The notes under the pieces were generated by a model. That model was not told the origin of the DNA. It ran no database searches and saw only the letters and a list, made by a program, of their open reading frames with translations. Made by a program: the position numbers and the translations under genes. Source: Bacteroidales bacterium (GTDB lineage: Bacteria; Bacteroidota; Bacteroidia; Bacteroidales; Marinilabiliaceae). Taken from it: a DNA stretch of 45,066 nucleotides. Shown here piece by piece: positions 1-45,066 of this stretch. The stretch's first letter is position 1; each line of letters starts with the position of its first letter. The stretch spans positions 1 to 45,066 of the forward strand of contig DUOK01000289.1 in the NCBI GenBank assembly GCA_012838865.1, read 5' to 3'.

Positions 1-267
1 ACAGTTTTTGAAAACGCTGTTGACGTATCCCAAGCCCCCTGGCCTTTGCTTCTCAATCTTGTCTCTTCTGCTCCTGCCTGCCGCGTTTGGCCTGCATACT
101 TTCTGTTTGAAAGCGGATGCAAAGTAACGACGAAAATCCTCATCATACAAACATTTTATTTCCATTTTTATATTAAAAATTGTGAATCCATTGATTATCA
201 ACTCAAATATTCACTTCCAATCCACTCAAGTTTATGCCATATATTCCCAACTAATCAGCTTTTATCG
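1..267. other. upstream non-coding stretch, no convincing gene
   Basis: I see no supportable gene here. The one long open frame (46-300, plus) has no protein-like composition or recognisable motif and runs through the era promoter. On the minus strand a TACTTTG-like box lies at about 120-126, which could belong to a divergent gene whose body lies left of the window, but the only short frame behind it (start at 97) stops after 14 codons. Base composition is more AT-rich from about 120 to 260, as expected of a promoter-bearing spacer. Confidence 0.5.
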
Positions 268-275
268 TACCTTTG
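268..275 (+). promoter_or_regulatory. Bacteroidota -7 box for era
   Basis: TACCTTTG matches the Bacteroidota -7 consensus TAnnTTTG exactly and sits 21 bp before the era ATG. No TTG -33 element is seen at the expected distance, so only the -7 element is supported. Confidence 0.45.
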
Positions 276-296
276 TGCCCGAAATTTTACATTTAT

Positions 297-1178
297 ATGA
301 ATCATAAAGCAGGCTTTGTCAGCATTGTAGGCAACCCGAACGTGGGAAAATCAACCCTTATGAATTTACTGGTAGGGGAACGCTTGTCCATCATTACCTC
401 CAAGGCACAAACCACCCGCCACAAAATACTGGGGATAGTCAATAAGGAAGACCATCAACTGGTATTTTCAGATACGCCGGGCGTGCTTGAACCCAATTAC
501 AAACTACAGGAGTCGATGCTGAAGTTCAGCAAATCGGCACTGGTTGATGCAGACATCATTCTTTATTTGACCGACACGGTGGAAACGGCAGCTAAAAACG
601 CCGACTTTATAAAGGAAGTTGCTCATGCAAAAGTGCCCGTATTGGTCGTCATTAATAAAGTGGATCTGAGCACCCAGGAGGGCCTGGAAGCCCTCACGGA
701 CCAATGGAAGACCTTATTGCCCAATGCGGAGATTTATCCCGTTTCGGCACTGCACAAATTCAATGTAGACCAACTTTACCAGCGCATTCTGGAACTCACT
801 CCCGAGTCGCCCCCCTATTTTGATAAGGATGCGCTTACCGACAAGCCGGAGCGCTTTTTTGTATCGGAAATCATTCGTGAGAAAATACTGCTCTATTATC
901 AGAAGGAAATCCCCTACTCGGTAGAAGTTGTTGTAGAGGAATTTAAGGAAACACCTAAGCGTGTCAACATCAGTGCCAGCATTCATGTGGCACGTGACTC
1001 ACAAAAAGGCATATTGATAGGCCACCAGGGCAAGGCGCTTAAAAAACTGGGGACAGAGGCACGCAGGGCCATTGAGACCTTTCTCGATCGCAAGGTGTTT
1101 CTGCAACTGTACGTTAAAGTCTCCAAAGACTGGAGGAATCAGGATAACTTCCTGAAAAACTTTGGCTACGACCAATAA
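297..1178 (+). CDS. era: GTPase Era
   Basis: Ribosome-assembly GTPase that binds the 3' end of 16S rRNA and helps mature the 30S subunit; cytoplasmic. The 293-residue product has the P-loop GNPNVGKST near the N-terminus, the G3 motif DTPG, the G4 motif NKVD, and a C-terminal KH domain whose GxxG loop is seen in IGHQGKALKKLG. Length fits the family. An earlier in-frame start at 273 would lie on the promoter box, so I chose the ATG at 297, whose product begins MNHKAGFVSIVG as usual for Era. It is followed 36 bp later by der, another ribosome GTPase; the two are probably cotranscribed. Confidence 0.96.
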   Translation: MNHKAGFVSIVGNPNVGKSTLMNLLVGERLSIITSKAQTTRHKILGIVNKEDHQLVFSDTPGVLEPNYKLQESMLKFSKSALVDADIILYLTDTVETAAKNADFIKEVAHAKVPVLVVINKVDLSTQEGLEALTDQWKTLLPNAEIYPVSALHKFNVDQLYQRILELTPESPPYFDKDALTDKPERFFVSEIIREKILLYYQKEIPYSVEVVVEEFKETPKRVNISASIHVARDSQKGILIGHQGKALKKLGTEARRAIETFLDRKVFLQLYVKVSKDWRNQDNFLKNFGYDQ

Positions 1179-1214
1179 ACAAACTGAAACAAGTAAAGAA
1201 ATACAATAAGAAAT

Positions 1215-2531
1215 ATGGGAAATATAGTTGCCATAGTAGGACGTCCGAATGTAGGAAAATCAACCCTCTTTAATCGTTTAACAGGAACACGACAGGCGAT
1301 TGTTGACGAAATGAGCGGGGTGACCCGCGACAGGCTGTACGGAAAGGCCCACTGGAATGGCATCGACTTTTCGGTGATCGACACCGGTGGCTATGCCATC
1401 AATTCGGAAGATGTTTTTGAGGAAGCCATCCGTGATCAGGTGCTGATCGCCATCGAAGAAGCCGACATCTTACTTTTCGTAGTGGACGTCACCACCGGCA
1501 TTACTGATTACGATGAAATGGTGGCGGAAGTCATCCGTCGCAGCGGCAAAAAAGCCCTGGTGGTCGTCAACAAAGTCGATACCCACGATAGAGAAGCGGA
1601 GTCTGCCTACTTCTATTCCCTGGGTCTTTCTGAGCTCTATTCGATTTCTTCCATAAATGGTGCCGGAACCGGCGATTTACTGGATGCGCTGGTAAGGGAA
1701 TTGCCCGACAAACAGGTCAACCGACCGGAAGAGGAAGACCTCAATCTTCCACGTTTTGCCATTGTGGGACGACCCAACGCCGGAAAATCATCTTTGATTA
1801 ATGCGCTGACGGGTGAAGACCGCAACATTGTAACGCCCATTTCAGGGACTACCCGCGACAGTCTCTATACCCGTTTCAATAAATTTGGCCACGACTTTTT
1901 CCTGGTTGATACAGCAGGTATTCGCAAAAAGGCCAAAGTACACGAAAACCTGGAATTCTATTCGGTGATGCGGGCAGTAAGGGCCATAGAAAATTCCGAT
2001 GTTTGTATCCTGATGATTGATGCCACCCGGGGTTTTGAGGGGCAGGATCAGAAAATATTCAGTCTTATAGAACGCAACCGCAAAGGCATTGTGGTTGTGG
2101 TCAATAAGTGGGATCTCATCGAAAAAGACACCCACAGCACCAAGTTGTTTGAAGCAGAGATTCGTGAAAAAACGGCGCCTTACGTAGATTATCCCATCAT
2201 CTTTACCTCAGCCATCACCAAACAAAGGCTCTTTAAAACGCTGGAAGAAGCGGCACGTGTTTATGAAAACAGGACCCGTAAGATTTCGACCTCACAAATT
2301 AATGAGTTCCTTTTACCCCTGATTGCAAACACCCCCCCTCCAGCAACCAAAGGAAAGTACATCAAAATCAAATTCATCACCCAACTGCCCACCATACCGC
2401 CCTCCTTTGCCTTTTTCTGCAACTTACCGCAATATGTTAAGGAGCCCTACAAGCGTTTCCTTGAAAATAAAATTCGCGGCAAATGGGACCTCTCGGGTGT
2501 TCCGGTCAATATTTTCATGCGTAAAAAATAA
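1215..2531 (+). CDS. der: GTPase Der (EngA)
   Basis: Double GTPase needed for 50S ribosomal subunit assembly; cytoplasmic. The 438-residue protein carries two consecutive G domains: the first with [13 protein letters not shown] and NKVD, the second with [13 protein letters not shown] and NKWD, followed by the C-terminal KH-like domain that ends in the basic tail FMRKK. This tandem arrangement is unique to Der. Start at the ATG of [15 protein letters not shown]. It lies directly behind era on the same strand with only 36 bp between them, a common Bacteroidota pairing. Confidence 0.97.
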
Positions 2532-2578
2532 GGATTCAAAAAAAATCCTTATTTTTACACATTCTAAACAACTGACTT

Positions 2579-3316
2579 ATGCGGATACACGCCGACATGA
2601 AGATGGCGGACTTGGTGCACTTAAATTTTGAGGTACTGGCAGTGGTCCAGCGCCTTCAAATTCCTTTTGGGTTTAAGGACAAAACCATTTCCGATGTATG
2701 TAGGGAACACAGCATTAATGTAGACTTCTTTCTCCAGCTGGTTCAGTGGTTCAACGAGCGCGAGAACTTTCCTCAGGAACAGCTGATCCAGGGCGATGCT
2801 CAGTGGTTGGTGCGCTACCTGCATCACACCCATCAATGCTATCTGAATTACCAGATTCCTCGAATCGAAAAGGAAATTGAATTTCTGGAGCAATTGCCCG
2901 ATATGCCCGACCATTCGGCCCGTCTCATGCTGGAATTCTTCCGAGAGTACATTCGGGAGTTTACCGAACACATTGAAGACGAAGAAAACACCACCTTTCC
3001 CTACATCCTTGCCCTGGGCAACACCCTGTCGGGAAATATGGACCTGGAAACTTTCAGGAAGCGCTACAAGACCTACACCATTGATAAATATCTGGAGCAC
3101 CACAGCGATTTGGAAGAAAAGGTCTTCGATTTGCAAAGCATTCTCCTGCGCCATCTCCCCCCCCCAAGCAGCAACTGCCATTTCACCAATCTGCTTTTAG
3201 AAATAAATCGTTTGGGCAACGACTTAAAAGATCACACGCTGCTTGAAGAAAATGTACTCATACCAAAAGCCCGTCAAATGGAGCTGGAGTTGAATCAACG
3301 CTCCGCCAACCAATAA
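2579..3316 (+). CDS. hemerythrin-like di-iron protein with ScdA_N-like N-terminus
   Basis: A 245-residue protein resembling the RIC/YtfE family (iron-centre repair, NO/O2 stress). Candidate di-iron ligands are visible: His82/His85, His131 with Glu135 (HxxxE), His174/His175, and His219 with Glu223 (HxxxE). Residues about 10-60 align by eye with the ScdA_N module, but the conserved Cys-Cys pair is replaced by Phe-Gly (around residues 30-31), so the thiol chemistry of classical ScdA/YtfE is not available. ATG at 2579 was taken; Met7 or Met9 are alternatives. A run of nine C (3157-3165) lies in the gene. The next gene, 12 bp on, encodes a LuxR-type regulator; such pairs recur in Bacteroidota. Function is inferred from family resemblance only. 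Confidence 0.82.
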   Translation: MRIHADMKMADLVHLNFEVLAVVQRLQIPFGFKDKTISDVCREHSINVDFFLQLVQWFNERENFPQEQLIQGDAQWLVRYLHHTHQCYLNYQIPRIEKEIEFLEQLPDMPDHSARLMLEFFREYIREFTEHIEDEENTTFPYILALGNTLSGNMDLETFRKRYKTYTIDKYLEHHSDLEEKVFDLQSILLRHLPPPSSNCHFTNLLLEINRLGNDLKDHTLLEENVLIPKARQMELELNQRSANQ

Positions 3317-3328
3317 GCTGTAGAACCT

Positions 3329-3904
3329 ATGGTAAGCGTCCTGCTGGCCGAACAGTCCTATCTTTTAAGAAAGGGATTGATTCACATATTAAGGCAATTT
3401 CCCGAAGTGGGAGAAATTGAAATCCTGGGATCACAGCTGGGAATAGGGGAGGTACTGCAACATTTTGAACCCGATCTCCTCATTGTAAATTCAGCCATAA
3501 CCGCAGCCAGTCCAGATAAAAACTGGGAAAGCCTGCTGCCGGAAGATTGTCGGCTCCTGCACATCATCAACACGGGGCTCCCTCAGGGCGCCCCGGAAAA
3601 CCAATTATCCATATACGACTCCAAAGTTGCCCTCACCGAAAAAATTTCCAAAACCTTAAAGGCCATTGGGGCGAACAGGGACCAGGACGAGTCAGAGGAA
3701 CTCACCCCGCGCGAAAAACTTATTCTGCAACATGTGGCCCTGGGCAAAACCAACAAGGAAATTGCGGCCGACCTGTTTATAAGCACACACACCGTAATTT
3801 CGCACCGAAAAAACATCACCCGTAAACTAGACATCAAAAGTGTATCGGGATTGACGGTTTATGCCATCCTAAATGGCATAATTAATATGGAAGATATATC
3901 TTAG
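3329..3904 (+). CDS. LuxR-type regulator with degenerate receiver domain
   Basis: A 191-residue DNA-binding regulator. The C-terminal part (about 122-185) is a clear LuxR/NarL helix-turn-helix: LTPREKLILQHVALGKTNKE, then the recognition helix region STHTVISHRKNI. The N-terminal part looks like a response-regulator receiver, but the phospho-acceptor position in PDLLIVNS is Asn54 rather than Asp, and the acidic pocket is Ala7-Glu8 rather than Asp/Glu pairs. It is therefore probably not controlled by normal phosphotransfer. It follows the hemerythrin-like gene by 12 bp, which suggests that the di-iron protein or the same stress governs it. Target genes are unknown. Confidence 0.85.
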   Translation: MVSVLLAEQSYLLRKGLIHILRQFPEVGEIEILGSQLGIGEVLQHFEPDLLIVNSAITAASPDKNWESLLPEDCRLLHIINTGLPQGAPENQLSIYDSKVALTEKISKTLKAIGANRDQDESEELTPREKLILQHVALGKTNKEIAADLFISTHTVISHRKNITRKLDIKSVSGLTVYAILNGIINMEDIS

Positions 3905-3926
3905 GGGCCGGATAAAACATTTGGGT

Positions 3927-4325
3927 ATGTCAACAACGCCAATTACAGAAGGTGCTACAGCTCCCTTTACAGAACGCCTATTAGCAGCCGTCATCGACCT
4001 TGTTATAGTGGCTGGCCTGATGATGCTTCCCAGGGTGGGTTGGTTAATTGCCTTACTGTACTTCCTCTCGAAGGACTCCCTTCCCTTTCTGCAAGGACAA
4101 AGTCTGGGCAAGCATTTGCTTCATCTTAAAGTCATCATCCTGCCCGGGCAGGATGATTTGGTTCGCTACCCCGAAAAGTCCATCATACGCGGATTGGTCT
4201 TCCTCATTCCCATTCTCAACCTCATAGATCTCTGGTTCTTTTTTTCCCGAGGCAGACGACTGGCAGACATTTGGACGCAGACGACTGTAATCCGTTATTC
4301 TCCTGAAGACAAAGACCGGGCCTGA
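3927..4325 (+). CDS. RDD family membrane protein
   Basis: Small integral membrane protein of about 132 residues. It shows the RDD signature: FTERLLAAVIDLVIVAG at the first membrane segment (Arg and Asp), further hydrophobic segments (WLIALLYFL; GLVFLIPILNLIDLWFFF) and a late Asp in RRLADIWTQT; the central GQSLGKHLLHLKV is typical. Function of the family is poorly defined, with proposed transport roles. I chose the ATG at 3927; a TTG six bases earlier is in frame but less likely. The gene may be cotranscribed with the regulator upstream (22 bp gap), and its 3' end overlaps the convergent kinase gene by 31 bp. Confidence 0.85.
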   Translation: MSTTPITEGATAPFTERLLAAVIDLVIVAGLMMLPRVGWLIALLYFLSKDSLPFLQGQSLGKHLLHLKVIILPGQDDLVRYPEKSIIRGLVFLIPILNLIDLWFFFSRGRRLADIWTQTTVIRYSPEDKDRA

Positions 4326-7300
4326 GGCAGCTCTACATAAAAAACAGAACCCTCCCCTTCTTTGGTTTCAAACCATATCCGTCCCCCGGCATTTTCTATT
4401 ACCCGTCGTGATATGGCCAGCCCCAGTCCCATCCCGCCTGTTTTGGTGGTAAAACTGGGCACAAACAAATGGTCCCGAAGCTCTTCCGGCACCCCCTGTC
4501 CATTGTCCGCCACAGCAACCCGGACCATATCACCGCTTAAGCCAACAACAAGATGGATGCGCGCCGCGCGGTCCTCGGGAACAGATTGCAAGGCATTTTT
4601 AATCAAATTATTGAAGACGCCCAGCAACTGCTCTCCATCTGCCCGCACCATTACAGGACCACCCAGCTCATTACGCAAAGCAATCTCCGCTGTTCCCGTA
4701 TCGCCAAAAAGCGTACGACAACTCTCCAGCTTATCCATTAAATTAACCACCTCTGCCTTTGCCAGGGGCATTTGAGCAAACTTGCTGAACTCCGCGGCGA
4801 TGCTCGACAAACTGTTTATTTGCTCGATGAGCGTACCCGTAACCCGCGTCAGGTAGCTGTCAAAATCTTCCACCTTATCGTTCCAGGCCCTTTGTAAATA
4901 CTGAATACTCAGCTTCATCGGCGTCAAAGGATTCTTTATCTCATGGGCAATCTGCTTAGCCATCTCCCGCCAGGCCAAATCGCGCTCGGTTTTGGCCAAT
5001 TTAGCAGCACTAATGGCCAGCTCATCCACCATCCTGTTGTACTCTGCCACCAGTCCCCCAATCTCGTCCTCTCCCCTGTAGTCAATCTTCTCATTCGAGC
5101 GGTCCAGCTTAACCTGAGAAATTTTACTCTGCAACAACAACAAGGGCCGCGTAATTTGGCGCGCCAGAAATACCGCCAGACTGATTACAACTAAAGTAAA
5201 GATAAGGTAGAAATTGACCACGGTTACCACCACCGAACTGACCTCCTCGCGGAGCTCATTGTTCCCCACAAAATAAGGCAGATTAACGAAACCCGACAGA
5301 CGATTTTCCGCATCAAGAAGCGGCACATAAAAAGAGGTGTAGGACATGCTGCCAATTTGCTCTTCCTCCAGATGCCGAACGGCCTCTGTATAGGCCAACT
5401 TGTAATAAGCTTTAGGGTTCATCTGAGCACCCATCAAGCCATTACGAAACAACTCGGGCCGTGAAGTCCCCAGCAAAGTACCCTCTACCCCATAGAGATT
5501 GATGTCGCAATAAAACACATTGCTGATCATCTGAAGCTGATAATTAAGGTACTCCTCCGGCCGGGCCGTCTCCGGTCCATCCAACCCGATCTTATACTCC
5601 AATTCAAGCAAAATAGACTGCACCTTGTTCTCCAACAGCTCCAAATGCTTACGCTTAAACTGGTTAACCGTATAGTACACCGTGCCGGCCGCCACCACCA
5701 CCAACATGAGCAGAAGCAGCAAGACAAACACCAACTGAATGCGCTTTTGAATGGTCAGATGAAAAGAAAAGTCGGCAGAACGCCACTGCATCAGCAGCAA
5801 CAACAGTGCACCCAGCATAAAGAAAAAGAGGAAAAACAAGGAAAAGGCTATCAGCACCTCCCCAAGGCTGTAATCCTCTCTGCTCAAAACTATCGTAACC
5901 TGCTGATCGGGCTGATAAACCAAATGCGAAAAGGAACTGTCCTTAAAAAACATTTTGCTGTAAGGCACCGGTTGATAATACTGAGCCTCCCCCTTATAAG
6001 GGAACTCACCGGAACGCTTCACCAGGCGGCCATTCAAATACTTGGCATAAGAATAATCGTCGAGCAAACCCATTCGCGCCCTTTCCCGTTCACTCACCAA
6101 CAACTCGGGATAGCCCAGCCCCTCAAAAAAAGGTTTCGACTGCAACTCAACAAACAAAGACGTCTCGCGCTGAGGGTCGTTGGCAAAAAAGCGAAAAACA
6201 CCCAGATAAGAAACACGGCCGTTTTGATTATCGAGGTAATGAAAATGATTGCTTCCGGGAATGGCATAACCAAAACCTTCCAGCATTTCATAAAAATAGT
6301 CGTAACAATTCCTAACCTCCTGAGAGCTTTCCAGATACAAATCACCCTGGGGCCAGCAGGGAACAATCTGCAAGTCAAAACGCCCCCAATAACCGTAAAA
6401 GTAGAACTTTACCAAATGGTTGCGAATAAGGTCCCCATCCACCTCTCCCTGCGCCAACAGCCGCATAAGCGTTACATCATTAGAAAGCTGCTTCTCTATT
6501 TCTGACAGATACATCTCAGCCACAGGGTCCTCATCACGGAGCAACTGAAAGGAAAGGTTTTCTGCAAGGAGTTCCCGATTGGCCTCCTCTCTCTTTACGC
6601 TTAAATCCATCATCACCATACCCGCATACAGCGAAAAACAAAGCGCCAGCCACAAAAAGGAAGTGTGTGTCAGTCCGTATTCAGGTTTGCGCCTGGCAAA
6701 AACCAATAAGCCCCCAACCGCTGCAAAAAACACAAAAGTCCAGTCGCTATCGCCCACCCCCAAACCTCCACTTATCAAGGCAGCTGCCAGTGCCAATAAA
6801 AGCCAGGCACCAAAGAGCCACTTTTGTGAAAGCAAAGTTAAAAACAACAACACCATACGCTCGGCCACCAACAAAAAAGTCAGCAACAAAAAAGCAATAG
6901 AAAAAAAGCGTACAAGAACCACAGCATCCAGATCAATGACCCGCATCAGAACGAGGGGACCAGAACTGTGGCTGGCCAAAACATAAAAAAGCTGAGTTAC
7001 AAGAACCAATAACAACAGGGTAAGCGAGAGCAGCAAAAACACCGCAAGACTTTTGCGCAAGCCACCCGCCCGCTGATAAAAAAACGAAGGCAAACGATAA
7101 AACCTGAAAAACCAGAAAGCCAGGGTAAACAACCAAAATCCGAACAAGAGAAAGTGCCCCAAAGAGGGCAGGAAGTCGGACCAGGCAAAATGATAGGGCG
7201 AAAATAAGTCACAGCGCTCCATGCAAGCCAACCCAAGTTTCCAAAAAACAAGATAATAACCCAAAGAAAAAATGGCGCCGGCCAACAGCCAACTTAAATT

Positions 7301-8050
7301 ACCCATCTGCCTACGATAAAAGAGGCTTTGAAAACGGAAGAGGCCCAACCAAAAGATCAGACTACTGAGCAATAATAAAACATCGCTGATCCAGGAAACC
7401 ACAGGAGGACGCTGTGCGCTATCTGTCCCTACAAGGCTGAAAAGATAAGTCCCCCGGCTGTCGTGTAAATCCATACTACCTGCTACCGGCTCACGACTGA
7501 TCATAAGGGAGGGATCCAGACCAAAATGTTCGGGAAAACCATTTTGCAAAAACTGGTTTTGGTAGAGGTAAGTCCGTTTAAACAGACTAAAAGCCACCAA
7601 CAACACGTCCCCTTCCTGCCGCCATTCGGTCAGGTACCACCCATTCTCCAGTCGCACCAGGGCCTGTTTAAAATATTGGGGATTAAAGCCATCAACAGGC
7701 AAGAGACTGCTGTTCCAACCCACCAGTTCGTAGCCCTGGAAGACCAGGAGCTCAAAAGAATGCGGCTTAAGCGAATCGATGTGCTCCCACAAACGCTGAT
7801 GAGAATTAAAGGTAGCCACGGGCAGGGCATCCAGGAAATCCTGCATCTCTTGCCGCTCCTGCTGGACCAGCTTTTCGATCCGAGCCGCTGAAAGCGCACG
7901 CCCCGGCAACTCTTCAGCCTTCTGTCGCAACACAAGACTGCCCACAACCAACACCAGGAGGGTCGCAACAAAGAAGAGATGATAATATGTCTTAGACAAA
8001 AGGCGTCTCATACCAGCAAGTGATTTATCAGCAACAGGATTACCCTCCAT
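4295..8050 (-). CDS. large NtrY-like sensor histidine kinase
   Basis: Inner-membrane sensor kinase of 1251 residues, much longer than usual. Order: N-terminal membrane helix (about 22-43), extracytoplasmic region, a block of roughly eight membrane helices (about 220-470), a second large extracytoplasmic region, further helices around 730-790, a third sensing region, a last helix, HAMP (ITRPLLLLQ... to about 1000), then HisKA with the phospho-His near residue 1036 in IAHEIKNPLTPMKLSIQYLQ (the NtrY-type H-box). The HATPase domain has the N-box NNLIKNALQS, DNGQGVP and GGMGLGLAIS. No response regulator lies beside it. It follows rlmH by 30 bp on the same strand, so may share its transcript; the 3' end overlaps the RDD gene. 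The signal sensed is unknown. Confidence 0.9.
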   Translation of the reverse strand: MEGNPVADKSLAGMRRLLSKTYYHLFFVATLLVLVVGSLVLRQKAEELPGRALSAARIEKLVQQERQEMQDFLDALPVATFNSHQRLWEHIDSLKPHSFELLVFQGYELVGWNSSLLPVDGFNPQYFKQALVRLENGWYLTEWRQEGDVLLVAFSLFKRTYLYQNQFLQNGFPEHFGLDPSLMISREPVAGSMDLHDSRGTYLFSLVGTDSAQRPPVVSWISDVLLLLSSLIFWLGLFRFQSLFYRRQMGNLSWLLAGAIFSLGYYLVFWKLGLACMERCDLFSPYHFAWSDFLPSLGHFLLFGFWLFTLAFWFFRFYRLPSFFYQRAGGLRKSLAVFLLLSLTLLLLVLVTQLFYVLASHSSGPLVLMRVIDLDAVVLVRFFSIAFLLLTFLLVAERMVLLFLTLLSQKWLFGAWLLLALAAALISGGLGVGDSDWTFVFFAAVGGLLVFARRKPEYGLTHTSFLWLALCFSLYAGMVMMDLSVKREEANRELLAENLSFQLLRDEDPVAEMYLSEIEKQLSNDVTLMRLLAQGEVDGDLIRNHLVKFYFYGYWGRFDLQIVPCWPQGDLYLESSQEVRNCYDYFYEMLEGFGYAIPGSNHFHYLDNQNGRVSYLGVFRFFANDPQRETSLFVELQSKPFFEGLGYPELLVSERERARMGLLDDYSYAKYLNGRLVKRSGEFPYKGEAQYYQPVPYSKMFFKDSSFSHLVYQPDQQVTIVLSREDYSLGEVLIAFSLFFLFFFMLGALLLLLMQWRSADFSFHLTIQKRIQLVFVLLLLLMLVVVAAGTVYYTVNQFKRKHLELLENKVQSILLELEYKIGLDGPETARPEEYLNYQLQMISNVFYCDINLYGVEGTLLGTSRPELFRNGLMGAQMNPKAYYKLAYTEAVRHLEEEQIGSMSYTSFYVPLLDAENRLSGFVNLPYFVGNNELREEVSSVVVTVVNFYLIFTLVVISLAVFLARQITRPLLLLQSKISQVKLDRSNEKIDYRGEDEIGGLVAEYNRMVDELAISAAKLAKTERDLAWREMAKQIAHEIKNPLTPMKLSIQYLQRAWNDKVEDFDSYLTRVTGTLIEQINSLSSIAAEFSKFAQMPLAKAEVVNLMDKLESCRTLFGDTGTAEIALRNELGGPVMVRADGEQLLGVFNNLIKNALQSVPEDRAARIHLVVGLSGDMVRVAVADNGQGVPEELRDHLFVPSFTTKTGGMGLGLAISRRVIENAGGRIWFETKEGEGSVFYVELPQARSLSSGE

Positions 8051-8080
8051 TTAAGAGGCACAACATCAAAAACCAAGCCG

Positions 8081-8554
8081 CTAATCATGATGATAAGGTT
8101 CGTTATTTAAAATGCTGTGGGCCCGGTAGAGCTGCTCCACAAAAATGAGACGCACCATCTGATGCGAAAACGTCATCCTTGAGAGACTGAGTTTATGGTC
8201 GGCCCGCTGATGAACCTCCGCCGAAAAGCCATAAGCCCCTCCAATTATAAAAACAAGCCGACGCACTCCGGCGACCATCTGCTTTTGAACAAAACCGGCG
8301 AAATCTCTTGAGCCTGCCGGCTTTCCGTTTTCATCCAGCAACACCAAAACATCGCCAGGACTCAACTGGTCCAGGAGCAAACGCCCCTCTTTTTCCTTCA
8401 ACACTTCCTGAGGAAGACTTCCGCCTTTTTTCACATCCGGGAGCACCACCAACTCAAAGGGAGCATAACGCCCCAGACGCTTCACATACTCATCGATACC
8501 AGTCTGCAACCAGGCCGCACTGGTGCGGCCAACCATAACCAAAACGGTCTTCAT
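8081..8554 (-). CDS. rlmH: 23S rRNA (pseudouridine1915-N3)-methyltransferase RlmH
   Basis: SPOUT-family methyltransferase that methylates pseudouridine 1915 in helix 69 of 23S rRNA using SAM; cytoplasmic homodimer. The 157-residue product is exactly the usual length. Visible hallmarks are FIIGGAYGF (SAM-binding knot) and the C-terminal SLSRMTFSHQMVRLIFVEQL followed by YRAHSILNNEPYHH. I chose the ATG at 8554 (MKTVLVMVGRTS); an in-frame TTG at 8587 would add 11 unconserved residues and lies on the putative -7 box. The sensor-kinase gene follows 30 bp downstream. Confidence 0.95.
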   Translation of the reverse strand: MKTVLVMVGRTSAAWLQTGIDEYVKRLGRYAPFELVVLPDVKKGGSLPQEVLKEKEGRLLLDQLSPGDVLVLLDENGKPAGSRDFAGFVQKQMVAGVRRLVFIIGGAYGFSAEVHQRADHKLSLSRMTFSHQMVRLIFVEQLYRAHSILNNEPYHHD

Positions 8555-8584
8555 TACGTATAACGCTTTTGTAGCTGCAAAAAA

Positions 8585-8592
8585 CAAAAATA
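8585..8592 (-). promoter_or_regulatory. -7 box for rlmH
   Basis: Read on the minus strand this is TATTTTTG, an exact TAnnTTTG, placed about 30 bp before the rlmH ATG at 8554. No TTG is found at the standard spacing, so confidence is limited. Its position argues against translation starting at the TTG at 8587. Confidence 0.35.
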
Positions 8593-8661
8593 AGACAGTG
8601 CATCCAAATTTATGGTTTAGTTTTTGTATGTTGCTGCTGTTGTGTTTCTTAAAAAACCGAT

Positions 8662-9069
8662 ATGAAAACCTTTAAACTATTCATTTTTAGCGGACTGCTC
8701 CTGCTCTTCCTGCCCCTGTCGACCCTTGGGCAAAACAACGGAAGCATGCCGGACGGCATCGCCAATGCCACCCGCAGCGGCGATGCAGCCAGACTGGCAG
8801 AATATTTCAATCCCAGAATTGAATTGGTCCTTCCGGGCAAGTCGGGTGTATTCAGCAAGGAACAGGCCCAGTTTCTGATGAAGGACTTCTTTGAGCAATA
8901 TCCACCCGCCTCTTTCCAGTTTATTCACCAGGGAGAGCGGGAAAATGCTACCTTTGCCATTGGACGTTACCATTACAACCGGGGACAATACCGCCTTTTG
9001 TTTTTGGTTAAAAACAGCAATGGTCAAACCCTGATTCATCAATTACGCGTAGAAAAACAAGATGACTAA
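8662..9069 (+). CDS. DUF4783 family exported protein
   Basis: Small secreted or periplasmic protein of 135 residues with a clear signal peptide (MKTFKLFIFSGLLLLFLPLS, then TLGQ before the likely cleavage site). The remainder, with GIANATRSGDAARLAEYFN and the end GQTLIHQLRVEK, matches the DUF4783 family, which has an NTF2-like appearance. Biochemical function is unknown. Its stop overlaps the nadC start by 8 bp (ATGACTAA), so the two genes are translationally coupled. DUF4783-nadC adjacency is common in Bacteroidota, but nothing in the sequence ties the protein to NAD synthesis. Confidence 0.85.
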   Translation: MKTFKLFIFSGLLLLFLPLSTLGQNNGSMPDGIANATRSGDAARLAEYFNPRIELVLPGKSGVFSKEQAQFLMKDFFEQYPPASFQFIHQGERENATFAIGRYHYNRGQYRLLFLVKNSNGQTLIHQLRVEKQDD

Positions 9070-9904
9070 AGCTTTACTTCAAGAATTTATAGACCATGCC
9101 CTGAATGAAGACTTGGGCGATGGCGATCACTCTTCCCTGGCCTGTATTCCCGATACTGCTGCCGGAAAAGCCCGCTTACTGGTGAAGGAAAGTGGTGTTT
9201 TAGCAGGAATGGAAATTGCCCCGCTGGTATTTCACACCCTGCAAGCTGACCTGCAGTTCACCCCCTTCCTCAAAGATGGCGACCTCATTAAGCCGGGAGA
9301 CATAGCCTTTACCGTGGAAGGGAAAACCCGCACCCTCCTTCAGGCAGAGCGCCTCGTATTGAACATCATGCAGCGCATGAGCGGCATAGCCACCCGAACA
9401 CGGGAATACGCCACGCGCATTGCAGATTTAAAAACCAAGGTGCTCGACACGCGCAAAACCACGCCGGGTATGCGCTGGCTCGAAAAGGAAGCCGTGCGCA
9501 TCGGAGGGGGCGTCAACCACCGCATGGGCTTGTACGACATGATTATGCTCAAGGACAACCACATCGATTTTGCCGGAGGCATTGAAAAGGCCATTAAAGC
9601 GACTCAGGCCTATCTGAAGAAAAGTGGGCGTTCCCTTAAAATAGAAATTGAGGTACGCAATATGGATGAGCTGGAACAGGTCATGCAGACCGGCGGCGTC
9701 GATCGCATCCTCATCGACAACTTCAGTCCCGAACTCACCCAACAGGCTGTTGCCCGAATAGCCGGCCGTTACGAAACGGAATCATCGGGCGGCATCACTT
9801 TAGAGCGCTTACGTGACTATGCTTTGACAGGGGTCGATTATATATCTGTAGGCGCCCTGACCCATCACATAAAAAGTTTGGATTTAAGTCTCAAAGCCTA
9901 TTAA
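9062..9904 (+). CDS. nadC: nicotinate-nucleotide pyrophosphorylase (carboxylating)
   Basis: Quinolinate phosphoribosyltransferase: quinolinate + PRPP gives nicotinate mononucleotide, CO2 and PPi in de novo NAD synthesis; cytoplasmic. The 280-residue product carries the PRPP/quinolinate site DTRKTTPGMRWLEKEAVR, the GGGVNHRMGLYDMIMLKDNH block, and the late IEIEVRNMDELEQ and RILIDNF motifs. Length fits the family. It overlaps the upstream DUF4783 gene by 8 bp and is followed by a weak hairpin and then the trp regulatory region, so it ends that transcription unit. nadA and nadB are not in the window. Confidence 0.97.
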   Translation: MTKALLQEFIDHALNEDLGDGDHSSLACIPDTAAGKARLLVKESGVLAGMEIAPLVFHTLQADLQFTPFLKDGDLIKPGDIAFTVEGKTRTLLQAERLVLNIMQRMSGIATRTREYATRIADLKTKVLDTRKTTPGMRWLEKEAVRIGGGVNHRMGLYDMIMLKDNHIDFAGGIEKAIKATQAYLKKSGRSLKIEIEVRNMDELEQVMQTGGVDRILIDNFSPELTQQAVARIAGRYETESSGGITLERLRDYALTGVDYISVGALTHHIKSLDLSLKAY

Positions 9905-9927
9905 AGGGGCTTTTTTATCAAAAGAGT

Positions 9928-9947
9928 GTGATTTTTATCACGTTTTT
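9928..9947 (+). terminator. possible intrinsic terminator after nadC
   Basis: GTGAT and ATCAC form a 5-bp stem around a TTTT loop (9928-9941), followed by G and five T. The stem is short and AT-rich, so termination here would be weak; position just after nadC and before the trp promoter supports it. Confidence 0.4.
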
Positions 9948-10016
9948 ACATCGACACCAACCCACTCAAAACAAACAACTTAAGCAACACTCCTGAAAAA
10001 AATTCAAAAACAGCGT

Positions 10017-10047
10017 TTGCATTTTAGAAAATCCTTACGTAAAATTG
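10017..10047 (+). promoter_or_regulatory. trp operon promoter
   Basis: TTG at 10017-10019 (in TTTG), a 20-bp spacer, then TAAAATTG at 10040-10047, which matches TAnnTTTG at seven of eight positions. Transcription would start about 10052-10055, some 15-20 bases before the leader peptide. The spacing is what is known for Bacteroidota sigma-ABfr promoters. Confidence 0.65.
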
Positions 10048-10070
10048 CAGAACGATTAGAAAACGAAACC

Positions 10071-10136
10071 ATGCAGACAATCATTCGCAACAACAATTGG
10101 TGGTGGCACACTTCAGTCCTCATACACGGGAGATGA
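10071..10136 (+). CDS. trpL: trp operon leader peptide
   Basis: A 21-codon frame, ATG at 10071 and TGA at 10134-10136. It reads MQTIIRNNN followed by three consecutive Trp codons (10098-10106) and then HTSVLIHGR. Tryptophan is the rarest residue, and three in a row in a short peptide between the trp promoter and a terminator are the hallmark of an attenuation leader: a ribosome stalled on these codons when charged tRNA-Trp is scarce would favour read-through into trpE. The peptide itself has no expected function after synthesis. Start and stop are unambiguous. Confidence 0.9.
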   Translation: MQTIIRNNNWWWHTSVLIHGR

Positions 10137-10217
10137 AGCGATGCCCTTATGCTCTGTTGCGAACCAGAATAACTTAAGAAGGCTTGTCGGAATCCCCGAC
10201 AAGCCTTTTTTCTTTTT
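10111..10217 (+). promoter_or_regulatory. trp attenuator (1:2 hairpin, candidate antiterminator, terminator)
   Basis: Three alternative structures can be read. The 1:2 hairpin pairs CTTCA (10111-10115) with TGAAG (10134-10138), with a further 3-bp CTC/GAG inside, directly after the Trp codons. A candidate antiterminator pairs 10143-10149 with 10175-10183 (7 bp with a two-base bulge). The terminator (10181-10217) would be blocked by that pairing. A ribosome stalled on the Trp codons would cover the first arm of 1:2 and free the following segment. The hairpins are seen by eye; their relative stabilities have not been computed. Confidence 0.72.
10181..10217 (+). terminator. trp leader intrinsic terminator
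   Basis: GGCTTGTCGG (10181-10190) pairs perfectly with CCGACAAGCC (10196-10205) around a five-base loop, followed by TTTTTTCTTTTT. It lies 30 bp before trpE and after the leader peptide, so it ends transcription inside the leader rather than after a gene. Confidence 0.92.
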
Positions 10218-10246
10218 ATGCAAAACCAACGAAAAAATAAGTACTC

Positions 10247-11662
10247 ATGCAAAACTATCCCATCAACGTACACCATCGCCGCATTCCCCCTCACATTGGA
10301 GATGTGGTTACCCCGGTAAGTCTTTACCTGACCCTGCGCGACCTCTACCCCAACACCATCCTGCTCGAAAGTTCGGATTACCACGGCAACAACAATTCCA
10401 CCTCCTTCATTTGCTTCGACCCCATGGCCGACTTTCTGGTGGAGGGAGAGCAGGTGACTTGTCGCTTTCCGGACAAGCATACGGAAACCACCCCGCTGCC
10501 AGCCAGCAAGCCGGTGACCGACTTGCTGCAGGACTTCATCGACCGCCTGCAGGTGGCCCCCAACGACTGTCCCCTTGCTGCAACAGGACTCTACGGCTAT
10601 ACCACCTACGATGCCGTTCGCTACTTTGAAAACCTTCAACTGAAACTTGACCCCGCAGCGCCCTATGCCATACCCGACATGCGCTACCATTTGTACCGCT
10701 CGGTCATTGCCTTCAACCATTTCACCAACCAGCTCTATCTGGTTGAACACCTCATCGGAGAAGAACAAAGCATTTACGATAAACTGCTGAACATCCTAAA
10801 AAACAGAACAGTACCCTCCTTCCGTTTTGCGCCGGTAAACGGCGAATCCTCCTCCCTGAGCAACGAAGATTACAAGGCTATGGTCAGAAAGGGCAAGGAA
10901 CATTGCTACCGCGGCGATGTCTTTCAGATCGTCCTCTCCCGCCAGTTTGCCCAACAGTTCAAAGGCGACGAATTCAATGTATACCGGGCCCTGCGACACA
11001 TTAACCCCTCTCCCTACCTCTTCTTCTTCGATTACGGCAACTACCGCCTCTTTGGTTCCTCACCTGAAAGTCAGTTGGTGGTGGACAAGGGTACCGCTAC
11101 CATCAACCCCATTGCCGGCACCTTTCAGCGTACGGGCGACGACCTGAAGGACCTCAAATTGGCCGAGGAACTGGCTGCCGACCCCAAGGAAAATGCCGAG
11201 CACGTTATGCTGGTCGATTTGGCACGCAACGACCTGGGACGCAACTGCAATGAAGTTAAAGTAAAGACCTACAAAGAAATTCAATACTACAGTCACGTCC
11301 TGCACATGGTCTCTGAGGTGAACGGAAAACTCAAACCCGGCTCCACCACCCCAAGGGTGATGGGCGACACCTTTCCGGCCGGCACCCTCTCCGGAGCACC
11401 CAAGTACAAGGCCATGGAACTGATCGACCGCTACGAGCCCCAGCAAAGAGGCTTTTATGGCGGCTGCATCGGCCAGCTGGGCCTCGACGGCAGCTTCAAC
11501 CAGGCCATTGCCATCCGTACCTTCCTGAGCAAAAACAACACCCTGTTCTACCAGGCCGGGGCCGGCGTGGTCTCCGAGTCGAAAGAAGAAAACGAACTGC
11601 AGGAAGTCAACAACAAACTGGGCGCCCTGAAACGCGCCATTGAACTCGCCCGTGAGTTTTAA
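10247..11662 (+). CDS. trpE: anthranilate synthase component I
   Basis: Converts chorismate and ammonia to anthranilate, the first committed step of Trp synthesis; works with TrpG. The 471-residue protein has the Trp feedback-binding motif LLESS at residues 39-43, and the chorismate-binding core with FGSSPESQLVV, PIAGTFQRTG, DLARNDLGRNC, TFPAGTLSGAPKYKAMELI and the terminal YQAGAGVVSESKEENELQE. TrpE rather than PabB or a salicylate synthase is supported by LLESS and by the trp operon. First structural gene after the attenuator; trpG starts 29 bp downstream. Confidence 0.97.
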   Translation: MQNYPINVHHRRIPPHIGDVVTPVSLYLTLRDLYPNTILLESSDYHGNNNSTSFICFDPMADFLVEGEQVTCRFPDKHTETTPLPASKPVTDLLQDFIDRLQVAPNDCPLAATGLYGYTTYDAVRYFENLQLKLDPAAPYAIPDMRYHLYRSVIAFNHFTNQLYLVEHLIGEEQSIYDKLLNILKNRTVPSFRFAPVNGESSSLSNEDYKAMVRKGKEHCYRGDVFQIVLSRQFAQQFKGDEFNVYRALRHINPSPYLFFFDYGNYRLFGSSPESQLVVDKGTATINPIAGTFQRTGDDLKDLKLAEELAADPKENAEHVMLVDLARNDLGRNCNEVKVKTYKEIQYYSHVLHMVSEVNGKLKPGSTTPRVMGDTFPAGTLSGAPKYKAMELIDRYEPQQRGFYGGCIGQLGLDGSFNQAIAIRTFLSKNNTLFYQAGAGVVSESKEENELQEVNNKLGALKRAIELAREF

Positions 11663-11691
11663 TCCATTCTCCAACTCCTAATACAAGAATC

Positions 11692-12261
11692 ATGAAAATA
11701 CTGGTGCTCGACAATTACGATTCCTTTACCTACAACCTGGTGCACTATCTCGAAGAACTCACCGACGCCCAGGTGGATGTGTACCGCAACGACGAAATCA
11801 GCGTAGAAGAAGCCGCCGCCTACGACAAAATTGTACTGTCGCCCGGCCCCGGCATCCCCGACGAAGCCGGCATTCTGAAACCACTCATCAAAGCCCTGGC
11901 GCCCACCCACAGCATCCTGGGCGTTTGTCTCGGTTGCCAGGCCATTGCCGAAGTCTTTGGCGGTCAAATCTACAACCTTTCCAAAGTGTACCACGGCATT
12001 GCCACCCCCATACGGGTGGAAGACCCGGATGAAATACTGTTCAACGGACTGCCCACAACATTTGAAGCGGGACGCTACCACAGTTGGGTGGTTGATGAAC
12101 AAAAACTGCCGGAGAGCCTTAAAATAACGGCACGCGACGAGGAGGGTCAGATTATGGGCCTGCGCCACAGCAGCTACGATGTTCGTGCCGTGCAGTTTCA
12201 TCCCGAATCGATATTGACCCAAAACGGAAAAGAGATGATTAAGAACTGGCTGCAACAATAA
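11692..12261 (+). CDS. trpG: anthranilate synthase component II (glutamine amidotransferase)
   Basis: Class I glutamine amidotransferase that supplies ammonia to TrpE. The 189-residue protein has the nucleophile Cys79 in LGVCLGCQAIAEVFGG and the His170/Glu172 pair in VQFHPESI, plus the oxyanion-loop SPGPGIP. It is a free-standing subunit, not fused to TrpD as in E. coli. TrpG proteins can also serve PabB; no pabB is nearby, and its place between trpE and trpD makes the Trp role primary. Confidence 0.96.
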   Translation: MKILVLDNYDSFTYNLVHYLEELTDAQVDVYRNDEISVEEAAAYDKIVLSPGPGIPDEAGILKPLIKALAPTHSILGVCLGCQAIAEVFGGQIYNLSKVYHGIATPIRVEDPDEILFNGLPTTFEAGRYHSWVVDEQKLPESLKITARDEEGQIMGLRHSSYDVRAVQFHPESILTQNGKEMIKNWLQQ

Positions 12262-12311
12262 GCGCTTCCAGGTCATCACTCATTCAGTATTCAGCTTAAA
12301 ACAAAAGAAAG

Positions 12312-13310
12312 ATGTTACAGCCCATATTAAAAACCCTTTTCGATTACCAAACCCTCAGTCGCCAACAAGCACGCGAAATTTTGGTAAACATTACACGCGA
12401 CAGCTACAGCAAATCTGAGGTTGTTGCCTTTTTATCGGTTTATATGATGCGCCCGGTTACCGTAGAAGAACTGTCGGGTTTCCGCGACGGTCTGTTGGAA
12501 CTTCGCCTGCCCGTGGATCTGTCGGACTTCGACACCGTAGATTTGTGCGGCACCGGGGGCGACGGAAAAAACACCTTCAACATCAGTACCCTGGCCTCTT
12601 TCATCACGGCCGGCGCCGGCATAAAAGTGGCCAAGCACGGCAACTACGGTGTAAGCTCAGGTTGCGGATCGTCCAACATGCTCGAAGCATTGGGCTACCG
12701 CTTTACCAACGACAGCGATACCCTGCGTCGTCAAATCGACCGGGCAGGCATTTGTTTTTTACATGCTCCGCTCTTCCATCCGGCCATGAAAGCGGTAGCG
12801 CCCATCCGAAAAGAATTGGGCATCAAAACCTTCTTCAACATGCTGGGCCCACTGGTCAATCCCTCCAGTCCCCAAAGCCAGTTGGCGGGGGTGTTCGACC
12901 TCGAATTGGCACGCTTGTACCAGTATTTGTTTCAGGAAGGCGACCAACGTTTCACCATCTTGCACAGCACCGATGGCTACGATGAAATTTCGCTGACCTC
13001 CCCCTTCAAGGTCATTACCCAGAATGGGGAACAACTGCTGACGGCAGCCGATCTGAAGCTGCCCGAAAACAGTCCCGAAAGCATTCAGGGAGGACACGAA
13101 GTAGCAGAAGCAGCCGGCATCTTCAACACCATACTCGATGGGAAAGGAACTGCGCAGCAGAACAACGTCGTTATTGCCAATGCGGCCTTTGCCATCCAGT
13201 GTAACCGTCCCGAGCTCAGCATCGACGAGGCCCTGGACAAGGCACGCGAATCGCTGCTCTCTGGCCGGGCCAAAGCCACGGTAAAAAAGCTCCTGGACAC
13301 CCAAAACTAA
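12312..13310 (+). CDS. trpD: anthranilate phosphoribosyltransferase
   Basis: Transfers phosphoribosyl from PRPP to anthranilate, giving N-(5'-phosphoribosyl)anthranilate. The 332-residue protein shows the PRPP-binding GTGGDGKNTFNIST and the adjacent KHGNYGVSSGCGSSNMLEALG, then FNMLGPLVNPSSPQSQLAGV and the DGYDEISLTSP segment, in the order expected for TrpD. Starts at ATG 50 bp after trpG; trpC starts 46 bp downstream. Length is usual. Confidence 0.97.
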   Translation: MLQPILKTLFDYQTLSRQQAREILVNITRDSYSKSEVVAFLSVYMMRPVTVEELSGFRDGLLELRLPVDLSDFDTVDLCGTGGDGKNTFNISTLASFITAGAGIKVAKHGNYGVSSGCGSSNMLEALGYRFTNDSDTLRRQIDRAGICFLHAPLFHPAMKAVAPIRKELGIKTFFNMLGPLVNPSSPQSQLAGVFDLELARLYQYLFQEGDQRFTILHSTDGYDEISLTSPFKVITQNGEQLLTAADLKLPENSPESIQGGHEVAEAAGIFNTILDGKGTAQQNNVVIANAAFAIQCNRPELSIDEALDKARESLLSGRAKATVKKLLDTQN

Positions 13311-13356
13311 GCGCCGACCAGGCAACAACAACGGAACCATTACAAAACCAAAGACC

Positions 13357-14169
13357 ATGAATATTCTCGATAAAATAGTAGCCCGCAAGCGTGAAGAAGT
13401 GGCTGAGGCCCAGGCCCAAACCCCACTTAAACTGCTCCAGTATTACCGGCATTACGACCAGAAGGTGCCCTCGTTTAAAGCGGCCCTGCTGGCTCAGGGC
13501 GCCACCGGCATCATTGCCGAGTTCAAACGACGTTCGCCCTCCAAAGGGGCAATTCATGCCGGGGCGCAGGTGGCCGATATTGTACCGGCCTATCAAAAAG
13601 CCGGCGCATCGGCCCTGTCGATTCTGACCGACCGCGACTTTTTTGGGGGCAGCGACGAGGACCTGGCTCAGGGACGCGACCTCAGTCAACTGCCCATCAT
13701 CCGCAAGGAATTCATCATAGACCCTTATCAGGTTTACGAAGCCAAAGCCCTGGGGGCAAGCGCCATCCTGCTTATTGGAGCGATTCTGGATAAGGGTCAG
13801 GCCAAAGAGCTGGCCGCCCTGGCCAACTCTCTGGGTATGGAAGTCCTCTTTGAAATCCACGAAGAAAAAGAACTGGAGCTGCTGAACAGTTACGTCCAGC
13901 TGGTGGGCATCAACAACCGCAACCTCAAAGATTTTAAAGTGGACCTGGAACACTCGATGCACCTGGCAGCCCAACTGCCCGGGCACCTGGTGCCGGTCGC
14001 CGAAAGCGGAATTGCCTCGGCGGCGGACTACCAAAGACTGCGTAAGGCGGGCTTTAAGGGCTTTTTGATGGGAGAGTACTTTATGAAACACCAGGATCCG
14101 GGAGCCGCCTGTGCCGACTTCTGCCAACAAATACAAACCACTGTAAGTCAGACCAACTATGCTGATTAA
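13357..14169 (+). CDS. trpC: indole-3-glycerol-phosphate synthase
   Basis: TIM-barrel enzyme that closes the indole ring, converting CdRP to indole-3-glycerol phosphate with loss of CO2 and water. The 270-residue product begins MNILDKIVARKREEVA, has the phosphate-binding and catalytic segment EFKRRSPSKGAI (catalytic Lys), IIRKEFIIDPYQVYEA, LVGINNRNLKDF and the C-terminal VAESGI with GFLMGEYFM. It is monofunctional, separate from TrpF. Its last 11 bp overlap the start of trpF, so translation is coupled. Confidence 0.97.
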   Translation: MNILDKIVARKREEVAEAQAQTPLKLLQYYRHYDQKVPSFKAALLAQGATGIIAEFKRRSPSKGAIHAGAQVADIVPAYQKAGASALSILTDRDFFGGSDEDLAQGRDLSQLPIIRKEFIIDPYQVYEAKALGASAILLIGAILDKGQAKELAALANSLGMEVLFEIHEEKELELLNSYVQLVGINNRNLKDFKVDLEHSMHLAAQLPGHLVPVAESGIASAADYQRLRKAGFKGFLMGEYFMKHQDPGAACADFCQQIQTTVSQTNYAD

Positions 14170-14797
14170 AGTCTGCGGGATGCGCCATCCCGACAACATC
14201 AAGGCGGTGGCCGGCTTGCAACCCGACTATCTGGGCTTCATCTTTTATCCGCCTTCGCCCCGCTATGTGGGCGAGCTGCTGCTGCCCGAAATGCTGGAAC
14301 AAATCCCTGCAGGCATCAAAAAAACCGGCGTCTTTGTCAACGCAGGCACCAGCGATATGCTGAATGTGGCCCGACGTTACCAGTTGGATGCCCTGCAACT
14401 GCACGGTCGGGAGAGCGCAGCACAGTGCAGGCAACTCAAAGCAGAAGGTCTGGAAATCATCAAAGCCTTTGCGGCCAGACAGGGCAGCGATTTTGCCAAT
14501 ACAAGAGACTATGAAGGAAACTGCGACTATTTTCTATTCGACACGCCCTCGCAGGCCCACGGCGGGTCGGGACAAAAATACGACTGGCACTTGCTTCAGG
14601 ACTATCGGGGTACTACCCCCTTCTTCCTGAGCGGGGGACTGGGTCCGACCGACGCAGAAGCACTACGTGCCTTCCACCATCCGCAACTGGCGGGCATCGA
14701 CCTGAACAGTCGCTTCGAAAGTGCTCCGGCACGCAAGGATGTGCCCGCCCTTCAAGCTTTTCTGAATAAGTATCGTCAAAGCAATCCACCTTTATAA
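14159..14797 (+). CDS. trpF: phosphoribosylanthranilate isomerase
   Basis: Amadori isomerase that turns phosphoribosylanthranilate into CdRP. The 212-residue TIM-barrel begins MLIKVCGMRHPDNI, where the Cys is the catalytic base, followed by LGFIFYPPSPRYV, LQLHGRES, FDTPSQAHGGSGQKYDW and FFLSGGLGP with the phosphate loop; the late GIDLNSRFESAPARKD is also typical. It overlaps trpC by 11 bp, and trpB follows 11 bp later. Confidence 0.96.
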   Translation: MLIKVCGMRHPDNIKAVAGLQPDYLGFIFYPPSPRYVGELLLPEMLEQIPAGIKKTGVFVNAGTSDMLNVARRYQLDALQLHGRESAAQCRQLKAEGLEIIKAFAARQGSDFANTRDYEGNCDYFLFDTPSQAHGGSGQKYDWHLLQDYRGTTPFFLSGGLGPTDAEALRAFHHPQLAGIDLNSRFESAPARKDVPALQAFLNKYRQSNPPL

Positions 14798-14808
14798 ATT
14801 CAACAAGC

Positions 14809-15996
14809 ATGTTTCACCCCAATGAAAAAGGTTTCTACGGTGCCTACGGAGGCGCCTACATTCCGGAAATGCTCATCCCAAATATCGAGGAGCTGCGCGG
14901 CAAATACCTGCGCATCCTGGAATCCGACAGCTTTCAAAAGACTTATCATCATTTGCTCAGTGACTACGCAGGGCGCCCCTCTCCCCTTTTTAAAGCCGAG
15001 CGCATGTCGCAACGCTACCAAACCAACATCTGGTTGAAGCGAGAGGACTTGAACCATACCGGCAGTCACAAACTCAACAACACCATTGGTCAGATTCTAC
15101 TGGCAAAGGAAATGGGCCGCCGGCGCATCATTGCTGAGACCGGTGCCGGTCAGCATGGCGTGGCCACCGCTACGGTATGTGCCCTGATGGGCCTCGAGTG
15201 CGTGGTGTATATGGGACAGACCGACATGGAGCGTCAGGCGCCGAACGTGGCCCGTATGCGCATGTTGGGAGCCGAAGTGCGCCCGGCACTTTCGGGCAAC
15301 CGCACCTTAAAGGATGCCACCAACGAGGCGCTGCGCGACTGGATTGCACATCCTACGGACACCTTCTACCTCATCGGTTCGGTGGTGGGACCGCATCCCT
15401 ACCCCGATTTGGTGGCCCGCCTGCAGGCGGTCATCAGCAGCGAAATCAAGCAACAGCTCAAGGAGAAAATTGGAACGGAGCTGCCCAACTATGTGCTGGC
15501 CTGTGTAGGGGGCGGCTCCAATGCAGCAGGCAGCTTTTACCACTTTCTGGAGCACCCTTCGGTGCAACTTATTGGCACCGAAGCAGCCGGCATGGGGGTG
15601 GAAAGTGGGGAGACTGCCGCCTCCATGGCCTGTGGCGAAAAGGGCATCATTCACGGCAGCATGACCTACCTGATGCAGGATGGGGACGGACAAATTACCG
15701 AACCCTACTCCATTTCCGCAGGCCTCGATTACCCGGGCATTGGTCCCCTCCACGCCTTTTTAAAGGACAGTCACCGCGCGACCTATTTGCCGGTGACCGA
15801 TGCAGAAGCCCTGGATGCGGCCCTGGAGCTTACCCGCCTCGAAGGCATCATCCCGGCACTGGAATCGGCCCATGCCCTGGCGGGCCTGGGCAAACTGCGC
15901 TTTAAACCGACCGACCAGGTGGTGGTTACCGTCTCCGGAAGAGGCGATAAAGACATGAAAACCTATATGGAACACTTCAAACTGACCGAAAAATGA
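14809..15996 (+). CDS. trpB: tryptophan synthase beta chain
   Basis: PLP enzyme that condenses indole with serine to make tryptophan, in an alpha2-beta2 complex with TrpA. The 395-residue protein has the PLP lysine in KREDLNHTGSHKLNN, the ETGAGQHGVATATVCAL loop with the catalytic Glu, the phosphate-binding GGGSNA, and the late TVSGRGDKDM. The N-terminal GFYGAYGGAYIPEML marks the TrpB1 type that pairs with TrpA. It ends in an ATGA overlap with trpA. Confidence 0.98.
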   Translation: MFHPNEKGFYGAYGGAYIPEMLIPNIEELRGKYLRILESDSFQKTYHHLLSDYAGRPSPLFKAERMSQRYQTNIWLKREDLNHTGSHKLNNTIGQILLAKEMGRRRIIAETGAGQHGVATATVCALMGLECVVYMGQTDMERQAPNVARMRMLGAEVRPALSGNRTLKDATNEALRDWIAHPTDTFYLIGSVVGPHPYPDLVARLQAVISSEIKQQLKEKIGTELPNYVLACVGGGSNAAGSFYHFLEHPSVQLIGTEAAGMGVESGETAASMACGEKGIIHGSMTYLMQDGDGQITEPYSISAGLDYPGIGPLHAFLKDSHRATYLPVTDAEALDAALELTRLEGIIPALESAHALAGLGKLRFKPTDQVVVTVSGRGDKDMKTYMEHFKLTEK

Positions 15997-16769
15997 CGCG
16001 ACTGCAAAAACTCTTCAGCAGCAAAAAGGACCTGCTGTCTATTTATTATACGGCCGGCTACCCACAGCTGAATGCCACCCGCGTGGTGCTGGACGCGCTG
16101 CAGGAAAGCGGGGTGGACTTTGTTGAAATTGGGATGCCCTTTTCGGACCCCCTGGCCGATGGGCCCGTTATCCAGCAAAGCGGCACCCAGGCCCTGCAAA
16201 ACGGAATGAGCCTGGAAGTCCTCCTGCAACAGTTGGCGGATATGCGCCCCGGCATCACCATGCCGGTGGTGCTCATGGGCTACCTCAACCCGGTGCTCAA
16301 ATTTGGCATGGAGCGCTTTCTGGAGCGTTGCGCCCAGGTTGGGGTTGATGGATTGATACTGCCCGACCTGCCACTGGAAAACTACCTGGAGGAATATCGG
16401 CCGCTTTTCGAGCGCTACGGCATCAGCAATATTTTCCTCATCACCCCGCAAACCCCCGAAGAACGGGTGCGCAAGCTCGATGCCCACAGCAACAGCTTCC
16501 TCTACATGGTTTCCTCTGCGGCGGTAACCGGGGCTAAGAAGGGACTCAGCGACTTTCAGCTGGATTATTTTCGACGCATTAAGGCCATGCAATTGCAGCA
16601 TCCGGCGGTAGTGGGCTTTGGCATCAGCGATAACGAAAGCTACAAAACGGTTTGCCAATACGCACAGGGCGCCATCATTGGCAGTGCCTTTGTGAAATTA
16701 CTGGAACAGGCAAAGGACCTCAAAGGGGAGATTCAACGCTTCATTTCCGAGGTGAAAAACGGGAAATAG
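15993..16769 (+). CDS. trpA: tryptophan synthase alpha chain
   Basis: Cleaves indole-3-glycerol phosphate to indole and glyceraldehyde 3-phosphate; indole is channelled to TrpB. The 258-residue TIM barrel shows the catalytic Glu in FVEIGMPFSDPLADGPVIQ and the catalytic Asp in DGLILPDLPLE, then FLYMVSSAAVTGAKKG and the phosphate-binding GFGISDN and GAIIGSAFVK. Its ATG overlaps the trpB stop as ATGA. It is the last gene of the operon; no clear terminator follows before the next promoter at 16798. Confidence 0.97.
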   Translation: MTRLQKLFSSKKDLLSIYYTAGYPQLNATRVVLDALQESGVDFVEIGMPFSDPLADGPVIQQSGTQALQNGMSLEVLLQQLADMRPGITMPVVLMGYLNPVLKFGMERFLERCAQVGVDGLILPDLPLENYLEEYRPLFERYGISNIFLITPQTPEERVRKLDAHSNSFLYMVSSAAVTGAKKGLSDFQLDYFRRIKAMQLQHPAVVGFGISDNESYKTVCQYAQGAIIGSAFVKLLEQAKDLKGEIQRFISEVKNGK

Positions 16770-16797
16770 TCCACGCACAACCCTCAAAAAAGCAGGC

Positions 16798-16828
16798 TTG
16801 CAAGTTTTTCTGAAAGTGTTTAACTTTG
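16798..16828 (+). promoter_or_regulatory. promoter of the NYN-cold-shock gene
   Basis: TTG at 16798-16800, a 20-bp spacer and TAACTTTG at 16821-16828: a full match to the Bacteroidota consensus. Transcription should start about 16833-16836, which places the in-frame ATG at 16830 at or before the start site and supports the ATG at 16899 as the real start. Confidence 0.68.
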
Positions 16829-16898
16829 CATGACCAACACCTTAACACGCGGCAGTCCACCATGGGCTGACCGCATTTTTCTTTCACAAACCAACCGC

Positions 16899-17819
16899 AT
16901 GAGTCCCTATAAAAGCAAGTCAAACGACAGCAAACTGTTGCGCATAGGCGTTTTTTACGACGGCAATTACTTTTACCACGTCAGCAACTATTACAACTAT
17001 GTGCATGAGCGGCAGTCGCGCATCAGCATCAGCGGTCTGCACAATTTCATTCGCGAGCAGGCCTCCCTGCTCGAGTCGGTCAGCGGAACCAACCGCTGCC
17101 AGATTGTGGATGCCCATTATTTCAGGGGGCGACTCAATGCCATGGAAGCCAGTCAGAAAGGCAACCAGTTGTACTACGAAAGGGTGTTCGACGACATTCT
17201 GATGTCGGAGGGCGTGACCACCCACTACTTTCCCATTAAAACCACAAATGGCTACCGCCAGGAAAGGGAAGTGGACCTGTGGTTGGCGATGGAGGCTTTT
17301 GAACTGGCGCTGTACAAACAGTTCGACATTTTGGTGCTCATTGCCAGCGACGGCAGCTACGTGCCCCTGGTGCGTAAGCTCAACACCCTGGGCACACGGG
17401 TGATGTTGTTGTCGTGGGATTTTGACTTTCGCGACGACTACGGCAACCACAAGGTAACCCGCACCTCGCAGGATTTGCTGGATGTGGTGAGTTACCCCAT
17501 ACCCATGCATATCCTCATCAACAGTCAGCAACCGCGCGACCGCCAAATCACCGAAGATCTATTTGTATCCAAAGATACTTCGGCCGACGCACGCAAAAAG
17601 TTGCACACCCCAACTGAGGACAGCCACATCAGCACCATCTTATCCATCAAATCGGGCTACGGCTTCATCAAGTACCCGCCCACCAACCTGTTTTTTCATT
17701 TCCAAAGTGTCAACGGCTGCGACTTTAACGATTTGGAACCGGGCGACCAGGTCGCCTTTCGCATTGCCCGCAATGAAAAAGGAGAAGATGTAGCCATTGA
17801 CGTGGAACTGGCCGAATAA
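16899..17819 (+). CDS. NYN domain nuclease-like protein with C-terminal cold-shock domain
   Basis: Predicted cytoplasmic RNA-acting protein of 306 residues. The N-terminal two thirds form a NYN (PIN-like) domain: IGVFYDGNYFYHV with the first metal-binding Asp21, the EREVDLWLAMEAFE block, and the FDILVLIASDGSYVPLVRKL block with further acidic residues. Residues about 244-306 look like a cold-shock/S1-like OB fold with RNP1 GYGFIKY and RNP2 LFFHF. NYN proteins are known or predicted ribonucleases; the OB fold would bind RNA. I chose the ATG at 16899; the frame extends to 16830, but that part overlaps the transcription start. It is an independent unit after the trp operon. Substrate is unknown. 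Confidence 0.82.
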   Translation: MSPYKSKSNDSKLLRIGVFYDGNYFYHVSNYYNYVHERQSRISISGLHNFIREQASLLESVSGTNRCQIVDAHYFRGRLNAMEASQKGNQLYYERVFDDILMSEGVTTHYFPIKTTNGYRQEREVDLWLAMEAFELALYKQFDILVLIASDGSYVPLVRKLNTLGTRVMLLSWDFDFRDDYGNHKVTRTSQDLLDVVSYPIPMHILINSQQPRDRQITEDLFVSKDTSADARKKLHTPTEDSHISTILSIKSGYGFIKYPPTNLFFHFQSVNGCDFNDLEPGDQVAFRIARNEKGEDVAIDVELAE

Positions 17820-17823
17820 AAAA

Positions 17824-17855
17824 AGCGGCCTCCCTTGGAGGAGACCGCTCTTTCT
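17824..17855. terminator. bidirectional terminator between NYN gene and EF-G paralogue
   Basis: AGCGG (17824-17828) pairs with CCGCT (17845-17849), with an inner CCTCC/GGAGG stem (17829-17833 with 17837-17841) and a small bulge. The plus side is followed by CTTTCTCTT; read on the minus strand the stem is followed by seven T. It lies between two convergent genes and could serve both. Confidence 0.75.
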
Positions 17856-17886
17856 CTTGGTATTAAAACAAACCTCAAACAAATTA

Positions 17887-20043
17887 TTAGTCTTCCTTCT
17901 GTTCTGCTTCATAAGCAGCCAACAGCTGTTCCTGCACCTCTGGCGGCACCTTATCGTAGCTGGCAAACTTCATGGTATAGGAAGCACGCCCGCCGGTAAT
18001 GGAGCTCAGCGAAGTCGAATACTTATTCATCTCCTTCAAGGGCACCTTGGCCTTGATGACCTCAAAGCCTTTTTCGCTACTCATACCTTCAATGATGGCC
18101 CGACGTCCCTGCAAATCGCTCATCACATCGCCCATACGGTCGGCCGGAACCCGCACCTCTACATCGTACACCGGCTCCAGGATTTTGGGACCTGCTTCCT
18201 TAAAGGCTGCCCGGAAGGCATTGCGACCGGCCAACTTAAAGGAAATCTCATTGGAGTCGACCGGGTGCATCTTCCCGTCGTAAATACAGACCCGTATGTC
18301 GCGAGCATAAGAACCCGTCAGCGGACCTTCCTCCATTTTTTCCATGATCCCCTTAAGAATGGCTGGAATAAAACGATTGTCGATGGCCCCCCCTACAATA
18401 CAATTGCATAAAACGAGCTTTCCACCCCAGGGCAAAAGCACCTCATCGGTGTTACGCACACTCATTTTAAACTCCTGGCCATTGAATTTATATACGCTTG
18501 GGGCGGGCATACCCTCGTAATAGGGCTCAATAACCATGTGCACCTCACCAAACTGTCCGGCCCCTCCCGACTGCTTTTTATGTCGGTAATCGGCACGCGC
18601 CTGCTTGGTAATTGTTTCGCGATAAGGGATTTTGGGATTGAAAAAGGTCACCGGCAACTTATCGTTGTTTTCCAATCTCCATTTCATGGTATTCAGGTGA
18701 AACTCGCCCTGCCCATAAACAATGATTTGTTTCAATTCCTTGGAGTATTCCACGTTGATGGTGGGATCCTCCTCGTGCATGCGCGTCATTATTTCACCCA
18801 GCTTTTCTTCATCACCTTCATTATCGGGCTTAATGGCCACCCTGAACTTGGGATCGGGATACTGAATGGGATTGAATATGAAATTGCAGCCCTTGGTGTT
18901 TAAGGTGTGATTGGTCTTGGTTTCCTTCAACTTAACCGTAGCACCAATGTCACCGGCCACCAGCTCCGAAACTTTCTGACGGTTGCTGCCGGCCACACAA
19001 TACAGCTGCGATAAACGTTCCTTAGCCTCACAATTCATATTGATCAAATCGTCTCCCTCCTTTACGGTTCCCGACATCACCTTAAAGTAGCTCACCTCGC
19101 CCAGGTGCGGCTCAATACTGGTTTTAAATACAAATATGGAGGCCGGGCCTTTGGCATCCGGAACCACCTCTGTACCATTCTTGTCTACTGGCTTGGGCAT
19201 TTCGGAAACAAAGGGTACGATATTCCCCAGGAATTCCATCAAACGGCGTACGCCCATGTCCTTTTCTGCTGAAACACAAAAAATGGGAAAGAGGTCACGG
19301 GCCACCATGCCTTTACGCATACCACGTCGCATCTCCTCCTCATCCAGCGAGCCCTTTTCAAAGAACAGCTCCATCAGACTCTCATCGTTTTCAGCTGCAG
19401 CCTCCACCAGGGCATTGTGCAACTCATCGGCCTTATCCTTCTCGCTGTCGGGAATATCCAGCACCTCCGGGGCGCCGCCGTCGGGGCCCCACTGGTACAT
19501 CTTCATCTTAAGCACATCCACTACTGCATTAAAACCCGCTCCGGCATTCACCGGATACTGCACAATTACGGCCTTCTTGCCAAAGGACTCGTAAACAGCT
19601 TCTATGGTGCTTTCGAAGTTGGCCTTTTCGTGATCCAATTGATTCACCACAAAAATGACCGGCTTGTGATACTTATCGGTATAGCGAAACAGGTTTTGCG
19701 TACCCACCTCCACGCCTTGCGTTGCATTCAGCAACATTAGTGCTGTGTCGGTCACATTAAGCGAGGTAATGGCGCCATTAATAAAATCATCAGCCCCGGG
19801 ACAATCAATAAAATTCAACTTCTTTCCCAGCCATTCGGTGTACAATACGGATGAAAAAACCGAGTAGCCGTACTCATGCTCTACCCGGTTGTAATCCGAT
19901 ACCGTATTCTTATTGTCCACATCGCCCCGTCGGCTGATGACCCCACCCTCGAAAAGCATCGCTTCGGCAAGGGTGGTTTTACCCGAGCCGCTACTTCCAA
20001 GGAGGGAAATATTTTTGATTTGATCGGTTTGATATACCTTCAT
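17887..20043 (-). CDS. elongation factor G paralogue (EF-G2-like), catalytic His replaced
   Basis: A 718-residue translational GTPase homologue with the five-domain EF-G layout. G1 is GSSGSGKTT (16-24), G4 is NQLD (134-137) and domain IV has KKQSGGAGQFGEV. The G3 motif reads DCPGADDF (80-87) instead of DTPGHVDF, so the catalytic His is Ala84; in switch I, RGITI is YGYSV, replacing the Mg-binding Thr by Ser. Domain IV carries an insertion of about 30 residues (about 515-545) compared with canonical EF-G. These features agree with the Bacteroides EF-G2 paralogue, reported to support translocation without GTP hydrolysis and to matter under starvation. It has its own promoter; the housekeeping fusA is not here. 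Confidence 0.9.
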   Translation of the reverse strand: MKVYQTDQIKNISLLGSSGSGKTTLAEAMLFEGGVISRRGDVDNKNTVSDYNRVEHEYGYSVFSSVLYTEWLGKKLNFIDCPGADDFINGAITSLNVTDTALMLLNATQGVEVGTQNLFRYTDKYHKPVIFVVNQLDHEKANFESTIEAVYESFGKKAVIVQYPVNAGAGFNAVVDVLKMKMYQWGPDGGAPEVLDIPDSEKDKADELHNALVEAAAENDESLMELFFEKGSLDEEEMRRGMRKGMVARDLFPIFCVSAEKDMGVRRLMEFLGNIVPFVSEMPKPVDKNGTEVVPDAKGPASIFVFKTSIEPHLGEVSYFKVMSGTVKEGDDLINMNCEAKERLSQLYCVAGSNRQKVSELVAGDIGATVKLKETKTNHTLNTKGCNFIFNPIQYPDPKFRVAIKPDNEGDEEKLGEIMTRMHEEDPTINVEYSKELKQIIVYGQGEFHLNTMKWRLENNDKLPVTFFNPKIPYRETITKQARADYRHKKQSGGAGQFGEVHMVIEPYYEGMPAPSVYKFNGQEFKMSVRNTDEVLLPWGGKLVLCNCIVGGAIDNRFIPAILKGIMEKMEEGPLTGSYARDIRVCIYDGKMHPVDSNEISFKLAGRNAFRAAFKEAGPKILEPVYDVEVRVPADRMGDVMSDLQGRRAIIEGMSSEKGFEVIKAKVPLKEMNKYSTSLSSITGGRASYTMKFASYDKVPPEVQEQLLAAYEAEQKED

Positions 20044-20109
20044 GGCAAAACATTTAAAAAGGTTAATAAACGAGTGTCAGTAAAAAACGTATTTGTAAGG
20101 CTAGGTCTT

Positions 20110-20139
20110 CAAAATTAAGAATATTCTGCATAGAAACAA
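20110..20139 (-). promoter_or_regulatory. promoter of the EF-G paralogue
   Basis: On the minus strand TTG (20137-20139), a 19-bp spacer and TAATTTTG (20110-20117), an exact TAnnTTTG. The predicted start leaves an untranslated leader of about 60 bases before the ATG at 20043. Confidence 0.62.
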
Positions 20140-20220
20140 CGTGCACCTCGTTAAATATGCTTGGTTTTTTTTGAGCTTTTTTAAGTTTTTTATGTCGAAA
20201 ATACATTTTGCCACCTGCGC

Positions 20221-20250
20221 TTGAAATTATCGTTGGGTATTGCTAACTTG
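20221..20250 (+). promoter_or_regulatory. promoter of the DUF190 gene
   Basis: TTG at 20221-20223, a 20-bp spacer, and TAACTTG at 20244-20250, one T short of the full TAnnTTTG. It lies 23 bp before the DUF190 ATG and is divergent from the EF-G paralogue promoter. Confidence 0.45.
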
Positions 20251-20273
20251 ACTTAAAACTAAAAGCGCCAAAC

Positions 20274-20621
20274 ATGAACCTATCCGGAGCAACCAGCAGA
20301 CTAAATATCATAGTGGGCGAAAACGACCAGGTTTACCAACGCCCCCTCTACGAAGCCATCGTATTCGCTGCCAAGAAATACAAACTTTCAGGAGCCACCG
20401 TTTGCAAAGGCTTGCTCAGCTATGGCGCAGGCAGCAATGCGCGCAGTGTAAAAGTATTCTCCCTCTCAGAGGATGCTCCTATGCACATTCAGCTGGTGGA
20501 CTACCCCGAACGACTGAAGGATTTTTCCGATATTGTGCGCAAGCTGATGGACAAAGCCGGAGCCGGAGGAATCATTACTATGGAAGCGGTGGAAGTACTG
20601 CACTACCAGGCACCCGCCTAA
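20274..20621 (+). CDS. DUF190 family protein
   Basis: Small cytoplasmic protein of 115 residues matching DUF190, a family with a PII-like ferredoxin fold. Recognisable parts are the N-terminal LNIIVGENDQVYQRPLYEAI, the GATVCKGLLSYGAG segment and the final ITMEAVEVLHY. In many bacteria DUF190 genes sit next to crcB fluoride channels; no crcB is seen here. A signalling or ligand-binding role is inferred from the fold only. It is divergent from the EF-G paralogue and followed by the permease gene 57 bp later. Confidence 0.85.
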   Translation: MNLSGATSRLNIIVGENDQVYQRPLYEAIVFAAKKYKLSGATVCKGLLSYGAGSNARSVKVFSLSEDAPMHIQLVDYPERLKDFSDIVRKLMDKAGAGGIITMEAVEVLHYQAPA

Positions 20622-20644
20622 GCCGCCCTGCTGATATTTTTTGC

Positions 20645-20652
20645 TAACTTTG
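20645..20652 (+). promoter_or_regulatory. -7 box for the FtsX-like permease
   Basis: TAACTTTG, an exact -7 consensus, 26 bp before the ATG at 20679. No TTG at the standard distance. Confidence 0.45.
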
Positions 20653-20678
20653 CAGGAAACCAACTTTGCTGCAACTGC

Positions 20679-21965
20679 ATGTCTAAAAACCACAAAGGCC
20701 CCACACCCGGGCGGGCCAATCAGAAAGCAGAATACTTCATTGCTGAGCGCATCCATTCAGGGGGCATTTCAGGAAAACGCTTTGCAGGTCCGGTCATTAA
20801 AGTAGCGACAGCAGGTATTGTATTGGGAGTTACTGTAATGTTACTTTCCCTGGCGATAGGCAACGGCTTTAAAAAAGAAATCAGAGAAAAAGTAAGCGGA
20901 TTCAGCAGCCACATTCAGGTGGTCAATTACGACTTCAATCAAAGTTTTGAAAGTAACCCAATAACGCACGACAGTCTGCTGGTTGGGCGCCTGCGTGCAA
21001 TAAGTGGCATTCAGAATGTGCAGCGCTTCATTACCAAGCCGGGCTTGCTTAAAACCAACAACGAAATACAGGGTCTGGTACTGAAAGGGATCGGCAAAGA
21101 TTACCAAACCGACTTTCTGGAGAACATCCTAACAGCGGGGCAGCTGCCCCGCACCGACAGCACCGCAAGCAGCAACGACCTCCTGCTCTCAGAGGCCTTG
21201 GCCCAACTGCTGCAGCTGCAAGTGGGAGACGAGGTGTTCATGTATTTTTTTCAGGAGCAAATTCGCATCAGACGCTTTACGGTATGCGGTCTTTTTAACA
21301 GCCATTTGCCCGACTTCGACAAGAGTTTCGCCATCACCGATTTGCGCATACTCCAAAGGCTTAACGGCTGGGAAACAGACGAGATTGCCGGCTATGAGCT
21401 TGTTTTACAGGACTTCGCTCAGCTGGACCCTCTCGGACAAGCTGTATATGAAGAGACGGCCGATTTCCTCTCTGCTTCCGGCAACCTCCTGCGTACGCAA
21501 ACCATCCGCCAAACACAGCCTCAGATTTTTGGCTGGCTCGATCTCCTGGACATGAACATTGCGGTCATCATCCTGCTGATTGTCCTGGTTGCAGGCTTCA
21601 ACATGATATCCGGCCTGCTTATCCTCATCCTCGAACGCACCAATATGATTGGCTTGCTCAAGTCTCTGGGGATGGCAGATTGGCCCCTGCGACGAATATT
21701 CATTTATTTGGCCACACGAATAGCACTGAAAGGACTCCTTTGGGGCAATGCGCTCGGCCTGGGCCTGGCTATGCTGCAAAAACATCTGGGTTGGGCACGA
21801 CTCGACCCCGCCAACTATTTCCTGGACACCGTTCCCATCGCACTCCCCCTGCACCACATCTTGTTGCTTAACATCGGCGCCCTGGCCGCCATTTTCCTGA
21901 TGATGATTGGCCCCTCCTACCTGGCAGCACGCATTTCTCCGGTAAAAGCCTTAAGGCTGGAATAA
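20679..21965 (+). CDS. FtsX/LolC-type ABC transporter permease
   Basis: Inner-membrane protein of 428 residues with the MacB/FtsX architecture: a cytoplasmic N-terminal stretch with EYFIAERI, a first membrane helix (about 43-65, VATAGIVLGVTVMLLSLAIG), a large periplasmic domain (about 66-285), and three C-terminal helices, including the FtsX segment ILILERTNMIGLLKSLGM. It ends ARISPVKALRLE, as LolC/LolE-type permeases do. Such proteins move lipoproteins from the inner membrane or transmit force with an ATPase partner. No ATPase gene is adjacent, so the partner must be elsewhere; substrate is inferred. A strong terminator follows. Confidence 0.87.
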   Translation: MSKNHKGPTPGRANQKAEYFIAERIHSGGISGKRFAGPVIKVATAGIVLGVTVMLLSLAIGNGFKKEIREKVSGFSSHIQVVNYDFNQSFESNPITHDSLLVGRLRAISGIQNVQRFITKPGLLKTNNEIQGLVLKGIGKDYQTDFLENILTAGQLPRTDSTASSNDLLLSEALAQLLQLQVGDEVFMYFFQEQIRIRRFTVCGLFNSHLPDFDKSFAITDLRILQRLNGWETDEIAGYELVLQDFAQLDPLGQAVYEETADFLSASGNLLRTQTIRQTQPQIFGWLDLLDMNIAVIILLIVLVAGFNMISGLLILILERTNMIGLLKSLGMADWPLRRIFIYLATRIALKGLLWGNALGLGLAMLQKHLGWARLDPANYFLDTVPIALPLHHILLLNIGALAAIFLMMIGPSYLAARISPVKALRLE

Positions 21966-22042
21966 AAAATACCGCACAAAACCATCTTTGGCATACTTTT
22001 TATAATAAGTATAATGGTTTAAATTAATAATGGGACAAAGGA

Positions 22043-22076
22043 GCCGCCGACTCAAACGTGAGTCGGCGGCTTTTTT
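22043..22076 (+). terminator. strong intrinsic terminator after the permease gene
   Basis: A perfect 12-bp inverted repeat, GCCGCCGACTCA (22043-22054) with TGAGTCGGCGGC (22059-22070), loop AACG, then six T. It is the most stable-looking hairpin in the window and separates the permease from the Nudix gene. Confidence 0.92.
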
Positions 22077-22109
22077 ACGCTTAAGAATGGGGAGCTGTCC
22101 ACAATTTTG

Positions 22110-22117
22110 TAACTTTG
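22110..22117 (+). promoter_or_regulatory. -7 box for the Nudix gene
   Basis: TAACTTTG, an exact -7 consensus, 35 bp before the ATG at 22153 and just after the strong terminator. No TTG at the standard spacing. Confidence 0.45.
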
Positions 22118-22152
22118 CGGCAACAGATACCACAGCACCAAACCAATAAGGC

Positions 22153-22833
22153 ATGTCCTGGCAAACCGCGCTGATCAAAGCACTGCAAGAACCACTTCCC
22201 GGAACCAGGGCCCACGCAAAAATGGCCCCTTCGGCCCGCCCTCTGCCACCCACCTATTTCAGTGGACAGGGCAGTCCGCGACAGAGCAGTGTCCTCATAC
22301 TGCTTTATCCGGGCCAGGATGGTTTGTACCTCCCCTTTATACAGCGCCCCGTTTATGAAGGCCCCCACAGCGGACAAATCAGTCTCCCCGGCGGAAAATG
22401 CGAACCCTGCGACCCCAATCATTGGGATACAGCCCTCAGGGAAACAAGAGAAGAACTGGGAATCGATACACGGGGGGTTCAATACCTGGGAACACTGAGT
22501 GAGATTTTTATTCCCTACAGCAATTTTATTGTGGTCCCCCAGGTAGGTTTTCATAAGGACAGCCTGCATTTCCAGCCCGATCCTTATGAAGTGAATGAAG
22601 TACTTGAAGTTAAAGCAGCGGCCTTACTGGACCAGCCCCGGCGCACCAAAACCATTGAATATCCGGCGGCGCCGCCCATTGAGGCCCCTTATTACGATGC
22701 CAACGGCCGCCACATCTGGGGAGCCACAGCAATGATCCTCAGCGAGCTGATCGAAATCTTCAACCAAAGGACACCCTATTGGGCTAACGCATTACGTTCC
22801 TGTAATGCTCATAGCGCTCCAGAATCTCTCTAA
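22153..22833 (+). CDS. Nudix hydrolase, CoA pyrophosphatase-like
   Basis: Nudix hydrolase of 226 residues, probably cleaving CoA or its derivatives to 3',5'-ADP and phosphopantetheine (NudL/YeaB type). The Nudix box is visible as PGGKCEPCD followed by ALRETREELGI, with the metal-binding Glu residues, and is preceded by the CoA-subfamily (UPF0035-type) segment PFIQRPVYEGPHSGQISLPGG. Substrate is inferred from this subfamily motif and is less sure than the Nudix assignment. The last 50 bp overlap the convergent MltF-like gene on the opposite strand. Confidence 0.86.
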   Translation: MSWQTALIKALQEPLPGTRAHAKMAPSARPLPPTYFSGQGSPRQSSVLILLYPGQDGLYLPFIQRPVYEGPHSGQISLPGGKCEPCDPNHWDTALRETREELGIDTRGVQYLGTLSEIFIPYSNFIVVPQVGFHKDSLHFQPDPYEVNEVLEVKAAALLDQPRRTKTIEYPAAPPIEAPYYDANGRHIWGATAMILSELIEIFNQRTPYWANALRSCNAHSAPESL

Positions 22834-24211
22834 CGTAGTGGTAAGGCTCTTCGCCGCGACAGTAGCCAAACTCCACCACCGGATCGTTGTAGTACTTGGG
22901 GTGCGACTTATTGAGAATGTAATAATCCACATTATTGTCCCACTGCTTGGGATCCTTTCCGTATTTCTCAGCAAGCTTCATAGCATCCAGGACATGCCCG
23001 ATGCCCACATTATAGGAGGCAAGGACAAACTTCAAGCGCTCCTCGGGTTCCTCTATGCGCAAGGCCATCCGTTCATCGAGCCATTGCAGCAATTGCATTC
23101 CGCCACGAATGTTCTCCCTGGGCGAAGTAATGGCCTCCACGCCAAAACGATCGGCTGTTTGTGGCATCAACTGCATCAGTCCCAGGGCTCCGGCCCAACT
23201 TTCCGCATCCGGAATAAAGCGGGATTCCTGATAAATAATGGAGGCAATCAAGCGCCAGTCCCATTCAAATTGGGCACTTTCCTCGCGAATCAGATCGTCG
23301 TAAACCGAAACCTGCCCCCCCTTCACCGAATGAAAATCAGAATCAACCAGGTGAACCGAACGTCGGTTAAGAAAATACTTCTGATAAACCCTTTGGTATT
23401 GGGCGGTTTTCTTAAAGCCCAGCATCCAGTTATTCACCGCATTCAACAATTCCACGGCCCCCTTATTAACTGCCCAAGCTTGTTTTTGCTGAAAACTCAC
23501 AGCCGTTCCAACGTCAAGGTTGGGGAAGAAATTAAGGTTCACCCGGGCCAGATTTTCATCACAAACCGTATAGGGAATCTCACCCTCTGCAACCAGCTCA
23601 ATCAACTGTTCCACCTCATAATCGGGAATCTCAACAATGTGAATGCTGTCGCCGATCTCATTCGACAAGCTGCGCAAACGCTGAACAAAGGCAGAGCCTT
23701 TTTGAACATAAACACTCTTGCCCCCCAAATCGAGCTGACTCCGAATCAAACGGTTATAGGTAATGCTCATAGCCCCCACCTGGTCGGGCGTATAAGCCTG
23801 CTGAACCAGCACCTGACGACTGAAACTGTGCGGCTCTGTAAAAGCCACCATGTTTTCGGTCTCCCGGGTGACTGCCAGACTGCTGGCAATGATATCGATG
23901 TGTCCATTCTGCAGAGCCTCGAAGTTGCTCTGCAAGTCGTTATTCACCGTAACCTCTAATTTCACGCCCATAAAGTTGGCAAAAGCCTGCAGGAGCTCAA
24001 ATTGATAGCCCATGGGCTGCCCCTTGTAAACAAAGTAATTGGTGGAATTGTAATTGGTGACCACCCTTATTTTTCCACTTTCCAAAATCTGTGGCAAATC
24101 GGCAACTGCTTCCGGCTCAGGTTCGGAAACTTTTCGTCCGCCTCCCCCTCCGCTACAAGCTCCCCAAGCCAGGGACAGCAATATCAAACTCACAAAGTAA
24201 AGTTTTTCCAT
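22784..24211 (-). CDS. mltF: MltF-like membrane-bound lytic murein transglycosylase
   Basis: Two-domain lipoprotein of 475 residues. The N-terminus is a hydrophobic signal followed by LAWGACSGGGGG, a probable but imperfect lipobox. Residues about 45-275 resemble the family-3 solute-binding domain (RVVTNYNSTNYFVYKGQPMG; GHIDIIASSLAVTRETE). Residues about 300-440 form a lysozyme-like SLT domain with the catalytic Glu in IIYQESRF, then ESWAGALGLMQLMPQTADRF and ASYNVGIGHVLDA. This order is that of MltF, which cleaves peptidoglycan to 1,6-anhydromuropeptides in the periplasm; the binding domain regulates it. The 3' end overlaps the Nudix gene. Confidence 0.92.
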   Translation of the reverse strand: MEKLYFVSLILLSLAWGACSGGGGGRKVSEPEPEAVADLPQILESGKIRVVTNYNSTNYFVYKGQPMGYQFELLQAFANFMGVKLEVTVNNDLQSNFEALQNGHIDIIASSLAVTRETENMVAFTEPHSFSRQVLVQQAYTPDQVGAMSITYNRLIRSQLDLGGKSVYVQKGSAFVQRLRSLSNEIGDSIHIVEIPDYEVEQLIELVAEGEIPYTVCDENLARVNLNFFPNLDVGTAVSFQQKQAWAVNKGAVELLNAVNNWMLGFKKTAQYQRVYQKYFLNRRSVHLVDSDFHSVKGGQVSVYDDLIREESAQFEWDWRLIASIIYQESRFIPDAESWAGALGLMQLMPQTADRFGVEAITSPRENIRGGMQLLQWLDERMALRIEEPEERLKFVLASYNVGIGHVLDAMKLAEKYGKDPKQWDNNVDYYILNKSHPKYYNDPVVEFGYCRGEEPYHYVREILERYEHYRNVMR

Positions 24212-24253
24212 ACCAAAAGATTAAGACAATAAGTAACAAACAGATACAGCCGG

Positions 24254-24282
24254 TAAAGTTAGCAGAAAAAAGCATCCGGCAA
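24254..24282 (-). promoter_or_regulatory. candidate promoter of the mltF-like gene
   Basis: On the minus strand TTG (24280-24282), an 18-bp spacer and TAACTTTA (24254-24261), one mismatch from TAnnTTTG. Leader of about 35 bases to the ATG at 24211. Spacer is slightly short. Confidence 0.35.
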
Positions 24283-24291
24283 ACAAGGCAC

Positions 24292-26301
24292 CTAGTCGTA
24301 AAAATTCCACGAAACGCCAAAGCGCAAGCCCCGGGGATTTGCAGGATAAAAGGCCGTATGAAAATATTGGTTGGAAGTAAGTCCTTGCGTTACATGATCC
24401 AATTTTACAAAAATCCGTGCGCGCTTCAACTGCATATTCAAGAACACATCTACAAAGGGATAGTCGCCTACCTGTCGCTCGTTTTGAACATGAAACTGAC
24501 CCGTGGCCGGCATATAAGCAGGCGCAAACCACAGGGAGTTGTAGCGCAAATCAAAGCCCAACTGAAAATGCAGCACCTTAAACAAAACATTCTCGTAATA
24601 GTTGGAGCTGTATATGGCCCATTCGGGCAGGGGCAAAAGCCCCTGGTGACTGCTCATCTGATACAATACCGTATTGCGACTGTTGAAACCCGCTCCGGAA
24701 AAATGTTTAAACAACTGAAGTTCAAACACAGAAAGCACGGTCGAAGTTTGCTCGGGAAGCGCCTCCTCATTCCAAAATACATAATCGTTAATGATGCGTC
24801 CTTCGGCAGACAAGCTCAGTCGCCTTCCCGGCAATTTTACAGCACCTCCTACCTTAAGCGTTTGTACCTTATCAAACCGCTCCTCCCAGGCAAAGTGATT
24901 CGAAAAATAACGCTCTTCAAAAAAACCGGGGGCATTCAAATACATCCCGCCATATGCCTCCACGCCCGCGGTATCCCGGCCCAGACCAAAAGAAGAACTC
25001 AGGGCACCGGTCAACTCCGTATCGCCACTGCGGTAGCCCTGAAAATAGAAGCGCGCCCCTGCATTCCAGCGAAAATGCTCCCCCAAATTCTTAAAAACCT
25101 GACCACCTACCAGGGTAGAAGTCAAGGTGGTGTCCCCCTCAAGCATTACTGGAAGACGCTCGCCGTCCTCCTCGATGTATCCCAGCGCGGGATAACGCAA
25201 CCTTTCCACCTCGTTGGTCACAAAACCCCTTAAGCCAAAGTGCAAAAGCGCATTGGCCTCCTCGTTAAACTTAAGCTGCAGGGAATTTTGAATACTGGTC
25301 TCATAAACCCTGTCGAAAGTCCGCTCCGTATCTACATATATGTGCTGGTAAAAATCATCCCCTTCGCCGCCAAAATAACGGCCCAGGTCGTCCATTCGAT
25401 GCACCCGTCGTCTTCGATCAATGTGCAAGGTGTGAATGGCAGTACCCACAGGAAGAACCGCCGACTCCCCATCACGCCGGCTTACAGTAAGATTGCCAAT
25501 ATCAAGCGCCTGATTCAAATACAACTGATGGTTGTCGGTACGGTTGGACGCCGTATAGAACTGAACCGGAATGTTTTCCTCCCGCCCGAAATCATAATCA
25601 TCCGGATTCAGCACATAATCCTCATCCATTACCCCACCGTTTTCGAGGTGATCGGTTTTATTGTACACATAAGCAGAATGCAGCTCGTAGCGCTTTCCCG
25701 TGTGCGATGAGAAGAAACGAAAATGGCGACTATCGGATTTTTGCGCATCGTAGCGACCTATGGACGAAATCAGATCGTACTGAAAACCTACATTCCAGAA
25801 ACGGTTGATATTCTGCGTAAACAAAATGCCCACCACCTCTTCGGAACGACGCTTGGGCCCCCCGTTCTGGTAATACAAATTGGTATAAGGCGTAGTAGTG
25901 TTGTACCAGCGCCATTCTTCCGGCCCCTTAAAAAAACCGCCCAAACTCTCTGTAAACAAAAAACCACGGGAAACCGGAAGTTCCGAAACCATGGCAGGCA
26001 TCCAGGGCGCCCCCAGGTTGCCCAGCTGCACGTTGGCCACAGCAGCACGATAGGCGGGACTGTGCACCTGAAAACCCGTACTCAGGGTGTCCGGAGCCAG
26101 ACTGTCGGCACGCGTGCCCAAGTCAAGCAGTTGCCAGGAACGAATCTTATGCGCTATCTGCGGACCGGGCGCAGCAGATGAAGCATTCGCTCCTCCGGGG
26201 GCAGCTCCGCGCCCCCCGATGGTCCGTTCCCTGCCGCCCTGCGCTGCAGCAAAGCCCGCAAGCAACAGCATTAAGGTAGTAAATAAGAGCAATTTTCTCA
26301 T
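24292..26301 (-). CDS. putative outer-membrane porin (Porin_10 type)
   Basis: Outer-membrane beta-barrel protein of 669 residues. A signal peptide is clear (MRKLLLFTTLMLLLAGFAAA, cleaved near AQG), followed by a low-complexity Gly/Ala/Pro stretch and then a long region rich in aromatic and alternating polar/hydrophobic residues typical of a barrel, ending in WNFYD with aromatic residues. It matches the Bacteroidota putative porin family. Substrate is unknown. I chose the ATG at 26301; a TTG at 26310 is in frame but falls on the -7-like box. It follows korB by about 75 bp on the same strand, with no functional link evident. Confidence 0.8.
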   Translation of the reverse strand: MRKLLLFTTLMLLLAGFAAAQGGRERTIGGRGAAPGGANASSAAPGPQIAHKIRSWQLLDLGTRADSLAPDTLSTGFQVHSPAYRAAVANVQLGNLGAPWMPAMVSELPVSRGFLFTESLGGFFKGPEEWRWYNTTTPYTNLYYQNGGPKRRSEEVVGILFTQNINRFWNVGFQYDLISSIGRYDAQKSDSRHFRFFSSHTGKRYELHSAYVYNKTDHLENGGVMDEDYVLNPDDYDFGREENIPVQFYTASNRTDNHQLYLNQALDIGNLTVSRRDGESAVLPVGTAIHTLHIDRRRRVHRMDDLGRYFGGEGDDFYQHIYVDTERTFDRVYETSIQNSLQLKFNEEANALLHFGLRGFVTNEVERLRYPALGYIEEDGERLPVMLEGDTTLTSTLVGGQVFKNLGEHFRWNAGARFYFQGYRSGDTELTGALSSSFGLGRDTAGVEAYGGMYLNAPGFFEERYFSNHFAWEERFDKVQTLKVGGAVKLPGRRLSLSAEGRIINDYVFWNEEALPEQTSTVLSVFELQLFKHFSGAGFNSRNTVLYQMSSHQGLLPLPEWAIYSSNYYENVLFKVLHFQLGFDLRYNSLWFAPAYMPATGQFHVQNERQVGDYPFVDVFLNMQLKRARIFVKLDHVTQGLTSNQYFHTAFYPANPRGLRFGVSWNFYD

Positions 26302-26307
26302 GCAGGG

Positions 26308-26315
26308 CAAAGATA
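26308..26315 (-). promoter_or_regulatory. -7-like box before the porin gene
   Basis: On the minus strand TATCTTTG, an exact TAnnTTTG, but only 6 bp from the chosen ATG at 26301, which would give an almost leaderless message. The nearest TTG is 23 bp upstream. It may be coincidental, or the start may be at a later Met. Confidence 0.3.
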
Positions 26316-26376
26316 TTGAAAAAATGAAAACAGCGGTACAAAACGCGTGCCCACATTCCCTGCCCCTGTCAAAAAG

Positions 26377-27393
26377 CTATTTCACCTCCCATACATTTCC
26401 GCGTGTTGCCAAATCACGGAAGCTCTTTACAGAACTGTTTTGTTGCACCTCCTGAATTTGCGCTTCTACATCCCGGTTATAAACAGCTCCTTTAACACTG
26501 CGAATAACCCCAAGCGCCACCGGAAATTCGGGGTACTCCATAGTGGCCAGCTTCAGGTGCATGGTGCTGTCGGTGCATTCAGCATCGTGCACCAAAAGAT
26601 CCTTTTCCTCCACCCCGTTCACACCCAACTGAACCACCTTTAGCGTCAAACCTTCAAGCATCAGGCCCTTGTCCCTGTTTTTGCCAAAGATCATAGGCTT
26701 ACCGTGTTCCAACAAAATGGTCCGGTCGTCTTTAAACTCCTTATCGGTAATGGCCTGATGCGTTTTATCGTTAAAAATCACACAGTTTTGCAGCACCTCT
26801 ACCACCGAAGTCCCCTCAAAGCGATCGGCCGCCTTAAACACATCCACACAAAGCTTCAATTCACGATCGACGGTTCGCGCAAAAAAATGCCCTCTGGCTC
26901 CAAGGGTTAGTTCCCCCGGGCGAAAAGGCTGCTCCACCGTTCCAAAAGGCGAGCTCTTAGAAACAAACCCATGCTTGGAGGTAGGTGAATACTGCCCCTT
27001 GGTCAGACCATAAATTTGATTATTAAACAGAATGATGTTCAAATCCACATTACGACGAACCGTATGAATAAAGTGGTTACCTCCGATGGCCAGCGCATCA
27101 CCGTCCCCGGTGATGTGCCACACCTTAAGATCGGGACGGGCCACCTTTACCCCAGATGCGATGGCCGAGCCACGTCCATGTATGGTGTGAAACCCAAAGG
27201 TGCTCATATAGTAGGTAAAACGGGAAGAACAACCGATTCCGGAAACCACAACCACCTCTTCGGGTTTCAGTTGCAACTCAGCCATGGCTTTTTGCACGGT
27301 ATTAAGAATGGCATGATCGCCACAACCCGGACACCAGCGCACATTCAGAGCGCTTTTAAAATCAACAAAGGTATATTCTTGTACTTCACTCAT
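26377..27393 (-). CDS. korB: 2-oxoacid:ferredoxin oxidoreductase, beta subunit
   Basis: TPP-binding subunit (338 residues) of an oxygen-sensitive 2-oxoacid:ferredoxin oxidoreductase, probably acting on 2-oxoglutarate to give succinyl-CoA, CO2 and reduced ferredoxin. WCPGCGDHAIL with a Cys-x-x-Cys near the N-terminus, the SGIGCSSRF motif, and the TPP segment GDGDALAIGGNHFIHTVRRN followed by LFNNQIYGLTKGQYSPTS are diagnostic. It starts 5 bp after korA, so the two form an operon. 2-Oxoglutarate is the common annotation for this two-subunit type, but other 2-oxoacids cannot be excluded. Confidence 0.93.
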   Translation of the reverse strand: MSEVQEYTFVDFKSALNVRWCPGCGDHAILNTVQKAMAELQLKPEEVVVVSGIGCSSRFTYYMSTFGFHTIHGRGSAIASGVKVARPDLKVWHITGDGDALAIGGNHFIHTVRRNVDLNIILFNNQIYGLTKGQYSPTSKHGFVSKSSPFGTVEQPFRPGELTLGARGHFFARTVDRELKLCVDVFKAADRFEGTSVVEVLQNCVIFNDKTHQAITDKEFKDDRTILLEHGKPMIFGKNRDKGLMLEGLTLKVVQLGVNGVEEKDLLVHDAECTDSTMHLKLATMEYPEFPVALGVIRSVKGAVYNRDVEAQIQEVQQNSSVKSFRDLATRGNVWEVK

Positions 27394-27398
27394 AAGTC

Positions 27399-29261
27399 CT
27401 AAGCTTCCATTAGTTTAACAAACTGCTCCTTTAGTTCCTGTACGGTAAAAGGTTGGCCCTGCACCTTATTGAATTGCTCATAAGAGAACTGAGGGTGTTT
27501 CATCCGTAAAAATCCCGCAAACTGACCCATATTCAATTCGCAGACCACAATCTTCTTGTAGCGCCCCAACAATTCAGCAGTATTCAAAGGCAGGGGATTG
27601 ATGTAGTTAAAATGTGCCAACGCCACCTTCCGACCCTCCTTATTCAAAGCTTCCACCGCCGCATACAAATGGCCAAAAGTGCCCCCCCAGCCTACAACAA
27701 GCAAATCGGCAGAAGCATCGCCCACCACTTCAAGCTCAGGAACAAAATGAGCAACCCGCTCCAGCTTTTGCTGGCGCAGACTCACCATCAAATGATGATT
27801 GGGACCATCATGCGAAATATTGCCGGTGACTGCATCCTTTTCCAGACCTCCAATCCGGTGCTCATAGCCCTTCATACCCGGCACCACCCAGTCGCGATTC
27901 AACTTATCCTCACTTCGGAGATAGGGCTTAAATTCACCCGTCTTTTGACGTGTTCTGGGGAGCTCGATTACCGGGAAGTCGCCCTCATCGGGCACCCGCC
28001 ATTGCTGGGTTCCATTGGCCAGAAAACCATCGGTCAGTAAAATAACCGGAATCATATGTTCCAGGGCTATCTTGGCGGCATAAAAAGCATAATCAAAGCA
28101 ATTGACCGGCGTACTGGCGGCCATTACAACTACCGGACTTTCCCCATTACGACCAAAGAGCGCCTGCAGCAGATCCGATTGCTCGGTTTTCGTAGGTAAG
28201 CCCGTAGAGGGTCCACCCCGCTGAACATTCACCACCACCAAAGGCAGTTCTGCCATAACAGCCAATCCAATGGCCTCCGTTTTAAGTGCCAAACCCGGAC
28301 CCGAAGTTGAAGTAACCCCCAGTGCCCCGCTGTAACTGGCGCCAATGGCGGTACAAACTCCGGCAATTTCATCCTCTGCCTGAAAAACCTTAACGCCCAA
28401 ATCCTTCCGTGCTGCCAGCTCCTGCAGAATTTCGGTAGCAGGGGTAATGGGATAAGACCCCAGAAACAAAGGCAAACCACTCTTTTCAGAAGCCAAAAGC
28501 AAACCCCAGGCTGCGGCCGTATTGCCGTTTAAATTGCGGTAAATACCCTTGCGATTTTCGGAGGGGCTTACATGGTAAGAAGGCGTCATCGCCTGGATGT
28601 TGTTGCCATAATCAAATCCGGCCTGGAGCACCAAAAGGTTGGCCTGCATAATGGCCGGATTTTTACCAAACTTGGTTTTAATATAAGCCTGAGTATGCGC
28701 TATGGGCCGATTAAAAAGCCAATACACCAAGCCCAAAGCAAACATGTTTTTACTGCGCAACACACTCTTATTATCCAGTTCAAGCTCCTTTACACTCTCT
28801 TTGGTGAGGGTAGTAATCGGGGCTTTAATCAGGTTGTACCCATCCAACTGGTCTTCTGTAATGGGGTCGTCCGTTTTATAACCCGCCTTCTCCAAACCCT
28901 TCCGGTCAAAACTATCCACATCCAGAACAATGGTGCCACCTGGTTTCATAAAACGCGCATTGGCTTTAAGCGCTGCAGGATTCATCGCCACGAGCACATC
29001 CGTCTGATCACCCGGGGTACTGACCCCCCGACCAAAATGCACCTGAAAACCGGATACACCTCCAATGGTTCCCTGAGGCGCCCGAATATCTGCCGGAAAA
29101 TCCGGAAAGGTTGAAATATCGTTGCCATAAACTGCAGAGGTTTGTGAAAACAAGGTACCTGTCAGCTGCATTCCGTCGCCCGAGTCGCCGGAAAAGCGGA
29201 CAGCAATCTTGTCCACCTCAATTACTTTTGAACTTTTTCCCATAACATTCTGATCCTTCAT
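27399..29261 (-). CDS. korA: 2-oxoacid:ferredoxin oxidoreductase, alpha subunit (gamma-alpha fusion)
   Basis: A 620-residue subunit in which the gamma domain (about 15-205, beginning VRFSGDSGDGMQLTG) is fused in front of the alpha pyrimidine-binding domain (about 225-620, with GNTAAAWGLLLASEKSGLPL, YPITPATEILQELA, TSTSGPGLALKTEAIGLA and NVQRGGPSTGLPTKTEQSDL). With korB it makes the complete heterodimer; no separate ferredoxin subunit gene is present, as is usual for this type. ATG at 29261 was chosen; Met7 is an alternative. The enzyme serves the reductive or anaerobic TCA-branch chemistry common in Bacteroidota. Confidence 0.93.
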   Translation of the reverse strand: MKDQNVMGKSSKVIEVDKIAVRFSGDSGDGMQLTGTLFSQTSAVYGNDISTFPDFPADIRAPQGTIGGVSGFQVHFGRGVSTPGDQTDVLVAMNPAALKANARFMKPGGTIVLDVDSFDRKGLEKAGYKTDDPITEDQLDGYNLIKAPITTLTKESVKELELDNKSVLRSKNMFALGLVYWLFNRPIAHTQAYIKTKFGKNPAIMQANLLVLQAGFDYGNNIQAMTPSYHVSPSENRKGIYRNLNGNTAAAWGLLLASEKSGLPLFLGSYPITPATEILQELAARKDLGVKVFQAEDEIAGVCTAIGASYSGALGVTSTSGPGLALKTEAIGLAVMAELPLVVVNVQRGGPSTGLPTKTEQSDLLQALFGRNGESPVVVMAASTPVNCFDYAFYAAKIALEHMIPVILLTDGFLANGTQQWRVPDEGDFPVIELPRTRQKTGEFKPYLRSEDKLNRDWVVPGMKGYEHRIGGLEKDAVTGNISHDGPNHHLMVSLRQQKLERVAHFVPELEVVGDASADLLVVGWGGTFGHLYAAVEALNKEGRKVALAHFNYINPLPLNTAELLGRYKKIVVCELNMGQFAGFLRMKHPQFSYEQFNKVQGQPFTVQELKEQFVKLMEA

Positions 29262-29302
29262 TTAAGTTGTAGAGACTCACATAAAGAGCTGTACACAAGC
29301 CC

Positions 29303-29333
29303 CTAAATTAAGTCTTATCCAGCTTATCACCAA
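29303..29333 (-). promoter_or_regulatory. candidate korAB promoter
   Basis: On the minus strand TTG (29331-29333), exactly 20 bp spacer, and TAATTTAG (29303-29310), one mismatch from TAnnTTTG. It would give a leader of about 35 bases before the korA ATG. Confidence 0.45.
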
Positions 29334-29613
29334 AAGGAAGCAAAGCACGAAAGGCGGCTGTTTGGGGACTCAAAAAAGCTGTAACAGCAGCTAACCTTTA
29401 GAAAATCACAGAATTTGAAGTGCATAATAATACAAATACATCGGAGAAACTTTTTCTAATTCAGAATGCATCCAAATAGAAAAACCAGACCTAAAGCCGA
29501 ATCAGCAAATCGAAGACCAAAAACAATATGCAAAAACAATGGCCAAAATGAATAAATAACCACTCGTTAACATCTCTTACTGCTTGCTTGAACCCTTTTA
29601 GCAAAAACACTGT

Positions 29614-29621
29614 TACCTTTG
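29614..29621 (+). promoter_or_regulatory. -7 box for the gamma-carbonic anhydrase gene
   Basis: TACCTTTG, an exact -7 consensus, 13 bp before the ATG at 29635; the nearest TTG (29588-29590) is 23 bp upstream, slightly longer than usual. Confidence 0.48.
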
Positions 29622-29634
29622 CAAAAAAACAACT

Positions 29635-30147
29635 ATGGCACTCATAAAAGAAGTAAGGGGATTTACCCCGAAATTTGGAAACAATGTTTTCCTGGCAGAA
29701 AACGCCACCATTATTGGCGATGTGGAGATGGGCGACGATTGCAGCATATGGTACAACGCGGTACTGCGCGGCGATGTCAACTCCATCCGACTGGGCAACA
29801 AGGTCAACATCCAGGACGGAACCGTCCTGCACACCTTGTATCAAAAGTCGGTGGTAGAAATCGGCAACAACGTTTCCGTGGGTCACAATGTAACCATACA
29901 CGGGGCAAAAATCGAGGACAACGTACTCATTGGCATGGGCGCCACCATACTGGACCATGCCGTAATTGGCAGCAACTCCATCATTGCAGCCAACTCACTG
30001 GTGCTCACCGGCACCAAGGTCGAGCCCAACAGCATCTATGCAGGCGTCCCGGCCAAAAAAGTCAAGGACATTGAACCGGAGCAGACCGCTGAAATGGTGA
30101 ATAAAATTGCCAACAATTATCTGATGTATGCCAGCTGGTACAAGTAG
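29635..30147 (+). CDS. gamma-carbonic anhydrase family protein
   Basis: Left-handed beta-helix (hexapeptide-repeat) protein of 170 residues, trimeric in the family. Metal-binding histidines are at the expected places: His66 in TVLHT, His84 and His89 in VGHNVTIHG. Hexapeptide turns such as IIGDVEMGDD, VLIGMGATIL and VIGSNSIIAANSLV are plain. The family includes active CO2 hydratases and acyltransferase-like relatives of YrdA/CaiE, so activity is not certain from sequence. It is a single-gene unit, facing murI with only 8 bp between the two stops. Confidence 0.9.
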   Translation: MALIKEVRGFTPKFGNNVFLAENATIIGDVEMGDDCSIWYNAVLRGDVNSIRLGNKVNIQDGTVLHTLYQKSVVEIGNNVSVGHNVTIHGAKIEDNVLIGMGATILDHAVIGSNSIIAANSLVLTGTKVEPNSIYAGVPAKKVKDIEPEQTAEMVNKIANNYLMYASWYK

Positions 30148-30155
30148 GCAAGTCG

Positions 30156-30986
30156 TTAGCGACGGACAGGCAGGTGCCGGGCGAACACACTCCGGCCGAG
30201 AAAAAAACTGGCCGAAGCATTAAAACGGAGCGGATCCTCGCTGGTGTAAAAAGCCAGCTGTCCACCCCGCGAAAGTCGCTCATTCATTTCGGGATGTCGC
30301 AAAAGATAGTCGCGCAAACGGTCGGCTACCACCGGTCCTTGATCAATAATCGCTACCCCGGCCGGCACGAAACGTTGAATTAGCGGCAGCAAGAGGGGAT
30401 AGTGGGTACAGCCCAGAATCAGCGTGTCGGTTTCAGGAGCGCGGCTGAAAAGTCCGGTCAAATTCTGTCGCACAAAAAACTCGGTCCCCTCTGAGGCCAA
30501 CTCCTGATTTTCGATGAGGGGAACCCACATGGGACAAGCTTCTTGTACGACCTTAAATTCGGGGTAAAGCTTGGCAATTTCGAGCGGATAGGATTCGGAA
30601 AGCACCGTACCCACAGTCCCGACAACCCCAATGTGCCCACCGCGACTCGCCTGCCCCAAATATTCTACACTGGGCCTTATAACACCCAAAACGCGATTTG
30701 CCGGAGCAAAACCCGCCAAATCGCGTTGTTGTATTGTTCGGAGTGCTTTGGCCGAAGCCGTATTACAAGCCAGAATAACCAGGGGAGCCCCCAAGTCAAA
30801 AAGTTGCTTTACAGCCTCCAGGGTGTACCGATACACCACCTCGAAAGATCTCCCGCCATAAGGCGCCCTGGCATTGTCTCCGTAGTAAACAAAGTCGTAT
30901 TCGGGAAAAGCTGCTGTTAAGGAGCGCAAAACAGTCAAGCCACCATAGCCCGAATCAAAAACACCTATAGGTCCCGATGACGGCAT
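30156..30986 (-). CDS. murI: glutamate racemase
   Basis: Cofactor-independent racemase making D-glutamate for peptidoglycan; cytoplasmic. The 276-residue protein has the two catalytic Cys residues, Cys74 in LVILACNTASA and one near residue 190 in LILGCTHYPLLLP, together with Asp11 in GVFDSGYGGLTV and the YYGDNARAPYG motif. It is the last gene of the envelope cluster, 17 bp after an ompH copy. The order ompH-murI downstream of bamA is usual in Bacteroidota. No terminator fits in the 8 bp that separate it from the convergent carbonic anhydrase gene. Confidence 0.96.
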   Translation of the reverse strand: MPSSGPIGVFDSGYGGLTVLRSLTAAFPEYDFVYYGDNARAPYGGRSFEVVYRYTLEAVKQLFDLGAPLVILACNTASAKALRTIQQRDLAGFAPANRVLGVIRPSVEYLGQASRGGHIGVVGTVGTVLSESYPLEIAKLYPEFKVVQEACPMWVPLIENQELASEGTEFFVRQNLTGLFSRAPETDTLILGCTHYPLLLPLIQRFVPAGVAIIDQGPVVADRLRDYLLRHPEMNERLSRGGQLAFYTSEDPLRFNASASFFLGRSVFARHLPVRR

Positions 30987-31003
30987 AAGCCAGGGAACTC
31001 AAA

Positions 31004-31516
31004 TTAATTGACACCCAACTTGGCCTTAACCAGGGGACCGCAATCCATACTCTTTTCCGAATGATAAAGTACCACCTGGGCGCTAAGGTCGAAAATATAA
31101 ATCAAACCCTGCTCCTGTCCCACCGTATCCACCGCACGCTGAATCTTCTCCAGCAAGGGTTGATACAATTCCTGCTCCTTACGCTGAAGCGTCTGCTGAG
31201 CCATGGTCTGGTAATTTTGCAGGCGTTGCTCAATGTCCTGAATTTCTTTCTCCATGCTGCTGCGAATCAATTCGGGCATGGTTTCTCTTTGCTCCAAATA
31301 CTCGCGGAACTTTTTCTCATGTTCTTCGCTCATGGCCTGCATTCTTTTTTGCAGCACCTCAGCCTCAGCCTGCAACTTCTTATCGGCATCGGCCTTCTCA
31401 GGCAACTCCATAATCAACTCCTGCATGTTGATGTGTCCAAACTTCAACTCCTGGGCCTGAACAAAACCGGCAGTCATCAAAACCGCTGCCAGAGCCATTA
31501 CTTTTACTAATTTCAT
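31004..31516 (-). CDS. OmpH/Skp family periplasmic chaperone, copy 3
   Basis: Periplasmic OmpH/Skp-like chaperone of 170 residues that would hold unfolded outer-membrane proteins for BamA. It has a signal peptide (MKLVKVMALAAVLMTAGFVQ, then AQE), a short FGHINMQELIMELPE start typical of the family, and a long charged helical region (about 45-120) that forms the coiled-coil arms, then GLIYIFDL and a closing PLVKAKLGVN. The last part closely matches that of the copy before it, so these two are recent-looking paralogues. It lies between another ompH and murI. Confidence 0.9.
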   Translation of the reverse strand: MKLVKVMALAAVLMTAGFVQAQELKFGHINMQELIMELPEKADADKKLQAEAEVLQKRMQAMSEEHEKKFREYLEQRETMPELIRSSMEKEIQDIEQRLQNYQTMAQQTLQRKEQELYQPLLEKIQRAVDTVGQEQGLIYIFDLSAQVVLYHSEKSMDCGPLVKAKLGVN

Positions 31517-31552
31517 ATGATAATTGTTTATTTTTCAATGGTTCAACTACAC

Positions 31553-32065
31553 TTACAAGCCCAATTTGGCCTTAACCAAGGGGGTAACATCCTGACTTTT
31601 TTCAGAGTGAAAGAGCGTAAGCCCCGAGTTCATTTCAAAAATGTATAAAAAGTCCTGCTCCTCGCCCACCTCTTCAATGGTGGCTCTTAACTTCTCCAAA
31701 ACAGGCACTTGTAGCGCCTGTTGCTTTTCCTGAAGGCCCCTTTGGGCACCCGCAAAAAACTCCTGAATGCGCTGCTGCATCGTGGCATACTCTTGTTGCT
31801 TGGCTTCTCTTTGTACCGCTGAATAGCTTTCAAAGTTGTTTTCAAAGTCCAGCTCAAACTTCTGCAATTCTTCCTGCATGGCGCTTAACTGACCTTCCAG
31901 GCGGGTTGTCTCCGTTTCCATTTCTACAGAAATGTTCTTGTACTCGGGCATCAAGAGCACTATATCGGCAACATTAACATGTCCAAACTTGGGCGCCTGT
32001 GCCGCTGCAGAAGAGAAAACCAGGCCCAACAGAGCCGCCATTAAAATGGTTCTTATTTGCATCAT
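31553..32065 (-). CDS. OmpH/Skp family periplasmic chaperone, copy 2
   Basis: Second OmpH/Skp-like chaperone, 170 residues. Signal peptide MMQIRTILMAALLGLVFSSA ending AAAQA, then FGHVNVADIVLLMPEYKN, a charged coiled-coil region with many Glu/Gln (about 50-120), DFLYIFEMNSGLTLFHSEKS and the end TPLVKAKLGL, the same ending as copy 3. I chose the ATG at 32065 rather than an in-frame TTG at 32077. It starts 15 bp after copy 1 ends and is followed 36 bp later by copy 3. Confidence 0.9.
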   Translation of the reverse strand: MMQIRTILMAALLGLVFSSAAAQAPKFGHVNVADIVLLMPEYKNISVEMETETTRLEGQLSAMQEELQKFELDFENNFESYSAVQREAKQQEYATMQQRIQEFFAGAQRGLQEKQQALQVPVLEKLRATIEEVGEEQDFLYIFEMNSGLTLFHSEKSQDVTPLVKAKLGL

Positions 32066-32080
32066 CCTTTTGTTCAAATT

Positions 32081-32599
32081 TTATTTTTTATGTCCCAATC
32101 TTTCCAGTATCTGCTCACTTCGATCGTGACGGGGATTCAAATACAATACCCCGTTGGCCTTATCAAAAACAGCGGCCAGGTCCTCCTCCCGCGCCAATTC
32201 ACGAATGGCAGAAGCAATTTGCTCCTGAATGGGCTGCACCAGGTTTTCCTGTCGTTTGGCCATTTCCCCTTCCGGTCCAAAGTAACGGTGTTGCAATTCT
32301 TTTGCTTCCCGCTCTTTGGCAATAATGGCTTCTTCACGTTGCACCCGCATTTCGCCCGATAAAAAAACACTCTCGGTTTGAAATTCCTTATAAAGTTCAG
32401 CCACCTCCTGGTACCTGGCCTCAATTTCCTGCTGCCACTGTTGCGACAGCTGATTCAATTGTTCCCGAGCAGCCTGATACGCTGGAATATTGCGCAAAAC
32501 ATACTCGGTATCCACAAAGGCATATCTCTGAGCCTGCAGCGACCAGGACCCGGCCAAAATCGCCAGCAGCAAAATTAAAATTGTTTTTTTCATAACCAT
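32081..32599 (-). CDS. OmpH/Skp family periplasmic chaperone, copy 1
   Basis: First OmpH/Skp-like chaperone after bamA, 172 residues. Signal peptide MVMKKTILILLLAILAGSWS, cleaved near LQAQ; then RYAFVDTEYVLRNIPAYQAA, the usual start of the Bacteroidota OmpH fold, a long charged helix region and the ending DLAAVFDKANGVLYLNPRHD. It differs more from copies 2 and 3 than they do from each other. Met1 or Met3 could be the start. It lies 66 bp after bamA on the same strand, in keeping with a joint role in outer-membrane protein assembly. Confidence 0.91.
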   Translation of the reverse strand: MVMKKTILILLLAILAGSWSLQAQRYAFVDTEYVLRNIPAYQAAREQLNQLSQQWQQEIEARYQEVAELYKEFQTESVFLSGEMRVQREEAIIAKEREAKELQHRYFGPEGEMAKRQENLVQPIQEQIASAIRELAREEDLAAVFDKANGVLYLNPRHDRSEQILERLGHKK

Positions 32600-32665
32600 A
32601 ATTTTAAATAAAAATAAGCGGTTATATATGCTGAATCAAAAACCGAACCACAAAAGTTCTTCTTA

Positions 32666-35233
32666 TCAGAAATTCTGTCCCATAACAAAGTGGAAATTAC
32701 TTCCGGCTGCCCCGCTGTAGCCCGGCACCTCATCAAAGCCATACCCCCAATCAATACCCATCAAACCAAACATGGGCAGAAAAATACGCACCCCCACACC
32801 AGCCGATCGGTGCAAATTAAAGGGGTTGTAGTCCTTAAATTCTGACCAGGAGTTACCCGCCTCCATAAAGACGAGGCCGTAAACCGTAGCCGAAGGCTGA
32901 AGCGTTAGCGGGTAACGCAATTCCATAGTCATTTTGGTATACATATTACCATTTTGACGAGCACCAGTTCCTTCAGCACTGGTCACCAGGGAGGTTGCTG
33001 TTAAAGAGTTGTTTTCGTAACCCCGTAAAGCAATGGTTTCGCTGCCGTAATAGCTGTAACCCGACATACCGTCGCCACCCAGCGTAAACTTCTCAAAAGG
33101 AGAGCGAAGATATTTGTTGTAATACCCCAGGAAACCTCCTTCAACCCGTGTCATCAAAACCAACTTATCGGCCCGGTCAAGGGTTTTAAACATGCCTCCC
33201 TTAAAGGTCCATTTGTGGTACTCAATCATTCGGTACAACTCCTGATCGTCGGTCACCTTGGAATAATCCTTATCGCTGAACGCTGAATAAGGCGGGGTGA
33301 GTTCCAGCCCCAGAGAAAAGTCCGACCCCGAACGCGTATAGAGCGGATTATCGATGGAACGCCGTGAGAGCACAAACTTAAGGCGAAGATTGTTGCTCTG
33401 CCCGGTTTGCATCAAAAAGTACCAATCCAACAAATCGTAATGGGTATAGCTCAACTCCGAATATAAGGTAAAGAAGTCATCGGGCCATGTCAGGCGACGC
33501 CCCAGTCCCAGGGATGCACCAAATACTTTCATGTGCCGGGAATCATCGCCCCGCATCGAGTAAGGATCATTATAGCCATAGCCATAGGAACTGTAGCCAT
33601 AGTAATTGTTGGGCATATAGCGACTGCTTACCCCGGTCTGAATGGTGCGATACAAACTAAAGGAGAGCGAGTTGGGTTTCTTGCCGCCCAACCAGGGCTC
33701 GGTAAAACTGAGGCTGTACGACTGGTAATACTTACCATTGGTTTGCGCCCGAAGAGCCAGTGTTTGTCCGTCACCTGTAGGCAGAGGCCGCCAGGCTTCC
33801 TTATTGAAAAAATTACGTACCGAAAAATTATTGAAGCGTAAGCCCAGAGATCCCACAAACATACCGGCTCCCCATCCCCCTGAGAGCTCCACCTGGTCGT
33901 TGGCCTTTTCTTCGAGATTGTATTCCAAATCAACCGTTCCCTTGTCCGGGTCGGGCAGTGGAACCGGATTTATTTTTTCGGGGTCAAAGTGACCCAGCTG
34001 AGCAAGTTCACGCACCGTACGAATCAAAGCTGCTTTATTAAAAAGTTCACCCGGCTTGGTGCGCAGCTCGCGGCGAATAACATGCTCGTGGGTTTTGGTA
34101 TTGCCTCGGATAATAACACGCTCTATGCTGGCCTGATCGCCCTCATAAATACGCATCTCCAAATCAACCGTGTCGTTATATATGGCCACATCAACCGGAA
34201 TGATTCGACTGAAAAGATAGCCATTGTTCATGTAGAGGTTATGCACAGCATCGTCGTCCATAAAAAGCCGCTCATCCAACAGGGTCTGGTTAAACACATC
34301 CCCTTTCTGAATCCTAAGCATTTGCCCAAGGTACTCTCCCGGATAAATACTGTTGCCCACCCAGCTGATGTCTCCAAAGAAATACCGGTTGCCTTCCTCT
34401 ATTCCGATTCGGATGTCCACGGTATTGTCATCGTTTCGCGCAATGGAGTCATAGGTAATGTAGGCATCCCTATACCCCTTCTCATTGTATTTCTCAATCA
34501 GTTTATCCAAATCTGCGCGATAATCATCCTCAACAAACTTCTTGGTTCTAAAAAAGTTGCGCAAAAGTCGCCGCTGATTGGTTTTCTTCATTATCCGATT
34601 CACCTTGTTATCGGAAAATTCTGTATTGCCTTCAAATCCCAAATAAGAGATTTTAACCTTCTCCTTTTTATCGACATGCACATCGAGCATGACATGGTTA
34701 ACACGGGCGGTATCGTCACGCTGAACAATGGTAACCTCGGTATTATAAAATCCCTTCTCTACAAAATGATTTTTAATGAAGCGCTCTGCCCGGGTCACCA
34801 AATAGGGGGTTACCTGACTGCCACGCATCATGGCCACCTTCTCGTTAACCGCATCTATCTCCGATTTTTTCAGCCCAAAATAATTCATCTCCGACAATCG
34901 AGGACGTTCCTGCAACTGGATTTCCAGATCAATCTCACGTCCTTCCATACGTTTGGCCAGGATCTTTACGTCTGAAAACAAACCATAATCCCAATACTTT
35001 TTAATGGCCTTGGTAATGTCGTCACCCGGTACGGTAATTTCCTGACCCACCCGCAATCCGGACAAATTCGCCAGAATTTTGGGGTCGTTGTTCAAATCAC
35101 CAGTAACTTCTATATTGGTAATCAGGTATCTTCGGGGGGTGCCGGAATAAGAAATTTCAGCCGGGGAGGTTTGTCCGTAAGTCAATAAGGAAGAAAGGAA
35201 GAGAACAAACAGGGTCGAAAATCGTTGCAACAT
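32666..35233 (-). CDS. bamA: outer-membrane protein assembly factor BamA
   Basis: Core of the BAM complex, inserting beta-barrel proteins into the outer membrane. The 855-residue protein has a signal peptide (MLQRFSTLFVLFLSSLLTYG), a series of POTRA domains (about 35-440, e.g. ITNIEVTGDLNNDPKILANL, KVKISYLGFEGNTEFSDNKV, ASIERVIIRGNTKTHEHVIR), and a C-terminal 16-strand barrel domain ending in Phe (FHFVMGQNF). The length and five-POTRA-like size fit BamA. It follows uppS by 2 bp and is followed by three ompH genes, the conserved Bacteroidota order. Confidence 0.96.
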   Translation of the reverse strand: MLQRFSTLFVLFLSSLLTYGQTSPAEISYSGTPRRYLITNIEVTGDLNNDPKILANLSGLRVGQEITVPGDDITKAIKKYWDYGLFSDVKILAKRMEGREIDLEIQLQERPRLSEMNYFGLKKSEIDAVNEKVAMMRGSQVTPYLVTRAERFIKNHFVEKGFYNTEVTIVQRDDTARVNHVMLDVHVDKKEKVKISYLGFEGNTEFSDNKVNRIMKKTNQRRLLRNFFRTKKFVEDDYRADLDKLIEKYNEKGYRDAYITYDSIARNDDNTVDIRIGIEEGNRYFFGDISWVGNSIYPGEYLGQMLRIQKGDVFNQTLLDERLFMDDDAVHNLYMNNGYLFSRIIPVDVAIYNDTVDLEMRIYEGDQASIERVIIRGNTKTHEHVIRRELRTKPGELFNKAALIRTVRELAQLGHFDPEKINPVPLPDPDKGTVDLEYNLEEKANDQVELSGGWGAGMFVGSLGLRFNNFSVRNFFNKEAWRPLPTGDGQTLALRAQTNGKYYQSYSLSFTEPWLGGKKPNSLSFSLYRTIQTGVSSRYMPNNYYGYSSYGYGYNDPYSMRGDDSRHMKVFGASLGLGRRLTWPDDFFTLYSELSYTHYDLLDWYFLMQTGQSNNLRLKFVLSRRSIDNPLYTRSGSDFSLGLELTPPYSAFSDKDYSKVTDDQELYRMIEYHKWTFKGGMFKTLDRADKLVLMTRVEGGFLGYYNKYLRSPFEKFTLGGDGMSGYSYYGSETIALRGYENNSLTATSLVTSAEGTGARQNGNMYTKMTMELRYPLTLQPSATVYGLVFMEAGNSWSEFKDYNPFNLHRSAGVGVRIFLPMFGLMGIDWGYGFDEVPGYSGAAGSNFHFVMGQNF

Positions 35234-35235
35234 TC

Positions 35236-35985
35236 TTATTTTTTTAAAATTAACTGGTCACTGGTCTTTCCAAAGCGGCGTTCTCTCTTTTGAAAGTCGA
35301 GCAGCGCCTCGTAAAAATGTTCCTTGCGAAAATCAGGCCACAATATGTCGGAAAAATATAATTCTGCATAAGCAATTTGCCAAAGCAGAAAATTACTGAT
35401 CCTAAATTCACCACTGGTTCGGATAAGCAGCTCTGGATCTGGCACGTCACGCGTCTCCAGATAGGAGCTGAAAACCTGATCGTTGATGGCAGAAATTTCC
35501 AGGTGTCCACTTTTTACATCTTCGGCCAGACGCTTAACCCCCTGGGTTATTTCCCACCTGGAACTGTAGCTGAGCGCAAGAATGAGGGTGAGACCGGTGT
35601 TGTTTGATGTTTGTGCGATGCAGGCGTCGAGTTCAGCTTGTACCTTGGGCGGCAAACTATCCAAACAACCAATGGAACGCAGTTGAACGTTGTTCTTCAT
35701 CAGCGTCTGAGTTTCAGAGGCAATGGTAGAAACCAAAAGCGCCATAAGTGCATCCACCTCATTCTTTGGGCGACTCCAGTTTTCGGTGGAAAAAGCGTAT
35801 AAGGTCAGGTAACCCATGCCTAATTCTGCTGCTGCTTCTGTTACCTCCCTAACCGCCTTAACTCCATTGCGATGCCCAAAGACACGAGCATTCCCTCTCT
35901 TCCGGGCCCAACGGCCGTTTCCGTCCATAATTATTGCCACATGCCGGGGAAATTTCTCGGGCACTAAAAGCGCTTTGACTGACAT
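35236..35985 (-). CDS. uppS: isoprenyl transferase (undecaprenyl diphosphate synthase)
   Basis: cis-Prenyltransferase that adds isopentenyl units to farnesyl diphosphate to make the C55 carrier lipid for peptidoglycan and other glycans. The 249-residue protein has catalytic Asp21 in HVAIIMDGNGRWARKRG, the LTLYAFSTENWSRP segment, and the C-terminal PDPELLIRTSGEFRISNFLL, followed by LWQIAYAELYF and LWPDF. It sits directly before bamA (2 bp) and 21 bp after a DUF6089-type gene. Confidence 0.96.
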   Translation of the reverse strand: MSVKALLVPEKFPRHVAIIMDGNGRWARKRGNARVFGHRNGVKAVREVTEAAAELGMGYLTLYAFSTENWSRPKNEVDALMALLVSTIASETQTLMKNNVQLRSIGCLDSLPPKVQAELDACIAQTSNNTGLTLILALSYSSRWEITQGVKRLAEDVKSGHLEISAINDQVFSSYLETRDVPDPELLIRTSGEFRISNFLLWQIAYAELYFSDILWPDFRKEHFYEALLDFQKRERRFGKTSDQLILKK

Positions 35986-36006
35986 AAAACCTGCTTACTC
36001 TGTTAT

Positions 36007-36732
36007 TTAAAAGCCGTCGCGACACTGTTCGCTTCTGCTGAAAATGGTGAAGGCAGCGTATACCGCCACCACGGAGTACCAGTCGTTATTGTGCGTGAAG
36101 GTAGTGTGTTCAAACCCATATGGATTCGATGGATAAACAGCTGTATTATGCCCAACCAGGTCCAGGTCATCAACGAAAGTCTTTCTAAAGATCCACTCCG
36201 TTCCCAGACTCATCCAGTCGGTCACCTTCCACTTTACACCGGCACCGAAGGGCAAAGATAATACAAAACTCGATTTTTCATCGTGATTACCATGATCTTC
36301 TGTGTACCTTTTATAAAAAACCGAACCCAATCCGAAAGCCATATAGGGACTGAACACCGCATCCCGCTTCACAGGATGATCATAGGGAAATAAGGAAATC
36401 TCCAACATGGTGGTCATGTCAAGCAGGGTCCGATCAAAAGAATAAGATCCAGACAAACTTTCCGGTAAAAAGAGTTCTTTTTGCGGATAGGAGCCACTGA
36501 TTCCTGCGGCTCCCAGAGTCAAACGAAGCGCCATTCGGTCGTTGAACACATACTTGGCCAGCCCCCCATAGGCGGGCTCCGGTGATGCGAACATCCTGTT
36601 GGGGTTTAGGTCGCCATTGTACCACGAAACGCCAATATAGGGCCCCGCCTCCAAGCGGGTTTGAGCCTCCAGGTCCACAGACGCCAGCAAGCCGACCCCA
36701 AGCCATATAAAAAATGATAACAATTTCTGCAT
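36007..36732 (-). CDS. DUF6089-type outer-membrane beta-barrel protein
   Basis: Exported protein of 241 residues with a signal peptide (MQKLLSFFIWLGVGLLASVD, then LEAQ) and a small beta-barrel-like body: GPYIGVSWYNGDLNPN, AKYVFNDRMALRLTLGAAG, FGLGSVFYKRY, FGAGVKWKVTDWMSLGTEW. It resembles the DUF6089 family, which in Bacteroidota regularly lies between nadK and uppS, as here. Function is unknown; an outer-membrane location is inferred. It is 75 bp after nadK and 21 bp before uppS. Confidence 0.85.
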   Translation of the reverse strand: MQKLLSFFIWLGVGLLASVDLEAQTRLEAGPYIGVSWYNGDLNPNRMFASPEPAYGGLAKYVFNDRMALRLTLGAAGISGSYPQKELFLPESLSGSYSFDRTLLDMTTMLEISLFPYDHPVKRDAVFSPYMAFGLGSVFYKRYTEDHGNHDEKSSFVLSLPFGAGVKWKVTDWMSLGTEWIFRKTFVDDLDLVGHNTAVYPSNPYGFEHTTFTHNNDWYSVVAVYAAFTIFSRSEQCRDGF

Positions 36733-36807
36733 TCCGGCAAGTCTATTATGTCTCTAAGAAACGAGCATCCCTCCCAAATATTGCTTCAAAAAAAGGGAGC
36801 TGGCTGC

Positions 36808-37686
36808 TCAGTTGCGCTTATCGGCACCCCACATGAGCTTCGATCGCAAGGTGGTATAAAAAGACTTTCCGGCCCGTTCAATAACAGGCACTGAAAAATC
36901 GGCCTTGCTCACCTTCAACTCCAGGCCTTCGTCAAGAATGCAGCTGCGCGAATCGAGCGAGGCCAGAAATTTTCCGCCACGTGCTTCCACCTTAAGCAGC
37001 AACTCAAAATCACTGGGAACCACCAAGGGGCGGACCGTCAGGTTGTGCGGTGCAATGGGATTGATGATGAAACTTCGGGAAGCGGGATGCATAATGGGTC
37101 CGCCTACACTCAGCGAATAAGCCGTGGACCCTGTTGCGGTGGACACAATCAGACCATCTGCCCAATAAGAGTTTAAAAATTCCTGATTAAGATAGGCATG
37201 AATGGTAATCATTGAAGAACTGTCCCGCTTCTGAACGGCCAGTTCGTTGAGTGCAAAATCCAAATCACCAAAGCAGGGGACACTCGTTTCGAGTTTGAGC
37301 AGATCCAATTCACGAACAAGGTAACGCCCCTCCATTATTTCTGCCACAGCCACCGGCAATTCTTCCTTAGAAATGTCGGCCAAAAAGCCCAGGCGCCCGC
37401 TGTTCACTCCCACAATGGGAATGTGCCGGTGGCGCACCATGGTAACAGCATCTAAGAAAGTCCCATCGCCGCCAATACTGAAAAGCAAGTCACAATCGGG
37501 CAAATCATGAAAATCAGAAAACAGCTCACAACATCCCGGCTTCAGTCCCACCTGCGCCACCAAAAAGTCGTAGAAAGATCGGTGAATAAAAAGTTCTGCG
37601 CCGGCATCGTTAAGATGCTTCAGCAAAATACTACAGTAGGAAAAAAAGCCTTCTCCGAATTGTTTCCCGTAAACAGCTACACGCAT
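36808..37686 (-). CDS. nadK: NAD kinase
   Basis: ATP-dependent NAD kinase making NADP; cytoplasmic. The 292-residue protein has the GGDG motif at residues 72-75 (Asp74 catalytic) in LFSIGGDGTFLDAVTMV, the following GVNSGRLGFLADI, and the NAD-binding TATGSTAYSLSVGGPI and INPIAPHNLTVRPLVVP. Length fits the family. It lies between the TamA-like gene and the DUF6089 gene on the same strand. Confidence 0.96.
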   Translation of the reverse strand: MRVAVYGKQFGEGFFSYCSILLKHLNDAGAELFIHRSFYDFLVAQVGLKPGCCELFSDFHDLPDCDLLFSIGGDGTFLDAVTMVRHRHIPIVGVNSGRLGFLADISKEELPVAVAEIMEGRYLVRELDLLKLETSVPCFGDLDFALNELAVQKRDSSSMITIHAYLNQEFLNSYWADGLIVSTATGSTAYSLSVGGPIMHPASRSFIINPIAPHNLTVRPLVVPSDFELLLKVEARGGKFLASLDSRSCILDEGLELKVSKADFSVPVIERAGKSFYTTLRSKLMWGADKRN

Positions 37687-37729
37687 AATTTTTGCTTAAG
37701 ATAAGTCGGCAACAAAATTGACCTGCATT

Positions 37730-39139
37730 TTAAAACGACAAGTTGAAATGAAAGTACAGTCGGTGTTCGGCGAAATTATTAAAAGAATAGTTCAGACTCA
37801 AAACTTTATCATAAAAAGTCACCATATCAAGACCCAAACCATAACCCAACAGCATTTCGTTGGCCATCTTATTAAGCGCTGACTCCTGTTCATTAATGAC
37901 GTACCCGCCGTCGATGAAGGCTTTAAGATAAAATGCATAATGAAAGCGGGCAAACTGCTCGAGGGGAATCCATTTTAAATAATGATCGCGACGAGGCAGC
38001 AACTCAAACAAAAGTTTGCTCTGTAAAATACCATAAGCACTTCCATCAATAACGTGGTACTCAAAACCATTAAGATAATCCTCATAGCCCAGGCCCGTCC
38101 TGAAAATGTAAGGTGCTGCAGTCTGGTCGATACCGGCCAGCGCCCCTGAGCCTACCACATAAAACCGGGGCCACAAACCGGTCTGCCACGAGGCACTAAG
38201 CCTACTCTGGAAAAACCCTTTATCGTCTGAAAGCACGCCAAAGCCCTTTCGGGCAAACTCAAAATCAACCCTATAACCACGTAAAGGATACACCTTTGAA
38301 TCCCGTCGATCAAGCGCATAATTGTAAGCAAGTTCCAGTGTTTCGCTTTTTTTGGCTCCACCAGGCAAAAAATCCGGATTAACCTGCAGGAGGGTGTCTG
38401 CTGCATCTGCATAAACATAGCCCATATAAACGCGATGGTGGTGATCTAAGCGGTGCCGATAGGCATAAGACAATTGAACGCCCGCACGCGTCATCAGCCG
38501 GTTCCCCAGTGTTTTCAGAAAAAGCTGTTTGTCGTCCTCCGTAGCGTAAGGAACCTGATCGTTCCACAACCAGGTGACATTCATGCCCCAGCCCGATTTT
38601 TTATTGATACTTGGTTTTTGATAATCAAAGACCAACTGTTTTTTATAGCCGGTAACCATTCGGAGCCGAAGACGCTCCCGCCTGCCCCTGAAATTATCGT
38701 GCTTCAAATACAGTCCGTAATTAAAATACGAGCCATCGTTCAAGCGTAAAAAGTCGCTAAAATTGCGGCCTTCAGACTCAAACAGGGGGAAGACCCACAG
38801 GTACCAGCGTTCGGTAAGCTCAATATGAACAACAACATGGTAGCGATTCACCTGCTCGACGACCAGCTCGACCTGATTGAACAGAGAGGTGTTCTGCAGG
38901 TTTTCCTTGGCTCTGGTCAGAAGCGCCGAAAGTTCAGACGCTTCAATCTGCTCTCCGATTTGAAAGGGAAGCTCGGCCAGCACTATGGGACGCCGGGTTT
39001 TATGATTGCCCTGGATAAATACATCATCAATCATAAGACGCTCGCCTGAGAGAGGAGCAGGCGCAACAGCCTGCAACGAAAAGCCTTGCAGCCAGATAAG
39101 CAGTATAAAGGGCAAGGCCCTCCACTTCCAACACCTCAT
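37730..39139 (-). CDS. BamA/TamA family outer-membrane protein (short)
   Basis: Omp85-superfamily protein of 469 residues, about half the size of BamA. After a signal peptide (about 1-25) there appears to be a single POTRA domain (LMIDDVFIQGNHKTRRPIVL to about residue 110), then a barrel domain with FNYGLYLKHDNFRGRRERL, YNYALDRRDSKVYPLRGYRV and an end in Phe (LYFHFNLSF). Few POTRA domains and the length argue against BamA itself. Its role is unknown: it might insert a subset of proteins or act in lipid transport. The ATG at 39139 was chosen; TTG at 39142 also fits. It lies between the CBS gene (17 bp) and nadK (43 bp). Confidence 0.85.
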   Translation of the reverse strand: MRCWKWRALPFILLIWLQGFSLQAVAPAPLSGERLMIDDVFIQGNHKTRRPIVLAELPFQIGEQIEASELSALLTRAKENLQNTSLFNQVELVVEQVNRYHVVVHIELTERWYLWVFPLFESEGRNFSDFLRLNDGSYFNYGLYLKHDNFRGRRERLRLRMVTGYKKQLVFDYQKPSINKKSGWGMNVTWLWNDQVPYATEDDKQLFLKTLGNRLMTRAGVQLSYAYRHRLDHHHRVYMGYVYADAADTLLQVNPDFLPGGAKKSETLELAYNYALDRRDSKVYPLRGYRVDFEFARKGFGVLSDDKGFFQSRLSASWQTGLWPRFYVVGSGALAGIDQTAAPYIFRTGLGYEDYLNGFEYHVIDGSAYGILQSKLLFELLPRRDHYLKWIPLEQFARFHYAFYLKAFIDGGYVINEQESALNKMANEMLLGYGLGLDMVTFYDKVLSLNYSFNNFAEHRLYFHFNLSF

Positions 39140-39156
39140 CAACTGGTCTCCTCTAC

Positions 39157-39822
39157 TTAAACACTCAAATACTTGAGCAGTGATTCGTAATTGCGACGGG
39201 CGGTTTCATCTACTGGCAGTTCGGCCCCATATTCCGCCCTTATTTTATAGCCAAAACGCTCGAATCCACGAACAACCGGCTGCAAATCACTTCGATTCAA
39301 TTTCAGGGTTAGATACAAACTGCTTCCTTCCGGATCCTGCGTCACATACAAACTCAGAATTTTCCCATCAGCATCCTCTACAATCCGGGCAATTTCGGAG
39401 AGGGCATAATCGCGTACCCCCACTTCTATTTGCAAGATCCCGCCTGGTGTATGGGCGGCAATCAATTCGCTGAAACGTTGGAGCAAATCCTGTTGGGTGA
39501 TGACACCCAGAAACTGCTTATCTACATCTAATACCGGAACGAGTGTAAGCTTCAATCTTGATGCTGTCTCTACCACATCGTAGATATGCTGACGATCGAA
39601 AACATAGGGGGTCAACAGCGACAAGCGGTGATTACCCAGGGGCTCACCGGCAGCATTCATATCGTAGATATCGGCATCTGAAATCAGGCCCAAAAAAGTA
39701 CGATTGTTGACTATAGGCAAATGCGACACCCGGAACGCCTCCATCCAATTGAGGGCATCCAAACCGGTGTCTGAAGTCTTCAGAGCCGGTACCAGGTCGG
39801 AAATTAAATCTTTTGCCAGCAT
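39157..39822 (-). CDS. CBS domain pair protein
   Basis: Cytoplasmic protein of 221 residues with two CBS motifs in the first part (about 1-125): LKTSDTGLDALNWMEAFRVS followed by HLPIVNNRTFLGLISDADI, and YDVVETASRLKLTLVPVLDV followed by FLGVITQQDLL. The C-terminal third (about 130-221) looks like an ACT-like fold with LQIEVGVRDYALSEIARIVE. Such proteins bind adenosine nucleotides; the target is unknown. It opens the envelope cluster and is divergent from pdxJ, a conserved arrangement in Bacteroidota. Confidence 0.86.
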   Translation of the reverse strand: MLAKDLISDLVPALKTSDTGLDALNWMEAFRVSHLPIVNNRTFLGLISDADIYDMNAAGEPLGNHRLSLLTPYVFDRQHIYDVVETASRLKLTLVPVLDVDKQFLGVITQQDLLQRFSELIAAHTPGGILQIEVGVRDYALSEIARIVEDADGKILSLYVTQDPEGSSLYLTLKLNRSDLQPVVRGFERFGYKIRAEYGAELPVDETARRNYESLLKYLSV

Positions 39823-39847
39823 AAAAACAGATTAATGAAATACTTTA

Positions 39848-39855
39848 TAACTTTG
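39848..39855 (+). promoter_or_regulatory. -7 box for pdxJ
   Basis: TAACTTTG, an exact -7 consensus, 62 bp before the pdxJ ATG. No TTG at the standard spacing. Confidence 0.45.
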
Positions 39856-39867
39856 TTGCCGCTTAAA

Positions 39868-39899
39868 CAATATTAGGTTAAGATACGTTTTTCTGCCAA
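39868..39899 (-). promoter_or_regulatory. candidate promoter of the CBS/nadK/bamA cluster
   Basis: On the minus strand TTG (39897-39899), a 21-bp spacer and TAATATTG (39868-39875), one mismatch from TAnnTTTG. It overlaps the pdxJ control region on the other strand. It would start the long envelope-gene transcript about 40 bases before the CBS start. Confidence 0.42.
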
Positions 39900-39917
39900 C
39901 AAAACCAATACCAAAAC

Positions 39918-40640
39918 ATGACCAAGCTCAGTGTAAACATAAATAAAATTGCCACCCTCCGCAATTCAAGGGGAGGGAATGTGCCCGATGTGGTTAAAGT
40001 TGCGGTAGACGCACAAAACTTCGGGGCCGACGGCATTACCGTACACCCCCGCCCCGACGAAAGACACATCCGTCGTAAAGATGTGTACGACCTCAGGGGC
40101 GTGATTCGAACCGAATTCAATATTGAGGGCTATCCTTCCCGTGAATTTCTTGAACTGGTAAAGAGTGTGCGCCCCCACCAGGTTACCCTGGTCCCCGATC
40201 CGCCTGAAGCGCTCACCTCCAATGCCGGCTGGGACACCATTGCCCGACAGTCTTTTTTACAGGATGTCATTGCTGAATTGAAGGAATGTGGCATCAGGAC
40301 CTCCATTTTTATTGGCACAGAACTGGAAATGATTCAAAAAGCGGCAGAAACCAACACCGACCGGATAGAACTTTATACCGAACCCTATGCGAGCGGCTAC
40401 CTGGCCGATCGTGAAAAAGCCATTGCCCCCTTTGTAGAAGCAGCACAACTGGCCAATAAAATTGGACTCAAGATCAACGCCGGTCACGATTTAAGTCTCG
40501 AAAACCTCAAATTTTTTAACGAGCGCATTCCCTACCTCAAGGAAGTATCCATAGGCCACGCCTTGATTTCGGAGGCCCTCTACCTTGGACTGGAAAAAAC
40601 CATTGCCCGTTATAAGGAATTGTTGAATAAGGACCAATAG
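39918..40640 (+). CDS. pdxJ: pyridoxine 5'-phosphate synthase
   Basis: Condenses 1-deoxyxylulose 5-phosphate with 3-amino-2-oxopropyl phosphate to give pyridoxine 5'-phosphate; cytoplasmic octamer. The 240-residue protein is the usual length and shows [20 protein letters not shown], the strongly conserved [20 protein letters not shown], the central [32 protein letters not shown] and the final [16 protein letters not shown]. The alpha/beta hydrolase gene starts 2 bp later, so the two are cotranscribed. Confidence 0.97.
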
Positions 40641-40642
40641 CT

Positions 40643-41446
40643 ATGGAGCTCTTTTGCAGGGAACTGGGGAAAGGTTCCACCACCATTGTAATTGTACACG
40701 GACTCTACGGGGCATCGGACAACTGGCTGTCGGTAGCGGCACAGTTGGAAGACCGTTTTCGGGTGCTGCTGGTCGACCAGCGCAACCACGGACAAAGTCC
40801 CCATGCCGAAGAACACAGCTACGATTTAATGGCGGCAGACCTCTACGAAACCATTCGCTCAAAAACCAATGAACCCATAGTTCTCCTGGGCCATTCCATG
40901 GGTGGAAAAACGGCCATGCGCATGGCCCTGGAACACCCCGAAAGTGTTCAAAAGCTTATCGTGGCCGACATCGCACCAAAAAATTACGGGACCTTTGCCA
41001 ATTATGCCGAAACCACCGCCAATCATGAAAAGATTTTGGATGCACTCTTGCAACTGAAGCCGGAGGAGGCCAATAACCGGGCAGAATTGGAGGCTGCGCT
41101 GAAAAAAGATTTTCCTTCGCGCACTTTGCGCTTGTTTCTATTAAAAAACGTGAAGCGCAACAAAGCGGGACGCTACCAATGGCAAATCAATCTTCCGGTA
41201 TTGCGGCGCAACCTGCCGGAGCTGATGGACGGCTTTTCCCATCTGCCCAAACCGGCCACAGATCACAATCCGGAAGCCATATTCATCCGGGGGGCACTCT
41301 CTCCTTACATCAAGGATGAAGACACCCTGGTTATCAATCAGTTTTTTCCGGGTGCCCAGTTGGTTACGGTACCCAAGGCCGGACACTGGCTCCATGCCGA
41401 GCAACCGGAGCTCTTTTTAAAAACTTTACTCTACTACCTCGAATAG
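40643..41446 (+). CDS. alpha/beta hydrolase (YbfF-like)
   Basis: Cytoplasmic alpha/beta-fold hydrolase of 267 residues. The nucleophile is Ser85 in LLGHSMGGKTAM, the oxyanion region is IVIVHGLYGASDNW, and the C-terminal catalytic His is in AGHWLHAEQPELF; VLLVDQRNHGQSPH is also typical. It resembles YbfF-type esterases, but substrate cannot be told from sequence. It starts 2 bp after pdxJ, which may mean shared regulation rather than shared pathway. Confidence 0.9.
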   Translation: MELFCRELGKGSTTIVIVHGLYGASDNWLSVAAQLEDRFRVLLVDQRNHGQSPHAEEHSYDLMAADLYETIRSKTNEPIVLLGHSMGGKTAMRMALEHPESVQKLIVADIAPKNYGTFANYAETTANHEKILDALLQLKPEEANNRAELEAALKKDFPSRTLRLFLLKNVKRNKAGRYQWQINLPVLRRNLPELMDGFSHLPKPATDHNPEAIFIRGALSPYIKDEDTLVINQFFPGAQLVTVPKAGHWLHAEQPELFLKTLLYYLE

Positions 41447-41509
41447 GCCCGACTGTTTCAAACTGCCGCCTTTTGCAGTCAATGACTTACACACTCCAAT
41501 TATTTTCTG

Positions 41510-41517
41510 TATTTTTG
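41510..41517 (+). promoter_or_regulatory. -7 box for purU-his cluster
   Basis: TATTTTTG, an exact TAnnTTTG, 29 bp before the purU ATG at 41547; no TTG at the standard spacing. Confidence 0.45.
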
Positions 41518-41546
41518 CATACATTTTTTAGTTTTTGAGCAATAAA

Positions 41547-42416
41547 ATGAGCAAGAATCACAGCGAAACCGCCATAATCCGCATTCATTGCCCCGACCAG
41601 CGGGGCATTGTGGCACGGGTAACCGATTTTATCCACCGAAACAACGGCAACATTGTTGCCCTTGACCAGCATACCGACCGCGATGAAGGGCGCTTTTTTA
41701 TGCGTGTAGAATGGGAACTGCAGAACTTTGAGCTGGAGCGTGACCAAATTGAGCCGGCCTTTGAGTTTGCCATTGCCACGCCCTGTAAAATGAAGTGGAA
41801 GCTGCATTTTTCGGACCACATCCCGCGCATGGCCCTGTTTGTGAGTAAAATGTCGCATTGTCTCTACGATTTACTGGCCCGCTACCAGAGTGGAGAAATG
41901 CGGGTAGAAATTCCGCTCATCATCAGCAACCACAAAGATATGGAAGGAGTGGCGGCCAACTTTGGCATCCCTTACTTCCACCTTCCCATCACTGCGGAAA
42001 CCAAGGCGGCACAGGAGGCCAAAGAACTGGAGTTGTTGAAAGAACACCGGGTTGACTTTATTGTGTTGGCCCGCTACATGCAAATCCTATCGCAGTCTTT
42101 TGTCGACCATTTTCCCGAGCGGGTCATCAACATTCACCATTCTTTTTTACCCGCCTTCATTGGCGCCAAGCCCTATCATGCAGCCCATGCCAGAGGGGTT
42201 AAAATCATTGGTGCCACCAGTCACTATGTGACGACCGACCTGGATGCGGGCCCCATCATCGAACAGGATGTGGCGCGCATTTCGCACCACGACAATGTGG
42301 AGCGCCTGATTCAAAAGGGGCGGGACATCGAAAAAATTGTACTATCGCGTGCGGTGATGGCGCACATCGACCGCAAAACACTGGTTTACAAAAACAAAAC
42401 CGTCGTATTTCAATAA
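41547..42416 (+). CDS. purU: formyltetrahydrofolate deformylase
   Basis: Hydrolyses 10-formyl-THF to formate and THF, balancing one-carbon pools; cytoplasmic. The 289-residue protein has an N-terminal ACT domain (RIHCPDQRGIVARVTDFIHR) and a C-terminal formyltransferase fold (about 90-289) with the catalytic His in VINIHHSFLPAF and Asp in TTDLDAGPIIEQD. Together these define PurU rather than PurN or Fmt. I chose the ATG at 41547; an in-frame TTG at 41535 is less likely. It ends 3 bp before hisH, so the folate gene is coupled to the his genes. Confidence 0.95.
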   Translation: MSKNHSETAIIRIHCPDQRGIVARVTDFIHRNNGNIVALDQHTDRDEGRFFMRVEWELQNFELERDQIEPAFEFAIATPCKMKWKLHFSDHIPRMALFVSKMSHCLYDLLARYQSGEMRVEIPLIISNHKDMEGVAANFGIPYFHLPITAETKAAQEAKELELLKEHRVDFIVLARYMQILSQSFVDHFPERVINIHHSFLPAFIGAKPYHAAHARGVKIIGATSHYVTTDLDAGPIIEQDVARISHHDNVERLIQKGRDIEKIVLSRAVMAHIDRKTLVYKNKTVVFQ

Positions 42417-42419
42417 CAA

Positions 42420-43028
42420 ATGGCGCAACCCGAAATTGTCATCATAAAATACAACGCCGGTAACATTCGCTCGGTCAACAACGCCCTGATTCAATTGGGT
42501 TATCGGGCTGAAATAACTGCGGACCCGGAAAAAATAAGTCGCGCCGATAAGGTTATTTTCCCCGGCGTGGGCGAAGCCAGCACCACCATGGCCTTTTTGA
42601 AAGAAAAGGGAATGGACACCCTCATCCAGGGACTCACCCAACCCGTACTGGGGGTTTGTTTGGGCATGCAGCTCATGGGCAGTCACAGTGAAGAAGGGTC
42701 GGTTGACTGTCTGGGCATCTTTGACGCGCCCATTCGCAAATTTGTTCTGCCCCGGCCCAACCCCGACAATCTTAAGATTCCACACATGGGCTGGAACCAA
42801 ATCAGCGATTTGAAAAGCGATTTGTTCGACCAAAGCATGGAAGGCGCTTACGTATATTTTGTGCACAGTTACTATGCGGCCCTGGGGCCGCATACCGCTG
42901 CCGGCACCAACTACTTCCTGTCCTTTAGTGCTGCCCTCCAGAAAGACAATTTTTTCGCCACCCAATTTCACCCCGAGAAAAGCGGACCGGTTGGTCTGCG
43001 CATCCTGAAACGTTTTATTGAGCTGTAA
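42420..43028 (+). CDS. hisH: imidazole glycerol phosphate synthase, glutaminase subunit
   Basis: Glutaminase partner of HisF: it releases ammonia for the synthesis of imidazole glycerol phosphate and AICAR. The 202-residue protein has catalytic Cys80 in [18 protein letters not shown] and the His/Glu pair in [24 protein letters not shown] near the N-terminus is typical of HisH. It starts 3 bp after purU and ends 1 bp before hisA. Confidence 0.96.
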
Positions 43029-43029
43029 C

Positions 43030-43770
43030 ATGAGTCAGAACGCCCCAAAAATAGAACCCATACCGGCCATCGACCTGATCGATGGCAAATGCGTCCGCCT
43101 GAGCAAGGGCGATTATGCCACCAAAAAAGTGTACAACGAAGACCCGGTAGAAGTCGCCCTTGAATTTGAAAGTCATGGCATTAAAAGGCTGCATCTCGTA
43201 GATTTAGACGGAGCCAGAGCAGGACACATCATCAACCACAAAGTACTCGAACGCATCGCAGCCAAAACCGCGCTGGTGATTGATTTTGGCGGGGGACTAA
43301 AAAGCACGGACGATTTGCGCATCGCTTTTGAAAGTGGGGCGCAGATGGTAACGGGCGGAAGTATTGCCGTGAAGAACCCCGAAGAGTTCGAGGCCTGGAT
43401 TCGCCAATATGGATCGGATAAGATCATTCTGGGCTCAGATGTAAAGGACCGAAAGATTGCCATTTCGGGTTGGCTCGAGACCTCGGAGCTGGAGCTCTTT
43501 CCCTTTTTGGAGAATTACCGCTCAAAAGGCATTACGCAAACCATTTGCACCGACATCAGCAAAGACGGCATGTTGGAGGGACCGGCTACGGGACTCTATC
43601 GGGACATCCTGGCGCGCTTTCCGGACCTTTACTTGATTGCCAGTGGAGGTGTAAGTAAAATGGCAGATATCGAAGCCCTTCAGGAAGCCGGCGTACCGGC
43701 CGTTATTTTCGGAAAGGCCATATACGAGGGGCGCATTGCCCTGAAAGACCTGGAAAAATTAATGCAATAA
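43030..43770 (+). CDS. hisA: ProFAR isomerase HisA
   Basis: Amadori isomerase converting ProFAR to PRFAR; a two-fold symmetrical TIM barrel of 246 residues. The catalytic Asp lies in [19 protein letters not shown]; further conserved segments are [41 protein letters not shown] and LIASGGVS. An in-frame TTG at 43018 would overlap hisH, so the ATG at 43030 was taken (1 bp after the hisH stop). hisF follows 34 bp later. Confidence 0.96.
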
Positions 43771-43804
43771 TATAGAAGTATACAAAGCCCTTAAACCAAA
43801 GCTT

Positions 43805-44563
43805 ATGTTGGCCAAAAGAATTATCCCCTGTCTCGACATCAAAGACGGCATGACCGTAAAGGGTGTAAAGTTTGTCGAATTAAAAACCGTGGGCGACCCT
43901 GTTGAACTGGCAGCGGCCTATGCCCAACAGGGTGCAGATGAGCTGGTTTTTCTGGACATCACGGCGACCCACGAAGGGCGCAAGACCTTTGTCGACCTGG
44001 TGCACCGCATTGCCCGCCACATCAATATTCCCTTTACAGTGGGGGGAGGCATCAGCGAGCTGAGCGATGCGGAAGCCCTGCTGAATGCGGGCGCCGATAA
44101 AATCAGCATCAACTCAGCAGCCGTGCGTAATCCCCAATTGATCAACGACCTTTCGCGCCACTTTGGCAGCCAGTTTGTGGTAGTGGCCATCGACGCCAAA
44201 CAGGAAGAAGGCGCAGGAGACTGGACGGTAACGGTGAACGGGGGACGCATCTTCACGGAGAAGAAACTTTTTTCCTGGGCCAAAGAAGCAGAAGACCGGG
44301 GTGCCGGAGAAATCCTGTTTACCAGCATGGACCACGACGGGGTGAAACAGGGCTTCGCGAATGAGGCCCTGGCGCGCTTGAGCGAAGAGTTGAACATCCC
44401 CATCATTGCTTCAGGGGGAGCGGGTAACATGGAACATTTCCGCGATGCCTTTGTTCAAGGAAAGGCAGATGCCGCTCTGGCAGCGAGCGTTTTTCACTAC
44501 AACGAAATATCGGTACCCCTGCTGAAAGAGTATTTGAGTGAGCAGGGCATCCCGGTTCGCTAA
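43805..44563 (+). CDS. hisF: imidazole glycerol phosphate synthase, cyclase subunit
   Basis: Uses ammonia from HisH to convert PRFAR to imidazole glycerol phosphate and AICAR. The 252-residue TIM barrel begins [20 protein letters not shown] with the catalytic Asp, followed by [46 protein letters not shown] and [15 protein letters not shown] (second catalytic Asp), then IIASGGAGN. Relation to HisA is clear, but the motifs are those of HisF. hisIE begins 18 bp downstream. Confidence 0.97.
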
Positions 44564-44581
44564 ACTATAAAAGTCAAAATA

Positions 44582-45066
44582 ATGAATGTAGATTTCTCCA
44601 AAGCCAGTGACGGATTGGTTCCGGCCATCATACAAGACCACCTAACCGGCAAGGTGCTGATGCTGGGTTACATGAATGCCGAAGCCCTCGAAAAAACACA
44701 AAAAGAAAAACGTGTCACCTTTTTCAGTCGCTCCAAACAACGCTTATGGACGAAAGGTGAAGAGTCCGGCAATTTCCTGGAAGTGATATCTGTAGCCTCC
44801 GACTGCGACAACGACACCTTGTTGATCAAATGCCAACCCATGGGCCCCACCTGTCACACCGGGTCCGACACCTGCTGGAACGAAGTCAACCAGCAAGACG
44901 ACCTGCTGTTTTTGAAACACCTGCAGGATTTCATCGACCGTCGTAAGAAGGAGATGCCCGAAGGCTCCTACACCACTTCTTTGTTTAACAGGGGCACGCG
45001 AAAAATAACCCAGAAAGTGGGTGAAGAAGCTGTTGAGACCATCATCGGGGCAATGGCCAACGACGA
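44582..45066 (+). CDS. hisIE: bifunctional phosphoribosyl-AMP cyclohydrolase / phosphoribosyl-ATP pyrophosphatase (partial)
   Basis: Carries out the second and third steps of histidine synthesis. The visible 161 residues contain a complete HisI domain (about 1-110): LVPAIIQDHLTGKVLMLGYM, FFSRSKQRLWTKGEESGNFL, and the metal-binding Cys region GPTCHTGSDTCWN. From about residue 115 the HisE (MazG-like) domain begins, with FLKHLQDFIDRRKKEMPEGS and TRKITQKVGEEAVETIIGA. The frame is still open at the window edge, so the 3' end is missing. ATG at 44582 chosen. Fourth his gene of the cluster. Confidence 0.95.
   Translation, partial: MNVDFSKASDGLVPAIIQDHLTGKVLMLGYMNAEALEKTQKEKRVTFFSRSKQRLWTKGEESGNFLEVISVASDCDNDTLLIKCQPMGPTCHTGSDTCWNEVNQQDDLLFLKHLQDFIDRRKKEMPEGSYTTSLFNRGTRKITQKVGEEAVETIIGAMAND

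Follow-up and report, generated by a model that had tools for sequence, protein, structure and literature searches.

Within the window, by which we mean the whole analysed stretch of 45,066 nt from a Bacteroidales bacterium, NCBIfam profiles identify nadC, trpE, trpG, trpD, trpC, trpF, trpB and trpA in this order. A curated NCBIfam cut-off is exceeded by nadC, the trpG/pabA subfamily, trpD, trpC, trpB and trpA; for trpE and trpF the best-matching profile is that of their own family, yet the match stays below the cut-off. Among the best eight plasmid records listed, the TrpE of the window reaches 52-54% in three Bacteroidales and approximately 37% in the other five. The features preceding trpE are collected in Table 1.

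Table 1. Features of the trp leader region and of the operon behind it (window coordinates).
Feature	Position	Strand	Composition	Basis
Promoter-like sequence	10016-10048	+	TTTG 10016-10019; -7-like TAAAATTGC 10040-10048	Sequence; -7 element enriched before leader AUGs
Leader peptide ORF	10071-10136	+	MQTIIRNNNWWWHTSVLIHGR, 21 codons; stop UGA 10134-10136, adjoining region 2	Sequence; Trp leader in 45/45 examinable loci
Three UGG (Trp) codons in a row, putative sensor	10098-10106	+		Sequence; alignments of relatives
Outer helix, around hairpin 1:2	10084-10163	+	10084-10092 (UUCGCAACA) x 10155-10163 (UGUUGCGAA)	MFE; covariation
Hairpin 1:2	10100-10150	+	Region 1 10100-10120 (Trp codons and next bases) x region 2 10128-10150	MFE; covariation
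Region 2, candidate antiterminator strand	10127-10149	+	CGGG 10127-10130; GAU 10132-10134; CGAUGCCCUUA 10139-10149	Nascent fold with stalled ribosome
Region 3	10175-10198	+	UAAG 10175-10178; GGC 10181-10183; GUCG 10186-10189; AUC 10192-10194; CCCG 10195-10198	Nascent fold; covariation
Intrinsic terminator	10176-10217	+	5' arm 10176-10190; loop 10191-10195; 3' arm 10196-10210; T-rich tail to 10217	Terminator scan; fold parsing
Controlled operon	10247-16769	+	trpE-trpG-trpD-trpC-trpF-trpB-trpA	NCBIfam profiles and ORFs; single transcript presumed

The original prediction had described this stretch as a ribosome-mediated attenuator, with a promoter, a leader peptide of 21 codons including three consecutive Trp codons, a hairpin just after these codons, a candidate antiterminator and a 10-bp GC-rich terminator with a T tract. 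The leader is present as described; by chance, a WWW frame arises in 1 of 4500 shuffled upstream regions and a WW frame in 74 of 4500. Between this short, Trp-rich ORF ahead of the operon and the first gene lies the intrinsic terminator, likewise as predicted, with a hairpin (10176-10210) of 15 pairs, seven of them G-C, a 5-nt loop, a T-rich tail and, as its core, the 10-bp helix GGCUUGUCGG/CCGACAAGCC. The promoter-like sequence, named a Bacteroidota promoter in the original prediction, has its -7-like element 31 nt upstream of the leader AUG. Among 86 leaders, 37 carry TANNNTTGC or TANNTTTGC in the 70 nt before their AUG, against a base-shuffled mean of 1.24 and maximum of 6. Simple scans alone are near chance (terminator, 1 against 0.7 expected from shuffles; promoter, 1 against 1.0), so that the weight rests on conservation. 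A scan of the organism's own genome for TGGTGGTGG...TGA was uninformative, with 191 matches against 93 when the pattern was read backwards.

In the comparison across relatives, a check set beforehand, a Trp leader with a terminator precedes 45 of 45 examinable trp operons, our own and those of 44 relatives, one row with only 44 nt upstream (L023) and two paralogues (L002, L003) being left out. Class-wide, the same combination turns up at 58 of 65 additional loci, which represent the sampled members with TrpE found; two of the 65 come from one genome (G071), and three of the 68 class-wide places besides our own (G220, G113, G065) were left out because they lie at a contig edge. Some of the 50 WW or WWW leaders of the class-wide search may be chance frames, as it admitted frames lying as far as 1500 nt upstream. 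Where trpB leads the operon, the element stands ahead of trpB (L037, L043, L044, L076 and L077, with TrpB of the last two identified by motif), as it does ahead of the annotated trpB of Parabacteroides distasonis and Bacteroides finegoldii.

Firmicutes control their trp genes by TRAP and T-box systems, which are likewise based on transcription attenuation. A mechanism other than these had been predicted here, and the searches agree: TRAP (mtrB) was not found in the organism's own genome (0 of 1 genome, 97% complete; the control search detects Bacillus subtilis TRAP), and neither the T-box nor any other Rfam family reaches its cut-off within the window. TrpR was not found in the same 97% complete genome either. 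The nearest relevant family is Bacteroid-trp (RF01692), which is listed in Weinberg et al. 2010 (PMC2864571). Like its members, the window element is located upstream of tryptophan biosynthesis genes in Bacteroidota, and the family's structure line includes stems equivalent to this outer helix and to hairpin 1:2. The match is full length (model 1-131 to 10051-10188) and in register with the leader AUG, the Trp codons, the stem and the terminator 5' arm; its score of 34.5 bits, with an E value of 0.025 for the 401 bases scanned, is below the gathering cut-off of 49, so that the element is to be regarded as a divergent relative of RF01692, not a member by Rfam's rule. Only 1 of 20 loci scanned, our own included, passes this cut-off (L008, a relative, at 49.7). 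The model ends within the terminator 5' arm (final bases AAGGCUUGUC, unpaired) and is hence devoid of the apex or any 2:3 contact. A low-threshold scan also returned FsrA (24.8 bits), at an E value of 0.0049 and thus lower than the 0.025 of Bacteroid-trp; it was set aside, being far under its cut-off of 80 and aligned mainly on the terminator hairpin.

Between groups, MAFFT alignments fail to bring region 2 and the loop into register; pairing was therefore scored by swapping partners among leaders, with each leader's own score set against permuted ones, instead of by column-based pair counting or a covariance model. We define the apex as the terminator loop plus the upper 3' arm, and the region 2 segment as the bases 15-32 nt past the last Trp codon (W+15 to W+32), a choice made for the set of 92 leaders (near-duplicates L004 and L015 removed) after the near-relative and class-wide runs. 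Three helices covary in this set, none of them matched in 5000 permutations (0/5000 each): region 2 with the apex (15.02 vs 10.35 +/- 0.27), the outer helix (13.99 vs 11.71 +/- 0.24) and region 1 with region 2 (12.54 vs 10.96 +/- 0.23), the last corresponding to hairpin 1:2. Region 1 with the apex, the negative control, gives no signal in the 92 leaders (1346/5000), and neither does region 2 with the lower 5' arm (4045/5000). The near-relative set serves as discovery, not as test, since the pattern was first spotted by eye in its alignment; under the definitions fixed there, the apex contact was replicated in the independent class-wide set of 50 (14.65 vs 11.48 +/- 0.36, 0/5000) and reappears in a third set of 13 (12.96 vs 10.72 +/- 0.69, 6/5000). 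The permutation counts kin leaders as separate, which is answered in part by the null controls and by five draws that each took a single leader from every one of 34 families (0/2000 in each draw). Leader by leader, apex pairing reaches a shuffle p <= 0.05 in 26 of 44 near and 23 of 50 class-wide leaders, and in two of eight W-x-W leaders, with B. finegoldii at p 0.777; in L085, L102 and L104, which belong to one family, the 5' arm outscores the apex.

When the segment is slid along the leader, apex pairing peaks at W+10 to W+20, and at W+40 and W+45 own scores lie below permuted ones in 1000 of 1000 permutations. The best contact starts 15-23 nt past the Trp codons in all 44 near leaders and, over all sets, 11-23 nt past them in 61 of the 64 good-scoring leaders. 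The placement of the candidate antiterminator in the window had to be corrected: the preferred pairing joins 10127-10149 to 10175-10198 and so extends into the terminator loop and the uppermost 3' arm, to which the AUC and CCCG pieces of region 3 belong. The window's own apex contact comprises 4 bp, CGGG/CCCG, and is not significant alone (shuffle p 0.415); covariation supports a mutually exclusive antiterminator class-wide. Hairpin 1:2 and contact 2:3 compete for the same bases of region 2.

The minimum free energy structure gives the outer helix and hairpin 1:2, and a stalled ribosome shifts the nascent fold to 2:3. In nascent folds of the 92 leaders, this contact forms in 72 when a ribosome occupies the Trp codons, in 23 without a ribosome and in 5 when it sits at the stop codon; the counts are not independent of the covariation test, since what was taken as the contact was the top-scoring apex match. 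With 8 nt more of transcript it is left in 7 of 92, and in the full-length transcript in 2. The completed terminator is favoured over the antiterminator at equilibrium, in this class as in E. coli-type leaders, and the attenuator model accordingly needs kinetic trapping. A supposed earlier loss of the antiterminator in E. coli-type leaders was dropped, as transcript ends that differ by as much as 4 nt do not permit the comparison.

Altogether, the leader and terminator at 45 of 45 operons, the operons led by trpB and the three covarying helices make it very likely that the window element is a ribosome-mediated attenuator of the trp operon, as predicted. The fuller statement, that it is such an attenuator, a divergent relative of RF01692, and has an antiterminator that also engages the terminator apex, we put at a probability of roughly 0.6 on comparative sequence evidence; the figure is lower than that for attenuation as such because it includes the apex contact. 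Ribosome positions, polymerase kinetics and the response to tryptophan we infer as follows. With charged tRNA-Trp plentiful, the ribosome would get to the leader stop and cover the adjoining region 2, the terminator would form and transcription would halt. With tryptophan scarce, it would stall on the three UGG codons, masking region 1 and freeing region 2, which could then pair with the terminator as this emerges from RNA polymerase, its inner part binding the 5' arm while its outer part, the one that covaries, takes up the loop and the upper end of the 3' arm; such 2:3 pairing would block nucleation of the terminator hairpin and let trpEGDCFBA be transcribed. If the leader is not translated, region 2 would be held by the outer helix and hairpin 1:2, and the terminator would win.

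The textbook scheme of the E. coli trp operon, with its alternative structures 1:2, 2:3 and 3:4, offers the foremost alternative, namely that only pairing of region 2 with the 5' arm does the work and that apex complementarity extends this pairing without having a separate function. The E. coli trpL region (NC_000913, L145) resembles the window in its leader with adjacent Trp codons and its terminator before trpE, and differs in that CGGGC of its region 2 pairs with GCCCG in the 5' arm of the terminator and in that E. coli has TrpR. Window region 2 does contact the 5' arm through GCC/GGC and CUUA/UAAG, and nascent folds pair region 2 with both apex and lower 5' arm in 78 of 92 leaders and with the 5' arm only in 9. 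The 5' arm is, moreover, nearly invariant in near relatives, so that permutation there cannot exclude pairing with it, and class-wide there is a slight excess for the 5' arm when all of region 2 is used (126/5000). With the fixed segment, however, no signal for the lower 5' arm emerges class-wide (9.21 vs 8.90, 622/5000), whereas apex pairing covaries across the class, with its peak at a single distance from the Trp codons. Under one rule for both, the best partner of region 2 includes loop bases in 75 of the 92 leaders from the class, as against 10 of 61 from Enterobacteriaceae; among 59 enterobacterial leaders, p <= 0.05 is reached by the 5' arm in 14 and by the apex in 2, the 5' arm being taken whole in this test and minus its top 3 nt in the near and class-wide ones. 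The enterobacterial loci numbered 81, of which 7 were unusable, and duplicates were collapsed by differing keys to 59, 69 or 61 distinct ones. An antiterminator lying only on the 5' arm is not what is seen class-wide, and we consider this alternative rather unlikely. Homology with the E. coli leader (window GGTGGCACACTTC, K-12 GGTGGCGCACTTC) was set aside because few aligned relatives share similarity of the GGTGGCACACTTC kind.

It is still less probable that the apex contact is a pseudoknot on the completed terminator that aids termination, RNA stability or polymerase pausing and takes no part in antitermination. The lower terminator stem and the apex contact would have few bases in common, which suits such a structure; against it, region 2 shows covariation with region 1 at the Trp codons as well, and in 47 of 64 good-scoring leaders the stop codon of the leader falls within -6 to +10 nt of where the paired segment of region 2 ends, both of which fit a strand that needs to be free when the ribosome stalls. 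That the locus is unregulated, with a constitutive nadC terminator and a chance Trp-rich ORF, can practically be dismissed: intergenic terminators are ordinary, but conservation contradicts this reading. Trp leaders are present in all 45 examinable operons and at 58 of the 65 further loci, shuffling yields a WWW frame once in 4500, and the element precedes trpB in differently ordered operons.

The proposed attenuator that engages the apex may have counterparts at his operons. A His-run leader with a terminator is found at 25 of 41 hisG loci, and apex pairing in these leaders is no more than suggestive (12.16 vs 10.95 +/- 0.42, 24/5000, near-duplicates included; p <= 0.05 in 4 of 25). In the Bacteroidota member Flavobacterium psychrophilum, leader-peptide attenuation has been inferred before amino-acid operons and structured elements have been placed upstream of pheA and hisG (PMC9723704, PMC6414381), in passages that describe no antiterminator geometry. 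The kind of attenuator is already known through RF01692; the apex contact with its covariation was not found in the published literature searched.

We favour, if only by a modest degree, a design in Bacteroidia in which the antiterminator seizes the terminator apex, instead of binding the 5' arm alone, and so blocks nucleation, class-wide for trp and possibly for his operons. Most class members sampled in which TrpE was found have a Trp leader and terminator ahead of their trp operon (58 of 65 loci). The apex contact predicts that a change in the loop alone would abolish induction and that a matching change in region 2 would restore it, and apex pairing offers a route to leaders missed by Rfam's cut-off. 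Ribosome-mediated attenuation is a textbook case of the coupling of transcription and translation, studied mainly in Proteobacteria, and to our knowledge there is little work on ribosome-polymerase coupling in Bacteroidota; an attenuator of this kind would imply that such coupling is close there as well.

Between nadC and trpE, where a complete ribosome-mediated trp attenuator had been predicted, a leader ORF with three Trp codons, a hairpin and a terminator are all present in the sequence. The hairpin covers the Trp codons and adjoining 3' bases and lies 5' of the terminator. A fold of the leader by itself gives an outer helix, within it hairpin 1:2 (the Trp codons and following nucleotides, region 1, with the antiterminator strand, region 2), and the terminator. 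A -7-like element is found 5' of 37 of 86 leader AUGs, against a shuffle mean of 1.24. This is a real attenuator, of a kind already known.

Parts of the attenuator in the window and the operon that follows it
Feature	Position	Strand	Basis
-7-like element TAAAATTGC	10040-10048	+	sequence
Leader ORF, 21 codons, MQTIIRNNNWWWHTSVLIHGR	10071-10136	+	sequence
UGG UGG UGG in leader ORF	10098-10106	+	sequence
Outer helix, 9 bp	10084-10092 with 10155-10163	+	fold of leader alone
Terminator, then T-rich tail	10176-10210	+	
Operon trpE, G, D, C, F, B, A	3' of attenuator		

Three further features of the locus deserve mention. At 10102-10114 the window reads GGTGGCACACTTC, one base off GGTGGCGCACTTC in the trp leader of E. 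coli K-12 (L145); this likeness is common to few relatives and is therefore likely a coincidence. In region 2 (10128-10143 in the window; relatives such as locus L010), several relatives read GGAGGUGA with an AUG close behind (GGAGGUGAAGCGAUG), which resembles a ribosome-binding site with its start codon and makes a second small ORF possible; because the segment varies with the terminator loop, it is better explained by pairing. Directly 3' of trpA, on the + strand, lies an ORF (16830-17819) without an NCBIfam match at 1e-10, which by eye we take to resemble a NYN-type nuclease fused to a cold-shock-like domain.

For the near relatives, trpE and its upstream DNA were taken from 46 genomes (our own and 45 matching relatives, among 61 searched), and omission of L023, with only 44 nt upstream, left 45 loci. 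A WW or WWW frame starting from ATG within 500 nt 5' of trpE occurs in 38/45 (33 WWW, 5 WW; a WW match inside the upstream gene of L036 is left out), and 4500 shuffles gave 1 WWW and 74 WW frames. In L007 the leader lies beyond the 500 nt, farther 5' of trpE, in L019 it is present as WHW, and in L037, L043, L044, L036 and L046 it stands 5' of a gene that carries TrpB motifs and itself precedes trpE (the leaders of the last two are entries L076 and L077). Compared across related genomes, as the original prediction had proposed, the Trp codons are conserved, with a leader and its terminator in 45/45 loci, our own included. From terminator to trpE, L007 (G028) and L009 (G010), of one genus, have some 280 to 470 nt, unlike most relatives with their few tens; in both, an insertion may separate leader and operon. 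L034/L078 (G042:C131) carries two Trp attenuators in tandem, 325 to 52 nt 5' of trpE, with a separate WWW leader (MNTNRLNNYWWWQFTYSFYREEGKLS, MNNSNLHIWWWHNSGIKP) and a separate terminator for each.

Across the class Bacteroidia, 68 of 217 genomes had trpE at the chosen E-value (our own included), and 65 loci were fetched. Our genome is placed in this class because Bacteroidales supply its best named TrpE matches among plasmid records. A WW or WWW leader with terminator is present in 50/65; W-x-W leaders (WRW, WLW, WCW) with terminator precede trpE in 8 more (L086, L091, L093, L099, L101, L105, L118, L121), for a total of 58/65. No Trp leader was found in the other 7/65; for one of these the available upstream DNA was just 151 nt. 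A Trp leader precedes annotated trpB in Parabacteroides distasonis and Bacteroides finegoldii, and one was also found in Phocaeicola massiliensis, whose record is without annotation. The attenuator goes with the operon head, as expected of a control element. L218, titled Chryseobacterium sp. 18061, has a WW leader and a trpE product 85% identical to E. coli TrpE, and is probably contamination or a wrong label. His-run leaders with terminator stand 5' of hisG in 25/41 hisG loci of the class; our own genome has one at L248 (G000:C90), MLFIHHSNAHHHLLV. These weakly hint at an apex geometry like that of the trp leaders, which is only suggestive.

In the near-relative alignment, the bases that follow the Trp codons are complementary to the terminator loop (CGGGAG/CUCCCG, CGGGGU/ACCCCG, CCGUGAG/CUCACGG, UGCUGUGUUAAGC/GCUUAACACAGCA and others). 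Region 2 was matched against the terminator apex (3 nt before the loop, the loop and 4 nt after) and scored by the best uninterrupted helix, with partners swapped between species as null. In this discovery set (n=44) the apex scored 16.41 vs 12.07 swapped, the highest of 5000 permutations reaching 13.55; the lower 5' arm, below the apex, was without signal (10.78 vs 11.16, 4724/5000). An independent class-wide set (n=50) gave 14.65 vs 11.48 +/- 0.36 for the apex (0/5000), 10.41 vs 9.90 for the lower 5' arm (126/5000) and no signal for the lower 3' arm (1441/5000). With region 2 fixed at W+15 to W+32 from the last Trp codon (W) in 92 leaders, the apex scored 15.02 vs 10.35 +/- 0.27 (0/5000), region 1 with region 2 12.54 vs 10.96 (0/5000; near set alone 8/5000) and the outer helix 13.99 vs 11.71 (0/5000); the lower 5' arm (4045/5000) and the negative control, region 1 with apex (1346/5000), showed no excess. 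When a 17-nt window was slid along (1000 permutations each), the apex signal peaked at W+10 to W+20 and was no longer in excess from W+25 onward. Taking a single leader from each of the 34 families, in five random draws, gave 15.15-15.63 vs 10.7-11.0, 0/2000 in every draw. A third set (n=13) combined the 8 leaders of W-x-W type with two trpB-led ones and those of the three named species; it gave 12.96 vs 10.72 +/- 0.69 (6/5000). In this set p <= 0.05 was reached singly by 2/8 W-x-W leaders, by the two trpB-led leaders and by those of P. distasonis and P. massiliensis, and not by that of B. finegoldii.

Singly, 26/44 near and 23/50 class-wide leaders have an apex contact at p <= 0.05. The window's own is short (CGGG 10127-10130 with CCCG 10195-10198, p 0.415 alone). 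It is on the relatives that an apex contact would be claimed for the window. For the class, covariation argues strongly for such a contact.

Region 2 would be a shared strand, its partner either region 1 or the terminator. In nascent folds, with RNA ending just past the apex and the ribosome represented as a mask, region 2 pairs with the apex in the best structure of 72/92 leaders with masking to W+9, 23/92 without a ribosome and 5/92 with one at the stop codon, counts informative only as a difference between ribosome positions because the counted contact is the best apex match by choice. In 47/64 leaders with a contact score >= 14, the stop codon falls between -6 and +10 nt from where the paired segment of region 2 ends, so that a terminating ribosome would cover region 2. 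The antiterminator usually pairs the lower 5' arm too (both contacts in 78/92), in the window as CGGG-a-GAU-gaag-CGAUGCCCUUA against UAAG-aa-GGC-uu-GUCG-ga-AUC-CCCG. In longer transcripts the contact is left in 30/92 at 6 nt more and 7/92 at 8 nt; the same calculation on full-length E. coli-type leaders favours the terminator in 65/69. Since the finished terminator is favoured at equilibrium, any antitermination effect must be kinetic: the hairpin would nucleate at its apex, and holding the apex would delay zipping.

Parts of this system have been described. Rfam RF01692 (Bacteroid-trp) aligns to the window full-length and in register at 34.5 bits, below its cut-off of 49, which 1/20 loci scanned (own included) passed; the model ends within the terminator 5' arm and is therefore without the apex contact. 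The motif is an entry in Table 1 of PMC2864571, whose main text contains neither 'leader peptide' nor 'tryptophan'; 'Bacteroid' does not occur in the accessible part of PMC2965389. In Flavobacterium psychrophilum, Bacteroid-Trp before the trp operon has been likened to E. coli (PMC6414381), and leader-peptide attenuation was inferred before amino-acid operons, with pheA and hisG elements named (PMC9723704). Leader-like sORFs are mentioned for B. thetaiotaomicron (PMC7366714), and leader genes in general are the topic of PMC4833913. Titles and abstract openings among the matches listed describe neither a loop contact nor Bacteroidota trp attenuation; an earlier description may exist, in a supplement or a subscription paper for instance.

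Among Enterobacteriaceae, E. coli K-12 included, region 2 CGGGC pairs with GCCCG of the 5' arm, and p <= 0.05 is reached by the 5' arm in 14/59 leaders and by the apex in 2/59. Under one rule for both groups, comparing Bacteroidia with trp leaders of this one proteobacterial family, region 2's best partner in the terminator touches the loop in 75/92 Bacteroidia and 10/61 Enterobacteriaceae, and is confined to the 5' arm in 11 and 51, respectively (to the 3' arm in 6 Bacteroidia); its median distance from the loop centre is +1.5 nt in Bacteroidia and -6.5 nt in Enterobacteriaceae. Given this difference in placement, the Bacteroidia switch would resemble the E. coli attenuator with another contact, and this class-wide apex contact, as read from sequence comparison, may be a new part of the attenuator.
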